Source: Cristatella mucedo
Taxonomy: Eukaryota > Bryozoa > Phylactolaemata > Cristatellidae
Direction of reading: 5' to 3'
Length of the DNA stretch: 64,000 nucleotides
NCBI GenBank assembly: GCA_009760855.2
Contig: WPIO01000169.1
Span: 370,001-434,000, forward strand
Shown here: positions 1 to 64,000 of the stretch, piece after piece
How the letters are laid out: the number at the start of each line of letters is the position of its first letter
How positions within the stretch are numbered: the stretch's first letter is position 1
Position numbers and translations under genes: made by a program
The notes under the pieces: generated by a model
Told to the model about the DNA's origin: nothing
What the model saw: the letters and a program-made list of their open reading frames with translations, nothing else
The model's database searches: none

Positions 1-47
1 AAGTAACGGGTTGGAATAATAATATACTGCATTGGGAAAGCCGTGAT

Positions 48-116
48 TGATAACCGCAAGCACCGATGATAGCGTTAAGGGTCTTCTGCCGCTATACAAA
101 TGAGGCGGTTAAATCA
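48..116 (+). repeat. SINE tail fragment (second SINE family)
   Basis: The stretch ending ...TCTTCTGCCGCTATACAAATG matches the tail of the tRNA-like repeat at 39443-39582 (TCTTCTGCCTCTATACAAA). No tRNA-like head is visible here, so this is only a 3' fragment. The rest of bases 1-400 is AT-rich with nothing recognisable. Confidence 0.35.
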
Positions 117-404
117 GCTAATATGTTTTTTTACGCCAAACACATCTTGGCTGTAGCTTAGGTAAGCATAGCTGAATCCTTATATGTCCTTGAACTTAAT
201 TCTGCGTAATTATTCGCAGTTTGACATGTCAAATGAATTTTATATTTCCTTTTTATATTTAGCTAAGGTTAGCATCGACTAACCTAAATTTGTCTACATC
301 TTTTCAGGGGTTTGGCATATTTTACAGCCCATATTATTGAATCTAATGATTTCACGAGGTAGCCATTTTGTTTAAAGACGTTTGCAGAACGTGACCTTAA
401 AACA

Positions 405-540
405 TAAAAATAATATAATTCAGCTATATAGCGTCCTAAGAGAATCTATTCAGGCGCTTCACATTTGCCTCCGGGCTTGAGCCCACGACCTCAGCCAGAA
501 CTTGGTCGGGGCGAGCACCTTAACCGCTGGCCTTGACCCT
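405..540 (-). mobile_element. tRNA-derived SINE, minus strand
   Basis: Reverse complement of the repeat at 3430-3568. It shows the same A-box-like AGCGGTTAAGGTGCTCGCC, the same B-box region with GTCGTGGGCTCAAGCCC, and the same tail with GAAGCGCCTGAATAGATTC and a GC-rich stem followed by TATATAGC. The two copies differ by scattered substitutions. It is RNA polymerase III-type retroposon sequence, not a working tRNA gene. Confidence 0.7.
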
Positions 541-737
541 TACATGCCATAAGACGATCAATATGTCAATTATGGTTATATCAAAAGAAAGCGTATGTTA
601 CCTTTGTTGATAGTGCTATTTGCACGCCGATCGTTCCATTAGTCAATGAAAATGACCCATAAATGCACTTTGAGGGAGATAAATCTTATGGGGGATGGAG
701 AAATAACTCCCAACTCCTTGAACTTTCCACCTTTAGG

Positions 738-816
738 TAAAAGATGCCTACTCAGAGGACACCCGAAGCATGCTGCTCGAATTCGAGACTTTTCTCTTGC
801 AATTGGAGATAATTTA
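738..816 (+). mobile_element. Family A LINE fragment (short internal piece of the reverse transcriptase C-terminal region)
   Basis: The frame RGHPKHAARIRDF...IGDN matches the segment IGHPKCVAGLKGF...IGDA of the longer family A copy at 33716-34700. It breaks off at the microsatellite at 817, where a family B copy of opposite orientation begins. The poly-Leu end of the open frame here is only the microsatellite read in frame. Confidence 0.5.
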
Positions 817-859
817 GTACTACTGCTGCTGCTGCTGCTGCTGCTACTACTACTACTGC
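817..859. repeat. (TAC)n(TGC)n microsatellite at the LINE tail
   Basis: A compound triplet repeat of TAC and TGC units. It lies exactly where the minus-strand family B copy starts with its 3' terminal sequence, so it is the diverged form of the (ATT)n tail of that element. Confidence 0.85.
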
Positions 860-1712
860 ATTTGTAAAGTGCCCTCAGAGCACTTAATCTCTACGAACTT
901 TATATACGCTATAAAGACAGCATGGCCATATGGGTAGTAATAACATGCGAGGTGTTAACATGCAATATGCGGTTGGTGGTGACATAAACAGTTCCAGAAT
1001 GAAAATGCACACAAAGGACATGGATCACATGGATCCAGCAAATGCTGTGAGAAAAATGCGTGTTTTTAGCTTCCTTTTAAATTTTGTCAACTCAGGAGAT
1101 GTGACGTCAGCCGGAAGTTAGTTCCTGCCCCTTGGGAGCATATGAACTAAAGGCGCGGTCTCCAAAGAATTTATAGCTGATTCGAAGTATTGCCAAGCGA
1201 TTTAAGTCAGAAGTGCGATTGGTACGATGCCGAGCCTGGCTGGGAAGCTTTTCTGATAGGTACGCTGGAGCTGAGAAGGGAGCTAAGAGTGAGCGGAAGA
1301 ACATTTACATAAGCACACTGCTTGATTGGAACCCAGTGCAAGTCGGCGAGAAGTGCCGCAACGTAGCAACTGCGACGTACACAACAGGCAAGTCTAACTT
1401 CAGAGTTGTGCATGAACTGCAGGTGACTGATTGCACAGACCGGTAGATCTGCAAGTAGTGAGTTATGTAAGTCGAGATGGGATATTACAAATGCATGGAC
1501 TAACTTGGATATGGTATCCCTGTCTAAGAATTCCCAGGTTTTTGCATTGCCAAGAAGCTGAAAGTAGGCGGACTTGACTGTGCAGCTGTGGCGGTAATCC
1601 AGTGAAAGGTCACTGTGGAAAAAGACACCCAGACTGCAGGGTGCAGATCCTGCAGAAGATATACTGGCCGAGCCAGTTTTGAGCGTTTGGTTTCTCAATG
1701 TCAAAGTAAAAC
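860..1712 (-). mobile_element. Family B (L2-like) LINE, 5'-truncated, minus strand
   Basis: The minus strand encodes a decayed end of the reverse transcriptase ORF (SDLSLDYRHS, KLVHAFVISHLD, LLADLHWVPIKQ) and then the 3' UTR with the AATGCTG, ACTGTG and CATGCTG motifs and the terminal GTAAAG...AGAGATT...GCGC stem shared by all family B copies. Stops and frameshifts show that it is dead. The 5' end is lost near 1712, where other copies continue into the catalytic domain. Confidence 0.85.
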
Positions 1713-2121
1713 TGTAGGATTTTCAATAGCTAACATGTTTGTTCAATCGTCATTCGTCATTCAACTTGAGAGCGGTTGTTTACATCCACGTGTGAATGCC
1801 AGCAGTGCATGGAACTCGGAGAACAAACCGAGCTCCAAACAATCTAATAACCCAAAATAGAAATAAATAAATAACTAATAATAATGTAATATAATAATTA
1901 TAATGATAATAATGGAAAACCCCCAGAATAGAGCCAAATTAGCACAAAGCCAAGCAATTTGAAACCCTAGCGATAAGAGAAACAACTAACCGAACTCAAT
2001 ATAGGCACTATATAACTCGATTCGTTTTGACTTGGCCGATAAGGGCGTCTGTCTGTATGACTTACGTAATGCCCTTTCGAAAAATCACCAAGTCGTTCAA
2101 TTTTGGCGTTCCCCCCACCAG
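1713..2121. other. AT-rich intergenic or intronic spacer
   Basis: Contains a short (AATAAT)n stretch around 1855-1915 and otherwise unique sequence. The last bases (2107-2121) are a C-rich tract ending in CAG, used here as the acceptor of the next exon. Confidence 0.5.
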
Positions 2122-2454
2122 AGCTCGTCGTCGCCGGACAATGGCCACCCTGCATAGACAGCGAGGTTTCATTCAGCTTCAAATGCATCGTCAATTATAC
2201 GGACTCTCGAATCCCTCTTGCGGTCAGCTTGGAATTGCGAAGCGGGTCTCAAGCTGGCCTGGTCACCACCAATGTCGCCGCATGCCTGCAGACGAAACAG
2301 ACAGCGCTACTTAACGTGGTGGTACTACTACGTGAGTTCAACGACAAATTCGACGTCTTGTCATCTCAATGCATCGCGAAGAGCATGCACCCGAATGAAA
2401 TCGGCGGCCGCGGCGGGTCGTTGGAAACGACTTTCGTTTTCCGAATACGAACCG
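2122..2454 (+). CDS. Probable Ig-like domain exon (donor altered)
   Basis: The exon follows the acceptor CCCCCCACCAG and starts in phase 1, like the Ig exons at 12873 and 19111. The open frame reads VSFSFKC, then VSLELRSG, then LNVVVLL...VLSSQC and ends ...FVFRIRTG. The two cysteines are 62 residues apart, the usual distance for a V/I-set Ig fold. The tryptophan expected 12-15 residues after the first cysteine is replaced (Leu region). The end (TTFVFRIRTG) lines up with the end of the 19111 exon (TKFKITG), giving 333 bases against 336 there. At that point the donor is G|GCGCCG, not GT, so splicing may be lost. A strong internal donor, C|GTGAGT at 2332, would give a truncated 210-base phase 1-1 exon. 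Base composition is much more GC-rich than elsewhere. Function is inferred only from the fold: an extracellular recognition or adhesion domain. Confidence 0.5.
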
Positions 2455-2937
2455 GCGCCGCCGCGAGCGCTTCAGTGGCGCTTCTCACGCAATACGCGTG
2501 CGCAGCCTCAACGTCATCAGCCCCGACGTCATCAGCCTGGAGGCGGCGGCAGCCTGGAGGCAAGGTAGCCACTACTTTCATCGAAAAGTCGCCGCCGACC
2601 GGCTTGAAACTGTGTAAGCGTCGAATTCGCCAGCTAATGATGCAGCACCGCGAGTCGATTGGTCGATCGCGCCCCGCATATTTCCACATACTGCCTGGAC
2701 GCTGCGAATGCGTGCATTATGGGTATTTAGGGCGCCGCATTGCAGTGCCGACAGCGTCGGTCGCAGCGAAGTACACATTGCCTCTACACAGCTGCTTAGC
2801 GGCGCGGGGCTCGTCGTTGGTGGCAATAACTATGTCTACCGAGACTCTAGAGACTGTTTGAACTTTCGTGACCGAAAACGGTGCCGTCGATGCCGTCAAG
2901 AAAGCCTGGATAATGCCCGGAACGTAGAGCAACAAAG
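2455..2937. other. GC/CpG-rich block without assigned gene
   Basis: An unusually GC-rich stretch for this window, with many CG dinucleotides and a duplicated CAACGTCATCAGCCCC-like motif around 2508-2535. Overlapping open frames on both strands reflect the lack of AT-rich stop codons. A good donor-like AAG|GTAGCC lies near 2564. It could hold promoter-like CpG sequence or more of the flanking gene, but nothing specific can be supported. Confidence 0.35.
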
Positions 2938-3377
2938 GGTACCTAGCTGAACTGCTGCATCAGTTTCAGCCTGTTCGCGCCCTCAGGTCCTGTGTGGACA
3001 ATAAGTTAGCTGTCCCATTCCTCCGCTTAAAGACAGTTGGCGACAGAAGCTTTAGCTCTGCAGGTCCTAGACTGTGGAACTCGCTTCCACAATTCTTACG
3101 AAACGACAACTACTCTACTACTGCCGACTATGGCTCATCCTTTCTCAGCGGCCCTGAGCTGCTACTTCCATGCTAGTCACTACCTCAACTGCTCTCCTAA
3201 CTCTGCTATGCTTGCCACTTTCTCTTTGTTGCGTGAGACGAAGTCTTTTGGGTACCGAATGCGTACCGAAAGCCGCTTAGGCTGTGAGTGCGCTATACAA
3301 AACTCTCCTACGTAACACCCACATGGTCTTTATGACTTTGTGGAGTTACTGAAGGAGATACATTACATTACATTACC
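2938..3377 (+). mobile_element. Family A LINE, 3' end
   Basis: Starts in YLAELLHQFQPVRAL-type sequence and carries the family A C-terminal signature GDRSFSSAGPRLWNSLPQF, then a 3' region ending GGAGTTAC...AGATACATTACATTACATTAC. The pentanucleotide ATTAC tail is diagnostic of the family in this window. The 5' end is truncated and there are frameshifts in the terminal part. Confidence 0.85.
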
Positions 3378-3429
3378 TCTGAGGCTCAATTGTTGCAAAG
3401 GCGGTGAACTAAAGAGAACTTAGGATCAC

Positions 3430-3568
3430 GCCGAGCTGGTATGGTCTAGCGGTTAAGGTGCTCGCCCCGACCAAGGTCTGGCTGAGGTCGTGAGCTCGAG
3501 CCCCGAGGCATATGTGAAGCGCCTGAATAGAGATTAATTCTCTTGGAATGCTATATAAATAAATTACA
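3430..3568 (+). mobile_element. tRNA-derived SINE with an L2-type tail
   Basis: The head resembles a tRNA: GCCGAGCTGG, the A-box-like TGGTCTAGCGGTTAAG, and the B-box-like GTGAGCTCGAGCCCC near 3490-3504. The tail (TGTGAAGCGCCTGAATAGAG...TGCTATATAAATAAATTAC) parallels the family B LINE 3' end (TGTAAAGCGCCTAGAAAGAG...GCGCTNTATNAANTGCATT). Known SINEs borrow the 3' end of a partner LINE, so family B probably mobilised it. Related pieces lie at 405-540, 6215-6312, 7838-7935 and about 59790-59880. Confidence 0.75.
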
Positions 3569-4458
3569 TTTTATTTTCATCAGGCCTCCACAAAATGCAT
3601 GTATGGGACGATGTATTGTAGAGTTAAAGATTGATTGTATTTGGTGCCGTAATGATATCAATATAATAATAATAATAGATTTGATAAAGCACCCTCAGAG
3701 AACTAGGCAGTTTAAAAGTTGGTGCAAAGGAAGCGCGATCAAGCGGCCAGTGATAGCATGCTCAATAAACAACAAGAATAACACAGTTATATTGTATAGC
3801 CAAGATAAAAAGTATCTATATTATCGCAATACTTATGGGGCAGTTTAGTTTTTAAGTTAGAAGCTTTAACAGCACTTAGCCGCGTCTGACCGCATTGTGT
3901 GGATCGCGGACTGCTTAAGTCCGTGCAGCATGACCGATTGACGAAATTTTAGAATCTTTGCTTCAATAACAGAAGAAAGCAATATACTGTTTACAATAAT
4001 AATGCAATATATTTTACTGTTGACAATTAAAATAACGGTATATTGCATTGTTTGCCATGACACTATAAATATATTTATTGTTAGCTTTGAAAACTGACAG
4101 TACAATAACAATGTTAGTGTTCAAGACCTGCTTAAGATTTGTGGTCAGACGTTTAACACTTTCGTGTTCTATTACCCCACCCCACTCTCCCGGCAGTGGG
4201 TTAAGGAAGCCGTGTGTCGTAGGCTAGAAGTGGACAAGTTCATATCGAGCTGCTTAATTTTGTGAAACCCCAGGGTTCCCTGAGACAGTGCTCAAAATGT
4301 TTAGAGTCCTACCCTTGGTCTGTTTATCTCAATGCGAAGCGTACAGCTTAGGGCTCGCATGACCGTTAGTTTATTTCTATGAGCAACGCTAGATAAAGAG
4401 CCACCTCTTACCCTGCCACAGCAGGGCGGCTCGTATTAGTTCGCGCAAAATTAGCAGA
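3569..4458. other. Unannotated AT-rich spacer
   Basis: Includes a short family B-like 3' UTR remnant around 3675-3770 (ATTTGATAAAGCACCCTCAG, then AACAACAAGAATAACA) on the minus strand. The rest is unique, with several open frames below 100 codons that lack splice or domain support. Confidence 0.35.
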
Positions 4459-5690
4459 GTACAATACAAATGAGACATTGGCGTGGTTTAAATCGTACTT
4501 GCGTAATCGTGTTCAATCCGTGTCGTGAGGGGGTCAGGTCTCACACACGAGACGGGTCACCGGTGGAGTCCCTCAAAGGGTCCGTACTCGGTTCCTTGCT
4601 GTTCTTCATTTATACTCAACGAATGAAAAAAGTGAATATGATGTCACTTTTATGCTGACGATACTCAGCTGTATTCGTCATTCAAACCTACGGAATCTGC
4701 TGCAGCAACTGAGAAACTGATTGCTCGCCGACATTCGATCCTGGATGTCGGAAAACTTCCTGAAACTAAATGATGATAAAACTGAACTGCAGCGCATAAC
4801 ACACCCTAAGCGTGTGAACACGCTGGATTAAAACGCGTTGCTCTTCTAATAGGTGATGCTGTTGTGGGACCATCACCACGTGCTCGAAATTTAGGTGTAG
4901 TTTTTGACAGCTGCCTCAATTTTAAAATCCTCGTTCAGAATACTGCTTCTACAGCTAGCCAGAACGTCCGATCCCTATCTAAGGTTGGGAGCTTACTTCA
5001 ATAGTGGCTTTCAAAAAAATTAGCTAGCTCCTTACTTCTGTCTTGGCTTGATTATTGTAATTGCCTTTTAGCTGGGGTACCAAAGAAAGCATGCAGGCCC
5101 CTGCAGCTGGCTATAAATATGGCTGCAAGGCTAGTCTTCAAGTCTTAGAGGTTTGAGCACGTGTCTCCTTTGGTAAAAGAGCTAAGACGGATGCCGGTTG
5201 AGAAACGGATATAGAGCAAGTTTTTATGCTGACCCACAAGGCCCACCACGGCTTGGCTTCTTTGTACCTAGCTGAACAGCTGCACCAGTTTCAGCCTCTT
5301 TGCGCCTTCAGGTACTGTGTGGACAATAAATTAGCTGTTCAATTCCTCTGCTTTAAGACCGTTGGCGACAGAAGCTTTAGCTCTGCAGGTTCTAGACTGT
5401 GGAACTCGCCTCCACAGTTCTTACGCAAAGACAACTGCTCTTCTGCTACCGACTATGGCACATCTTTTTCAGCGGTCCTGAGCTGCTACTTCTATGCTAC
5501 TCACTACCTCAACTGCTCTCCTGACTCTGCTATGCTTCCCACTTTCTCTTTGTTGCGTGAGACGAAGACTGTTGGATACCGAATGCGTACCGAAAGCCGC
5601 TTAGGCTGTGAGTGCACTATACAAAACTCTCCCGCGTAATACCCACGTAGTCTTTATAACGTTGTGGAGTTACAGACGGAGAGAGATAAA
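4459..5690 (+). mobile_element. Family A LINE, reverse transcriptase part to 3' end
   Basis: Begins within the RT domain (LAWFKS.LRNRVQSVS-like, then a region equivalent to GVLKGSVLGSLLFFIYT and YADDTQLYSSFKPTESAAAT) and runs through the thumb and C-terminal region to GDRSFSSAGSRLWNSPPQF and the terminal GTTACAGACGGAGA. Many stops and frameshifts interrupt it. The YADD box is readable only across frames. It is abruptly followed by a family B fragment. Confidence 0.85.
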
Positions 5691-6195
5691 TTCACGGTTT
5701 ATACTTTCTCTCTTGCTGATGCAATTACCAAGCACAATCAAGGCTTTCACTTCTATGCGGATGACACTCAGTTGTATCTTTGCTTTGTTCCCTCCCAGCC
5801 TTTGAGCACCTCGAATTCTCTCAACTCACTTGCTGCATGTATTGATGACATCCGCACATGGATGGCAGCAAATTTTCTAAAAATAAACGATGATAAAACT
5901 AACTTACTAGTTATGGGCAAACCCAGTGGGATTCAGAAATTGGAAAGGCTGACGCTCAAAATTGGTTCTGCAAGCATATCTCCGGTTGAATCAGCTCGAA
6001 ACTTAGGTGTCACGTTCCAAAGTGACCTCTCGTTAGACGACCACATCAGCTCCACAATCAAGTCTGCCTACTTTTAGCTACATAAATTTGCTAAATTTCG
6101 GGCTTATTTAGATAAGGATACTACGTCTAAGTTGGTCAATGCATTTGTGACATCCCGTCTGTCTTGACTTCTGTAACTCACTGCTTGCCGGCCTA
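5691..6195 (+). mobile_element. Family B LINE, internal RT fragment
   Basis: The frame contains FHFYADDTQLYLCF, the catalytic YADD box of a CR1/L2-type reverse transcriptase, followed by CIDDIRTWMAANFLKINDDKTNLL and NLGVTFQSDLSLDDHISSTIKSAYF. A stop falls after SAYF. The sequence ends at GTGCAATCAGGCG and does not reach the usual 3' UTR. The join with the preceding family A tail has no clear target duplication. Confidence 0.85.
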
Positions 6196-6214
6196 CCGGC
6201 ATGTGCAATCAGGC

Positions 6215-6312
6215 GTGAGGTGTCGCGTGTGTTCAGGTGCTTCACATCATCAGACGTGAAGCGCCCGAAAAGAGATGAAGTTAGCTTAGGGCGCTATATA
6301 AATGAATTATAT
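6215..6312 (+). mobile_element. SINE/L2 tail fragment
   Basis: Ends with GTGAAGCGCCCGAAAAGAGATG and GGGCGCTATATAAATGAATT, the common SINE/L2 3' stem. The tRNA-like head is missing or too decayed to recognise. Confidence 0.55.
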
Positions 6313-6927
6313 TATATGAACTGGACGGCCTCAGGTACATACGTCGGGTAACAGCATGAGGACAGCGGATTTTCGCATAGCACGATGAGCGAAGAGCTCT
6401 CACATGAAAGAGGCGGAATATCTAGGCACCAGGCGGCCACGAGGAACGGCCTTGACCTCGCGCTGCAGTAGGTCCGGTCCTGTCAGCTTTTCATTGGCGA
6501 GGCAGTGGCGAGGAGCTGGTAAATTTTATTTATAATTTTTTTTCTTGCGAGTTGAAAATATGGTATGAAAGGATTCTACTCGGACATACAACGCGTATGT
6601 CGCTAGCGCTAGGACGGGCTTATGAAAGCCTCAAAATAAAAAAACGCACCCACCGACAATTTTTTTAATTTAGCGAGGTAAGTATACCAGGCGCTTTTCC
6701 GTCAAATTATTTTGGTTAGCACATCTTAATGAATGGCTAACGGTGTTTTTAGGAGGTGATACTTTCTTATATTGCTTGCAAATTTGAAGACCATGTAAAC
6801 GCATTTGGTTTAACGAATAGTGATGATAGTGTGCCGTTTGAATCACCCAAAGATTACTGCTTCTCTACCAAGGTACTTTACGATTCGCTGCGGGAGAGCC
6901 AGCAACCCAAGGAGTAGTGACATGCGT
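6313..6927. other. Unique spacer
   Basis: No gene, repeat or structural signal recognised. Composition is mixed, with a T-rich tract near 6525-6545 and an A-rich one near 6635. Confidence 0.4.
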
Positions 6928-7216
6928 GGTTAAAAAGAACTTAAAAAACACACCTATTTAGGACAGCATTTAGTGGGTCCCTGTGGTTCGTCCTTTACGT
7001 GCTCATGCTTGCTGACGCTGTGCATGCTGCCACTAACCACATTGCATGCTGACCCTGCCATGTCACCCCTAATCATGTCATTCTTGATGTTTATTGAGAA
7101 TGCTACCACTAACCATTCGATCGTGCTTGCTTTGCAGCAATTGTAAAGCGTCTAGAAAGAGATAGAGTTCTTTGAGGGGGCCATGTCAACAAGCATTATT
7201 ATTATTATTATTTTAA
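6928..7216 (+). mobile_element. Family B LINE 3' UTR and tail
   Basis: Starts at the end of the ORF (AAAACACACCTATTTAGGACAGC) and continues through the full 3' UTR with the paired motifs GCTGACGCTGTGCATGCTGCC and CTACCACTAACCATTCGATC to AGAGATAGAGTTCTTTGAGG and an (ATT)n tail. Only the last 290 bases of the element are present, a typical 5'-truncated insertion. Confidence 0.85.
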
Positions 7217-7364
7217 TTATAATGCTTTTGCCGGCATGCTAAAGCGAGCTGAAATCCTGTACGGCTTTGCACACGAAATATCTGGAATAAAAAGACAAGT
7301 TCGCACTGGCGCGAAGGAAAATCTGACCGGAGGAGCAGCGGAGTCTCGAGCTGAGACCTAAAGA

Positions 7365-7518
7365 TGCTCGCATATCATTATCTCGCATATCATATCATTT
7401 CATATCGTAACATATCGTAACATGTCATATCATATCATTATCTCGCATATCATATCCTATCCTATCGTAGCATATCGTAACATATCATATCATATCATTA
7501 TCTCGCATATCATATCAT
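7365..7518. repeat. 60-bp minisatellite built from CATATC units
   Basis: Bases 7381-7440 and 7441-7500 are repeats of exactly 60 bp, each opening TCTCGCATATCATATC and closing CATATCATATCATTA. A third, partial unit runs to 7518. Within each unit there is a hexameric CATATC/CGTAAC sub-repeat. There are no spacers, so it is not a CRISPR array. Confidence 0.9.
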
Positions 7519-7520
7519 TG

Positions 7521-7837
7521 CAGGTAGTGACCGTACGAACAAGCTGGTTACTGACAGTTTTTTTTGGGGCTAGGCATCCTTTAAGGTTTCATTTTTATTG
7601 GAGAACCATGTCCAAAAACGTTAATATGGTTGAAAAGAGTCGCAAGAGGAGTCGCTGTAGGTGCGAGATAGTTTATTGATTTTCAGCCGACATCTGTAGT
7701 CAGAGGTTAGAAGTTTTATCGGCAGAACCGATAACCGGAAACCATATGATCAAACTATTTGGCGTAAATAGACTAACTTATGTGGTTTTTCATGCAATAG
7801 AAGAAAGAAGGCTAAACGGATCACCCCAAGTAATTTC
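7521..7837. other. Unique spacer
   Basis: No supported gene or repeat seen. Confidence 0.35.
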
Positions 7838-7935
7838 CGGCACTTTACGACCAAGGTCGTGAGGTCGAGCCGTGCGGCGTATGTAAAGCCCTTGAATAGA
7901 TATTAAGTTCTCTCAGGGTGCTGCAAAAATGAGCT
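7838..7935 (+). mobile_element. tRNA-derived SINE, partial
   Basis: Shares ACGACCAAGGTCGTGAGGTCGAGCC and TGTAAAGCCCTTGAATAGA...TAAGTTCTCTCAGGGTGCT with the SINE at 3430. The A-box half is missing. Confidence 0.6.
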
Positions 7936-8261
7936 ATATCTTTTTTTAAAGCAAATATGCCTGATTATGAGTCACTATGTCTTGAGTGGTCACGAACGTA
8001 CGCAGCCACAAAACACGCTATTACCAAGTAGGCTTGAAGTAACTTTGTTAGGTTTCTTTTGACTTGCTGCATCCATTACTTAAAATATCGGTGCAATCAC
8101 TCCCGTCGAGATCCGATACGTTCTCCAACTGACTTAGAACTCTCTGATCTAGCTCGTCGACCAATGTATTCAAGTAATATTAGTAGGGTTTAGCTGATTA
8201 AATATTAATTATGATTAATAAAATTATAAATAAATAATAATAAAAACAACACGTTTATTCA
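7936..8261. other. AT-rich spacer
   Basis: Ends in an A/T-rich stretch of AATAAT units (8205-8250) that probably represents the tail of the adjoining SINE remnant. Confidence 0.35.
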
Positions 8262-8395
8262 GTGATCACAGAGAACTTAATCTCTATCCAGGCGCTCATC
8301 ATATGGCGCAGAGCTTCTAGCCCGCACCCTTTGATCGTTTAAGGCGCGAACCTTACTCCTAGGCCAAACCTGGGCGGGATTCATTCTGCGGCAAA
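8262..8395 (-). mobile_element. Decayed SINE, minus strand
   Basis: The reverse complement ends GAGCGCCTGGATAGAGATTAAGTTCTCTGTG..., the SINE/L2 tail, and before it shows degraded tRNA-like sequence. Divergence is high, so the assignment rests mostly on the tail. Confidence 0.4.
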
Positions 8396-8697
8396 GAGCC
8401 TAACCAAGCGGCCGCCATATCGCTTGCAGCCGCAAATAAAGATTGCCCTCTGAATGACTCGCGCCCACGACCAGGCTCGTGAAATTATTCGAGCACTTTA
8501 CCCGTACGCTAAGACTCAGAGGCTTAGTCCCATCAAGTATGAACGGAGTCCTGAAGAAAGGAAGCGACCTGCGAGGCACCTGCGAGGATTTCCGATAAAT
8601 AATCCACCTCAGCAGCATAGCACTTCATGGCTTCAAGGCTCCTAGCTTGCAGAGACTGCAAAACAGACTAGAGCTTCCTAATTTGATATTAAACCGG

Positions 8698-8716
8698 TCT
8701 CTCTCTCTCTCTCTCT
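8698..8716. repeat. (TC)n microsatellite
   Basis: Pure TC dinucleotide run of about 19 bases. Confidence 0.9.
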
Positions 8717-9483
8717 GAAAACAAATTAAAACTTGTTCACGACTAAGCCGCACCTTGCCAATTTAATCTCCAGCAAACCCTCTCGAAATACCCCAGAGGC
8801 AGTCGCTGTCGGCAAAATATGCTGCAGCGAAAACTCCGGGAAATAACTCCGGGCAAAATTGTGACAGCGTGGACCACGTTGCAGTCTCTGGTTAGGCGTA
8901 CCTTTACCTTTGATTAAGCCCACAAATTGCCTTGGAGAAAAATGGGGCGTGGTTAAAATGCTCTACGAGGCGCGCATATTGGACGAGTCACACATTTACG
9001 AGGGTAATATGTCCGCTACGAGGTTCAACAAGTGCGCCATGCAAGTTACGTGAATTGACCGAAGTATCACGACTTTGTCAAAGAGCTTACCGCTTCAGTC
9101 GCAAACACTAGTAAGACATTATAGTCAGTGTCAAACTCTCTGATAGTTCTTACAGATGTATAGCTAAAATCGTCTAGAAAATTTAATGATCCGTGCTTCG
9201 TCGGAGTAACGTCGAGCGCAGCGGCTAAAATTGCCGAAGCCGGAGCCAGAACTTTCCGCTGTGTCCTCAGATAATAAATAAATTGGCTTTGCACGTATAT
9301 ACTGATTTCCGCTTGAGAGATACCGGGATTCATGCATTGGTACGTATTGTAGCATTGGTTCAAGCATTGGCATTCGAGCATTTATACGAATACGAACCTC
9401 CTTAGTTGCAATGGTGCAGGTAGAACACCTCCCTGGCCAATGTATTTTCCACGAAAGATGTTTAATTTTAGCAATCAGCAAAT
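8717..9483. other. Unique spacer
   Basis: Open frames on the minus strand near 9067-9481 overlap in different frames and show no domain, splice or repeat signature. Nothing is called here. Confidence 0.35.
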
Positions 9484-9556
9484 GTAAAGCGCCTGAGATT
9501 GAGATACAAAGAGATTGAGTTCTCCGAGGGCGCTACATCAAGTGCATTATTATTGT
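9484..9556 (+). mobile_element. Family B LINE tail
   Basis: Only the terminal GTAAAGCGCCTGAG...GAGATTGAGTTCTCCGAGGGCGCTACATCAAGTGCATTATT is present, an extremely 5'-truncated copy. Confidence 0.75.
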
Positions 9557-9559
9557 TAA

Positions 9560-10029
9560 TTTTTAGCTGTTCTCTATAGAGATTTCTGCTTGAACGGAAA
9601 ATTTAACCAGATCCTAAATAAACTTGCTGCAAGTCGTGGGTGCCAACGATTTGGAAGTAGGAATCTTGGTTTTTATTGACAGCAGCATACGAATAATATC
9701 ATCTTTAGCTCGTAGTGGGTGAGTTAAATCAAACGTAGGCACCCACGTTACTTGGATTAAGAGGCGCGGTCGGTCGTTGAACTAAAAGTGCTGCACAAAG
9801 TTGGTGCAAAGTACACTTAAACAAGGTAGGATGAGGTAGAGATATTAGTCCTATTATAATTTTTTTATGAAAATGTTATTTGGCAGAAATGCTTATCCAA
9901 AGGCACTTGCTAGAGTCAGTCTTTTTTGCCGGATCCCGGTCTCAACAATGGCAAGAGAATTGGCGAAACGCCGCTGTTCCCACACGTCTACAATCCATCA
10001 GCTACTGGGCATATCTATCAACCACTGAT
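9560..10029. other. Unique or unrecognisably decayed spacer
   Basis: May include a very decayed 5' extension of the family A copy that follows (a readable piece lies near 9880-10000). No gene is supported. Confidence 0.3.
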
Positions 10030-10765
10030 GTTTTAGTTGGGAAGGCGGGCCATCACGTCCGATCCCTATTTAAGATTAGGAACTGTCTTCCACGGTAGCT
10101 CACAAAAGTTTTAACTAGTTCATTGGTTTTTTCTCGGCTAGATTACCGTGATTCGTTCTTTGACTGGGCTACCGAAAAAAGCCAATCTTCGAAAAAAGCC
10201 ACTTCAGTTGGCGGTGAGTATGTCAGTCAGCAAGGCTAGTTTTCAAGTACCAGAGATTTGACCACGTGTCTCCTTTGCTGTAAGAGCTAGGATGGCTGCC
10301 GGTTGATCGACGGATACAGAGGAATGTTGTTGCTCTGACCCACAAGGTCCGCCACGGCTCGGCTCCTTCGTGCCTAAGCTGAAACGCTGCATCAGTTGCA
10401 GCGTCCCCATGCTCCAAGGTATATCTATGGACAATAGATTAGCCGTTCCATTTCTCCACTTACAGACCGTTGGGGACAGAAGCTTTCGATGTGAAGGTGC
10501 AAGACTATGTAACTCTCTTTGACAGCTCTTAAGAAATGACATATGCTCTTCTGCTGCAGACTATGGCTCATCATTTTCAGCGGTCCTGAGCTGCTACTCC
10601 ATGCTACTCGCGACCTCAAACTGCTCTCCTTACTCTGCTGTGCTTCTCCCTTTCTCTTTCTCGAGTGAGATGATGTCTGTTTGCTACCGAATGCATACCG
10701 AAAGTCGACTGCCACATAGTCGTGTGGCTTTCCTGAGTTACAGACGGAGATGCATAACATTGGAT
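10030..10765 (+). mobile_element. Family A LINE, decayed C-terminal part
   Basis: Recognisable by HHVRSL.KIRNCLP, then a LTHKVRHGSAPS-like region and GDRSF, with a 3' part ending GAGTTACAGACGGAGATGCAT. It is more diverged than the copies at 2938 and 5226, with numerous small indels, so it is an older insertion. Confidence 0.75.
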
Positions 10766-10769
10766 CACA

Positions 10770-11569
10770 TAATCACAGGCTTTATTTCGGCAGAGTTGCA
10801 GACTAGCTGCCGTGGGATGCTTAAAACTGACACGCTGCGTAAAACTTACCCGGTTGTGATTGTAGCGGGTGTTGCCAAAAGGGTCTTCCGGCTGACAAAA
10901 TGTGTCGACAGCAGAGATTCGAGCTCAAAGCCTTAAGCGCTACTTGTTACTCAGGAGGGTAGAACAGACAAAGGCGGTGCAAGCCACAAGTTATTACCAG
11001 CCCATAAAGAAAAAGTTACACGTTCAGCGCGGATAATTCGCACGTAAACTTTCTAAACTTATCAAAAAGCACTGCTTTGCCACAAGCGCGGATTCCTAGT
11101 AGTAAAACAAGAGTTCTCAACAAGAGTAAGACAAGGCTGCAAGCTTACCGAAGCTTTTGAAGTTCCATATCGATAATCTGGATTACTGGTGGAGTCGTGC
11201 TTGCACGGGGCTCGAAACTACGAGCCGGGCAATCATCTTCAGTAGCTTTACGAACGATTCATTTATCGGGCAGCGGCTGGCGGGGAAGAAGGCGATGGTG
11301 TACAGGTACGAGCATGGGATGTCGACAGGGTGACTGCACTAATTCCATTGAATGGAGAGGAGCAGCACCGGTGGCCAACCACGAGGGGCCAAGGTCGCCT
11401 AGAGCTTCTATAGCCCTTACTTAGTAGCCGCTGCGAGCGCAAGCAATAGAACCCTATAATAACCAACGTTTGTTAGCTGATTAGCAATTCCCCTACAGTC
11501 AGTGACATCAAGCTTACATGATGCCCTATTGGTATTCACAGTACTGATGCGATGGTGCAGTAATAATGT
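10770..11569. other. Unique spacer
   Basis: No domain, repeat family or convincing exon recognised. Short overlapping frames near 11197-11466 appear to be chance. Confidence 0.35.
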
Positions 11570-11669
11570 ATATATCTATCTATATATATACACACACACA
11601 CATATATATAGTATATATATATAATTTATATTAATATAACAACATATAACAATATATAATATATACTAA

Positions 11670-11717
<48 letters not shown>
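11570..11717. repeat. (TA)n/(CA)n microsatellite
   Basis: A long run of TA with a short CA block and imperfect ATAATATAT units, ending in about 20 pure TA units. Such tracts are prone to length change and can extrude. Confidence 0.9.
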
Positions 11718-11719
<2 letters not shown>

Positions 11720-12083
11720 CGGTGCAGCAATAATGAGTGTCATGTCAAATATCAGTGGGATTGGAATAAATAATTTCTCCAATTCGCAAATGTGGTAGCA
11801 ACATTCACACTTTCACAACTGATTTTTATCAGGCATTACTGAGCCGGCCTTTTCTAATCGATGGTAAGGAACGATTATAATCTTTTACTGGGCTTGCTAA
11901 ACTATTAATACCATCTTAAATATGGTCCGCACGTTTGTACGTTCTGTGCACGCAAATCAACGCTGATTAGCAAGTCGGGATGAATACATTTAATAAAACT
12001 GGATACTTTTTTATTTATAAGAAAATTATTAAATAAATATGTTTTTGTTTTTCCTCACACACAGATTTTGCTCCATTAACTAG

Positions 12084-12311
12084 GAACCAAAAGCTGGGCA
12101 GTCAGTTGGGTGGGTCTACCTGCTGGTCAGCCGGGACACTCAGACTTCGAAGGACACCTTCGAATGGCAAAGGGAGTTTTTGCGGGTGCAAACTAATTTC
12201 CGCACACATTCTGTGGTTTCCGCCTGCCATTGCGGTTGGGAGAGTTTTCACAGCAGTGCATTGGCAAGAAACCGGAAGCAAAGCGAGCAGAACATATTAG
12301 CGTACCAATAG
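12084..12311 (+). pseudogene. Broken Ig-like domain exon
   Basis: The frame beginning EPKAGQSVGW contains VYLLV...DTFEW, which lines up residue for residue over 18 positions with VYCIV...WDVSW of the exon at 12873 (same Y, V, D/W spacing), but the first Ig cysteine is Leu. The second half reads HSVVSACHCGWESFHSS, corresponding to the F strand. The W-to-C distance is only about 20 residues, against 43 in the 12873 exon, so roughly 23 codons are missing. No good acceptor or donor bounds it and a stop ends it. It looks like a decayed duplicate of a neighbouring Ig exon; convergence by chance cannot be excluded. Confidence 0.4.
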
Positions 12312-12872
12312 CAGACGAAGGACAGGAAAACTAGCCGCAAAGGAAGTCACTCAGTGCCACACTGCCGAAACTCAATCGGAACGTGGCATATGACAAATCC
12401 TACAACAATAACAGGAATAATTCTCACTAAGAAGCCCCAACGCTTTGTACGGTGAAAGCTTAACCATTGCTTCCCCTACGGCAAGGCCAAAACGGAAAGA
12501 GACTGAAGGGAAAGATTCAAGCACTTGATGCGACCCAGATCAAGTGGTATAGAGTCATCGCGAGACTGCAAACCCGGCTCGGCAGCTCAGCTAGGCTAAC
12601 CGCTAAGTCACCGGGCACTGAGGCTAGCATTGTAATGCAAAACTGATATATTCCATGATTTTTCACGGGTTTTAGCTGGTTCGTATGTACATTTATACGT
12701 AGATGAGTGTACTACCTAAGCAGCGATCTTGAAAGAAACCACTCTCTTAGAATTGAGGTAATCGTTCTTGCTCACGAGAACAATTATGGTACAATGGAGG
12801 TGCGGTCATAACGCTTGAAGTATAAGAAAACATTTTAGTATTTATGTGAAAACACAATTCTCTCTTTTTTAG
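12312..12872. other. Intronic or intergenic spacer before the Ig exon
   Basis: Unique sequence. The last 15 bases form a pyrimidine tract (TCTCTCTTTTTTAG) that serves as the acceptor of the following exon. Confidence 0.4.
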
Positions 12873-13193
12873 GTAAAGTAAGATTAATCTTACGTGATGA
12901 CGGATTGGTTTATTTGGCCATCAACCGCTACTCAGTGTATTGCATTGTACAGCAAGAGGACGCCAGCCGAGCGTGGGACGTGAGTTGGTACATCGGCGGC
13001 CAGTTCTTGTTTACTTATCGTACAATTGCAAGAGTTGCTCCAGGAATGTCGAACAGGACTAGCCAGAACAGCCTTCTCTTTGTTGAAGTTCCCTTTCAAC
13101 CCGTGTCGGTCACGTGCGGAATCAGCTTCGGTCCGTCGAATCTGTCCGCGGTCCAATCAGAGACGCTCCTGTTTTCTCCCAGAGAGTACAGAG
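12873..13193 (+). CDS. Ig-like domain exon (IgSF receptor or adhesion-type gene)
   Basis: Bounded by a strong acceptor (TCTCTCTTTTTTAG) and donor (ACAGAG|GTAGGC), 321 bases, phase 1 at both ends. The frame is open throughout. It shows Ig-fold hallmarks: VYC, a tryptophan 15 residues later in VSWYIGG, and the second cysteine in VSVTCGISF, 58 residues after the first. NRTS and NLS give potential N-glycosylation sites. The usual Tyr of the DxGxYxC motif is absent (QPVSVTC), as in constant or atypical Ig domains. No gene name can be assigned. Neighbours suggest that it is one domain of a multi-Ig surface protein whose transmembrane exon may be at 36625. A short exon follows after an 84-base intron. 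Confidence 0.7.
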
Positions 13194-13277
13194 GTAGGCT
13201 TCCGGTTTAATACATATTACTTGATAGGAAATCGTAAATTGTTGCTTAATAGGTGATTTTATATTTTTGTAACGCAG

Positions 13278-13384
13278 CTGCCGCTAAGCGACCTGAAAGC
13301 TTCAGAAATTTGACCGAAGAGCCTTCATTCACGAATGTCAATTGCCAAAGTTACTGCATTGGTGAATCGTTGCCAATCTGTTAA
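13278..13384 (+). CDS. Possible linker or alternative terminal exon after the Ig exon
   Basis: After an 84-base intron, the acceptor TTTTTGTAACGCAG leads into a phase-1 frame compatible with the 12873 exon (A-A-K-R-P-E-S..., then NLTEEPSF...CQSYCIGESL). It can end two ways. Reading through gives a stop at 13382, hence a secreted form with one Ig domain at its C-terminus. Splicing at G|GTGAAT (after 13361) gives a 28-codon phase 1-1 stalk segment. NLT is a potential glycosylation site. No domain is recognised, and use of the exon is unproven. Confidence 0.4.
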
Positions 13385-14029
13385 TGTCTGTCCACTCGAA
13401 GAGTAGGCTGAACCCTGAAGACGGATTCAAAGTCGTAAATTCTCCACGTACGCCAATATAAACCTTTAATCAAGTCTGTCAATCGTGGATACAAGTCAGA
13501 AAAAATCGTCACCACTGTAATCTAATAGTCGGCTGCCAAGTTACGGTTTGCAAAGTAGTTTGATCAGTTTAAGAGATGTGATAGGCGGTGTTCAAATAAT
13601 GGGAATTATGGGTAACCAGACGTACACAGCGGCTTTCCATGGTGCGGCCTCCGCTATTGCGCCTCCAGACACAATGGAGCTATTACTTCGACACCATTTT
13701 AAAAGCGGGTCACGCAGCGAATAATAAAAGCTTAAAAATTAAATGCTAAAAGTTAAATGTTAAAAGTTTAACATTAAAAGTTAATTACTTACTTCAGCGG
13801 CCGCTAAGCTACATTCACCTTCCAAAAACGCTGCGCAAGTATCGCGACTGGTCCTTGCAGACACCTGACAAATAACGCGTTCGTGAGCTCGCATCTAGAT
13901 TGTTGCCATTTCTTTTATTCAGGCCTTAACTCCTGGGCCGTCAATCTACTCACCATCTTGTAAGGTCTGTCGTCAACACTACACACATGCTACATCGCAC
14001 CGCCATTATCTAAGCTTTTCTGGCTTCCT
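13385..14029. other. Spacer with short AAAGTTAAATG repeats
   Basis: Around 13722-13787 there are four or five imperfect copies of TAAAAGTTAAATG-like units. Otherwise unique. Confidence 0.5.
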
Positions 14030-14180
14030 ATATATAAATATAAATATATGTATATAAATATAAATAAATAAAGTATATATATAGTGCAAATATAGAAAAT
14101 ATATGCAAATATAGTGCACGCGGCATTTACGTGTGTAAATTATAAGAGTGCACGCTGCATTTGCGTGTGTAAATTAGAAA
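14030..14180. repeat. (TATAAA)n tract and 34-bp tandem duplication
   Basis: Bases 14030-14090 consist of ATATAA units. From 14114 the motif GTGCACGCGGCATTTACG-TGTGTAAATT is repeated at 14148 with three mismatches (34-bp period). Confidence 0.85.
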
Positions 14181-16200
14181 ATAATCCCACCCCTTTTCGA
14201 CACTCACCACTACAGCACCATCATCGCTGACTATAAATAACCACGAATGACCCAATGCCATTCAAAATGAGTCAAAGTCTGTCAGATTTATTTTGTCCGT
14301 AAGTAATAGCCAGTATTTAGAGCTGACCGTTACAAAGAAGCAGCTCAACTATGGGCTTCCGACGATCACCAGAGCAGTGCTTTTTAGGACAGGGCCTCTC
14401 TTCTAGTTCTCCTCGAGCTCTCGACGGCTGTGGTGGACGCGATCGATTGAGACGTCAAGATTGACCTCAAGATTCTGTCCAAGCGTCTGGTCTGGACGCA
14501 CGCCCCAGTATAACTAGAATAGTGCTAAACTAGGTTAAGTAAGCGAGAAATTCCGTCCGTCCGTCCATCACGCGGCAAGACGGCTACCAGTATTTCCGGG
14601 AGTCCCGTATGTAATAGACGTGCAATTATTCTACTGTGACTCGGCGAAGCACAGGAAGCGAGCTCTCGTATTTCAGAGTACAGATTTAAGCGGCTGCCGG
14701 TCTTTACCGGAGGCCTTAGAGAATGGGACGCCACGTACTTCGGGAGTAGGCACCCTCTCTCTTCTCTGTCTACGCCACATCCCTGGCGTTGCTGTCGCTA
14801 ACTCAATGTCGGTTTTATTTCTATGCCAATCGAAAGTCAAACCTACATATCCGATGGTCAGCCTTGCCCTCCTCTGCCTGCTTCCGACTCGCCTATCTCC
14901 CGGGCATCCTGCGCAGGTGATATTCGCCTTAGGTGGCCACTAGCTCCGCGTGGCTTCGAGACAATAAAAGCAAACTATTAAATAGCTGTGAGCAAGCTCA
15001 GTGTCAACCTAAAGTTGAAAGACCTCACCTTTAAAATTCGCATCATGTAGCCTCACTGTCGCGAAGAAGGCCTGTAATTTGAGCATGCCGTTCCTAAACC
15101 GCTTGTTATTTAATCAGCGCATTGCCTTAGCAATTAATTTGGCCCACTTCTAAATGAAAGAATGGCTTTAAAACGGGGGCCTGCATCTACTGAAGCAAAA
15201 ATAAATCTCAGTAAACAATTGCCCTCTCATTTGTGACTTACTTTTTAAGGTTTATGCAATTTACTTTGATCAAACTAGTCACGTGCCCTTAATTGTCTGC
15301 AACTGCTGCAGGACTCTGCAACTCATCTAGTTTGTTGTCGTCGGCAATGGCTGCTACATCGCCGCTACTTGCGCTTCGCTGGATCCTGAAACTAAATTGC
15401 TCTAAATCTATTGGATTAGAAATGCTTCGATGGTATTCACGCTCCATGAATTTTCCCGGCTAGGAGCCGATAGCGTGATAACATATAGCTGGGCGGCATA
15501 CAACCCAAGTAGCGTAGTGATGAGTCGCGCACCAGGCTTTGGGCCAGACAAAAGTCATGCTTCAGACTTTGAGCCTAGTGGGAGTTGCGCCCCCTGAGGC
15601 TCAGCGCCGGTCGGCTTCGCGGTGATGCTTTGGGCGCCACATGAGAGTTTTTTGCAAGCTATGGCTGATGCAAGACGCCAAGAAACCATCCGAGGCTTTC
15701 GAATACATTTCTCCGTGCTACGAAAAGATTTTTGTTCTCATATGTGGGCTCTCATAATTGTTGACGTGTTCCCCTGCTGACGTCATACCTACGCGAATCA
15801 ATACTGCACGCGAAAGTTGCACTCCGGGGGGTGGGGCTCTTGCTCCAGGTCACGTTTCAGTTGCCTCTCCGTTCGGCACAAAATACTACTATCTTTTGGT
15901 AATGACTTCAGTTCGCACTTATCTAATGTCTGGAACTTGCCTTTAGGCTTCTGTCATAACCTGTAGCAGACTTTGCATCATTTAAATAAAGGCCAAGACG
16001 CATCTGGTCCAATCAGTTTTCTTTGCGTCCTAACAGAATTATTCTTAAAAACACTGTAAATAGAATTTGAGCGCTGTGGCCTCACTGAGAGCAGTCAGCA
16101 GTGCAATGCCCATTGACCTACGACTTTTGGTCTTTCTCTGTCTTTATATTGTCACCGCTGATCTAGCTGCTAAGACAAGTAGGCATAAGAGTACGCATAT
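14181..16200. other. Two-kilobase unique region
   Basis: Moderate GC content. An open frame at 14620-14943 and others near 15758 have no recognisable domain and no matching acceptor/donor pair that I could support. No LINE or SINE signature. If the IgSF gene is real, this is intron. Confidence 0.35.
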
Positions 16201-16362
16201 ATAATAATAAAAATAGAACATAATAATACATTTTAAATAACGCACACTCAGAGAAATTAATCTCTTTCTATGCAATTTAATACGCTGTTAAGGAAGCACT
16301 ATCAAATGGTTAGTGGTAACGTGCACGATATCAACGAACATAACATGATTAGAGATACGTTC
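16201..16362 (-). mobile_element. Family B LINE 3' end, minus strand
   Basis: AATAATAATA tail followed by the reverse complement of the family B 3' UTR (CTCAGAGAAATTAATCTCTTTC, TTAGTGGTAACGTGCACG). It abuts an oppositely oriented copy, tails outward. Confidence 0.75.
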
Positions 16363-16618
16363 AGGGTTCTCTGGTGGGTCCTCTTGCTTTTTCCTTTGTG
16401 TGCTTACGCTTGCTGACACTCTGCATGTTGCCACTAATCATATTTGCATGTTGACTCTGTGCACGCTACCTCTAACCACGGTATGCTTGTTGACATTGAG
16501 AATGCTACCACTACCCATTCGACCATGCTTCCGTTACAGCCCTTGTATAAAGTGCCTAGAAAGTGACTAGGTTCTCTCAGTGCGCTATAGAAATGCATTA
16601 TTATTATTATTATCATTA
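16363..16618 (+). mobile_element. Family B LINE 3' end, plus strand
   Basis: Starts around the end of the ORF (TGGGTCCTCTTGC) and runs through the 3' UTR to AAAGTGACTAGGTTCTCTCAGTGCGCTATAG and (ATT)n. With 16201-16362 it forms an inverted pair of the same 3' UTR. The paired RNA or DNA could fold. Confidence 0.8.
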
Positions 16619-16921
16619 GTGATAGTGCTGCTCGAGTAGCTTAGGGAGCTTCGTCTTCAGCGTCTGACGTAGCCTGACCCTAATAGCAGCTAAAGTTCAG
16701 CGCCATGTATCGCGAGCTCGCAAAACATCATCAAAGAAACATGCACGGCTGCCTTAAAAAATATCTAACAACTAATCTGCTATATTCACATTAGTAATGA
16801 TTACATATAAATAGGAAAAAGATCACGCGTATGTGCTGCTAAAAGCTTTCACCAAGGCTCGATAACATCCAGAGCGATAGAACTCATTCTCATGCAGTAA
16901 TACCAATAACAAGGCCTTGAT

Positions 16922-17690
16922 AATAAAGTTAATTCTGTGAATGAGAATAATAATAATGATAATACTAACGATGGCAATAGTAAACTTCATAAAGCGCTCT
17001 CAGAGAACTCAATTTCTTTCTAGGCACTTTACATTTGCTGCAAAGGAAACACGATCGAATGGTGAGTGGAAAAATCATGCTTGATAAACAACATGAATAC
17101 CATGATTAGGGGTGACATGCACAAGGTCAGCATGCAAGTGCGGTTAGTGGCAGCATTAAACAGTATCAGCACGCATAAGCACATAAAGGACGAATCATAG
17201 GGACTCACTAAATGTTATCATAAATAAGTGTGTATTTAATTTCTTTTTAAATGTGGTCGTCAGGGGAAGTGGTGACGCAAGTCAGGAGTGAGTTCCAGAT
17301 TATACGAACTAAATGCACAGTCTCCGAAGGATTTGAGGTTTGTAAAAGGTATAAGTAGACAGTTAAATTCCGAAAAGTGGGTGGTACGATGCTTAGCCTG
17401 GTGGGGGGGGGGGTAAATCTTATAGGTAGGCTGGAGCCAAAGAATGAAGGGAGCTAAAAGTGAGCGACAAAACCTTGAAGTCGATCCGTTGCCCGAATGG
17501 TAGCCAGTGCAGGTTGGCGAGAAATGGTGTGATATGGCAACTTCGATGCTCATGACAAACAAGCCCAGCTGCAGAGTTTTGCGACAGCTGTAAGCGCCTG
17601 ATTGCACGTGCCGGTAGACCAACAGGAAATCACTTAAAGTATAGGTCGGCTAATATAACAGCTTAACTTTGGCTGCTATCCACTATCATA
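16922..17690 (-). mobile_element. Family B LINE, minus strand
   Basis: (ATT)n tail, 3' UTR, then the C-terminal coding region (SPTCTGYHSGNGSTSRFCRSLLAPFILWLQPTYKI in a shifted frame of LLADLHWLPVKQRIDFKVLSLTFRSL...LAPAYLSD). Contains a G-run at 17402-17412. 5'-truncated near 17690. Confidence 0.8.
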
Positions 17691-18659
17691 AAAAAATGTA
17701 GGAATGCCTGCCGTAACACTCGTACAAAATTTCCGGTCGTAAAGTGCTAGCAAAATACCTCTGGACCACAGTGCACCAAAATGAGTGCATAATTTGATAT
17801 CTTAGTTACATGTTAATGGTTTGCAATGGAAGAGAAAAAAGTAAGGTGATTAGAAAGCCTCATTTATGTAGCACCGAAGAGCCTCAACGACAATTGAAAC
17901 CACTCGCTGTTGCAATAAAGGATCGCCCTCTGCATGACTTCAAACTAAAACCTGTGTCGTGAAGAGCCAGCCGGTTTCCACTGGGCTGAGACCCACTGGC
18001 GAACAATCGTGATTAGTTTCAAGAAGCGTTTGTAAAATTTACGGACTATTCTGTGACGATGTCGAGAGAAGTATAGTATGAACAAGTGACAATAACCTAT
18101 TTTTAGTTTGCTGGCGTGCTACTCTCAGGATCGACATTGTTATGAAATCTTGCATCTGATTCACAAACCAGTCGCACGGTTTCGCTTGTTCAATTCATTT
18201 AGAGGCGAGCGCTCTGAGCGCATGAGAATAAATTTTCAGCAGATGCATGGAACATTAATATAAATATATATATATGTATGCATTATATTGATATACAAAT
18301 AATTAAATATATATATATATATTCTACTAAATACTAAAATAATAAATATAAAAATTTATAAAAATAAATACTAAATTTTCCTAAATTAAATGTAATAATA
18401 CATGGCAGTGCGTGCATTTACAGTGCGATCAACATGAGGCGCTTAACAATTTTGATGCGATTGCAAGCACATAATACAATAGAATTCAAGTATAACAACG
18501 TCATAACAGGTCACTCTTACTTAACACACACACACACTTTACAGTATCGGTCAGATTGACCAGTAGTAATTAATTATAAGTTGAAGTAGCGTCCACTCAA
18601 TTCATCCATTCGAATTTCACCGAATGGATAGCCTGAGATGCGACTGCTTCTGGAGAGCT
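17691..18659. other. AT-rich spacer with (TA)n
   Basis: Bases 18255-18400 are TATATA/TAAATA-rich; a (CA)n stretch of six units lies near 18524-18536. No gene recognised. Confidence 0.4.
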
Positions 18660-18962
18660 TCAGCTATCTGCTAATAATAGTAATAACAAAATATTATAAT
18701 AATGCAATTAGTTCACAAATATAAAAATGTACTGATGTAATAAAATAATGATAAATAGTAACAATGATAATTTAGTTTTAAAGTGTCCTCAGAGAACTTT
18801 ATCTTTTCACCAGCACTTTGCAAACAAGTATGCTGTCAAGGAAGCCCACGCTGCCTAAAGAAGCAAAATTCTTGCTTAGCAGCAAGATGTAAAGAGCCTA
18901 GAAGAAATTGAGGTTTCATCTGAGGACTCTATTGCAAATTGCTATTATTGTTTTTATTATGA
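18660..18962. mobile_element. Two facing family B LINE tails
   Basis: The minus-strand piece (about 18675-18870) has TAATAATAATAAC and AGTGTCCTCAGAGAACTTTATC. The plus-strand piece (18880-18962) has GATGTAAAGAGCCTAGAAG...GAGGACTCTATTGC and ATTATT. Both are only terminal fragments, oriented head to head as at 16201-16618. Confidence 0.65.
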
Positions 18963-19110
18963 TAGCCTAAGATGCTGCTGCTGCCGGAGAGCTTCAGAAA
19001 GCCGCTGGCACACTTAAGCGTCCCCATATGACATTTTGCAGCTAAATATTCAGAAATATATCATGCTGCGGCTTCAAAGCTCGCGAAACTTACAAAATAC
19101 GCAATTGCAG

Positions 19111-19446
19111 CTGGTCCATCGATTCACATTGATGAAGTGAATCAAAGTCTTCAAATTAATGGCGCAAGTTTCAATATTTCAAAAACCATTTTGGCTGCGG
19201 GTGATGCCTACGAAGTTTTCTGTGAGTTTCCTAACACGGATGGATATACTGTAAAGGTGACAAATTGGTACAACTATGGTAACTTATTCCAAAAAAACGT
19301 ATCAAAATCAGATGCTGTCATCATTGTAACTTGGAGCAACTCTACAAATGGAACGGCTACCCTTCAATGTGAAGTTGAAGTCACTGATATGTTTTTACGA
19401 AGATCATACTTACGAATGTCTAATGCTACAAAATTCAAAATAACAG
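19111..19446 (+). CDS. Ig-like domain exon (IgSF receptor or adhesion-type gene)
   Basis: A 336-base exon between the acceptor CGCAATTGCAG and the donor ACAG|GTTAGG, phase 1 at both ends and open throughout. Ig-fold hallmarks: YEVFC, tryptophan 15 residues later in VTNWYN, and the second cysteine in TATLQCEVEV, 49 residues after the first. Potential N-glycosylation sites: NQS, NIS, NVS, NST, NGT, NAT. Heavy glycosylation plus an Ig fold points to an extracellular domain. The pattern is parallel to the 12873 and 2122 exons, though sequence identity is low, so these are old or fast-evolving duplicates. No orthologue is recognised. Upstream bases 18963-19110 contain a short repeat of CTGCTGGAGAGCTTCAG also seen at 18645. 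Confidence 0.7.
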
Positions 19447-20689
19447 GTTAGGTTTGAATATTGTTCGTTAAATCGGACTTCCAGCATCCACTTCTTTTTC
19501 ACATGCGCCATGTTTTTATGCTTTAAGCAACCAAATTTTGAAACCAAATTTTGATCTTACTTTTACTGTATCGTGGCAATTACATGCATAATCTTTGTAT
19601 AATTAAGTGAAGCACCAGTTTATAAGAAAATGTGTATTTATGCTGCTGAATGTCTACCATTATTAGCTGCACGAGGCACAGATGCGTTGTCATAAAGGTC
19701 AAGTCAGAATGAAAGAGGTTCATGTTTATGCAACGAGAAACATTCGCGGTTGTCACAACGCTTAGTTCCGCCTGCAAATGGGGTTTATTCTTTCTAGGAA
19801 TGTAGTTTTACATTTAAATATTTAGAATTATTAGTAAGGTTAAAGATGTATTCAGGGTGCTCCTTTGACATTGCGTTTTCTTTAACCCTAATTGCAGAAG
19901 TGCTTCAGATCACCTACTGCTTATTAAAATACGGCTGTTTCCATTTGACTTACTTGTAAGAAAAAGTGCTCATATTAAATACCAATAGACGGTTGGTTGC
20001 GCACGTTTGGGAACAAATCATTCAAAGGGAATATTCTTGTAAATGAACATGGGCGGAATTGCTTCGCTCACCCCGTGAAGATGGGTTTAACAAAATCAGG
20101 CTGAAAGTGCATGCGGGACCGTTAATTCTTGACCTTGACAGTTAATTCTTGACCTTGGCATTTCGGGTAGTTCGCCCTAAGTTTCTTGTGCTGCAGGAGC
20201 CGGACGTGAGTTGGAATCAAATCAATCCATGCATGCTTAGACGAACCAAACTGGTTGCTGGCATTTTGCAATAAGTGAGCCAGGGCTGTTTTGTCGCTAA
20301 GTCAACATTCCAGCTTTATGTGGGGGGGGGAATTTCCGTGACGACCATTTTATTGTAATATATATTGATAATTAGAAGAAAGTAAATAGGGGATATTAGA
20401 TTAAAAGATAACTTGCCGACGTGCTGATGTTTTCAAGTAAATCGAGTTACCAGGATTTAGTTTAGCAGACAATCAACTACACCCTTAATTAATACTATTA
20501 TTAATATGACATATGTAAAGGGGCCCTAAGAAAAAAAGGAAAAGTTATTTTAAAACATATCTGCCCTTTACGACGAGGGTGTTTCCGTTTGTATTGTGCT
20601 GCTCGTGCCTATGCATGCTGAGACTTCCGATTATATCACAAGCCTTTTGATATGCTTAAGTTGTTTTTATCATTATTAAATTAATTTTC
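19447..20689. other. Unique spacer
   Basis: Contains GTTAATTCTTGACCTTG repeated in tandem near 20120-20160 and a G9 run near 20323. No supported gene. Confidence 0.4.
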
Positions 20690-21650
20690 TTTTGCTGCAA
20701 TCAATGTGTGGATGTCATCATTACATGCAGCAAGCGAGTTGAATAAAGTCGAGGTGCTGGAGGGCTGGGAGAGATCAAAGCAAAAGTACAACTGAGTGTG
20801 TACAACCGAGTGTCATTTGCATAGAAGTAAAAGCCTGACAATCACATTGGCAAGAGGGAGAGTATAAATCATGAAAATAACTGGACCAAGCAGAGAGCCC
20901 CGAGGTACTCCATACCTCAGAGATTCCTCGGATGATCAAATCGATACTCTGGAGTCTCCCGCTGAGATAGAACCTGAACCATTGCAGTGCAGTGCCGGTG
21001 ATGCCAGGGCGGGATGAGAGGTACTCGAAAAGGACTTGGTGATGGATAATATAAAGAGCTGCAGAAAGATCGAGCAAAAAAAAGCAGAGATACTCCATCT
21101 AATTCAGAATTCCTAAGTAGGTCATTATACACCCGAAGCAATGCTGACTCGCTGGAGAGTGATTATCTCTAAATTCAGACTGGAACTTACTAGCAAGATT
21201 TGAAGTTTCAATATCTGAGTTCAACTGGTCTGCAACGACTCGTTCCAGTATTTTCGATAGTAAGCGGTGGAAGGGAGACTGGGCGGAGGTTTCTAAAGTT
21301 CTCTTGGTCTGGTGTTGCTTTCTTGAGTAGTTGCCTGACTACAGCTTTTTGGAAAGGTGGAGGAACCTGACCCGAGGTTAATGACATATCTATGATATCT
21401 GTCATGTCTGGCAGCAGCATATCAATTCATCGTAGGCGCAGGACAGTGGGAATAGTCTAGAATAGGGTCTAGAATAGGGTCTAGAGGACTAGCTGTCGTC
21501 TTTGATTGAAATATTCAGGCTTCAGAACGAAATCATCAGTGGCCTCCTTGAATGCTGACATTGAGGTGCTGCATGGAATCAAGCGAACGAATTAAAGGGG
21601 GTTGCTGCCACCAGGGATGGACTTCTTGGTCTTGTCCATACAGTTGACAG
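20690..21650 (-). mobile_element. Family B LINE, RT domain fragment, minus strand
   Basis: The minus strand encodes parts of a reverse transcriptase: SLLFFARSF...(DLSAALYIIHHQVLFEYLSS, corresponding to DLSAAFDTIDHQVLLE), ITGTALQWFRFYLSGRLQS, and upstream ENFRNLRPVSLPPL (NYRPVSLLPF motif) and IDMSLTSGQVPPPFQKAVVRQLLKKA. There is no 3' UTR; the neighbouring copy's tail directly follows at 21651. Stops and frameshifts are present. Confidence 0.85.
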
Positions 21651-24140
21651 TGAATAATAATGATGATAATATTAATAATGATGCCCTTGATAATGCGCCC
21701 TCAGAGGACTCAATCTCTTTCTAGGCTCTCGAAATTTGCTGCAAAATAAACACGATCGAATGGTGAGGGGTATCCTGCTTGATAAACAGCATGAATAACA
21801 TGGTTAGGGGTGACGTGCACAGGGTCAGCATGCAAGAGTGGTTAGTGGCAGCATGCAACAGGGCCAGCACGCATAAGCGCACACACAACGAATTGCAGGG
21901 ACCTAATAAATGCTGCCTTAAATAGGTGTTTTTAATTTCCTTTTAAATGTGGACAAGTCAGGAGATGTCATGACGCAAGTCGGGAGTGAGTCCCAGGCTT
22001 TGAGAGCGTACGAACTAAATGCACGGTCTCCAAAAGATTTGAGGTTTTTTCGAGGTATAGGTAACAGTTAGATTCCGAAAAGCAGGTGGCACGATGCTTA
22101 TCCTGATGAAAGTACATCTGATAGGTAGGCTGGAGCCAAATAATGAAGACAGTTAAAAATGAGCGACAAAAACTTGAAGTCGATCCGTTGTCCGGCTGGT
22201 AGTCAGTGCAGGTCGGCGAGAAGAGGTGTGTTGTGGCAACTGGGACGCTCACGACAGACAAGCCTAGCTGCAGAGTTGTGCACCGGCTTTAAGCACCTGA
22301 GTGTGCAGGTGGGTAGACCAGCAAGCAATGAGTTACAGAAGTCAAGACGGGATGTCACAAATGCAAGGACCAACTTAGATGTGGTATCCCTAGCTAAACA
22401 AACCCAAATTTAAAAAATGTTACATAGCTGAAAGTAGGCAGACTTGATTGTGTGGAGCAGATGTGGTTGTCTAATGAAAGGTCACTTTGGAGCACCCACC
22501 AAGATTTCATGCAGGTACAACAGCAGATATGCTGGCGGAGCCAATTTTGAGCATCAGCCGTTCCAATTTCTTAAGCACACATAGTTTGCCCACAACAAGA
22601 AAGTTTTTTTATCATCATTCAATTTAAGAAAATTTGCTGCCATCCATGTGTTGATGTCATCAATACATGCAGCAAAAGAGTATAGAGAATTCGAGGTACT
22701 AAGACTGGGAGGTTCAAAACAAAGGTACAACCGAGTGTCATCCACATAGAAGTGAAAGTCTAGATTGTGCTTGGCAATCATATCGGCAAGAGGAAGAGTA
22801 TAAACCGCGAAAAGAACTGGACCTAGCACGGAGCCCTGAGGTACCCCATATTTCAGAGGACCTTGGATGATCTTTGTGCATTCACATCAATACTCTGGAG
22901 TCTCCCACTAAGGTAAGACCTCAACCATTGCAGAGCAGTGCCAGTGACGAACAGATGAGATGAGAAGTGCTCAAGAAGGACTTGGTGATCGATAGTACCA
23001 AAAGCTGCCGCAAGATCGAGAAAAACTAGCAGAGATACTCTACCCACATCTGAATTCCTAAGTAGGTTGTTGTACACCGAAGTAATGCCGACTCTGTGGT
23101 GTAATTAGCTCTACAGCCAGACTGGAGCTTACTAGCACGGTTTGAAGTTTCAATATATGAGTTCAGCTGGCCTGCTATGACTGGTTCCAGTGACTGTGAT
23201 AGGAACGGTAAAAGAGAGACTGGGCGGTAGTTGCTCAAGTTCTCTTGGTCTAGTGTCGCTTTCTTGAGTAGTGGCCTGAACTACAGCTTTTTTTGAAAGG
23301 TTCTGGGACATGACCTGAGGCAAAGGACATATTAATGATGTCAGTTATGCATGGCAGCCGCAGATCAATGCAACGTAGTAGCAGGATAGTAGGAATAGGG
23401 TCCAAAGGACATGCTTTCTTGAATTGGGGTAAGAGCTTCAGGACAAAGTCACAAGTGACCTGTTTGAATGTAGACATTGAGGTGCTGCAAGGAATCGAGG
23501 GAAATCACTCTAGGGAAGGATGCTGAATTGCAGGGATGGACTTCCCAATCTTGTCTATCTTCTGAGCAAAGAATGTAGAGAAGCGATCAGCTAGATCATC
23601 ACAGGGATCATCCGGTAAGGAGCTAACATGCCAGCGGTTGATCAGATGGCTGATTGTCGACATCAGCATTTTTGGATTGTGCATCTGTGATTCAACGATG
23701 TTTTTTATAGAAGCTAGAATTGGCCTTTGCTAGGATCGATTGGTACGATTTATAGCAGTCCTCTTATGCCTGTCGATGGGCATTCAGTCCCGATCTTTTG
23801 TATGCTTTTTCAAGCTTGCGCTTAGTAGACCCAGCTAGTCTAATGCCGTTTGAGCGAAGACGCAAAGTGTGCTTAGTCATAGGTGCAAATTTGTCACGCA
23901 TCCCAGCCAGTGTCCTGTTGTAGCAATCTAACAGTGATGACAGGTCAGATTGGGGATTGAGCAGCAAAGGCAAAGCAAAAATTCTCGAACGGACTGCGTT
24001 GACATCAAGAGTTTTGAGGTTTCGCGATCGCAGGAGATTTTAGATGAGAAGGAGGGTACACTTTGTAGACTAAGTGAGTGAGATCTGCATATTTTTAAAT
24101 AAGCAGAATTAAAAAAATTGGCTATGATAAAGTGCTGTTG
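21651..24140 (-). mobile_element. Family B LINE, longest copy (about 2.5 kb), minus strand
   Basis: From the (ATT)n tail at 21655 the minus strand continues through the 3' UTR, the C-terminal region, the YVDD box (FHFYVDDTRLYLCF, normally YADD), GPVLFAVYTLPLADMI, VFLDLAAAFGTIDHQVLLEH, MSNYRPVSLLPFLSQSLEPVIAGQLNSYI, LDPIPTILLLRCIDLRLPCITDIINMS, and an N-terminal segment with TKHTLRLRSNGIRLAGSTKRKLEKAYKRSG. The order is that of CR1/L2 ORF2. Endonuclease sequence is not reached. Many frameshifts: inactive. It is the best internal reference for the family. Confidence 0.9.
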
Positions 24141-24174
24141 CATGAGAAAATTTGGTCAAGTGCGTGACGTAATT

Positions 24175-24689
24175 TAATAATAATAATAATAATAATGCTT
24201 TTGATAAAGCGCCCTCAGAGAACTCGATCTCTTTCTAGGCGCTTTACATTTGCTGCAAGGGAAACGCGATTGAATGGGGAGTAATATCATGCTTGATAAA
24301 CGACATGAATAACATGGTTAGGGGTGACATGCGCAGGGTCAGCATGCAAGTTTGGTTACTGGCAGCATGCACACTGCCAGCACGAATAAGCACATCAAGA
24401 GCAAATCGAAGGGACCCACTAAATACTGTCCTAAATAGGTGTGTTTTTAATTTCTTTTTAAATGTGGTTAAGTAAGGGGATGTCGTGACGCAGGTCGGGA
24501 GTGAGTTCTAGGCTTTGAGAGCATACGAATTAAATGCACGGTCTCCAAAGGATTTGAGGTGTTTACGAGGTATTGGTAAACTGTTGGATTCCGAAAAGCG
24601 GGTGGTACGATGCTTAGCCTGGTGGGGGGAGTACATCTGGTAGGTATACTGAAGCCAAAGTATGAAGTGACCTAAAAGTGAGTGAAAAA
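24175..24689 (-). mobile_element. Family B LINE 3' end, minus strand
   Basis: (AAT)n tail at 24176-24196, 3' UTR with AGCATGCACACTGCCAGC, and the last coding segment (GDRAFNSYALKA). 5'-truncated at 24689, where unrelated coding-like sequence begins without a clear target duplication. Confidence 0.85.
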
Positions 24690-24842
24690 CCATTTGACAA
24701 GTTGACAAAACAGACTCTATCAAATGAAGTTCAATACAGAATTTACGGTGCATACTCGTATAAGCTTCCAAATGAAATTGCATCTGGAGTATCTTATGCG
24801 TCATTTAGTTGTATTACTATAGACGAAATGGAGTCACTTTAA
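24690..24842 (+). pseudogene. Partial Ig-like domain remnant cut by a LINE
   Basis: An open frame of 50 codons starting PFDKLTKQ and ending SYASFSCITIDEMESL then stop. The last 15 residues match the F-G strand pattern of the 19111 exon (TATLQCEVEVTDMFL): a hydrophobic residue two before Cys, alternating hydrophobics, acidic residue and Leu. Codon use is AT-rich like that exon. The 5' part is missing because the family B copy ends at 24689. No donor follows. It could be a broken Ig exon; the short length makes this tentative. Confidence 0.3.
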
Positions 24843-26569
24843 AATCTCGATTATCAAAGAATCACTAATGTCACATTGGAACGTCTATTTTCGACGCCGG
24901 AAGGTGGGATGTTTTCAGGAATGATTAAGACATGCTCGCTACAGAGCAATCGGTTGAAGGCTTCTGAGCGGACCTGCCGAAGCTACGGAAAACTCGACAG
25001 AAAGAAAGGCCTCGATTGGAGAGATGCAACCTACCTACGCTCGGCGGGAGAGAAACACCGCAATACTACAGGGAGAGAAACAATCTCCATGCCCCTTTAC
25101 ATGCCAACGCCCAGGGCTAGGAAATGTGCACCACTAGAAAGGGCTCGCAGCACTCATTACACAAATGCCTAAAATGTGAGGGAAGAATCTTCTCCTTACG
25201 TTAAAAGGCTAGGAAAAGTTACATTTTAATCAAAGAAGTTAGATTTCTGGCACTATCAATCCTCATGGGTTCTTAATTCTTCCTAGGCGAAGTCAGATAA
25301 GTGCACAAAAGAGCAAAACAGAGCACAAATGTCTGAAATCGTCAGTAAAGAACTAACGTGCACTCAATGCTACTCTCGAAGCGTGACGTTGTAGTCGGGT
25401 TGCTGTGCATGCCAATAAATGCTTTTACAACGATTTGGCTCGCGTTAAAAGATCAATTGCAGCGTACACCATGATCTTGTCTAAAAGCGTGCTCAATTCT
25501 AAGGAGAAAGTTCAAAATAAAAAAAAATGTAATGATTATGCAGCTTCGTGCTCGATGAATGCGGTATTCTTCAGCGGACATGTTCTACTGGCTGTTGATG
25601 TCGCATATAAATTTGACTTTCTCTCTTACGACTTTCAGGCAGAATCTCGATATACCGGGCTTTACCAACTTCGATTACTTTTACGTCGGCTCCGGGAACA
25701 AAGATGGCTGAAGAGATGGGCGACGGTAGGGCATGCTACTTTTTCATTCGCTCGTGTCTTTTTTCCTGCCTATAGCTTATGCTAATACGGCGGCTAAGTA
25801 CTATTGTGTTTTTGTTATGCTCATGGACCGTCCAGTAACGCTACTAGACAAGAAGTTGAGAGAAGAACTACCCTATTAGTGAGTGGGGTGACGTATCAGC
25901 CATTTTTACTGCTGTCAGTGCCCCAATGCAGTCCAATAGGCTCCGACAGCTGTCTCATCATCGGCCCCAAGAGGAGCGCTGCAGCAGTCGGTGGAAGCTC
26001 GCTCGTCATATCCTGCTAGCACTTCTTATTTACATTTCATATTCACAATTCCTATTTACATTTCGATTCCCTGTACGATTTTTGGTTTGCTGAGCGGGTA
26101 AAAACAAGCAAGCATTTTGTTGGTGAGCCGGCCCGGCGCGATGAGCGTGGCGGCGTGGGCGTGGCGACTTGGCAGCTTGCAGGCTGAACGCTGGCGGCAA
26201 GTGCGTCTCTACATGAGCATATCTCTGCCAGCTGCTTTTGCCGTGTCCTTTTTCTTATCGTTTCTTCTCAGGACCAGTTATAATAAGGCTTATAAATAGA
26301 TAAGTTAAAAATAAATTCTAATAGCGACTTCGCTTGCCAGATAAAAAACTGCTGTATAGGCTAGCCGCTTTTGATCAGGCTGTTATCTCTAGCCAGGCGA
26401 AGAGTGCTCCACGCGATCTTTTAGAAATTCCTATTTTAAACCGTGGTCAAAGTCTGATTGCTGGACGGTTTGCAGTCAGATACAGCTTCTGACAGGTGGT
26501 TGATGTGTACCTTTTGATTTGTCCACTCTTCTCAAAATTTGAATCAAAGTTTCTGTCGACTAGAATTTG
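24843..26569. other. Unique region without recognised gene
   Basis: Open frames at 24876-25172, 25405-25785 and 26117-26299 have no domains I recognise. Splice boundaries could not be supported. Confidence 0.3.
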
Positions 26570-26574
26570 AAAAT

Positions 26575-26835
26575 GTGCGGCAACCTCTCTATCACAGAGA
26601 GCTTCCTCTCTGGCGGACAGATCCTCTTATCTGGCAGACACAACTTTCTTTCTGGCAGACAGAGCCTCTTATCTGGCAGACACAGCCGACTCTCTGGCAG
26701 ACACAGCCGTCTCTCCTTATCTGACAGACACAGCTTCCTCTCTGGCAGACACAGCCGTCTCTCGGGCAGACGCAGCTATCTCTCTACCGGACGCTGCAGT
26801 CTCACTTCCGGAAGCTGCCGTTTCTGTGCCGGATG
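26575..26835 (-). repeat. 21-bp tandem repeats coding for a heptapeptide (minus strand)
   Basis: On the minus strand about twelve units of 21 bases follow one another, each reading close to E-T-A-V-S-A-R (variants ETAASGS, ETAASGR, EIAASAR, EEAVSVR, ESAVSAR). The five units nearest 26830 are open in one frame beginning with an ATG at 26849-26851. Further units contain TAA in place of GAG and one 6-base insertion. A seven-residue period with alternating charge would suit a coiled coil. It directly follows the open frame at 26860-27288. Confidence 0.8.
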
Positions 26836-26859
26836 CCTCTTCCTCGTTCATGGCCAATT

Positions 26860-27288
26860 CTAGGGCTCTGCCGCCACCTCTGCTGGTTCCACCGGCATCT
26901 CTGCTGGCTCTGCCTTCGTCACCCAGGGCACAGTTGGCGATTGCTGATGCCGCTTCCAGTTGCTCTTATCGGCCTCTTCAGTTTGACTAGCGTTTACCAA
27001 ATCTGTGCGCAACAGCCTTGCTTTTTCGGCCTCCACCTCCAGCTGCTTCTGCGCTATCGCCACCGCTTTCCTGGCACTATGCAAGTCCGACCGCCAAAGC
27101 CTCTCCTCACATTCAGGGCTTGCCAACAACTTCACAAGTGTTGCACGCAGCTGTGCGTACGGCATCATCTCCTGGCGTGGGCTACTCTGCCGCTTCTGCC
27201 GAAATAGCTTGCAGTTTGACATTCTCCAGCAGCGGGTACGCGATACCGCGCAGAACACAGAAGCAGACTCAAAGACGTTCATTCGCAC
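26860..27288 (-). pseudogene. Coiled-coil-like open frame of unknown type
   Basis: 142 codons. The C-terminal half is rich in Ala, Glu, Lys and Arg (SARKAVAIAQKQLEVEAEK) and probably helical; it ends in Pro-Ala-Glu-rich repeats (EPAEMPVEPAEVAAEP). The stop is 8 bases before the ATG of the heptapeptide-repeat frame, in another frame, so the two look like one coding region split by a frameshift. Composition is GC-richer than the surroundings. It might be the gag-like part of a retroelement or an exon of a structural gene; no zinc knuckle, protease or other marker supports either. Confidence 0.35.
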
Positions 27289-27469
27289 TGACGCAGCAGC
27301 TTGGGCCAGTACACGAGTACCCGTCCGGCGTCCTCGATCTCTCTCCCGTGTCTTTGGATGCCATTACTTATATACCATTGCCATAAATCCCAACAGTCCA
27401 TAAGCCAACGACAGTGTCGTAATCTCAAAACAGCCACAAAAATCACTAATAATTTGAATCACGCTTCCT

Positions 27470-27562
27470 TTACAGAATATGTAAAGTGCCTAAAAATATA
27501 TTAAGTTCTCCGAGGGCACCGTGCAAATGTATCATGATGATTATTAATATTATTAACAAACA
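27470..27562 (+). mobile_element. Family B LINE tail
   Basis: ATGTAAAGTGCCTAAAAATATATTAAGTTCTCCGAGGGCACCGTGCAAATG, then ATTATTAAT: the terminal stem and tail only. Confidence 0.7.
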
Positions 27563-27944
27563 ATCTTTATTCAACTGTAGTACCACTCACTGCGAGGAAG
27601 GAATTACCAATACATAACAATAAGTTATGCATCATGGTTAGGCAAGCATGCAAAAACACTCAAATATAATCGGTAGGTATCGACTAATGGCGACATCGCA
27701 CCTTATTGTAAGCAGGTCCTGTTTTGTGTAGCGTATCCGAGGACAGCTCATAAATAGTCACCGCACGGATAGAAGCGGAACACCAGAAGGTATCACAGAG
27801 AAATCAGGTGAAGGTCCCCACCACGCTAGGAGTCACCCGAGACCGCTCTCTATAGCTGCCGGTTGATCACATTATACACACTAAAGTTTTTACACCAAAT
27901 CACCAGGCCGGAAAAGGCTTGGCTTCTCCATACTTGGCTAAATT

Positions 27945-28512
27945 GCTGCATTCAGCTTAGTTGTTGTAATTCCATTTTGGCTGGGATACCAAAGAAAGCG
28001 ACTAGGCCACTGCAGCTGACTATGAATACGGCTGCAAGGCAAGTTTTCAAGTCCCAGAGGGTCGACCACGTGTCTCCTTTTCTAGCTGAACTGCTTCACC
28101 AGTTTCAGCCTTTTCGCGCCGTCAGGTACTGTGTGGAAAATAAATTAGCTGTTCCATTACTCCGTTTGAAGACCGTTAGTGACAGAAGCTTTAGCTCTTC
28201 AGGGCCGAGATTGTGGAACTCGCTTCCACAATTCTTAGGCAACGACAACTACTCTCCTGCTGCCGACTATGGCTCACCCTTTTCAGCGGTCCTGAGCTGC
28301 TACTTCCATGCTACTCACTACCCCAACTGTGCTCCTGACTCTGCTATGTTTCCCACTTTCTCTTTGTTGCGTGAGGCCAAGACGTTTGGCTACCGAATGC
28401 GTTCCGAAAGCCACTTTAGCTGTGAGTGCGCTATACAAACCTCTCCCGAGTAACACCCACATAGTCTCTATGGCTTGTAGAGTTACAGACAGAGATAAAA
28501 TTACATTAAATT
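27945..28512 (+). mobile_element. Family A LINE, C-terminal region and 3' end
   Basis: Encodes CNSILAGIPKKATRPLQLTMNTAARQVFKSQ, RYCVENKLAVPLLRLKTV, and DRSFSSSGPRLWNSLPQFLGN, followed by the 3' region to AGTTACAGACAGAGAT and ATTACATTAAATTAC. One long frame (196 codons) survives, but the element is 5'-truncated and internally deleted at its start. Confidence 0.85.
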
Positions 28513-28935
28513 ACCGGTTTCAGCCTCCACTTTTCCTCAGGTTCTCTAGGGACAATAAATTACCTCTGCTATTCCTCTGCTTACCGATAGTTGGCAACAG
28601 AAGCTTCTGCTCTGCAGGCAATAAACTGTCGAACTCTCTTTGCAGTTCTTACGCAGTGACAAATACAGTACTCCCCTGCTGCCGAATATGGCACATTCTT
28701 TCCAGCCGTCCTGAGCTACAAATTCCATGATACTCAATTGCTCAAGAAACCTCAATTGGTCTTATGACTCAGCTGCGATTTTCACTTTTTCTTTGTTGGG
28801 TGAAATGCTGTCTGTTGACTGTCGGCGAGCGTACCTAAGGCCGCTTAAGTTTTGTATGTGTTACACAAAACTCGTCAGTGTAAAACTCACATATTTGTTG
28901 GAGCTTTGTGGACTTGCAGACGGTGATGACATAGA
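28513..28935 (+). mobile_element. Family A LINE, older 3' copy in tandem
   Basis: A second, more diverged copy of the same 3' region (ACAATAAATTACCTCTGC, GGCAACAGAAGCTTCTGCTCTGCAGG, TGGTCTTATGACTCAGC) directly follows the preceding one in the same orientation, ending at TTGCAGACGGTGATGACAT. Confidence 0.7.
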
Positions 28936-29289
28936 AACGGTTATTGAAAACCGACACACAATCAGCACTCACGAATGTCTTCTTATTAAGTAGTACTTAA
29001 GAGGCTAGTCGAAGGAGTGTTTACCGTTTACATCTATGGTTTACATAAGGAGTCTCCGACTGATACACGCATACCTTCAAACATTGCAGCAGTGCATTGC
29101 AGCCAGTGATTCTTTGGCGAGAGAAGGACTGGAAAGAGCAAGAGGATTATTCGGTGATCATTTGTGTCTAATGCTGCCTAGAAATCAAGCTAAACGAGCA
29201 GAAACACTGTATCGAAGTCTGCACTGCTGAGAAGATTGTTACACACCTGAAGAGATACATGCTCTTGTCATTCCTGAGTTATTAGCTTT
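28936..29289. other. Spacer
   Basis: Nothing recognised. Confidence 0.3.
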
Positions 29290-30622
29290 ACAAACTTACT
29301 GAAACTTAACAGGTTGGTTTGAAATTTTGATGTACGAGTTTAACTGACCTGCCACTATTCGAGCTAGTGCACAGTATGTAATAGGAGGTGCTCGGTGAAG
29401 ACCTGGCGGAAGTTACTTAAGCTAGCCAGGTCTAGTATTGCCTTTTTAATGAGTGCTCTAAAGATAATCTTTTTGAGGGTGCAGGGCATGATCTGAAGTT
29501 AAGGACGTGTATGTTATCATGTATGTAAGTTATGCATGGAACCAGCAGGTCTTTAAATTTAGACGTAGGGTAGTAGGAACAGGTCTTACGGGGCTTGAGG
29601 AGGTTAGTGGATTAAACTATTCATCTTGCCGATGTGATTTTGATGTGATTGATCTTGTCGGATTCTCCCAACTCCCTTGCTGCATGTATTAATGACATCC
29701 GCGTATGAATGGCAGCAGACTATTTATAATTAAATGATGATAAAAAAAACTTACTAGTTATGTTCAGACCAAGTGTGATTCAGAAATTAGAAAGGCTAAC
29801 GCTCAAAATCGGCTCTGCCAGCATATCTCCTGTTGAATCTACACATAATCTAAGTGTCATCTTCCAAAGTGACCTTTCGTTAGGGGACCACACCAGTTCC
29901 ACAATCAAGTCTGCCTACTTTCAGCTACGCAGCATTGCTGAAATTCAGAATTCTTCAGACAGTGCTACCACGTCTAAGTTGGAAGATGCATTTGTGAATA
30001 CCGTCTTGGTTTGAGTAACTCATGGCTTGCTGGTCTACCGGCCTGGGGAGTGAGGCGCTTACAGCTGGTGCAATACTCGGTGGCTAGGCTTGTATGTCGT
30101 GACCTTAGCAGTTGTCACATCATACCAGTTCTCGCCGATCTGCACTGGCACCCAGTCAAGCAACGCATCGACTTTAAGGTTCTGTCACTTAATTTTCGGT
30201 TTCTTCATTCTTTGACTCCAGCCAACCTATGAGATCTACTCTCCAACCAGGCTAAGTATCGTACCACTCGCTTTTCGGAATCTAATTGCTTACCTATACC
30301 TCGTGCACATCTCAAATACTTTGGATACCGTGCAACAACAAATTCACTTATTTATCACATTGTTTAGTGGGTTAGTGTAATTCGACCTTCATGTGCTAAT
30401 GCGTGCTGACACTGTGCATGCTGCCACTAACCATGCTTCCATGCTGATTCTTTGCATGTCAACCCTAACCATATTATTCTTGTTGTATATTGAGCATGCT
30501 TCTACTAACCATTCAATCATCTTTCCTTTGCAGAAAATTTAAAACGCTTAGAAAGAGATTGGGTTCATTGAGAGTGCTTTATCAAGTTATAATTATTTTT
30601 ATTATTATTATTACAAGTGTTT
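29290..30622 (+). mobile_element. Family B LINE with inverted 5' part
   Basis: Bases 29290-29610 are on the minus strand and correspond to the upstream RT region (NYRPVSLLP and IINMS segments, by comparison with 23150-23420). Bases 29650-30622 are on the plus strand and begin at the downstream RT region (SNSLAACIDDI, LVMFRPSVIQKLERLTLKIGSASISPVES), continuing to the 3' UTR and (ATT)n tail. Inversion of the 5' portion with an intact 3' portion is the product expected of twin priming during target-primed reverse transcription. Confidence 0.75.
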
Positions 30623-30959
30623 CTTGGGAGCTGTTTGAAACCAATTATTCTATCACGCCCTAATGCAGGTGAAAAATTAAGAAAAATTCGACGCTTGCTA
30701 TGGACCTGCAGCTGGTGAACCTGGACTTGTTTCTTTTTATTCTGACTGTGCGCTAGCATTTTTCTACTTGCATTTGTGTATGCTCATTGCCTTAAGGTAG
30801 GGTTACTACGAGCTGAATTGAATAAAGACATTTAGGTACTTCCAGAAATTGAGAGTGAGATATGATAATTTTACGGTGAGCGAGAAATAATACAGTTGCT
30901 GTACTGTTACCCCAGGGATGGTTTCTCTGAGCTAACCTAGTCATTTGTTTCTGACCTGT

Positions 30960-31420
30960 TCAGCTGAAAAAGAAGCAGCCCAGGCACGCGATTTGCATGA
31001 TCACTAGAAGAATTGCTGTCATGGGAGCGCTTAAGGAACTGCTTGATGGGCGACAGCATTTCTTTGATTGTGCATCTGCGATTCGACGAAATTTTTCTTT
31101 ATCAAGTTAGATTTGGACTTTCCAGATATAAAATAGTACTATCTACCTTAGTTTATGCATGCATGTCGAAAGACAGTCTGTACTGATCTTGTCAATGCTC
31201 TCTCAAGGTCACCAGCTTAGTGGACATAGCTAGCCAGCGCTGACCGACGGGAAGAGTCCTTGCTCCAAGGTTACAGGATAGTGATCCAGACGTCTCGCAA
31301 TTAAGTAAGAGCTCAAGATTTCTCTCTTAGTTTGCTTAAGGTAGGGCTTTCTGAAACAAATTAATCAGTTTTCGAAGAAAGATTCCCTGTCATGGCTTGT
31401 CCGCGATGAATGCAGAATTT
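30960..31420 (-). mobile_element. Family B LINE, N-terminal ORF2 region, minus strand
   Basis: Matches the stretch 23620-23960 of the long copy (GATTGTGCATCTGCGATTCGACG, TCTTGTCAATGCTCTCTCAAGGTC...TTAGTGGACATAGCTAGC). It contains no tail, so it is an internal fragment, strongly diverged. Confidence 0.6.
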
Positions 31421-32482
31421 TAAAAACAGCTGTTCGATCAAGTTAGTGCCTACCTTCAATTGACTCCCTTCCAAAAATTGGTTTGTGGCTTTAACTAGAG
31501 GTAAAACGATCAACAGCGGGCTGAGGGCATGTCGCTGCATCAGGTAGCTACCGAAGCCCAGGGATGCACGTATAAAGTGGCCTTGCCCTAAAGAAAGGTC
31601 ACGCGGGCATATCTTTGGCTGCTGAAGGAGTGAATAAAGTTAGGACAGTTAAAGTCACGGAATCGCACCTACGCTGGCTAGTTGTCGGTTTAATTAAGCT
31701 TCACTGACAGAGATACTCCTCATGCGGTACAACTCACTTCATACAAAGTCACCCTACTCTCTCTAAGTGGCTTCTCAGTACAACTACTTTAATACACACT
31801 GCATAACCTCTGTAATGGCATCTGAACCTCATCCGTGATCCACGTGAACCTCATTCGATTCGCTCCAGGTGAACCTGAAGAGAACATAGGTCAATGGCGG
31901 AAACCCAAAAACAGCGCTCAATGTTAGCACCGTTCGCACAACGAAAGCACGCGGCTATAAGATAAGTTTTCAAGTAAATAATTTAATTTAATTACGTGCC
32001 TCGCTGTCTTCAAATCAATTAATACTATACCAAAAAGAAAACAAAATACTACATTGTACTCATGGTGCTAAAGAAATAATAGTACGAACAGTTTCGCCAT
32101 GCATTATTAATGCAAACTCTGAATCTGGTAAATATCAAGTCAGATTTGACAACGATGGAACGCCTTTTCAACTATCTTTCCTGTAGCGAAGCGAGTTGCA
32201 AGCTTGTTTAATCTAGGCAACAAGCTACGGCAAAAAGTATAAGATTTCAATCTTGCAACAATACAAAGTGAAGCTGAAATCTACGAATGCAAGTCAAAAT
32301 AATTTTAGCTCCCAAATTTATTCCTGCACTGGAATTCCATGCTATTTTCAACGATTTGGCTTCCCTCCTCTAGTAGCACCACTGATCACCTACCAAGAAA
32401 ACATATAAATTAGCAGAAAGCTAATAGATCGAAGCGCAAATCTGAGGTATAATTTGCGACTGCATAATAATTGGAGTCCCAG
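31421..32482. other. Unique spacer with one short coding-like frame
   Basis: The frame 31992-32186 (about 64 codons) contains ILHCTHGAKEIIVRTV and SESGKYQVRFDNDG, faintly like Ig strands, but has no splice sites and ends in a stop. Otherwise AT-rich. Confidence 0.3.
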
Positions 32483-33270
32483 GAATAATAATGATAATAA
32501 TGATAATGCATTTGATAAAGCGCCCTCAGAGAACTCGATCTCTCTCTAGGCGCTTTACGTTGGCTGCAAAGGGAAATGCAATTGAATGGTGAGTAATATC
32601 ATGCTTGATAAAAACATGAACAACATGGCTAGGGATGACATGCACAGGGTCAGCATGCAAATGTGGCTAGTGACAGCATGCACAGTGTCAGCACGCATAA
32701 GCACATCGAGGACGAGTCACAGGGACCCACTAAACGCTGTCCTAAATAAGTGTGTTTTTACGTTCTTTTTAAATGTGGTCAAGTCCAGGGGATGTTGTGA
32801 CGGAAGTAGGGAGTGAGTTCCAGGCTTTGAGGGCATAGGAACTAAATGCACGGTCTCCAAAGGATTTGAGGTTTGTACGACGCATTTGTAGACTGTTGGT
32901 GTCTGCAAAGCGGGTGGTACAATTCTTGGCCTGATGGGGTAGTATATCTGAGAGATAGGCTGGAGCCAAGGAATGAAGTGACCTAAGAGTGAACGCAAAA
33001 CCTTGAAGTCGATCCGTTGCTTGACTGGTAGCCAGTGCAGGTCGGCGAGAAGTGGTGTAATGTGGCAACTGCCACGCTCACGACAGACCAGCCTAGCTGC
33101 TGAGTTTAGCACCAGCTGCAATCGCCTGACCGCACATGCTGGTAGGCCAGTAAGCAGTGAGTTGCAGAAGTCGAGACGGGATGTCACGAATGCGTGCACC
33201 AACTTGGACGTGGTATCCTTATCTAAACAAGCCCGAATTTTAGCATTGTTATGAAGCTGAAAATGGGCAG
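32483..33270 (-). mobile_element. Family B LINE, well preserved 3' part, minus strand
   Basis: An (AAT)n tail is followed by the full 3' UTR and a C-terminal coding frame with AKIRACLDKDTTSKLVHAFVTSRLDFCNSLLTGLPACAVRRLQLV, LADLHWLPVKQRIDFKV and GDRAFSSYALKAWNSLPTSVTTSPGL. Nearly uninterrupted; among the younger family B copies. 5' end at about 33270. Confidence 0.9.
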
Positions 33271-33349
33271 ATAGAATAACTGTGACACAGCTGCCATTTA
33301 TGAAATAAATGTTAGAAAACTGCGGGCTTGATTCTAAATTATGCAGCAT

Positions 33350-36060
33350 GGTGTTAGGGGGTTAACCCACCAAATCTTTTGTAATTTTGCTTGGGCGTTT
33401 TCGTACTATGGCCTCAACTTTTCCGAGTCAGTCAGTATATTTTTACATTCAAACGGTGATATATCTGCCATTTTTACTAAATGTCTCACAACTACGGTTT
33501 TGATTTCAAATTATAATTAGATTCCAAATTAGATACCAAATTAGATACCAACTAGAGAAGGTTATACAAAGTTTACTGCCAAAGGTTTTTCCCTTCTTGA
33601 AATGCAGCTGCAATTTCAAAAGAAAGCTTCGCGACAGTGTGGCTTTGATTGCAAGTTATAGCGAGCGATGATCCAGTTTAACTCACCAAATTTCATGCGA
33701 CTGCACTGGCACGATCTCAAGTAATGTATCTCCGTCTGTAACTCCACAAAATCATAAAGACCATGTGGGTGTTACGCAGGACAGTTTTGTATAGCTCACT
33801 CACAGCCTAAGCGGCTTTCGGTACGCATTCGGTAGCCAACAGACTTCGTCTCAAGCAACAAAGAGAAAGTGGCAAGCATAGCAGAGTTAGGAGAGCAGTT
33901 GAGGTAGTGAGTAGCATAGAAGTAGCAGCTCAGGACCGCTGAAAAGGATGTGCCATAGTCAGCAGTAGGAGAGTAGTTGTCGTTGCGCAAGAATTGTGGA
34001 AGCGAGTTCCACAGTCTAGGACCTGCTGAGCTAAAGCTTCTGTCGCCAACTGTCGTTAAGCGGAGGAATGGGACAGCTAATTTATTGTCCACACAGAACC
34101 TGAGGGCACGAACAGGCTGAAACTGGTGCAGCAGTTCAGCTAGGTACAAAGGAGCCAAGCCGTGGCGGGCCTTGTGGGTCAGCGTAAGAGCTTTGCTCTG
34201 TATCCTTTGCTCAACCGGCAACCATCCTAGCTCTTTCAGCACTGGAGACACGTGCTCAAACCGCTGGGACTTGAATACCAGCCTTGCAGCCATATTCATA
34301 GTCCGCTGTAGTGGCCCAATAGCTTTCTTTGGCAGCCCAGCCAAATGGGAATTACAATAATCAAGCCGAGATAGAACTAAAGAGCTAGTTAAACTTTTTA
34401 CAAGCCACTGTGGGAGACAGCTCCTAATCTTGGATAGGGATCGGATGTGATGGCTAGCTGTAGAGGCAGTCTTCTGAATGAAGCTCTTGAAATCGAGGCA
34501 GCTGTCGAACACAACACCTAAGTTACGAGCACGTGGTGAAGGTCGCACAATAGCATCACCTATTAGAACAGCAAAGCCTTTTAATCCAGCCACACATTTA
34601 GGGTGTCCTATGAGCAGCAGTTCGGTTTCATCGTCATTTAATTTCAGGAAGTTTTCCGACATCCATGATCGAATGTCGATCTCATGCTGTGGCCGTCAAT
34701 TGCCCAGGCCAACCAGCCTCCCTATGTATTCGAACTGCGATAAAGTTGACATTTGCAGAGTAAGACTTTTTCACAGCAGCATTTGTTTTACTAATGTAGA
34801 GAAAGTTTTTTCCGAGTTTACCAACCACGTTTTATAGTATAGTGCATCGGCTTTATCTCGCTATGGCTTCCAATGGCCAAGACCAACTTACCCCAAATAT
34901 ATTCCAGCGGTAATACAGTTACCATTTCCACAATAAGTGTGGGAAAAACTATGGTTTTGATGCCGCATTATCCATACAAGTATTTCATGTTTACACACTT
35001 AATTTAATGACGTTAGGTGAGCGTGTTTTCATGCAGTTGCTTCCAATGACCCGAGCTGTTGGAGGCCGTAGCAATATAACGTGTTTGCGAAGTCGCATAA
35101 AGTATGGTGAGTAAATCCGGACTACATTTATGCTCAATAAGCAATCAAGGCAGAAGTTCGACGACGCCTATTGTTGGAATAGGAGCGGTATTGAAGTTCG
35201 AAAATGCAGAGCGGACCACCGGCTTACTGGAGGCGATTGCACGAGAATGAACAGGTGCTATAGCATGCAGTTTGGTTGGTAAACTCAAAACAGGATTCGC
35301 TTTAACACGACATCTAACCGCAGTTGCTCAACGCTTATTGCGGAAATAGCAGCAGTGTCAGTCTGATTCCGCATGGAGGCTGGCTGATCCGAGTAATTGG
35401 AGGGAATAGCATGGAAATGCCCATGTACTATACAATTTTGTTGGTTAGCCAGGAGCTCTGTTACCCATATAAAATGAACAAATAATCAAAACCAAATTTC
35501 CACAAAGCTTGCTAAGGAAAAGGACATCTATTCTATCGCAGTTTTAGGCGCTGCACGGTGCAACGGGCCCTTGGAGACCCTTGCCTTGGAGGCCGCGGAC
35601 GCGAAATTGCACGAAATCTTGAGGGTAAACCCTTAGCACTATTTTTAACGATGTGAAATTAATAAGCACGGTTGAGCGAAAATTTTTGTAGAAATAGTAG
35701 CTCTAGCGCCGTTCGAATGTTCAAATAGGCTCGCTGACCAGGGCCAGGAGGCACCCCCTGATCGCTCGCCGGGAGTCACGTGCCTCCTACACACTTCGGC
35801 TTGCCGCTGCCCGGGCCGGCCATTTGAGGCCGTAACAATAGAACGCACAAGCGTTATTGCATGAAATTTGGTGATTTGATGGTTCAACCCGTAAACCATT
35901 CTTGTATAATTTGAAATGAAAACCGCAGTGTTCTGATTTTTAATTTTGGTAATGGCAGTAGTTTCGAAGTGCACCTCAGTTATTCATAGGACTAAAATGT
36001 TTGTGCTAGAAATATCAACAACCCGGTTTGGCACAGTCCTTGCTGGAGATTACCTTCAAG
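33350..36060. repeat. Diverged repeats of about 0.5 kb (unclassified)
   Basis: Several decayed copies share motifs such as GGAGGCCGTAGCAATA-AACG, TTGCATGAAATTTGGTG(G/A)TTTGA, AACCCAAACCA and GATTTCAAATTATA. Examples are at 33350-33500 and 33640-33715 (minus orientation) and at 35040-35110, 35220-35330, 35390-35500 and 35810-35960 (plus orientation). They flank the family A insertion at 33716-34700. No coding capacity is seen. They may be a satellite-like or non-autonomous element family, or duplicated intron sequence. Confidence 0.45.
33716..34700 (-). mobile_element. Family A LINE, best-preserved copy, minus strand
   Basis: A nearly intact frame of 288 codons: MSENFLKLNDDETELLLIGHPK, ARNLGVVFDSCLDFKSFIQK, HHIRSLSKIRSCLPQWLVKSLTSSLVLSRLDYCNSHLAGLPKKA, ELGWLPVEQRIQSKALTLTHKARHGLAPLYLAELL, GDRSFSSAGPRLWNSLPQFLRN. 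This is the RT thumb and C-terminal region. The 3' end at 33716 lacks a long ATTAC run. The 5' truncation follows the codons for the segment just after YADD. Confidence 0.9.
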
Positions 36061-36424
36061 GAATAGCACGCAACCTCAGCATCTTATTAAAAGACTATGG
36101 TAGAAATATTACGCTATAATAACTTTTTCTCTACAGCTATATGATTACAAAATGTATTTAAAAGCAGGCCTAAACTATGATGGGATGTGAGTTATACTGC
36201 TTATGTATCCTGTCTAATAAAATACTCTAAGTATGCATATCAGTTAAAGCCAGCAATCCTTAAAATAATTTTTGCTCGTATTTTCGGCGCGCTTTTGTCT
36301 TGCATGCTAATGACGTTTCGTGCTTTTGTTGGCGTGGTTTTTTCGCTTATTGTCAAGAACATTTCGTCCAGTCATTTGATGACAAACGAGAAATGTCGCA
36401 AGCAGACTTTCTGAGTCAAACTCA
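36061..36424. other. Spacer upstream of the hairpin
   Basis: Contains a hydrophobic 75-codon frame (36187-36414) with no further support. Confidence 0.3.
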
Positions 36425-36456
36425 GAGGACCTCCTGCTGAGCAGCAGGAGGTCCTC
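36425..36456. repeat. Perfect 14-bp inverted repeat (hairpin)
   Basis: GAGGACCTCCTGCT (36425-36438), a four-base loop GAGC, and the exact reverse complement AGCAGGAGGTCCTC (36443-36456). A stable stem-loop in RNA. It lies about 170 bases before the transmembrane exon. No transposon termini or miRNA-like flanking pairing were recognised. Confidence 0.9.
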
Positions 36457-36624
36457 AGCCATCGCTCAATCATAGTGCCTTAATAAAAACCTAAAAGCGC
36501 ACGTCCCTCCTACAGCTGTAAACTTATACTGTGCCTACTTCGGGGGGTGGTGGTGGGGAAATTCACTGAGACTATCGGGTCGCTGAATTCAATGAGAAAA
36601 CTCACTTTTTATCTGTGCTAACAG

Positions 36625-37147
36625 CTTAATCGAGCGCATGGCGACAAACTACGCATGTCTCCAATATTCAGATGTTGATTATGAAGAGGATTTGGCATCG
36701 GCACTACGACATTCGCTACTAGTGATAGCCATGTGCGTGGCGTGGCTCATAGGGATGGCGGCCTTTGCAGTGATGCGAGCGAGGATGAACTGCTCCCGCA
36801 TCTACTATGGCGGCGCAGAGCACTCTGCCGCTGAGATGCCCACCATGGCCAGTTCAACCGAAGTGTCTAAGACTTTGACCAGGATTACAGAAAAATACAA
36901 GATGGCCACCGCTTATCCGAACACAAGCAAAGCCACTTTTACACGCGAAGACAGAGGGAGTTTAGCTATGCTCAACGACGAACGCATCACCGCCACAGAG
37001 AGTTTAGCTCAATACAGTGGTCAGCCCAGCGCCGCCACCCTGACGTACGCTGGGACGGAGAGTGTGGCTCCGATAAATGATGCAATGAGCGTGGCCACCC
37101 TTATTCAAGAGCAAGGCAAAAAGGAGAGCGAAGTTTCAATCGAATGA
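36625..37147 (+). CDS. Transmembrane and cytoplasmic tail exon
   Basis: Acceptor CTTTTTATCTGTGCTAACAG, then a frame open to a TGA at 37145-37147. With the first in-frame ATG at 36638 it encodes 169 residues; as an internal or terminal exon it begins slightly upstream in phase 2. Residues about 25-47 form one transmembrane helix (LLVIAMCVAWLIGMAAFAVM) followed by RAR, so the C-terminus should face the cytoplasm. The tail of about 120 residues is rich in Ser, Thr, Ala and Glu and has four imperfect repeats around S-[LV]-A (GSLAML, ESLAQY, ESVAPI, MSVATL). It has Tyr residues but no clear ITIM or ITAM. No signal peptide is present. It may be the terminal exon of the IgSF gene upstream; the phase (2) differs from the phase-1 Ig exons, so at least one more exon would have to lie between. 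The function is unknown. Confidence 0.55.
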
Positions 37148-37502
37148 AAAATATAAAACCTTTGTCACCGTCCTTTAAGAACGCCGACACAAAACTACGT
37201 AGTTAGCCGAATTGGAGTCGAAAGTCGCCAATATTGCACTGAGCAATTTTGGACGTTATGTATCGTCAGACGAGACGTAGGAGCTACAGGACGCAAAGTA
37301 TCTCTCTGTTACTTTGATTTGGGCCTTGACCTCAGGCGGCGGCTTGACCGCAGCGGTGATTCGAGTTGCAAGCCAAGAAATGGATATCTGGCAGCTTAGA
37401 TCAAGCGTCTAATCCTACGTTATCGTTCTTGATACTGTTGTAGAATGTACACAATATCTGCTCGCTGACGCCTTCGGTGTTCTTGAGAAAGCGACGATTG
37501 CG

Positions 37503-37508
37503 AATAAA
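37503..37508 (+). promoter_or_regulatory. AATAAA polyadenylation signal
   Basis: Canonical hexamer 355 bases downstream of the stop at 37147, a plausible 3' end for the transmembrane exon. The bases between appear to be 3' UTR with no repeat. Confidence 0.45.
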
Positions 37509-37619
37509 TTGCGACGGCTGCTCGATGGCCGGATTCAAATCCTCAACTTATTGAGATAATTATTTTCAAAATGGCGGCACCAACTACATTAGCAATGCAC
37601 AATTGCACAGTGGCAACTA

Positions 37620-38310
37620 ATGAAACAGCTACCTGCCGCATCCTTCTACCAGCATGTGAAATCAGGCCATTAGAGATCATGCGAAGCTCCGCAGCTAGGC
37701 TTGTCTGTCGTGAGCTTCGCAGTTGCCACATCTCATCACTTCTCGACGACCTGCACAGGCTACCAGTCAAGCAACCGATTGTCTTCAAGGTTTTGTCGCT
37801 CACTTTAAGGTCCCTTCAGTCTTTGGCTCCAGCCCATCTATCAGATCTACTGCCTAACCAGGCCAAGCATCGTACCAGTCGCTTTTCAGAATATAAATGT
37901 TTATCTATACCTCGTATTAACCTCAAATTCTTTGGAGACCGTGCATTTAGTTCATATGATCCAAAAGCCCGGAACTCACTCCCGACTTGCGTAAAGACAT
38001 CCCCTGACTTGACCACATTTAAAAAGAAATTGAAAACACACCTATGTAGGACAGCATTTAGTGGGTCGCTGTGATTCGTTCTTCACACGCTCATGCGTGC
38101 TGACACTATGCATGCTGCCACTAACCACATTTGCATGCTGAATCTGTGCACATCATCCCTAACCATGTAATTCATGTTTATCAAGCATGATATTACTCAC
38201 CATTTAATCGCGCTTCTCTTTGCATCAAATGTGACGCGCCTACAAATAGATTAAGTTCTCTGAGGGCACTTTATCAAGTGCATTATTATTATTGTTATTA
38301 TAAGCGTTGA
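37620..38310 (+). mobile_element. Family B LINE, C-terminal region and 3' end
   Basis: One frame of 167 codons gives SSAARLVCRELRSCHISSLLDDLHRLPVKQ, FGDRAFSSYDPKARNSLPTCVKTSPDLTTFKKKLKTHLCRTAFSGSL-stop (in the usual family B order), followed by the 3' UTR and ATTATTATTGTTATTATAA. 5'-truncated. Confidence 0.9.
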
Positions 38311-39442
38311 AAAACAATTGAAGTTAGCTGAAATCTTTCTAGTTCGGTGAAGGTTTTGCTGTTCATAACCCTCATTATATTTGGAAGCGCTAGAACACTA
38401 GGGCGGCATTTTGATTTACCCCATTTGTAGCTGGCACTAGCGGATTTTCAGCTGCAGTACTCGACATCACATACGGTGTTGTGGAGTTGGAGCGTCAGCT
38501 TTCGAGAAAAAAGGAGGTCCTGCGGAAATTATCGTTCTCCCTGAAAGTGAGGAGGGTTCGAGGTGTTGAGCTACCGTGCAGCAGCAGGGGATAGGCTCGT
38601 CGAGGGGGGAAGAGGGTACGAGACCACCATGAGAAGAGGGAGCTGGAAATATTAAGTACTAAGTGCATCCCCTGACAGTAGCTGTATAAAAATTTGATTG
38701 CTAGCCCATGCTAGAGCAGCTGACTAGCGTACTTCGGATAGCTGAGACTGGCATCACTTCCGGTTCAGCTCCATTTATCATTCGAGTCATCAAAGCTCAG
38801 CATCCGACTCAACTGAATTTCCTTTCAGATCGAGGTCATCGAGGTCATCTCAGCATCGAGGAAATTCGCAATAGGTTGGCCTCTGACTTCATGAAGGGTA
38901 ATGTGTGTGCGACCAAACCAATATTTATTGGAACATTCAGGGTCACTATCAAGCTGTATGACCTCAGCCTCAAAATTTGTTCATTACTCGGCTACCATCC
39001 GTCGGTAATGCACGAATTGAGTTCTGAAAAGCTAATCATCTAATGCCAGCATTCATCCATCACCTCTCAATTCAGCCTACTTTCAACTGATGAATCTCGC
39101 CTAAAACGGAGCCTTCTTAAACAAGGCTAACTTAGTGCAAATGTTTGTGACATTATTTCTTGATTATTTTCATTCATCATTTTCACGGCACATATATTGT
39201 GCCCTTAATCGGCTGTACATTGCGCGAAACTGAGAATCTCGTCTGTCATGAGCGGCACAGCATCCACGGCGACCATTTTTCTATCTGAGCTTCGCTAGCT
39301 TCTATCTGTCTAGCATCAGTAATACTCCAAGAGATAAACGTTTAGAGTAATGATTGCATCGTTCACTTACATCAGTCAACCCACCGGACCTTATTAATCT
39401 GAATTGCTGTCGTACCCAATGCTAATCGGCTTGGTGAGATTT
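38311..39442. other. Unique region with one 111-codon frame
   Basis: The frame at 38708-39043 (MLEQLTSVLRIAETG...) has no recognised domain; CGAGGTCATCGAGGTCATC is a short internal duplication. Possibly a decayed mobile element. Confidence 0.3.
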
Positions 39443-39582
39443 GATGGCACCACTTGGTAATGCGGTTTCTGTTCATGACCTAGATCCCAAGGTCTTCAGT
39501 TCGAATCCTGTGGTGAGAGGTTCTGTATTACCACCACCAGCGGCCTTTAAGGCTCTTCTGCCTCTATACAAAAAGGGGCTGG
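39443..39582 (+). mobile_element. tRNA-derived SINE, second family
   Basis: A tRNA-like head with the A-box-like TGGCACCACTTGGTAATGCGG and a perfect B box GTTCGAATCC at 39499-39508, then a non-tRNA tail (CCTTTAAGGCTCTTCTGCCTCTATACAAA) shared with 48-116. The cloverleaf is not maintained, so it is not a tRNA gene. Confidence 0.6.
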
Positions 39583-39986
39583 TAATTCATCTCGCATTTT
39601 TTATTGGTGCAGAAGTCTGCAGTTAGGGTTGTCTGTCGTGAGCGTCCAGTTGCAACATCTCAACACTTCTCGCCTACCTGCACTGGCTTCCAGTCAAGCA
39701 ATGCATCGACTTCAAGGTTTCGGCAGTCACTTTTAGGCCCCTCCACTTTTTGGCTCCAGCCTACAGATGAAATCTACTTTTCCATTAGGCTAAGCATTGT
39801 ACCGCCCACTTTTTGGAATCGAACTGTTTACCCATACCTTGTAAAAATCTCAAATTCCTTGGAGACCATGCCTTTACTTTGAACGTTCCCAAAGACTGGA
39901 ACTCACTCCCGACTTGCATCACGAAATCTCTGACTTGTCCACATTTAAAAGAAGGAAAAAGCATGAATTTGTTGTAGCATTTAGCT

Positions 39987-40173
39987 CAGTGGTTCTCAAT
40001 CTGTGGGACGCGACCCCTTTGGGGGTCAAACGACAATTTCACTGGAGTCGCCTTAGACCATCGAAAAACAGGCGTTCCCACATTTCGCACATAATAATGT
40101 TAGGGTTCGGGGTCTCCACAACATGAGGAACTGTATTAGAGGGTCGCGGCATTAGGAAGGGTGAGAACTACTG
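39987..40173. mobile_element. hAT MITE, SPIN/URR1-like, 187 bp
   Basis: Terminal inverted repeats CAGTGGTTCTCAATCT and, at the right end in reverse complement, CAGTAGTTCTCACCCT. It is flanked by the 8-bp duplications ATTTAGCT (39979-39986) and ATTTAGTT (40174-40181), which is the hAT target length. The interior near the right end (CACAACATGAGGAACTGTAT, GGGTCGCGGCATTAGGAAG) and the GACCCCTTTGGGGGTC palindrome near the left end agree with what is known of SPIN and rodent URR1 elements. Non-autonomous: no transposase. Inserted in ATTTAGTGGGTC of the family B ORF end. Confidence 0.85.
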
Positions 40174-40319
40174 ATTTAGTTGCTCCATGTGATTCGTCTT
40201 TTGTGTGTGAACGCGTGCCGAGAGTGTGGATACTGCTACTAGCCATATTTGCATTTCGACCCTGCGCATGTAACCTCTAACAATGTTACGCTTGTCTTCA
40301 TTGCGCATGCTATCACTAA

Positions 40320-40505
40320 TGAAATGTAATGTAATGTATGTCCGTCTGTAACACCGCAAAGTCATAAAGACCATGTGGGTGTTACGCAGGAGAGTTTTGT
40401 ATAGCACACTCACAGCCTAAGCGGCTTTCGGTACGCATTCGGTAGTAGCCAACAGATTTCGTCTCACGCAACAAAGAAAAAGTGGGAAGCATAGCAGAGT
40501 CAGGA
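40320..40505 (-). mobile_element. Family A LINE 3' fragment nested in family B
   Basis: (TAATG)n at the left end is the ATTAC tail in reverse; it continues through GTCCGTCTGTAAC to TCTCACGCAACAAAG and GCATAGCAGAGTCAGGA. Flanked by ACTAA at 40315-40319 and 40506-40510, a short target duplication. Only the last 180 bases of the element were copied. Confidence 0.85.
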
Positions 40506-40615
40506 ACTAACCATTTGATCACGCTTCCCGTGCAGCCAGTACAAAGTTTCTAGATAAGACTGGATTCTCTGAGGGTGCTATGAAAATGTATTATTATCAT
40601 TATTGCTATTAGATG

Positions 40616-41887
40616 GAGAATTCCTAATGGTACTGTGGATTAGGAATTATCCTCAAGGACATTAAAAATCCAAAGTCTTTAAGGAAGTGGATGACACTGA
40701 AATAGTAAAATTCTGAAAATATCGTCTCAAATCTCTTGAAATTATGAAATGGTGAAATTAACATTACAAAACTTAATTTTTAATGAAGCAGCAAGATTTT
40801 TTGTTGGAGGATATATTTATTATAGTGCAGCCTCAATTAAAGAGGATTCAGGAGAAAGAAAGTAGTGATAGAAGCAATAAATAAACTGTGGATCAGGGTA
40901 TTTCGCGAAACTTTGCTCTTTAGCGTTTTCGTGTGGATCTTTATCTAATTCAAAGACAAGCCTATTAACGTGCAAACATTAAAATAGAGGCTGACCAGAA
41001 TCTTAACGTCAAAGCTCCGAGGTCCATGTTTGTTACAAACTCGAAGTTGTTTCGATGAAAAAGTTAATCACTATATATCCATTAAAATTAATAATTAACC
41101 AGGAATAAACGTAATAAAATTGATTATCTTTAGAGACATATTGTAAAGCTGGGTTGCTATTAAGCGTGGCACCTAAAATAGCTATCCAGAACGAAATGAA
41201 TTCACTCATCACCAGATAAGTTGTCTATTTCTACAAGATTTAATTACTCCTCGCCGCGTTTCGTCTGTCTAATTAGTCCAATAGCAGTCGCTTTGTTAAA
41301 ATAAATTTAAAGAGCCAATAGCATTCACGGTGCTCCAAATTGTTGAGGGAATGCTGAGCTGAATGTCACTGAAGTCATTTAGAAATAGAAATGGCCTATC
41401 GTGAGTGCAGATGGGTCAGCGATGCCAAAGGTTGACTAAAAGTGGGTCTGAACATAGTGCCTACATTTATCTATGCCCAGGATAGTGAAAATTTGGGCAT
41501 GTCCAGGCCCATAATGTAGGTCCAACCCCAGCCGTACTCGCACCACTCCACCCGGCCGACTGGAGTGTTCTGCCTACAGGTGGTTGGGCACTGCATTCGG
41601 GCGGTATCAGCTAAGCTCAGTTTAAATGCAACTGGTCAGCCGTGGTCGTATTCTTAGCTAATTTTAAAGTCTTTTTTTGTATAGCGACAGAAGAAACTTT
41701 AAGCTATCACGTCAGGCTATGAACACCACTTGGGAAACATGAAAGATTACCTAATCCAGAATTCGTAACTATGAAATCGGGACCAAAGTCTCGAAATGCA
41801 ACCACCTCAACTAGTGTGATATCATGAATGACCCACTAGCCCTGCAGCGAACCACTTTCAATCAGTGCGTCGGCCTGTAGGCACGCT
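40616..41887. other. Unique AT-rich region
   Basis: No gene or repeat recognised; moderately GC-rich around 41500-41640. Confidence 0.35.
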
Positions 41888-42770
41888 ATGTATGTCCGTC
41901 TGTAACTCCACAAAGTCATAAAGACCTTGCGGGTGTTATGCAGGAGAGCTTTGTATAGCGCACTCACAGCCTATGCGGTTTCGGTACGCATTCGGTAGCC
42001 AACAGACTTCGTCTCACGTAACGAAGAAAAATTAGGAAGCATAGCAGAGTCAGGAGAGCAGTTGAGATAGTGAGTAGCGTAGAAGTAACAGCTCAGGACG
42101 GCTGAAAAAGATGTGCCATAGTCGGTAGCAGAAGAGCAGTTGTCGTTACGTAAGAATTGTGGAAGCAAGTTCCAAAGTCTAGGACCTGCTGAGCTAAAGC
42201 TTCTGTCGCCAACGGTCTTTAAGCGGAGGAATGGGAGAAATAATTTATTGACCACACAGGACCTCAGGGAGCGAACAGGCTGAAACTTATGCAGCAGTTC
42301 AGCTAGGTACGAAGGAGGCTAGCCAAAGCGGGCCTTGTGGGTCGGCGTAAGAGCTTTGCTCTGTATCCTTTGACCAACCGCATCCATCATAGCTCTTTTA
42401 GCAACGGATACACGTGCTCAAACCTCTGGGACTGGAAGACTAGCCTTGCAGCCATGTTCATAGTCCGCTGCAGTGGCCTAATAGCTTTTTTTGGCAGCCC
42501 AGCCAAAAGGGAATTACAATAATCAAGCCGAGACAGAACTAAAGAGCTAGTTATATTTTTTACAAGCCACTGTGGGAGAGAGCTCCTAATCTTGGATAGG
42601 GATCGGATGTGATGGCTAGCTGTGGAAGCAGTCTTCTGAATGAAGCCTTTGATATTGAGGCAGCTGTCGAAAACGACACCTAAATTTCGAGCACCGGGTG
42701 ATGGTAGCACAATAGCATCACCTATTAGAACAGCAAAGCCTTTTACTCCAGCCACACGCTTAGGGTGTCC
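41888..42770 (-). mobile_element. Family A LINE, minus strand
   Basis: Same region as 33716-34700: VAGVKGFAVLIGDAIVLPSPGARNLGVVFDSCLNIKGF, SSLPQWLVKNITSSLVLSRLDYCNSLLAGLPKKA, then GDRSFSSAGPRLWNLLPQF and the 3' end. It stops at GGGTGTCCTAT, joined to the pyrimidine tract that begins the duplicated unit. Confidence 0.9.
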
Positions 42771-42894
42771 TATCTCACTCTCCGCCTCTCTCTCTCTCTC
42801 TCTCTCTCCTCTCCAGGAGTTCCAGAGCTGCTTGCACGAAGGCTGCCTCTACATCAGTATTTACGCTCGCTCACTTTTTTTGCCAGCATAGGAT

Positions 42895-42995
42895 ACAATA
42901 CAGCCGTCGTCATCATTACCGCTACTGGCTTTTTGGGGGCGACGCTAATCCTAGCCGTGCGGCTATCGCCCACGAGCCCCTACAATATTACCTGA
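42895..42995 (+). other. Transmembrane-like open segment in the duplicated unit
   Basis: After a pyrimidine-rich acceptor-like CACTTTTTTTGCCAG the plus strand reads a hydrophobic stretch of about 20 residues (NTAVVIITATGFLGATLILA) followed by VRLSP and soon a stop. The same frame is kept in copy 2 (about 47490-47590) except for a TGA just upstream. Base composition is GC-rich, unlike its flanks. It could be a transmembrane exon of another gene or chance; no gene is assigned. Confidence 0.25.
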
Positions 42996-43273
42996 CTAGG
43001 AGTCGTTCACAGGTCACCATGCTCGGTACAGTTTGCTGTTACCGCACTGAATACTGCAATCAGCTGGAAGCGATTTCTGCCTTCTGGCATCAAGAAGTAT
43101 CAAAAGCGTGTTCTTTATGCGTTCTAAATGTATTGCAGACGAGCATATTATTATTACCAGCCAGCTATTTCAAATTAATCCCAATTTTTTAGTTTTCCTC
43201 AATTGCCTTATTTTATCGAGAATTGTAGCTCTACACAGCCGAAATGCAATAGAAATGTGTAATTTGAAGGTAA

Positions 43274-43279
43274 TTTATT
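43274..43279 (-). promoter_or_regulatory. AATAAA polyadenylation signal of peptide gene copy 1
   Basis: Minus-strand AATAAA 62 bases after the stop codon at 43341; conserved at 47869-47874 in copy 2. Confidence 0.6.
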
Positions 43280-43340
43280 CAGATGAATAGGTCTGAAACT
43301 GGTAAATTTTGCTGTATATCTGAATTTCAGGTATTGTCAC

Positions 43341-45698
43341 CTACTGCTTCTGATGTGCCACTGCTTTGATAATCTTTGGAAGCAGGTTGAAGGCCAACTT
43401 TGCTAGAAGTCCCCAGAATCTCTTGTTTTCGTCGTATTCTGAAACGTGAGGAATATTAAGACTTTATTGAGTAATCTATCCAGTGGTAAAAATAACTAAA
43501 TTAAATCGAAGGAAAACTCTCGTTTAACCGGTCTTGCGTTCGATTTGATTACCTGTGAAAACCACTTTCATTTCATCTTCCAACTCAGGGCTCAGGTCGG
43601 CAGTTTCCTCCAAACTCTGAAAGTGAAATAATTTGCGAATGTCAATCACTGTTTGGTGTGATCAATCAATATGCATTGTATGGAACATGAAACATCATGT
43701 TTCGGTTCCTAGGTTCACAAAAAATTTGTCTTTAGCTTTACCGTAGCTCGCTACAAGCTAGTCAATAATGAAAAAGATAATATACTTAATATATCATCCT
43801 CAGATAACTCAATCTCTCCCTAGGCACTTTAAGTTTGCTTTAAGGAAAGCGGAATAAAATAGTTAGTAGTCGTACCCTGAATAAACAGTAGGAATAGCAT
43901 GGTTAGGGGTGAAATGCACAGGATTCGCATGCAAGAACGGTTAGTGGCAGCATGCCCAGTGTAAGCCCGCATGAGCACATAAAAGATGAAACAATGGGAC
44001 CTACTAAGTGCTGTCTAAAATAAATACGTTTTTAGTTTCTTTTTAAATGTGGAAAAGTTAGTAGATGTGGTGACGCAAGTCGGGAGCGAGTTCCATGCTC
44101 TTGGAGCGCACAAACTAAAGGCATGGTCTCCAAAGGATTTGAGATTTCTACGAGGTATTGTGAAGGACTTAGATTCCCAAAGGCGTGTTGAGAGGGGCTT
44201 AGCCTGGTGGGGCAGTAGACCTGATAGGTTTGCTGGAGCCAAAAAATGAAGGGATCTAAAAGTGAGCGACAAAACCTTGAAGTTAATGCGTTTCTTGACT
44301 GGGAGCCAGTGCAGGTTTGCGAGAAGGGGTGTGGTGGGGCAACTAAGATGCTCACGACAGACAAGCCTAGCTGCAGAGTTTTGCACAAGCTGTAGGCGCC
44401 TGATTGCACACGCCAGTAGACAAGCAAGTAATGAGTTACAGAAGTCAAGACAGAACATCAGAAATGCATGGATCATCTTAGATGTGGTATCCCTACCAAA
44501 ACAAGCCCAAAGTTTAGTAATGTTATGCATCTGAATGTAGGCATGTTTGACTGTAGAGCTGATGTGGTTGCTTAAAGAAAGGTCACTTTGGAGCATGACC
44601 GTTATGTTTTGTGTAGATTTAACGGGAGATATACTGGCAGAACTGATTTTGAGCGTTAGCCTTCACAACTGAATGTCACCTGCACAGAAGTGAAAACCTA
44701 GATTGTGCTCGGCAGTGGAATCGCCAAGAGGGAGAGTATAAATCATGAAATGAATGAAACCAAGCAAAGATCCCTGAGGTAGCCCATATTTCAGTGGTTC
44801 CTCACATGATCTTAGTCCTTTCACGTCAGTACTCTAGAGTCTTACACTGAGACAGGACCAGAACCATTGCCATTGCAATGCAGTGTCAGTTATGCCTAGA
44901 GGAGATGAGAGACGCTCAAGAAGAACTGGCAATCGATATTATCGAAAACTGCCAAAATATTGAGTGAAGCTAGCAAAGATACTCTACCTAAGTCTATATT
45001 TATAAGTAGGTCATCATACACCTGAAGCAATCCTGACTTTATGGAGTGATTAGCTCGAAAACCAGACCTGCACTTAAACTGTAGTTTCAATATACGTGTT
45101 CAGTTGGTTTGCCACGACTCGTTCCAGTGTCTTTGATAGGGACGGTAGAAGGGGGACTGAAGCTGAAGCCGCTCAGGTTCTCTTGGTGTAGTGCCGCTTT
45201 CTTGAGTAGTGGCTTAACTACGGCTTTTTTGAAATTTGCTTGGACATGACCTAGGGGTAATGACAGAATAATGATATTATTTATGCACCACAGCAGCAGA
45301 TCTAAGCACCGTAGAAGCAGGACGGTGGGAATAGGGTTCAGAAAAGTAGTTGTCTTTTTTGATTGGGATATGAACTTTAGGATTAGGTCACTAGTGACTT
45401 CCTTGAGGGTAAACATTGAGGTTCTGGAAAGAATTGGGGCAGGAATTCCATGTGGGAGGCTGCCAATTTAGAGATTGACTTCCTGATCTTGTCTATTTCA
45501 TTGACAATAAAGTTAGAGAAGCAATCAGCTAGATCATGTCAGGGATCACTGATTAAGAAGCTAACCTGAGAGACTTGGTCAACATATCTTACTGTCCATA
45601 ATCGATAATTTAATTTGACATTGCTCCTATTAACTTACTGCAGACGACAACAGACTGATCATCAGTACGACGACAACGGCGAAAGCTGTTGTCTTCAT
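43341..45698 (-). CDS. Secreted amphipathic peptide precursor, copy 1 (antimicrobial/cytolytic-like)
   Basis: Three exons on the minus strand: 45698-45639, 43616-43553 and 43438-43341. Introns are GT-AG (donors A|GTAAGT and G|GTAATC; acceptors TTTCAG). Predicted length 73 residues. Exon 1 (20 residues) is a classic signal peptide: Met-Lys-Thr-Thr, a hydrophobic core of Ala, Val, Leu and Ile, and a Ser-Ala end. Exon 2 encodes an acidic propiece with many Glu and Asp. Exon 3 opens with a few more acidic residues and a Lys-Arg pair, the usual furin/prohormone convertase site. A C-terminal peptide of 25 residues follows, beginning Phe-Trp-Gly, with four Lys, one His, no acidic residue, one central Pro and hydrophobic residues at helical spacing. 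The signal - acidic pro - KR - cationic helix plan is that of many animal antimicrobial and venom peptides; the membrane-active role is inferred. Similarity to any named family is only by pattern. Intron 1 (2 kb) holds a family B LINE. Confidence 0.75.
43766..45520 (-). mobile_element. Family B LINE in intron 1 of peptide gene copy 1
   Basis: 3' end with TCATCCTCAGATAACTCAATCTC at about 43795, then C-terminal coding sequence (DTTSKMIHAFLMFCLDFCNSLLACLLACAIRRLQLV, FGDHAFSLCAPRAWNSLPTCVTTSTNFSTF), the RT region and the upstream LNPIPTVLLLRCLDLLLWCINNIIILSLPLGHV. Same orientation as the host gene. Shared with copy 2 at the same place, so it was inserted before the duplication. Heavily frameshifted. 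Confidence 0.9.
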
Positions 45699-45722
45699 TT
45701 TTCTAAAATTATATCACAGGAC

Positions 45723-46329
45723 TTAGATATCCTCTTGTCAAGAAACCAGCAACTCAGAATGTTTCATACAATCACGTAGGCTAGTTTACTTCCGCAATTT
45801 CATTTCATAAGTTTACTTGTTTAAATGGCAAAGAAACCGGTAATCTACAAGTTTGGGGGAAACGGCTGCGATTGAGGAATTACGATTAGCATTTTACTAG
45901 TGTTTCGAAATGGTCACGATTGCAAGAGCTTATGAATTTACCTAGAAACGCCATTCTTGAGAACTGCCGACTCGAGCTATAATAACCAGCGCACCTGAAG
46001 AATACCTGATACCTGAAAGAAGCTCATTTATTTTATGCAAATTTCATTCGTAAGCATGCACACGTAAAGAATTTTCCGGAAATAATGACACTAAATAATT
46101 TAAATTAAGAGCCGGCCCCTAATAGGTTGGTACACACAGAAACAGTGCAATCACCTCAAAGCGTATGGCTAGCTAGATAGCTGGAGACTTTAATGACACA
46201 TCTCGTTTTGGAGCACGACTTAGTAGCCAGCTAACAGACCACACATACACCGTGTTACAGGCCAAACAACACCCAACTGTGATAATTTTCCTCCAGACGA
46301 GGAGGTTCTCTTTTAGAGCTACTCACTCT
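45723..46329. other. 5' flank of peptide gene copy 1
   Basis: Not alignable with the 5' flank of copy 2. No TATA box in an obvious position. AATTTTAG sits four bases before the ATG and could be a 3' splice site for an upstream untranslated exon. Confidence 0.4.
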
Positions 46330-47345
46330 TTGCTGGGATATCAAGCCGGAACTGCACTATTGGGAGAGAGCTCCTAATCTTGGATTGGGATTGGGTGTGA
46401 TGACTAGCTGTAGAAGCAGTCTTCTGAACGAAGGTTTTGAAATTGAGGCTGCTGTCGAACACGACACCTAAATTTCGAGAACGTGGTGAAGGTCGTACCA
46501 TAGCATCACTCACCTATTGGAAGAGCAAAGTTTTTTAATCCAGCCACACGCATAAGGTGTCTCATGAATAGCAATTTGGTTTTATCATCATTTAACTTCA
46601 GGAAGTTTTCCGACATCCAGGATCAAATTTCGCCAATGCAAGAATTCAGTTTATCGGTTGCTGCAGCAGATTCTGACGGTTTGAATGACAAATTCAACTG
46701 AGTATCGGCAGCATAGAAGTGATATACTATTCCATGGGCCTTAATCACTTTTGACAGAGGTTGTGTATAAGTGGAGAACAGCAAGGGACCGAGTACAGAA
46801 TCTTGAGGAACTTCACAGGTGACCCTTCTCGTGTCTGAGACCTGACCCCAACACGACACGGATTGAACACGATCAGACAAGTATGACTTAAACCATGCCA
46901 GTGCTTAGTCTGCCAGATCGATCGTTGTCCTTAATCGTTCAAGCAAAACTTCGTGACGTTAATGGAGTCGAAGGCAGCAGACAGATCTAGCAGAGCTAAG
47001 GCAGTGACATTCCCGTCGTCGTTGCCACGTAGAAAGTCATTGTTAACACGGAGGAGAGCAGTTTCAGTGGAGTGCTGCCTCTTGAACCCTGATTGAAATG
47101 CTTCTGACATTCCGTTACTTTCAATAGGTTCAACCAGCTGCTTAGCAACAACGTTTTCAAGAATCTTTGATAAGAATGGAAGAAGGGAAACTGGGCGACA
47201 GTTTGCTAGGACCTTTGTGTCTAATCCAGGCTTTTTAAGAATGAGTTTGCCGATTTGAAGGACTTGGGGACGGCCCCTTTTCCCAAAGAAGCATTTAAAA
47301 ATCTTGGTTATGGCAGTTCTAAGTCAGTCTGCCAGTGATGAAACC
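46330..47345 (-). mobile_element. Family A LINE, RT region, minus strand
   Basis: Reads from the GARNLGVVFDSSLNFKTFVQK segment up through YAADTQLNLSFKPSESAAATDKL (YADD region, here YAAD), SVLGPLLFSTYTQPLSKVIK, and the upstream stretches corresponding to VALLDLSAAFDSIDH, FQSGFKRQHSTETALLR and PVSLLPFLSKILENVVAKQL in broken frames. The 3' part is absent: it ends at GTTCCGGC near 46330. Confidence 0.85.
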
Positions 47346-47377
47346 ACAGGGACCACAGAGATGAAGATATAGGGTAT

Positions 47378-47410
47378 CACCTCTCTCTCTCTTCCTCTCT
47401 CTCTCCTCTC
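47378..47410. repeat. (CT)n tract at the start of duplication copy 2
   Basis: CTCTCTCTCTCTTCCTCTCTCTCTCCTCTCC-type tract; the counterpart in copy 1 is at 42778-42813. It marks the left edge of both units and may have helped recombination. Confidence 0.8.
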
Positions 47411-47868
47411 CAGGACTTCCAGAGCTGCTTACACGACGGCTGCCGCTACATCAGCATTTACGCTCGCTCCCTTTCGATGCCAGCATATGATACAATACTG
47501 CCGTCGTCATCATTACCACTACTGGCTTTTTGGGGGCAACGCTAATCCTAGCCGTGCGGCTATCGCCCACGAGCCCCTACAATATTATGTGACTAGGAGT
47601 CGTTCACAGGTAACAATGTGCGGTACAGTCGCTGTTATAGTATTGAATACTGCAATCAGCTGGAAGCGATTTCTGCCCTCTGGCATCAAGAAGTATACAA
47701 ATCATGTTTGTTCTCAGTGCTGAATGTTTTGCAGACGAGCATATTTTTATAACCAGCCAGCAATTTCAAATTATTCTCTTTTTTTAGTTTTCCACAATTA
47801 CCTCATTTCATCGAGCATTGTAGCTCTACTCAACCGAAATGCAATAGAAATTTGTAATTTGACGACAA

Positions 47869-47874
47869 TTTATT
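47869..47874 (-). promoter_or_regulatory. AATAAA polyadenylation signal of peptide gene copy 2
   Basis: Minus-strand AATAAA at the position equivalent to 43274-43279. Confidence 0.55.
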
Positions 47875-47921
47875 CGGATGAATAGGTTGGAAACTGGTAC
47901 ATGTTGCTGTATAGCTTAATT

Positions 47922-50287
47922 TCAGGTATTGTCACCTACTGCTTCTGATATGTCACTGCTTAGAAAACTTTGAAGCAATTCGAAAGCCGTCTTCAAAAGA
48001 GTTCCACAGACTCTCTTGTTTTCGTCGTATTCTGAAACGTGAGGAGAATTAAGACTTTATTAAGCAATCTATCCAGCTGTAAAAATCACTAAATTAAATC
48101 ATAGAAAAACCTCTCGTTTAACCGGTCTTGCGCTTAATGTGATTGCCAGTGAAAACCTCTTTCATTTCGTCTTCCAACTCAGGGCTCAGGTCGGCAGTTT
48201 TCTCCAAATTCTGAAATTGAGATAATTTGAGAATGTCAATCACTGTTGGGTGCGATCAATCAATATACATCGTATGGAAAATGAAATAAAATCTTCTTGG
48301 TCCTAGGCTCACAACAAATTTGGTTTTAGCTTTACCGTAGCTCGCTGCAATCTAGTCAATAAAGATGATACACTTAATATAGCACCCTCAGATACCTCAA
48401 TCTCTTCCTAGGCACTTTACGTTTGCTTCAGGGAAAGCGCAATGAAATAATTAGTAGTCGTACCCTGAACAAACAGCAGGAATACAATGGTTAGGGGTGA
48501 AATGCACAGAGTTCTATTGCAAGAACGGTTAGTGGCAGCTAGCCCAGTGTAAGCACACATGAGCACATAGAGGACGAATCACGAAGAGCCACTAAATGCT
48601 GTTTAAACGAAATGCGTTTCCAGTTTCTTTTTAAATGTGGAAAAATTAGGAGATGTGGTGACGCAAGTCGGGAGCCAGTTCTATACTCTTGGAGCACACG
48701 AACTAAAGGCATGGTCTCTAAAGGATTTGACATTTTTACGAGGTATAGTGAAGGAGTTAGATTCCCAATATCGTGTTGAGAGAGGCTGACCTGGTGGGGC
48801 AGTAGACCTGATAGGTTGGCTGGAGCCAAAAAATGATGGGATCTCAAAGTGAGTAACAAAACCTTGAAGTCAATGCGTTGCTTGACTGGAAGCCAGTGCC
48901 GGTCGGTGAGAAGCGATGTGGGGGGAATCTACAACGCTCACGACAGACAAGCCTAGCTGCAGAGTTTTGCACAAGCTGTAAGCGCCTGATTGCACAAGCC
49001 AGTAGACCAGCAAGCCGTGAGTTACAGAAGTTCAGACGGAACGTCAGAAATGCACGGATCTTCTTAGATGTGGTATGCCTATCTAAAAAAGTCCGAATTT
49101 TAGTAATGTTATGCAACTGAAAGTAGGCATGCTTGACTTGAGAGCTGATGTGGTCGCTTAAAGCAAAGTCACTTTGGATCATGACCGTTATGTTTTGTGT
49201 AGATTCAAAGGGAGATATACTGGCAGAACTGATTTTGAGCGTTAGCCATTTACAACTGAATGTCACCTGCACAGAAGTGAAAACCTAGATTGTGCTTGGC
49301 AGTGGAATCGCCAAGAGGGAGAGTATAAATCAATAAATGAATGAGACCAAGCAAAGATCCCTGAGGTAGCCCATATTTAATTTGTTCCTCACATGATCTT
49401 TGTCCGTTCACATCAGTACTCTAGAGTCTTACACTGAGATTGGACCCGAACCATTGCCATTGCAATGCAGTGTCAGTTATGCCTAGGGCAGATGAGAGAC
49501 GCTCAAGAAGAACCTGGAGATCTATATTATCGAAAACTGCCAAAATATTGAGTGAAGCAAGCAAAGATACTCTACACAAGTCTATATTTATAAGTAGGTC
49601 ATCATACATCTGAAGCAATGCTGACTTTATGGAGTGATTATCTCTAAAACCAGACTTGAACTTAAAATGTAGTTTCAATATACGAGTTCAGTTGGTTCGC
49701 CACGACTCGTTCCAGTGTCTTTGATAGGGACGGTAGAAGGGGGACTGAAGCTGAAGCCGCTCAGGTTCTCTTGGTGTAGTGCCGCTTTCTTGAGTAGTGG
49801 CTTAACTACGGCTTTTTTGAAATTTGCTTGGACATGACCTAGGGGTAATGACAGAATAATGATATTATTTATGCACCACAGCAGCAGATCTAAGCACCGT
49901 AGAAGCAGGACGGTGGGAATAGGGTTCATAAAAGTAGTTGTCTTTTTTGATTGTGATATGAACTTTAGGATTAGGTCACCAGTGACTTCCTTGAATGAAG
50001 ACATTGAGGTTCAGTAAATAATTGAAGTCCGGAATTCCATCATGGTTGCTGCCAATTTAGAGATTGACTTCCCGATCTTGTCTATGTTGTTGACGAAAAA
50101 GCTAGAGAAGCGTTCAGCTAGATCATGTCAGGGATCACTGAGTAAGAAACTAACCCGAGAGCCTTGTTTAACATGTCTTACAGTACATAGTCACCAATTT
50201 AAATTGATATTGTTGATATTAACTTACTGCAGACGTCACCAGATTGATCATCAGTATGACAACAACGGCGAAAGCTGCGGTCTTCAT
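47922..50287 (-). CDS. Secreted peptide precursor, copy 2 (diverged or decaying paralogue)
   Basis: Exons 50287-50228, 48210-48147 and 48031-47922 match those of copy 1 in length and phase, giving 77 residues. The signal exon keeps its hydrophobic core with only conservative changes, and the acidic propiece is nearly unchanged. The segment through Lys-Arg is identical. The C-terminal peptide is very different: 29 residues, first residues Val-Cys-Gly, one Lys, several acidic residues, one unpaired Cys, and a shifted end caused by two 1-base deletions relative to copy 1. The exon 2 donor is G|GCAATC instead of G|GTAATC; GC-AG introns exist but usually keep a stronger consensus. Either this is an anionic, functionally different paralogue under rapid change or a young pseudogene. 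The open frame through exon 3 argues mildly for function, the donor against. Confidence 0.55.
48366..50110 (-). mobile_element. Family B LINE in intron 1 of peptide gene copy 2
   Basis: Duplicate of 43766-45520, with the same truncation and the same frameshifts in most places. Segment 49675-49990 is almost identical to 45087-45400. Confidence 0.9.
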
Positions 50288-50312
50288 TTTTCTGAAATTA
50301 TATCACCGGACA

Positions 50313-51954
50313 ATTTAGTTCACTGGTTACAATCAATTGAAACAATATGATACAAGCGGCCAAAGCAGTGGAGCTGAAATACAACCAATGGCAATTCTCT
50401 TGATTTAAGATAGCAATTTCGTGGAATTACTTTGACTAATATGATTTATTCTTGATGAGATCAATCCGTTCTCAATGGTGATGCTAAGTCTCATGCATCT
50501 CTGCCGCAGAGGAATAAATATATAGCTCGTGCTTTTACAAAAATAGTAATTTTAAGATAGGTATAACTAAGTGAGTTTAGACATAATGTATATTAGCACG
50601 AAAATATTACCCAAATATAAGCACTTATCATAACTTCAGCTCGTTAAAGAAAGCATGCGATGTGAAACTAAAACGAGCGATATGGACTCAGATTAGTTGA
50701 ATGAAATAACGATTCACAGCTTGATCGGCTAAGAATCTGGGAAAAAGAAAATGCTTTTTCAATTGCAAATTGGTAAGTTTTTTTTATAAATGGTTCAATA
50801 TATTTATATATTATAAAACCATTTACCTTATTATTGCAAAGGTAAGGTAAACGGGAATTTGTTTCATGAGGAAAAATTTAATGACCAAGATGTTGGGTTT
50901 AAGACTTTGAGTTTCATAAGGCGGCCCTGCTGCACATGGGCTGGTCTCATCATCATCATTTATCTTTGAAAAGACAAGAGGTTTTAGGGCGATGCTTTGT
51001 CTGTGCTAGGTGCAACCAAAGTAGGCAACTCGAATGTAGGGCTGAAAATCTAGCGGGAATTTTATAGCTTCCTTTAATAGGTGTGAACATTAGAGCCAAC
51101 GTCATGTTTGACATCAGTAGCAGTACCAGAAAACTACAGATAGTGATGAATAGGGATACGTAAGATTAAATTGGAGGGACCATTCGGACTTTATTCAGTC
51201 ATTGATGACATAAAGGCATTCGCAAGTAAACCTGAAACGGTCGCAGTCTGACCTATAGTAGTTTCGCACCGTTCCAGTTAAAACAGGCCCGTAGAGAGCT
51301 CCCTGAAAGTATTCGATTTTCAGGTGTGTCCCGTTTGGCCGATAAAGACTAGAACAATCAGCAGTGAGAAATTATTCTTATTAGTATTATTCATATTGGC
51401 CGGGTAAAAATAAAGCGGAGCTGTATATGAGAAATGAATACCTACTAAGCCGATTGAAATTCGCTAAACAAGATTTCATAAACGGATACGTTTGCATTGC
51501 TACTTAGATAACACTCCAATGAGTGAATATGATAGGGATTTCTAGCTCTTCTTAGCAGGCTTAAGTTTGGAAATCATTGAGTTTAGACATCTGAGATTAG
51601 AGACGATGTACTGTGATAGCCGACACGTGGAAACGGTAGGGTCAAAATTGGGCACATTGTTAACGAGTTTAGGCTAAACCTTTGTTAGGATGCGATTAAT
51701 GTCAACCCTTATCACACTAAAACTACATACAATAGTAAAAAATTTACTGGCTACCCAACTTTATCAATGAATATACAATCTAAGAAGTCTCGAATAGGTA
51801 ATAAAGATTGCTGACATTCGAAAAGACTTTTTCAGCAATTCAGCAGAATTATCTAATTTCCCATCTTCCTTTCTTGTCACAGATTTTTGAATAGAATTGC
51901 CGCTAAGCAGCTGGTTGCATGCACTGAAAAGAAAAAAATGTCAGAAATATTTTA
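50313..51954. other. AT-rich unique region, 5' flank of peptide gene copy 2
   Basis: No LINE signature or coding frame of note. TTTCAG lies four bases before the ATG of copy 2. A TATATATT-like element lies about 225 bases upstream on the gene strand (50515-50525). Confidence 0.4.
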
Positions 51955-53372
51955 ATCAGGGTTCAAGAGGTAGCTCTCCACTGAAACTGCTCTCCTCCGT
52001 ATTAACAATGACATTCTACGTGGCGACGATGACATCAATGTCACTGCCGTGGCTCTGCTAGATCTATCAGGTGCCTTCGACACCGTTGATCACGATGTTC
52101 TACTTGAACGATTGAGAACAACGATCAATGTGGCTGACGAGGCACTTGCGTGGTTTAATTTATCCCTTTTTGATTGGGTTCAATCTGTGTCGTATGAGGG
52201 TAAGGTCTCACACATGAAAAGGGTCACCTGTGGAGTTCTTAAAGGGCCTGTCATCGGTCCAATGCCGTTCTTTATTTACTCAACCTCTGTCAAAACTTAT
52301 TAAAACAATGGAATAGGACAAGAATTTTATGCTGACGATACTCAGCTGTATTTTTCATTTAAACCGTCGGAATCTGCTGCGGCAACCGATTAACTGAATG
52401 CTTGCCTTGCCGAAATTCGATCCTGGAAGTCGAAGAATTTCTTGAAACTAAATGACAATAAAACTGAACTGCCGCTTATAGCACAACCTAAGCGTGTGAC
52501 TGGATTAAAACGCGTTGTTCTTCTAATATGTGATGCTGTTGTGGGACAATTACCACGTGCTCAAAATTTAGGTGTCGCTTGCGACAGCTGCCTCAATTTT
52601 AAAATCTTCGTTCCGAATAGTGCTTCTACAGCTAGCCATCACGTCCGATCCCTATCTAAAGTTGGAAGCTTACTTCGACAGTGGCTTGCAACAAATTTAA
52701 CTAGTTCCTTACTTCCGTCTTGGCTTGATGATTGTAATTGCCATTTAGCTGGGCTACCACAGAAAGCATGCAGGCCCCGGCAGCTGGCTAAAAATTTGGC
52801 TGCAAGGCTAGTATTCAAGTATTAGAGGTTTGAGCACGTGTCTCCTTTTTCAAAAGAGCTAAGATGGGTGCCGGTTAAGCAAGGGATACAGAGCATAGTT
52901 CTTATGCTGACCCACAAGGCCTGGCTCGGCTTGGCTCCTTCGTACCTAGCTGATCTGCTGCAGCAATTTCAGCCTCTTTGCGCCCTCAGGTCCCGTGTTG
53001 ACAATGAATTAGCTGTTCAATTCCATTGCTTAAAGACCGTTGGCGATACAAGCATTAGCGCTGCAGGTCCCAAACTGAGGAACTCACTTCCACAATTCAT
53101 ACCCAACGGCGATTACTCTGCTGCTGCCGAATATGGCTCATCCTTTTCAGCGGTCCTAACCGGCTAGTTCTGTGCTACTCATTACCTCATCTGCTCTCCT
53201 GACTCTGCTGTGCTTCCCAATTTCTCTTTGTTTTCGTGAGACGAATGCGTACCGAAAGGCGCTTAGGCTGTGAGTGGGCAATACAAAACGCTCCTGCGTA
53301 ACACCTACATAGTCTTTATGGATTTGTTGAGTTACAGACAGAGATACATTACATTACATTACACTACATTGT
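51955..53372 (+). mobile_element. Family A LINE, longest plus copy
   Basis: Starts at FKRQLSTETALLRINNDIL-type sequence and encodes ALLDLSGAFDTVDHDVLLERLRTTI, a GVLKGPVIGPMPFFIYS segment, FYADDTQLYFSFKPSESAAATD, then the thumb and C-terminal region and a 3' end closing with ACATTACATTACATTACACTACATT. Three long pieces of frame remain, separated by stops. The catalytic YADD is present. Inactive, but useful to reconstruct the order of domains. Confidence 0.9.
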
Positions 53373-53734
53373 TTGTGGAACATGAGGCTTCTATGCAAGT
53401 TGGAATTTTGCAAGTGGACTGTGATGCGAATCAGAAAAAGGGAAAAAGTTGAGAGGCAGTGTAAGTGAGAGGCTTCGGAAGAGAGGAAGAGACCACGTGT
53501 CTTGGTCACGTGACCCACTACCCGTGAAAATCGCAACCGGCCAGACGAAGACTGTTATTTTCAAACATAGTTTTCGTTTAGTTCATTTCCTTGGCTGCTA
53601 GCCCAGAAACAAGAAGATGATACTGACAATAGCGTTGTCAACGATAGAATTAGCCGCCCACGGTCACGACGGATTTAGCCAGCTGCTTTGCCTACTGCTT
53701 TGCACTTTTTGTTAGTTGAGGAGAGAAGGATTAT
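53373..53734. other. Spacer
   Basis: Nothing recognised. Confidence 0.3.
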
Positions 53735-55600
53735 ATGATAAAAATAGAAAGACTGCATCGCGCGGTCGGAAAACCCAATCTCTATCTAAAAACTTAGCAT
53801 TTGCTTTAAAGGAAGAATGATTGAACAGTTGGTTGTTGACATGCTCAACAAGCTTATGAGGCAACAAGTTTTACATGGTTAGAGGAGACACGCACAGGGT
53901 CAGCATGAAAATGTGATTTCTGGCAGCATGCTCAAAACCAGCACACATAAAAACGCTGAGGACGAATTATATCTACTCGCTAAACGATGTGAACGATGTA
54001 TATGTTTTTAGCTTCTTTTAAATGTCATCATGAAGTGCCTAGATAGAGATTATTATTCCGTCCTCGTTTCAACTGTAAAAATAATATAATTACCTATACT
54101 TCGCACAAACCTCCAATCCTATGGAGACAGTGCATACAGTTCGTATGGTCTCAAAGCCTGGAACTCAATTCCGACTTGCGAAACGACATATCCTGGTTTG
54201 ACCCCAATGGAAAAGAAACTACAAACATTCCTATTGATCACAGCATATAGTGGGTCCATTTGATTCGTCCTTTATGTGCTTATGCGTGCTGACGCTTTGC
54301 ATGCTGCAGATAACCACACTTAAAAGCTGACCTTGTTCAAGTCGCGTAAACTAACCTATTCTTGTCGTTTATTATGCAACGTACCACTGACTATTTGATC
54401 GTTTTTCCTGTGCAGCTAACGTAAAGCACCTAAAGAGAGGTTGAGTTCTCTGAGGTACCTTTGTAAAGTTTATTATTATTATTACTATTATCATGTGAGG
54501 GACAGCGTTTACGCCAGGTAGAAGTAACTTCTAGGCTTTGGAAGGGTGCGAACTGAAGGTACGGTCTCCAAAGAATTCGAGGTTCGTATAAGTTGTGGGT
54601 AAAAAATTCGATTCAGAAAAAACAGGTGGTACGATGCTTAGCCTGGTGAAGGAATAGATCGCATAGGTAGGCTGGAGCGAGAGAACGAAAGGACCTAAAA
54701 GGGCGCGTCAGAACTTTGAAGTCGCTGCTTGACTGAGAGCCAGTGCAGGTCGGAAAGACGTGGCGGATGAGGCAACTGCGACGCTAACGACAGATCAGTG
54801 TGGCCACTAGTTTCTGCACCAGCTTAAAGTGCCTGATTGCAAAGGCTGATAGACCAGCAAGCAGTGAGTTACAGAAGTAAAGACGGGATATAATAAATTC
54901 ATGTACCAGTGTAGATGTAATATATGTGTTTTAAGAATGCATTTTAGCAATTTTGTGTAGTTGAAAGTAGGCATAGTTGACCTTGGAGCTAATGTGGTCG
55001 TCTAAGGAAAAAGCAATTTGAAACAGTACATCTATGTTTCCCACAGATTAATCATGAAATAAGCTAGCAGAGCCAATTTCGAGTGTTATTTTTTCAATAT
55101 CCGAATCACACTCGGTTTGTGCATAGCTGTTAAGTAGGTGTTATCATCACTCTGTTTAAGAAAGGTTGCTGACATCCGTGAGCGGATATTATCAATACAA
55201 GCAACGAGGGAGTTGACAGAATACGACATGCTAAAGGGCTGTGAGGGACCAAAGCAAAGGTAAAGCCTAGGTTTTGCCCAAAACCCCATAGGCAAGAGGG
55301 AGAGTATGCACTGAGAAAGGAACCTAACCAGGCACAGAGCCTTGAGGTGCCCCATACGTCAGTGGTTCCTCGGATTATCTTTGTCTGTTCACCTCAATAC
55401 TGAGATATGATCTGAAGCTTCGCAGGGCAGTGCTAATGATGCTCTGGCGAGATGAGAGGCACTGGAGAACGACTCGGGATCGATAGTAACAAAAGCTGCC
55501 GAAAGATAGAGCAAAACCAGCAATAAGACCCTACTGACATCTGCATTCCCAAGAAAGTCGTTATGCACTAGAAGCGTTGCTTGCTCTCTTACTTCTTATA
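53735..55600 (-). mobile_element. Family B LINE, minus strand, interrupted
   Basis: 3' UTR at 53735-54026 (GGTCAGCATGAAAATGTGATTTCTGGCAGCATGC), continued at 54496-55600 with the coding region, including FGPSQPFSMSYSVNSLVACIDNIRSRMSATFLKQSDDNT and the RT-upstream segment. The break is filled by an oppositely oriented copy. Confidence 0.8.
54027..54495 (+). mobile_element. Family B LINE 3' end nested in another family B copy
   Basis: Plus-strand ORF end (ACCTCCAATCCTATGGAGACAGTGCATACAGTTCG...), 3' UTR and (ATT)n tail, inserted where the surrounding minus-strand copy reads TTTTAAATGT. A further terminal scrap (AAGTGCCTAGATAGAGATTATTATT) at its left edge suggests two events. Confidence 0.75.
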
Positions 55601-55867
55601 CTTACTCTCTATGTCAAGTAAAACCAAATTTTATAAACAAAAGGGAATTACTTAAAAGTATTGCATTTCCTTACGTTCATTTGGAATGTGCTTGATCTGT
55701 GCATATATTAATTAGCACTTTATTAGTTTGTAAAAACCGTACGTATTAAGGGTGAAAGGGTTTAGTACACACTTGTATTTGTTTGCACTGAGAAAAAGGC
55801 AAGTGTGGACTCGAGTTTAGAGTCAAAGCGAACATGGAATGCTAACTCAACACTTTCTTGAGGTACC

Positions 55868-56680
55868 CGAAGAGAAAATAATAACAATAATAATCACACG
55901 CTTCTTAAAGCACCATCAGAGAACTAAATCTCTTTCGAGGCGCTATAGATTTGCTGCAAAGGGAGCATGAGTGAATGGTTAGCTGTAGCCTGCTTAGTAA
56001 ACAACAAAAATTACATGATTAGGGGTAACACGCATAGGATCACCATCCAAGTATGGTTACTTGAAGCGTGCACAGTGTCAGGAGGCATTATACGATAAAG
56101 GACGAAGCACAGGGACTCACTATATGATGTCCTGAATAGGTGCGTTTCTAATTTCTTTTAAATGTGGTCAAGTCAGGGGATGTCGTGAAGGAAGTCGCGA
56201 GTGAGTTCCAAGCTTTGGGAGCATGCGAACTAAAATCATAATATCCAGAGGGTTTGAGGTTTGTAAGAGGTATAGGTAAACAGCTACATTTAAAAAAAGC
56301 GGGTGATGCGTTGCTTAGAATGGTGGGGCATTAGATCTAGTAAGGAGTCTGGAGCGAAATAATGAAGAGACCTGGAAGTGAGTGACAAAACCTTGAATTC
56401 GATCCGTTGCTTGAATTACGTTGACAGTGAAGATCGGCCAGAAGTGGTGTGATGTAGCAACAGCGACGCTTACGACAGACAAGCCGGGCTGCAGATTTGA
56501 ACAGGCTGTAAGTGCCTGATTGCACAGGTCGATAGACCAGCAAGCAGTGAGTTATACAAATCAAGAAGGGATATTACAAATGCATGGACTAGCTTAGATG
56601 TGGTATCCATATCTAAACAAGCCCGAATTCTAGTATTGTTATGTAGCTGAAAGTAGGCAGACCTGACGCTGTCACCTGAT
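55868..56680 (-). mobile_element. Family B LINE, minus strand
   Basis: AATAATAACAATAATAATC tail, 3' UTR (CACCATCAGAGAACTAAATCTC), and the coding part with SAARLVCRKRRCCYITPLLADLHC. 5'-truncated near 56680. Confidence 0.85.
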
Positions 56681-57527
56681 TACAGATTAGTCGTGAGATA
56701 TATTTTAGACATTCCTTACTTTTGCTTTAGAAGTTGACTTCTTCTGCGATCAGGTTAGGCATGATTTCAGGACGATTGAATTCAAAAGCTGCAACAGGGG
56801 TCACTGCCGTTATCACTGCCAAACAATGCAGAGTATACGCATATATTCGGAACAACTCGGTAGAAATTATGGTATCCGTCAATTTTCAGGATTTCGGTTG
56901 AGCATGGCATTGATATTCACCAAAGTTCAGCCAGGAAGTTTTCTGAATCCTGAAATTTTGCTCAACAAGAAGGTTATTTGGATGAAAAATAGGTAATATG
57001 TCTAAGTATGTCACTAGAACACGTCGATCAAGAAAGCACTCTTCTCTATTAAATGTTGAACAGTAAAGCTACTATCCATAGGATTAGCGTCAGACGACAT
57101 CCGAGAATGATCAGCAATTACAAATCGATGCAAGCCATAAATTATGAATGCTGAGTGAAGCAGGTTCAACTTCCTGATAGAACCATGCCAAAAATACAGC
57201 ACTTGAAAACGGTGCTAGTCCTAGCTGATAAGTGAGGAATTTCAGGGATTTATAAGCTCGTTATCCCGAAAAAGACTGGTAGGATCAGTATCCACTAGTG
57301 AATACTTGCCGCCCTAAGCCAAAAATTGCATCAACAAAGATCGCTCACTTTGAGAAAATAAGTTCATATCTCAAGATTGGAGACGTCTGTTTGACAGCAA
57401 CGGAATTTCGTAGCCTAAAAAAGCTATATTGTCCCAAAAGTGACGTTGGATACCAAAAGAGAAATTAGAAACCCTACCAGACGTCGAGATTGTATGAACC
57501 ATGTCAGCCTCACAGCCTATAGGTCAC
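56681..57527. other. Unique region
   Basis: No gene or repeat supported. Confidence 0.3.
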
Positions 57528-57621
57528 CTGAACTGGATATCGTACTGCACCAGCTTGGTTGCAGTGTACCATCGGCACGAAGTGCATCCCAGTTAATGTT
57601 CTTAGGGCCAAAACAGACAGT
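57528..57621 (-). CDS. Weak exon candidate, minus strand
   Basis: Acceptor TGTTCATTTACAAG and donor TTCAG|GTGACC enclose 94 bases with an open frame reading VCFGPKNINWDALRADG then LQPSWCSTISS: two Cys and two Trp in a short span, as in small extracellular modules. GC content is slightly raised. No partner exon was found on either side, and the frame is not otherwise recognised. Confidence 0.25.
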
Positions 57622-57824
57622 CTTGTAAATGAACAAAATGCACTCATTAACTAGCAGGTCTTCAAAATAAGCGAAAAATATCACAGACCGTATGTGATTT
57701 AAGCGAAGTTTGACTATTAGGTGCTCCAATGTTTAGAATACACCAGATTATGCTATTGTAGGTTGATATTATGAGTCTTAACGCTCAGGAAGTTAGTTAC
57801 TAATAAAATAACGGATCCTGATTA

Positions 57825-58165
57825 ACTTTGACGATAGAAGATTTTATCCTGCGGTTCTTAACTGTGGAACTTACTTCTATTTTGTTAAGCCACGATATAT
57901 CGTATGCTGCAACTGACTGTGGCAAATTCTATCCAGCAGTACTGTGCTACTAATTCCGTGCTACTCAATACCTCGAAAGCCGTCCTGATTCAACTATGCT
58001 TCTCATTTTCTCTTGGTTCAGAGAGGTAAAGTGTTTTGGCTACCTAATGGGTACGTGAAGGCTTTAGAGGGCTAAAAGAAGTTTGTCTGAGTAAGATTCG
58101 CTTAGCATTTTTGGCATTGTGAACTTACAGACAGGATAGCTTACAATACAACATTATGCCAGCAA
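57825..58165 (+). mobile_element. Family A LINE 3' end, old copy
   Basis: Strongly diverged but collinear with other family A ends: GTGGAACTTACTTCTATT, GACTGTGGCAAATTCTATCCAGCAGT, TTGGCTACCTAATGGGTACG, then GAACTTACAGACAGGATAG and TACAATACAACATTA. Confidence 0.65.
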
Positions 58166-58202
58166 GTAGTTGGTAAGCGTAGCCTATAAAAAAGAGATAA
58201 AC

Positions 58203-58625
58203 TGACAGTAATAATGCGTTTGATATAGGGCCTTCAGAGGACTCAATCTCTTACGAGGGCGCTTTACATTTGCTGCAAAGGAAGCACAGTTGAATGGTTA
58301 GTTGCATCATGGTCAATAAATAATAAGGAATACATGATTAGAGATTACATGCACAGGGTTGGCATGCAGGCTTGGTTAGTGGCAGCTTACTCTGTGTCAG
58401 CACGCATAAGCCCATAAAAGGACAAACCATAAGGACCCCATAAATGCTGCTATAAAAAGACGCGTTGTTAGATTTATTTAAATCAGAAAAAGTCAGGAGA
58501 TGTCACGCAAGTACAGTTTTATTCTTTGGGAGCATACGAACTAAAAGCACTTATTTGAGATATGTGCTAGGTATAGATAAAAAGCTAGATTCCGGAATGC
58601 ATGTGGCACGAATAGTAGAAATACG
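58203..58625 (-). mobile_element. Family B LINE 3' end, minus strand
   Basis: AGTAATAATGCGTTTGATATAGGGCCTTCAGAGGACTCAATCTC marks the 3' terminus (read in reverse), followed by the 3' UTR and the first part of the coding end. Older than most copies. Confidence 0.75.
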
Positions 58626-60615
58626 AAGAGCTGCCTAAAATTAAGTCAAAGTGAATGCCGAATTCGTTTCTGGTGATGAAATATGCCAGCTGCAGAATGC
58701 TATGATGCGATAGCGATTTAAAATCAAACCAACTTAAAATATTTAAGGGATTGAATACATAAGTACTTGAGCTAACTGTGCCCATTTTACACAGTCACTA
58801 TCTCATTGGCTGATGGCTTGCTTAGAACTGGGCTAGTTAAACCTAGGGATGTAAAAAACAGTTTTGGAACGTAGTCCTCGTCAACTGGGTCAAATCGAAG
58901 CTGTGAGATCTTAAAAGTACAATCACATGGGCGTTATACTAGTCAGCTCTTTGCATAAGTTTATTGAAAATGCCTCGTTTTCATGAGATAGTTATCTCAA
59001 AACTATGACTGCAACTAGCTAGAGAGATTAACGAACTAAGAGTATATCTTAGCACACCACCAACTATTCCATTGAATTGGATAATATAAGGATGGGTTCA
59101 CCAATTTTCTGTTAGCAATGATTATGCAGCCAGAGACATTAAGCAGCTACATATCTAGCTCAATGCAAACCAAAAATTAAATCGAGTGATTCAGGGTTAG
59201 AACCACCTACTTGGATGAAGAAGTGAGAGCACATTACCTCTAAGTTACGATTCAGGAATGAATAGGCACGTCACTGGCCGATTTGTCCATAGGTTATTAA
59301 ATTCTCAAGATTTAAGTAGAGATTCTAACGTGCTGCCATTATTAACGTGTTGCCAGATTAGAGCAATTTTGTGAAGAAGACAGAGATTTATTAAGTAAGA
59401 AACCACATATTTATAATTTCCTTTCAGGCGTGCTGTGACAGGTTTGTAGACCAAATGCTGAGAAATGTCTTCATAGGATTTACAAAACTGATCATCGACT
59501 TGGCCTAGTAGAAGTGGTTATAGACGAGTTATATGCAAACATGTATGAAGAAGGTGAGAGAATAAGAGTAGGGGCTTGAGAGTATCGTGATTAAAAGTGT
59601 CACAAACGTCTGCTAAATGTATTATTTTCACGGCAATGACATTGGTCTAAGCATATCTATTTACGATACCATTGATCACACCGAGAATAGCAGTCTCTGA
59701 ATAATTAATTAATATGAAAATCAGCTGATTAAAAAGACTTATTGGTACAGCTGCAGAAGAGCCATAAACGGATTTTACCACGGCTTGAAGCTGGCAACAT
59801 AATATCGCTCACTGTAGGATTCAAACTCACGACCTTGGTCGTGAAGTGGAAGCCACTCAACTCCTGGGCTAAAATCAAGCTGTTTGATAGGGCGAAACGT
59901 TTTCTAACGAAGCAACTGTCACATACTTCGAAAATTGTTTGCGCAAAAATTCATCTCGAAAGTGCTTTTATGAAATCGAGATGGGAGACTGGCGAATATT
60001 TTGTTACGTTTTCTTGCTCGACCCATACTTAAGCAGCATGGATAAAAAATGGCCAATTTTGAAATCATAAGGCGATCCATTTCTCTAAAAAGAGCATTAA
60101 AAGTCGCTTTATTTAAAATGGATAACCAGATTTGTCTTGTATGGCCATAATTATTGCTTTACAAAATTTAAAGCGGAAACGAGTGCTGAAATGTGTTCTT
60201 AATCAAAATATGAAAGTTTTTGAATTTACTATGAAAGGGTGAGTGACTCTATCAGCAAGGTTAATGTGCTCAGAGCTTTTCTACATAGAGGTCAAAACCA
60301 CATCCTTATCAATCCAATACAATATTTTTCGCCAGGTCCACTACTATTCTCCAGAGAGTTTCACTAACCCGGCAGCTTGACCTCGTCGCTTGCAGCTTGA
60401 CCTTGTCGCTGGCCAGGGCCAGAATTTTCAAAGTTATGTAAACGACACATGACCAGTTTCCATTCAGCAGTTACTGCACTATAGCCTAAAAACGCAGTTT
60501 TTAGTTTCAGTTACCAATTTTTACCTTGCCTTAACGATTGTCAGCTGTTAGTATGACAGCGTTCCAAAGGATAGCCGGCCTATGGATAGTTGAGAAAGTG
60601 CTTGGGAATTCAATT
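58626..60615. other. Unique AT-rich region with SINE remnant
   Basis: A minus-strand SINE remnant at about 59790-59880 shows CACGACCAAGGTCGTGAG and a B-box-like TTTGAATCC. No gene is supported. Confidence 0.4.
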
Positions 60616-60702
60616 TATTAATAATAATAATAATAGCACATTTGTTTAGCACCCTCTGAGAACTCAATCACTTTCTAGGCACTTCACATATACTGTAAAG
60701 GA
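60616..60702 (-). mobile_element. Family B LINE tail, minus strand
   Basis: TTAATAATAATAATAATAG and CACCCTCTGAGAACTCAATCAC...GGCACTTCACAT; cut off at the start of the oppositely oriented copy. Confidence 0.75.
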
Positions 60703-61656
60703 TTCTAAACTTACTAGTTATGGGCAAACCCAGTGTGATTCAGATATTCGGAAGGCTGACTGTCAAAATTGACTCTGCCAGCATATTTCCCGTCGAATCA
60801 GCTTGAAATCTGGGTGTCAAATTCCAAAGCGACCTCTCGTTAGACGACCACATCAGCTCCACAGTCAAATCTGCCTATTTTCCGCTCACTAACATTGCTA
60901 AAATCCGGGCTCGTTTAGATAAGGATACCACGTCAAAGTTGGTCAATGCATTCGTCGCATCCTGTCTCGACTTCTGCAACTCACTGTTTAGTGGCCTACT
61001 AGCATGTCCGATCAGGCGATTGCAGCTGGTGCAAAACTCTGCAGCTAGGCTTGTCTGTCGTGAGCGTCGCAGTTGCCACAATACTCCACATATCGCCGAC
61101 CTGCACTGTTTACCAGTCAAGCAACGGATTGACTTCAAGGTTTTGTCGCTCACTTTTAGGTCCCGTCATTCTATGGCTCCAGCCTATCTTACCGACATGC
61201 TTCCCCATCAGGCCAAGCATCCTACCACCCGCTTTTTGGAATCCAACCGTCTAGAAATACCTCGTACAAACCTGAAATCCTTTGGAGACCGTGCACTCAG
61301 TTTGTATGCTCCCAAAGCGTGGAACTCCCTCCCGACGTGCAACACATCATCCCCTGACATGACCACGTTTAAAAGGAACTTAAAAACACAACTATATAGG
61401 ACAGCATTTAGTGGGTCCCTGTGAATCGTCCTTGATGTACTTATGCATGCTGACACTGTGCTTACTGCCACTAACCACATTTGCATGCTGACCCTGTGCA
61501 TGTCAACCCTAACCATATTATTCATTTTGATTGTTTTTCAAACATGATTTTAATTACCATTCAATTGCATTTCCCTTTGCAGCAAATGTAAAGCTCCTTG
61601 AAAGAGATTAATTTCTATGAGGGCGCTTTATCAAGTGCATTATTATTATTATTATT
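60703..61656 (+). mobile_element. Family B LINE, well preserved plus copy
   Basis: From VMGKPSVIQIFGRLTVKIDSASIFPVES through NIAKIRARLDKDTTSKLVNAFVASCLDFCNSLFSGLLACPIRRLQLVQ, ADLHCLPVKQRIDFKVLSLTFRS, FGDRALSLYAPKAWNSLPTCNTSSPDMTTF, TAFSGSL-stop, the complete 3' UTR and (ATT)n. A 161-codon frame is still open. Confidence 0.9.
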
Positions 61657-62036
61657 CACGGTCGTACGGTGAGTGGTAGGACCCCTTCGCCAGACACACA
61701 CACTCAGGGAACTTCTCAAAAGAGGATGCATCTACAGTGCCTCCATACTCCTGCCTGCCTGCTGCCTGCTGCCTGTAAAGAAACTGGGCCTCTTCCATGC
61801 GAGGTTAACTGCCCATGCCAGTCCGAAGACAAACCTTTAAGCAAGGTTTAACGCTCTCAGAGCATCAATTCTTGCCAATCGGTACAGCTCATCGGGCTTG
61901 ATCGTGCTGCCTATTGTACAGCACGGCTCATGAACTAGCGACCGTCGAACCTGCGACCAAGACTCGAAGACGGCATCTCGCTGCTCGCAGCGACTAAAGG
62001 CACCGACCGCGGCTACCTCACAATAAGGTAAGCAGC
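61657..62036. other. GC-richer unique segment
   Basis: Contains a CCTGCCTGCCTGCTGCCTGCTGCCTG-type simple repeat (61751-61777, described here as CCTG/CTG units) and a donor-like AATAAG|GTAAGC just before 62031. Confidence 0.4.
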
Positions 62037-62147
62037 ATGACGACAGATATGAGGCAGCCGAACAGCCAGTACCAGCAGCCAGTAGCAGCAGCAGCAGCTG
62101 CAGCCACCAGCACGGCCATCAGTCCCATCAACTATGCGAGACACTGA
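62037..62147 (+). other. Short Gln/Ala-rich open frame
   Basis: 36 codons from ATG to TGA: MTTDMRQPNSQYQQPV, seven Ala, then TSTAISPINYARH. The Gln and Ala tracts come from CAG/GCA triplet repeats. No flanking signal makes it a gene; it could be the remnant of a low-complexity exon. Confidence 0.2.
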
Positions 62148-64000
62148 GAAGCAGCGAGATGAGGAAACGTCAACTCGGGTAGCCGCAAGGGGAACGACGG
62201 CAAGGTAGCTAGGATTAGGTATTGGTAGTATGAATAGGTGCAGTTAGGATCTGGCCACTCGGATACATTGTCCTGGCTGAAAGTTCTATCAAAATGCATG
62301 CCGGCATTGCTGACAGGGGGCATCGAGTCCGCACGAGCTCACGAAGCGGCTTCTACTGAATAAGATCTGCATGCGTTGAGATAAGCAGAGTTAGGTTATA
62401 TAAGATGATGATAGCAAGGAGTTGTAGAAGTGATGTTTTTCAATTGTGTGACTCCTGATTTAAGTAGGGTTACGCACAGAAGCCATAGGAGAAAATGAGT
62501 CGGTCAGTATGTAAAATGCTTAAGGGGGCAGGCAATTTATCAAAATAAATGCTGAAATCACTCATAACGTGGAATTAATTATTTCTCCATTACTGGATCA
62601 AAATGAAATAAGAGGCAGCATGGTTTTAGAGGAAGTGAAACAGGAGAGATAGAAATGAGTGCTTCGATGGTACTGCAAAAAGCTTAAAATTGAAAGATGA
62701 GCATTCAATAATGGTGATTCTTCTCCGATTTAGAATGATCGTGAGGTATGAAACAAAGACCAGCTGGTTTAGTTCAGAATTCTAACGACAAGCATTACGA
62801 CGTGCCGTTGGGGCTATAGCATGCCTGATAAACACCAAGTGAGAGTGATGAACTGCAGTGCCTTAGGGAAGTAACACAGGGCTGCACGAAAAAATAGAGG
62901 GAATAACAAGGTTGAGGCGGTTCCTGCTTAATTAGATAGGGCTAGGCTGCAGTGGTGACTGACGGTCGGCTATCTCTGGTTGATTATCAATTTACTTACC
63001 GAAGCAACAGCAAATACATATTGCAATGCATTTTCCCGAAGATTGCATCGCAATAGTAGAAAAGCACGATCGTACCAAACAGGCAGACTATTAACATCGG
63101 AGAACCCAGAAGCCGAGGGTGGCCTGGTGAGGTAGGCTGTGGAGCTTTGGAACTCAGTTGGAAACAGTAAGCTTTAACATGTCAATAACCATGCAATTTC
63201 TTATGCTCCACGTTCATAGCATGAGCAGATATGCTTTAAACAGGTCATATATATTCTGATAGCTGACGAGAAATCAGATAATTATATCGAGAAATGTGGG
63301 AAGTGCTGCGAGAACGTTATCAGCAGGCTGGACAGTTAGTTTCTAGAGCACTGTTCTTCATAGAAACTCCACAATCGGAGGTTAGGCTCTACAGGATCAG
63401 ACGAAAAGTTTTTGACTCTCACGAAAGTTACAAGGCACTAAGCGTCCTAAGGAGAATATGTTAATTATTTTGTTTAGCTTAATCTTTGATAACCTGGAAC
63501 ATCCCCTGCATACACTTTCTTTATGCTGGTAGTGATGGAGTTAAGTGACTATAGAGCTATTCGCATATTTATACCAGCATACTAGCTGGAAATGAATCAC
63601 TTAGAGATCGTGGTTTCGCAGAATAATCAATACAAGCTTTCTAGACTGACTGCTGGTAAACAACCAGGCAATTATTTCTAGACATGTGGGAAGAGCTTCT
63701 TAGAGTGTTTCTATCGCGAGGAACATGCTCCAAAGATGTATCGGGGCAGCATTCTTAAAAGAAAGACCACACTCTTAGCTCAGATTCTCAGGAATCCGTC
63801 AGAAGTGTTCCGACTCTAACAAAATGATCAAGTCTGGCAATTTCCTATACAAAGTGTATCGGGAATTACGTTCAACTTCATCACTAGTAGTCAGGCTTAT
63901 TCCTTGCTAGCTAGTACCTAATGATTTTGACAGAGAAGAATGACTTTGCAAGCTAGCAGCATTTTGTGCTGCATGTTAACGCCAGCCTGAGAAAAGATCC
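62148..64000. other. Unique region with a diverged tandem repeat
   Basis: Segments 63230-63480 and 63590-63860 resemble each other (GTGGGAAG-GCT, CATGCTC/CACTGTTC, ACCACACTC/ACTCCACAATC, CAGA(C/A)GTGTT-type motifs), suggesting an old tandem duplication of about 0.37 kb. No gene recognised. Confidence 0.35.

Follow-up and report, generated by a model that had tools for sequence, protein, structure and literature searches.

A multigene family of predicted secreted cationic peptides with a conserved precursor and a fast-changing mature segment

Two copies of a small three-exon gene in the window, i.e., the whole 64,000 nt stretch of DNA analysed here, are members of what is probably a lineage-specific multigene family of secreted, membrane-active host-defence peptides. 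Family copies are both tandem and dispersed, nearly half are not intact, and within the gene body fast change is centred on the released peptide. The initial annotation had described a duplicated pair; this has to be widened to a family of at least 28 loci, and 13 of the 28 modelled are not intact.

A repeat search of the window reveals two direct-repeat units about 4.59 kb apart that are 82-95% identical by block, and each contains a minus-strand gene with three exons that encode a signal peptide, an acidic propiece ending in Lys-Arg and a C-terminal peptide (Table 1). Thus the two direct copies of a three-exon gene that had been proposed are borne out. Copy 1 is intact and encodes a 73-aa precursor with a signal-like peptide filling exon 1, an exon that is matched at 18 other loci with 74-94% identity. 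The propiece has 28 residues and a charge of -7 with the terminal Lys-Arg included, versus +4 for the mature peptide. None of the 27 listed window ORFs (≥110 aa) overlaps these exons, as had been pointed out before, and the family illustrates how short genes split by introns are missed by ORF-based annotation.

Table 1. Positions in the window of the two gene copies and associated motifs
Feature	Position	Strand	Description
Duplicated unit, copy 1	42786..45722	-	Repeat families D1-D9, D11, D12; direct repeat of 47383-50311
Duplicated unit, copy 2	47383..50311	-	Repeat search
Copy 1 exon 1, signal peptide MKTTAFAVVVVLMISLLSSA	45639..45698	-	60 nt
Copy 1 intron 1	43617..45638	-	2022 nt, GT-AG, phase 0
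Repetitive LINE-like insert within copy 1 intron 1	43761..45568	-	Matches many other window places
Copy 1 exon 2, acidic propiece	43553..43616	-	64 nt
Copy 1 intron 2	43439..43552	-	114 nt, GT-AG, phase 1
Copy 1 exon 3: propiece end, Lys-Arg, mature peptide, stop	43341..43438	-	98 nt with stop
Copy 1 mature peptide FWGLLAKLAFNLLPKIIKAVAHQKQ	43344..43418	-	25 aa, +4; hypervariable segment of the family; helix predicted
Copy 2 exon 1, signal peptide	50228..50287	-	60 nt
Copy 2 exon 2, acidic propiece	48147..48210	-	64 nt; GC (not GT) donor next
Copy 2 exon 3 as it stands	47922..48031	-	110 nt with stop; Lys-Arg retained
AG of acceptor-like site, copy 1	45703..45704	-	4 nt before ATG
AATAAA polyadenylation-signal-like hexamer, copy 1	43274..43279	-	
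AATAAA hexamer, copy 2	47869..47874	-	

The two copies were said to agree in exon lengths, phases and splice sites. This holds for the 60-nt and 64-nt exons and for the layout, but intron 2 of copy 2 has a GC donor. Read as it stands, the copy 2 tail has 29 residues, lies out of the frame of the family and is anionic (charge -3). Because of this anionic tail the copies are alike in layout but not in product, and copy 2 is not another functional gene for the copy 1 peptide. The last exon of copy 2 has probably decayed, with exons 1 and 2 retained.

An AG situated 4 nt before the ATG follows a T-rich stretch in all 18 models, and also in 4/4 additional loci. The acceptor-like site reads TTTTAG or TTTCAG in 15 of the models, TTTAAG in two and TTATAG in one, and it is TTTCAG in each of the four additional loci. 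With an AG before the ATG in all 22 loci, the transcripts are likely to begin with either a spliced leader or an exon that is non-coding; a 5′UTR intron or a trans-splice site probably ends at the AG before the copy 1 ATG. At the other end of the gene, AATAAA is present downstream of exon 3 in 18/18 models and in the four further loci as well.

DNA searches of the 572 Mb assembly that contains the window, run with pieces of each of the three exons, found at least 23, 15 and 16 places for exons 1, 2 and 3, respectively. A protein search of the genome with a cutoff of E 10 gave at least 25 places of exon size; a match on contig C653 (E 6) is probably due to chance. The modelled loci are distributed over six contigs: nine on C76, where the window lies at positions 370001-434000, seven on C10, six on C165, four on C686, and one each on C488 and C376. 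Loci were considered intact when a start, GT-AG or GC-AG introns, the reading frame, Lys-Arg and a stop are all present. Fifteen loci (L040, L042, L043, L044, L046, L049, L051, L052, L054, L058, L059 and L065-L068) are intact by this definition and yield 14 distinct precursors, the protein of L054 being the same as that of L051. L042 has a GC donor, as does copy 2, and is otherwise intact. Exon 1 measures 60 nt and exon 2 measures 64 nt in every intact model. With the same sizes of these two exons, the same phases and an open frame found again at 14 other loci of this genome, the pattern is more than chance. The remaining loci are L041 (copy 2), L045, L047, L048, L050, L053, L055-L057 and L069-L072. 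Among these, L045 and L048 have an early stop within the mature part and L047, L050 and L053 are rich in indels and have a frameshift. L057 displays an altered acceptor and no stop at the family position, L055 and L056 are represented by a single exon each, and L070 has Lys-Thr where the family has Lys-Arg.

Two subfamilies can be told apart by the length of intron 1, about 1.9-2.05 kb in the long one versus 206-210 nt in the short one. Positions 71-1878 of copy 1 intron 1 match many places in the window, thus a repeat of about 1.8 kb is situated inside the intron. The insert is missing from the short-subfamily intron, and copy 1 intron 1 minus the repeat adds up to about the short-subfamily length. 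We read the insert as LINE-like from its repetition and from an ORF that appears reverse-transcriptase-like; six window ORFs were compared with Pfam and none matched at E≤0.01. The simplest history would be one insertion, after which the gene with the insert was duplicated, among other places into an array of five copies on C10 with a spacing of about 10 kb. The history of the family thus appears legible in one genome, with short-intron and insert-bearing subfamilies, tandem bursts and recent diversifying paralogues.

That 13 of 28 loci are not intact and that copy 1 intron 1 is mostly repeat could also mean that the family is a decaying repeat, i.e., gene fragments spread by segmental duplication or retroelements and with no product today. 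This is very unlikely, and as a pure-repeat reading it was rejected: 15/28 loci keep the ATG, splice sites, frame, Lys-Arg and stop. Moreover, the silent-poor change in a young trio of loci (described below), together with a steady cationic and mostly amphipathic character, points to recent selection on a translated product.

The precursors were compared in a 14-row alignment from which L054 and the 13 non-intact loci were excluded. All 14 have a signal-like exon 1 and Lys-Arg, and the alignment has 15 invariant columns, none of which lies past Lys-Arg; it should be noted that the invariant Lys-Arg was itself a criterion of intactness. The mature peptides have 17-26 residues and a charge of +3 to +7 in 14/14, and Gly is nearly invariant at their third position. 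The amphipathic moment exceeds that of shuffled sequences at p<0.05 in 12/14 peptides, with L043 and L068 falling short (p 0.07); a p value combined over the peptides counts related sequences as if they were independent and deserves little weight. Thus the features of linear cationic alpha-helical antimicrobial peptides (AMPs), i.e., short, net positive and amphipathic when helical, are present. For copy 1, an AF2 model of the peptide encoded by exon 3 (31 residues) displays a helix over residues 3-30 with a mean pLDDT of 87, which for one short sequence is a hint that the copy 1 peptide may be helical. The copy 1 product had been described as the precursor of a secreted, dibasic-processed, cationic amphipathic peptide; that description, with secretion and dibasic cleavage as predicted features, is supported and fits the family, in which the signal and acidic propiece are conserved and 14/14 intact precursors have a variable but cationic C-terminal peptide.

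A signal peptide, an acidic spacer and a single dibasic site is also the layout of a neuropeptide or peptide-hormone precursor that releases one C-terminal peptide at Lys-Arg. This possibility is extremely unlikely. The released part is the most variable of the gene body, the opposite of what is expected of a receptor-held ligand, and the C-terminal Gly needed for amidation is found in 0/14 distinct mature peptides. The number of loci, 28 with 13 not intact, also argues against it, and the neuropeptide reading was rejected.

The distribution of change was assayed by sliding along eight units of the long subfamily, with copy 2 among them. Differences amount to 0.05-0.20 in exon 1, exon 2 and intron 1 and to 0.23-0.48 in the 70 nt that start at the Lys-Arg codons. 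The difference falls to 0.05-0.10 in the 30 nt just past the stop region and then climbs to no more than 0.28 in the remaining 3′ part examined closely. Outside the gene body it is 0.16-0.37 on the upstream side and, more than about 300 nt past exon 3, at least 0.29; these values are high partly because unlike sequence is aligned there. Since the flanks differ as much as the mature segment does, or more, the mature segment stands out from the rest of the gene body but not from its wider surroundings. For the same reason, copy 1 and copy 2 compared over whole loci display no mature excess (20/76 vs 1389/5005 sites).

Codon positions were analysed in seven of the nine intact long members (L051 and L054, near copies of L052, were omitted) and in all six short members. 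Differences in the mature segment at the three codon positions are 0.45, 0.31 and 0.41 in the long subfamily and 0.38, 0.34 and 0.36 in the short, with intron differences of 0.12-0.14 and 0.11-0.12. The mature distance is greater than the intron distance in 21/21 and 15/15 pairs. Silent difference at same-residue codons is also raised, 0.30 and 0.28 in the mature part vs 0.06-0.12 upstream; possible sources, not separable here, are replacement that occurred repeatedly, limits of the alignment, flanks that were converted and hypermutation of the segment. In old pairs (10 of the 15 intact loci, pooled) the mature-part pN/pS is only 0.94-0.96, because both pN and pS are high.

The picture is cleaner in the young trio L065, L066 and L067 on C686. 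The first 27 nt of the mature part differ at 7-10 sites, and the remainder of the 1 kb compared is 1.3-2.4% different with gaps left out (Fisher p 4e-7, 3e-7 and 2.5e-9, for three pairs that are non-independent because they are drawn from the same three sequences). When the whole mature part is scored, about 46:14 sites, the ratios of replacement to silent differences are 7.0:1.0, 7.5:0.5 and 10.0:1.0. Nearly all of the excess alters an amino acid, which points to diversifying selection; the codon-position contrast and the trio both support such selection on the released peptide. Whole-locus comparisons took in five, four and two loci. In the C10 array the enrichment is marginal (3/72 mature sites vs 51/5566, p 0.03), and only 2/16 single pairs within C10 and C165 are below p 0.05, most being without a mature-segment excess.

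The raised silent difference, and the lack of correlation between mature and intron distances in the long subfamily (rho -0.22), would also be compatible with a mature-segment excess that is mainly mutational or recombinational, by local hypermutation or micro-conversion between paralogues, and not selective. We consider this decidedly improbable, given that changes in the young trio are nearly all amino-acid changes, that mature and intron distances agree in the short subfamily (rho 0.85, p 0.002) and that the C10 enrichment is marginal. A combination of the two should also be considered, although it is quite unlikely: the segment after Lys-Arg may be a targeted diversification cassette, with selection at work together with a local mutational or micro-conversion process that is bounded near the cleavage site on one side and near the stop codon on the other. 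Such a cassette would raise silent and replacement change together and would expand the defence-peptide repertoire of an invertebrate without antibody-type immunity.

Homologous sequences were looked for in 5.8 billion proteins by single-sequence and family-profile searches, and no homologue was detected; none of 566 profile candidates has E≤10, in a search that relies on 5-residue words in common and on predicted proteins and could miss an intron-split relative. The family therefore has no tested relative from this set. The copy 1 mature peptide has no match at E≤10 in PDB sequences, and the family profile has 61 (best E 0.002). These are mostly calmodulin-like proteins, matched by the acidic propiece, and TNFAIP8-like proteins, matched by propiece and mature part; they were set aside as helical composition and not kinship. 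Copy 1 is without a Pfam match and copy 2 has one at E 0.2. Over the 14 members, 20 Pfam families are found at E≤1, the best being DDT (E 0.006, 2/14 members), and none occurs in more than 5/14. Pfam antimicrobial families appear only at E 0.03 and 0.06, in one member each, weaker than the unrelated DDT. Five 9-residue pieces of the peptides gave no match in literature text, and nothing specific emerged among the papers listed for relatives in phoronids, brachiopods or nemerteans. In terms of sequence the family is apparently new and undescribed.

The role of a host-defence peptide family can be pictured as follows. The signal peptide of exon 1, as read from the sequence, would route the precursor into the secretory path, where the anionic propiece, by analogy with known peptide families, may neutralise the cationic helix until cleavage. 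A protease of the prohormone-convertase type would then cut after Lys-Arg; the Lys-Arg step is read from the sequence and the protease is a presumption. The freed peptide would fold as a helix on anionic membranes and permeabilise microbes; the copy 1 product may be antimicrobial or cytolytic. Changing microbes would in turn select a changing set of peptides, by birth-and-death evolution with diversifying selection. The 14 natural sequences are a test set for how such peptides change while function is kept.

Members of the same family could, however, be cytolytic venom or repellent mucus peptides that act on predators, prey or fouling animals and not on microbes. Venom peptide families have a conserved signal and propiece and a hypervariable mature part, as here, and nemerteans are among the COX1 matches listed for the genome, at about 80-81%. 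In a passage of PMC10674772 many nemerteans are described as toxic. The COX1 in question, on the mitochondrial contig C688, fits the invertebrate code (code 5) as judged from conserved columns, and it is about 77-82% identical to gastropods, cephalopods, nemerteans, annelids and a phoronid. Among at least 120 rows listed, from a scoring of the candidates with most words in common, those that bear a name are lophotrochozoans; one further record is 95% identical. In a 32-row COX1 tree, however, the genome does not cluster with either of the two named nemerteans included, and it falls away from every sampled group, with a single other record as the exception. The hemerythrin family has no match in the genome; the molluscan haemocyanin family has none either, an uninformative result as its control was likewise matched nowhere. 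Many venom peptides contain cysteine, and 0/14 intact mature peptides do. Sequence alone cannot separate antimicrobial from venom use; a venom or mucus role is regarded as unlikely, though deserving of some weight, and host defence against microbes as the probable role.

Several known systems resemble this family in part. Ant ponericin-type peptides (PF08024) and scorpion linear cytolytic peptides are also short, amphipathic, helical and cationic, and several of them start with aromatic-x-Gly. Their precursor layouts differ from that of the present family, and the PF08024 model matches only 1/14 members, at E 0.03.

The myticalins and modiocalins of mussels are closer in several respects. As described in parts of PMC5577615 and PMC12294457, these are cysteine-free linear cationic peptides of a lophotrochozoan, encoded by clustered multigene families with pseudogenes, a hypervariable mature region and Lys-Arg, with a phase 1 last intron and a first intron that ends just before the ATG; the present family shares these features, the last of them probably. 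However, in the myticalin account of PMC5577615 the acidic region is C-terminal to the mature peptide, and the mature peptide lies in the signal-peptide exon, whereas in the present family the acidic region comes before the mature peptide and the coding sequence is divided into three exons. Thus the myticalin layout of signal, mature peptide, dibasic site and acidic extension is not that of the family. No myticalin kinship is seen in the database profile search, in which none of the 566 candidates reaches E≤10.

Frogs are the best-known source of helical cationic defence peptides whose mature part is hypervariable. In bivalves, according to a passage of PMC12294457, no amphipathic helical AMPs had previously been described. 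The frog skin AMP precursors (temporin, brevinin, palustrin) resemble the family in their order of signal, acidic propiece and hypervariable mature peptide and in positive selection on the mature part; dermaseptins also belong among them. The frog-type plan of a conserved signal, an acidic propiece with a dibasic end and a hypervariable cationic mature peptide is found in the family. The signal sequence and exon layout of the frog precursors are unlike those of this family, and the phylum differs. The frog signal/propiece family is absent among the 20 Pfam families for the 14 members as a credible match, PF08018 appearing only at E 0.06 in 1/14. By its plan, the family would thus work like frog AMP precursors, with kinship not indicated. 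In two frog groups, as given in a part of PMC7106915, nucleotide diversity is 0.437 and 0.35 in the mature region vs about 0.115 in the propiece, and this 3-4x contrast is close to the contrast in the family described here.

Distances between mature segments (the part of exon 3 after Lys-Arg) track intron distances in the short subfamily, in which intron 1 is 206-210 nt (rho 0.85). In the long subfamily they do not track intron distances (rho -0.22), as if exon 3 ends had been swapped or the flanks homogenised. Intron 1 of the peptide gene is filled by a LINE-like repeat, and the window holds more copies of it at the sites in the first row of the table. The inverted arms, which lie on either side of the two-copy region, belong to a separate repeat family.

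Coordinates of repeats and family loci
Feature	Location	Orientation	Similarity	Source
LINE-like repeat, further copies	window 21699-23630, 32490-33269, 37645-38299, 60751-61659 and others	both	65-78% identical	
Inverted arms	window 42020-42773 and 52478-53232	inverted	~80% complementarity	repeat search
L046	G000:C165:54300-59800			
L047	G000:C165:76000-82000			

Family loci on contig C165 of the same assembly (G000) are oppositely oriented around a centre near 68 kb, with mirrored distances. The mirrored pairs are L046/L047, L045/L048 and L044/L049; the two inner pairs are near-identical, but the outer pair, L044/L049, is not. Either a large segment has been duplicated in inverted orientation, or the assembly folds back on itself here. 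When L046 and L047 are compared, homopolymer runs in the otherwise L046-like L047 carry extra bases, in exons and introns alike, which suggests that part of the assembly contains consensus errors. The L047 frameshift may be an artefact.

G000:C688 (L063, L064) is a mitochondrial contig of 21 kb with 44-45% GC. Both of its strands carry genes, and the ORFs of 2537-3365 are repeated in opposite orientation at 11632-12460 and 13747-14575.
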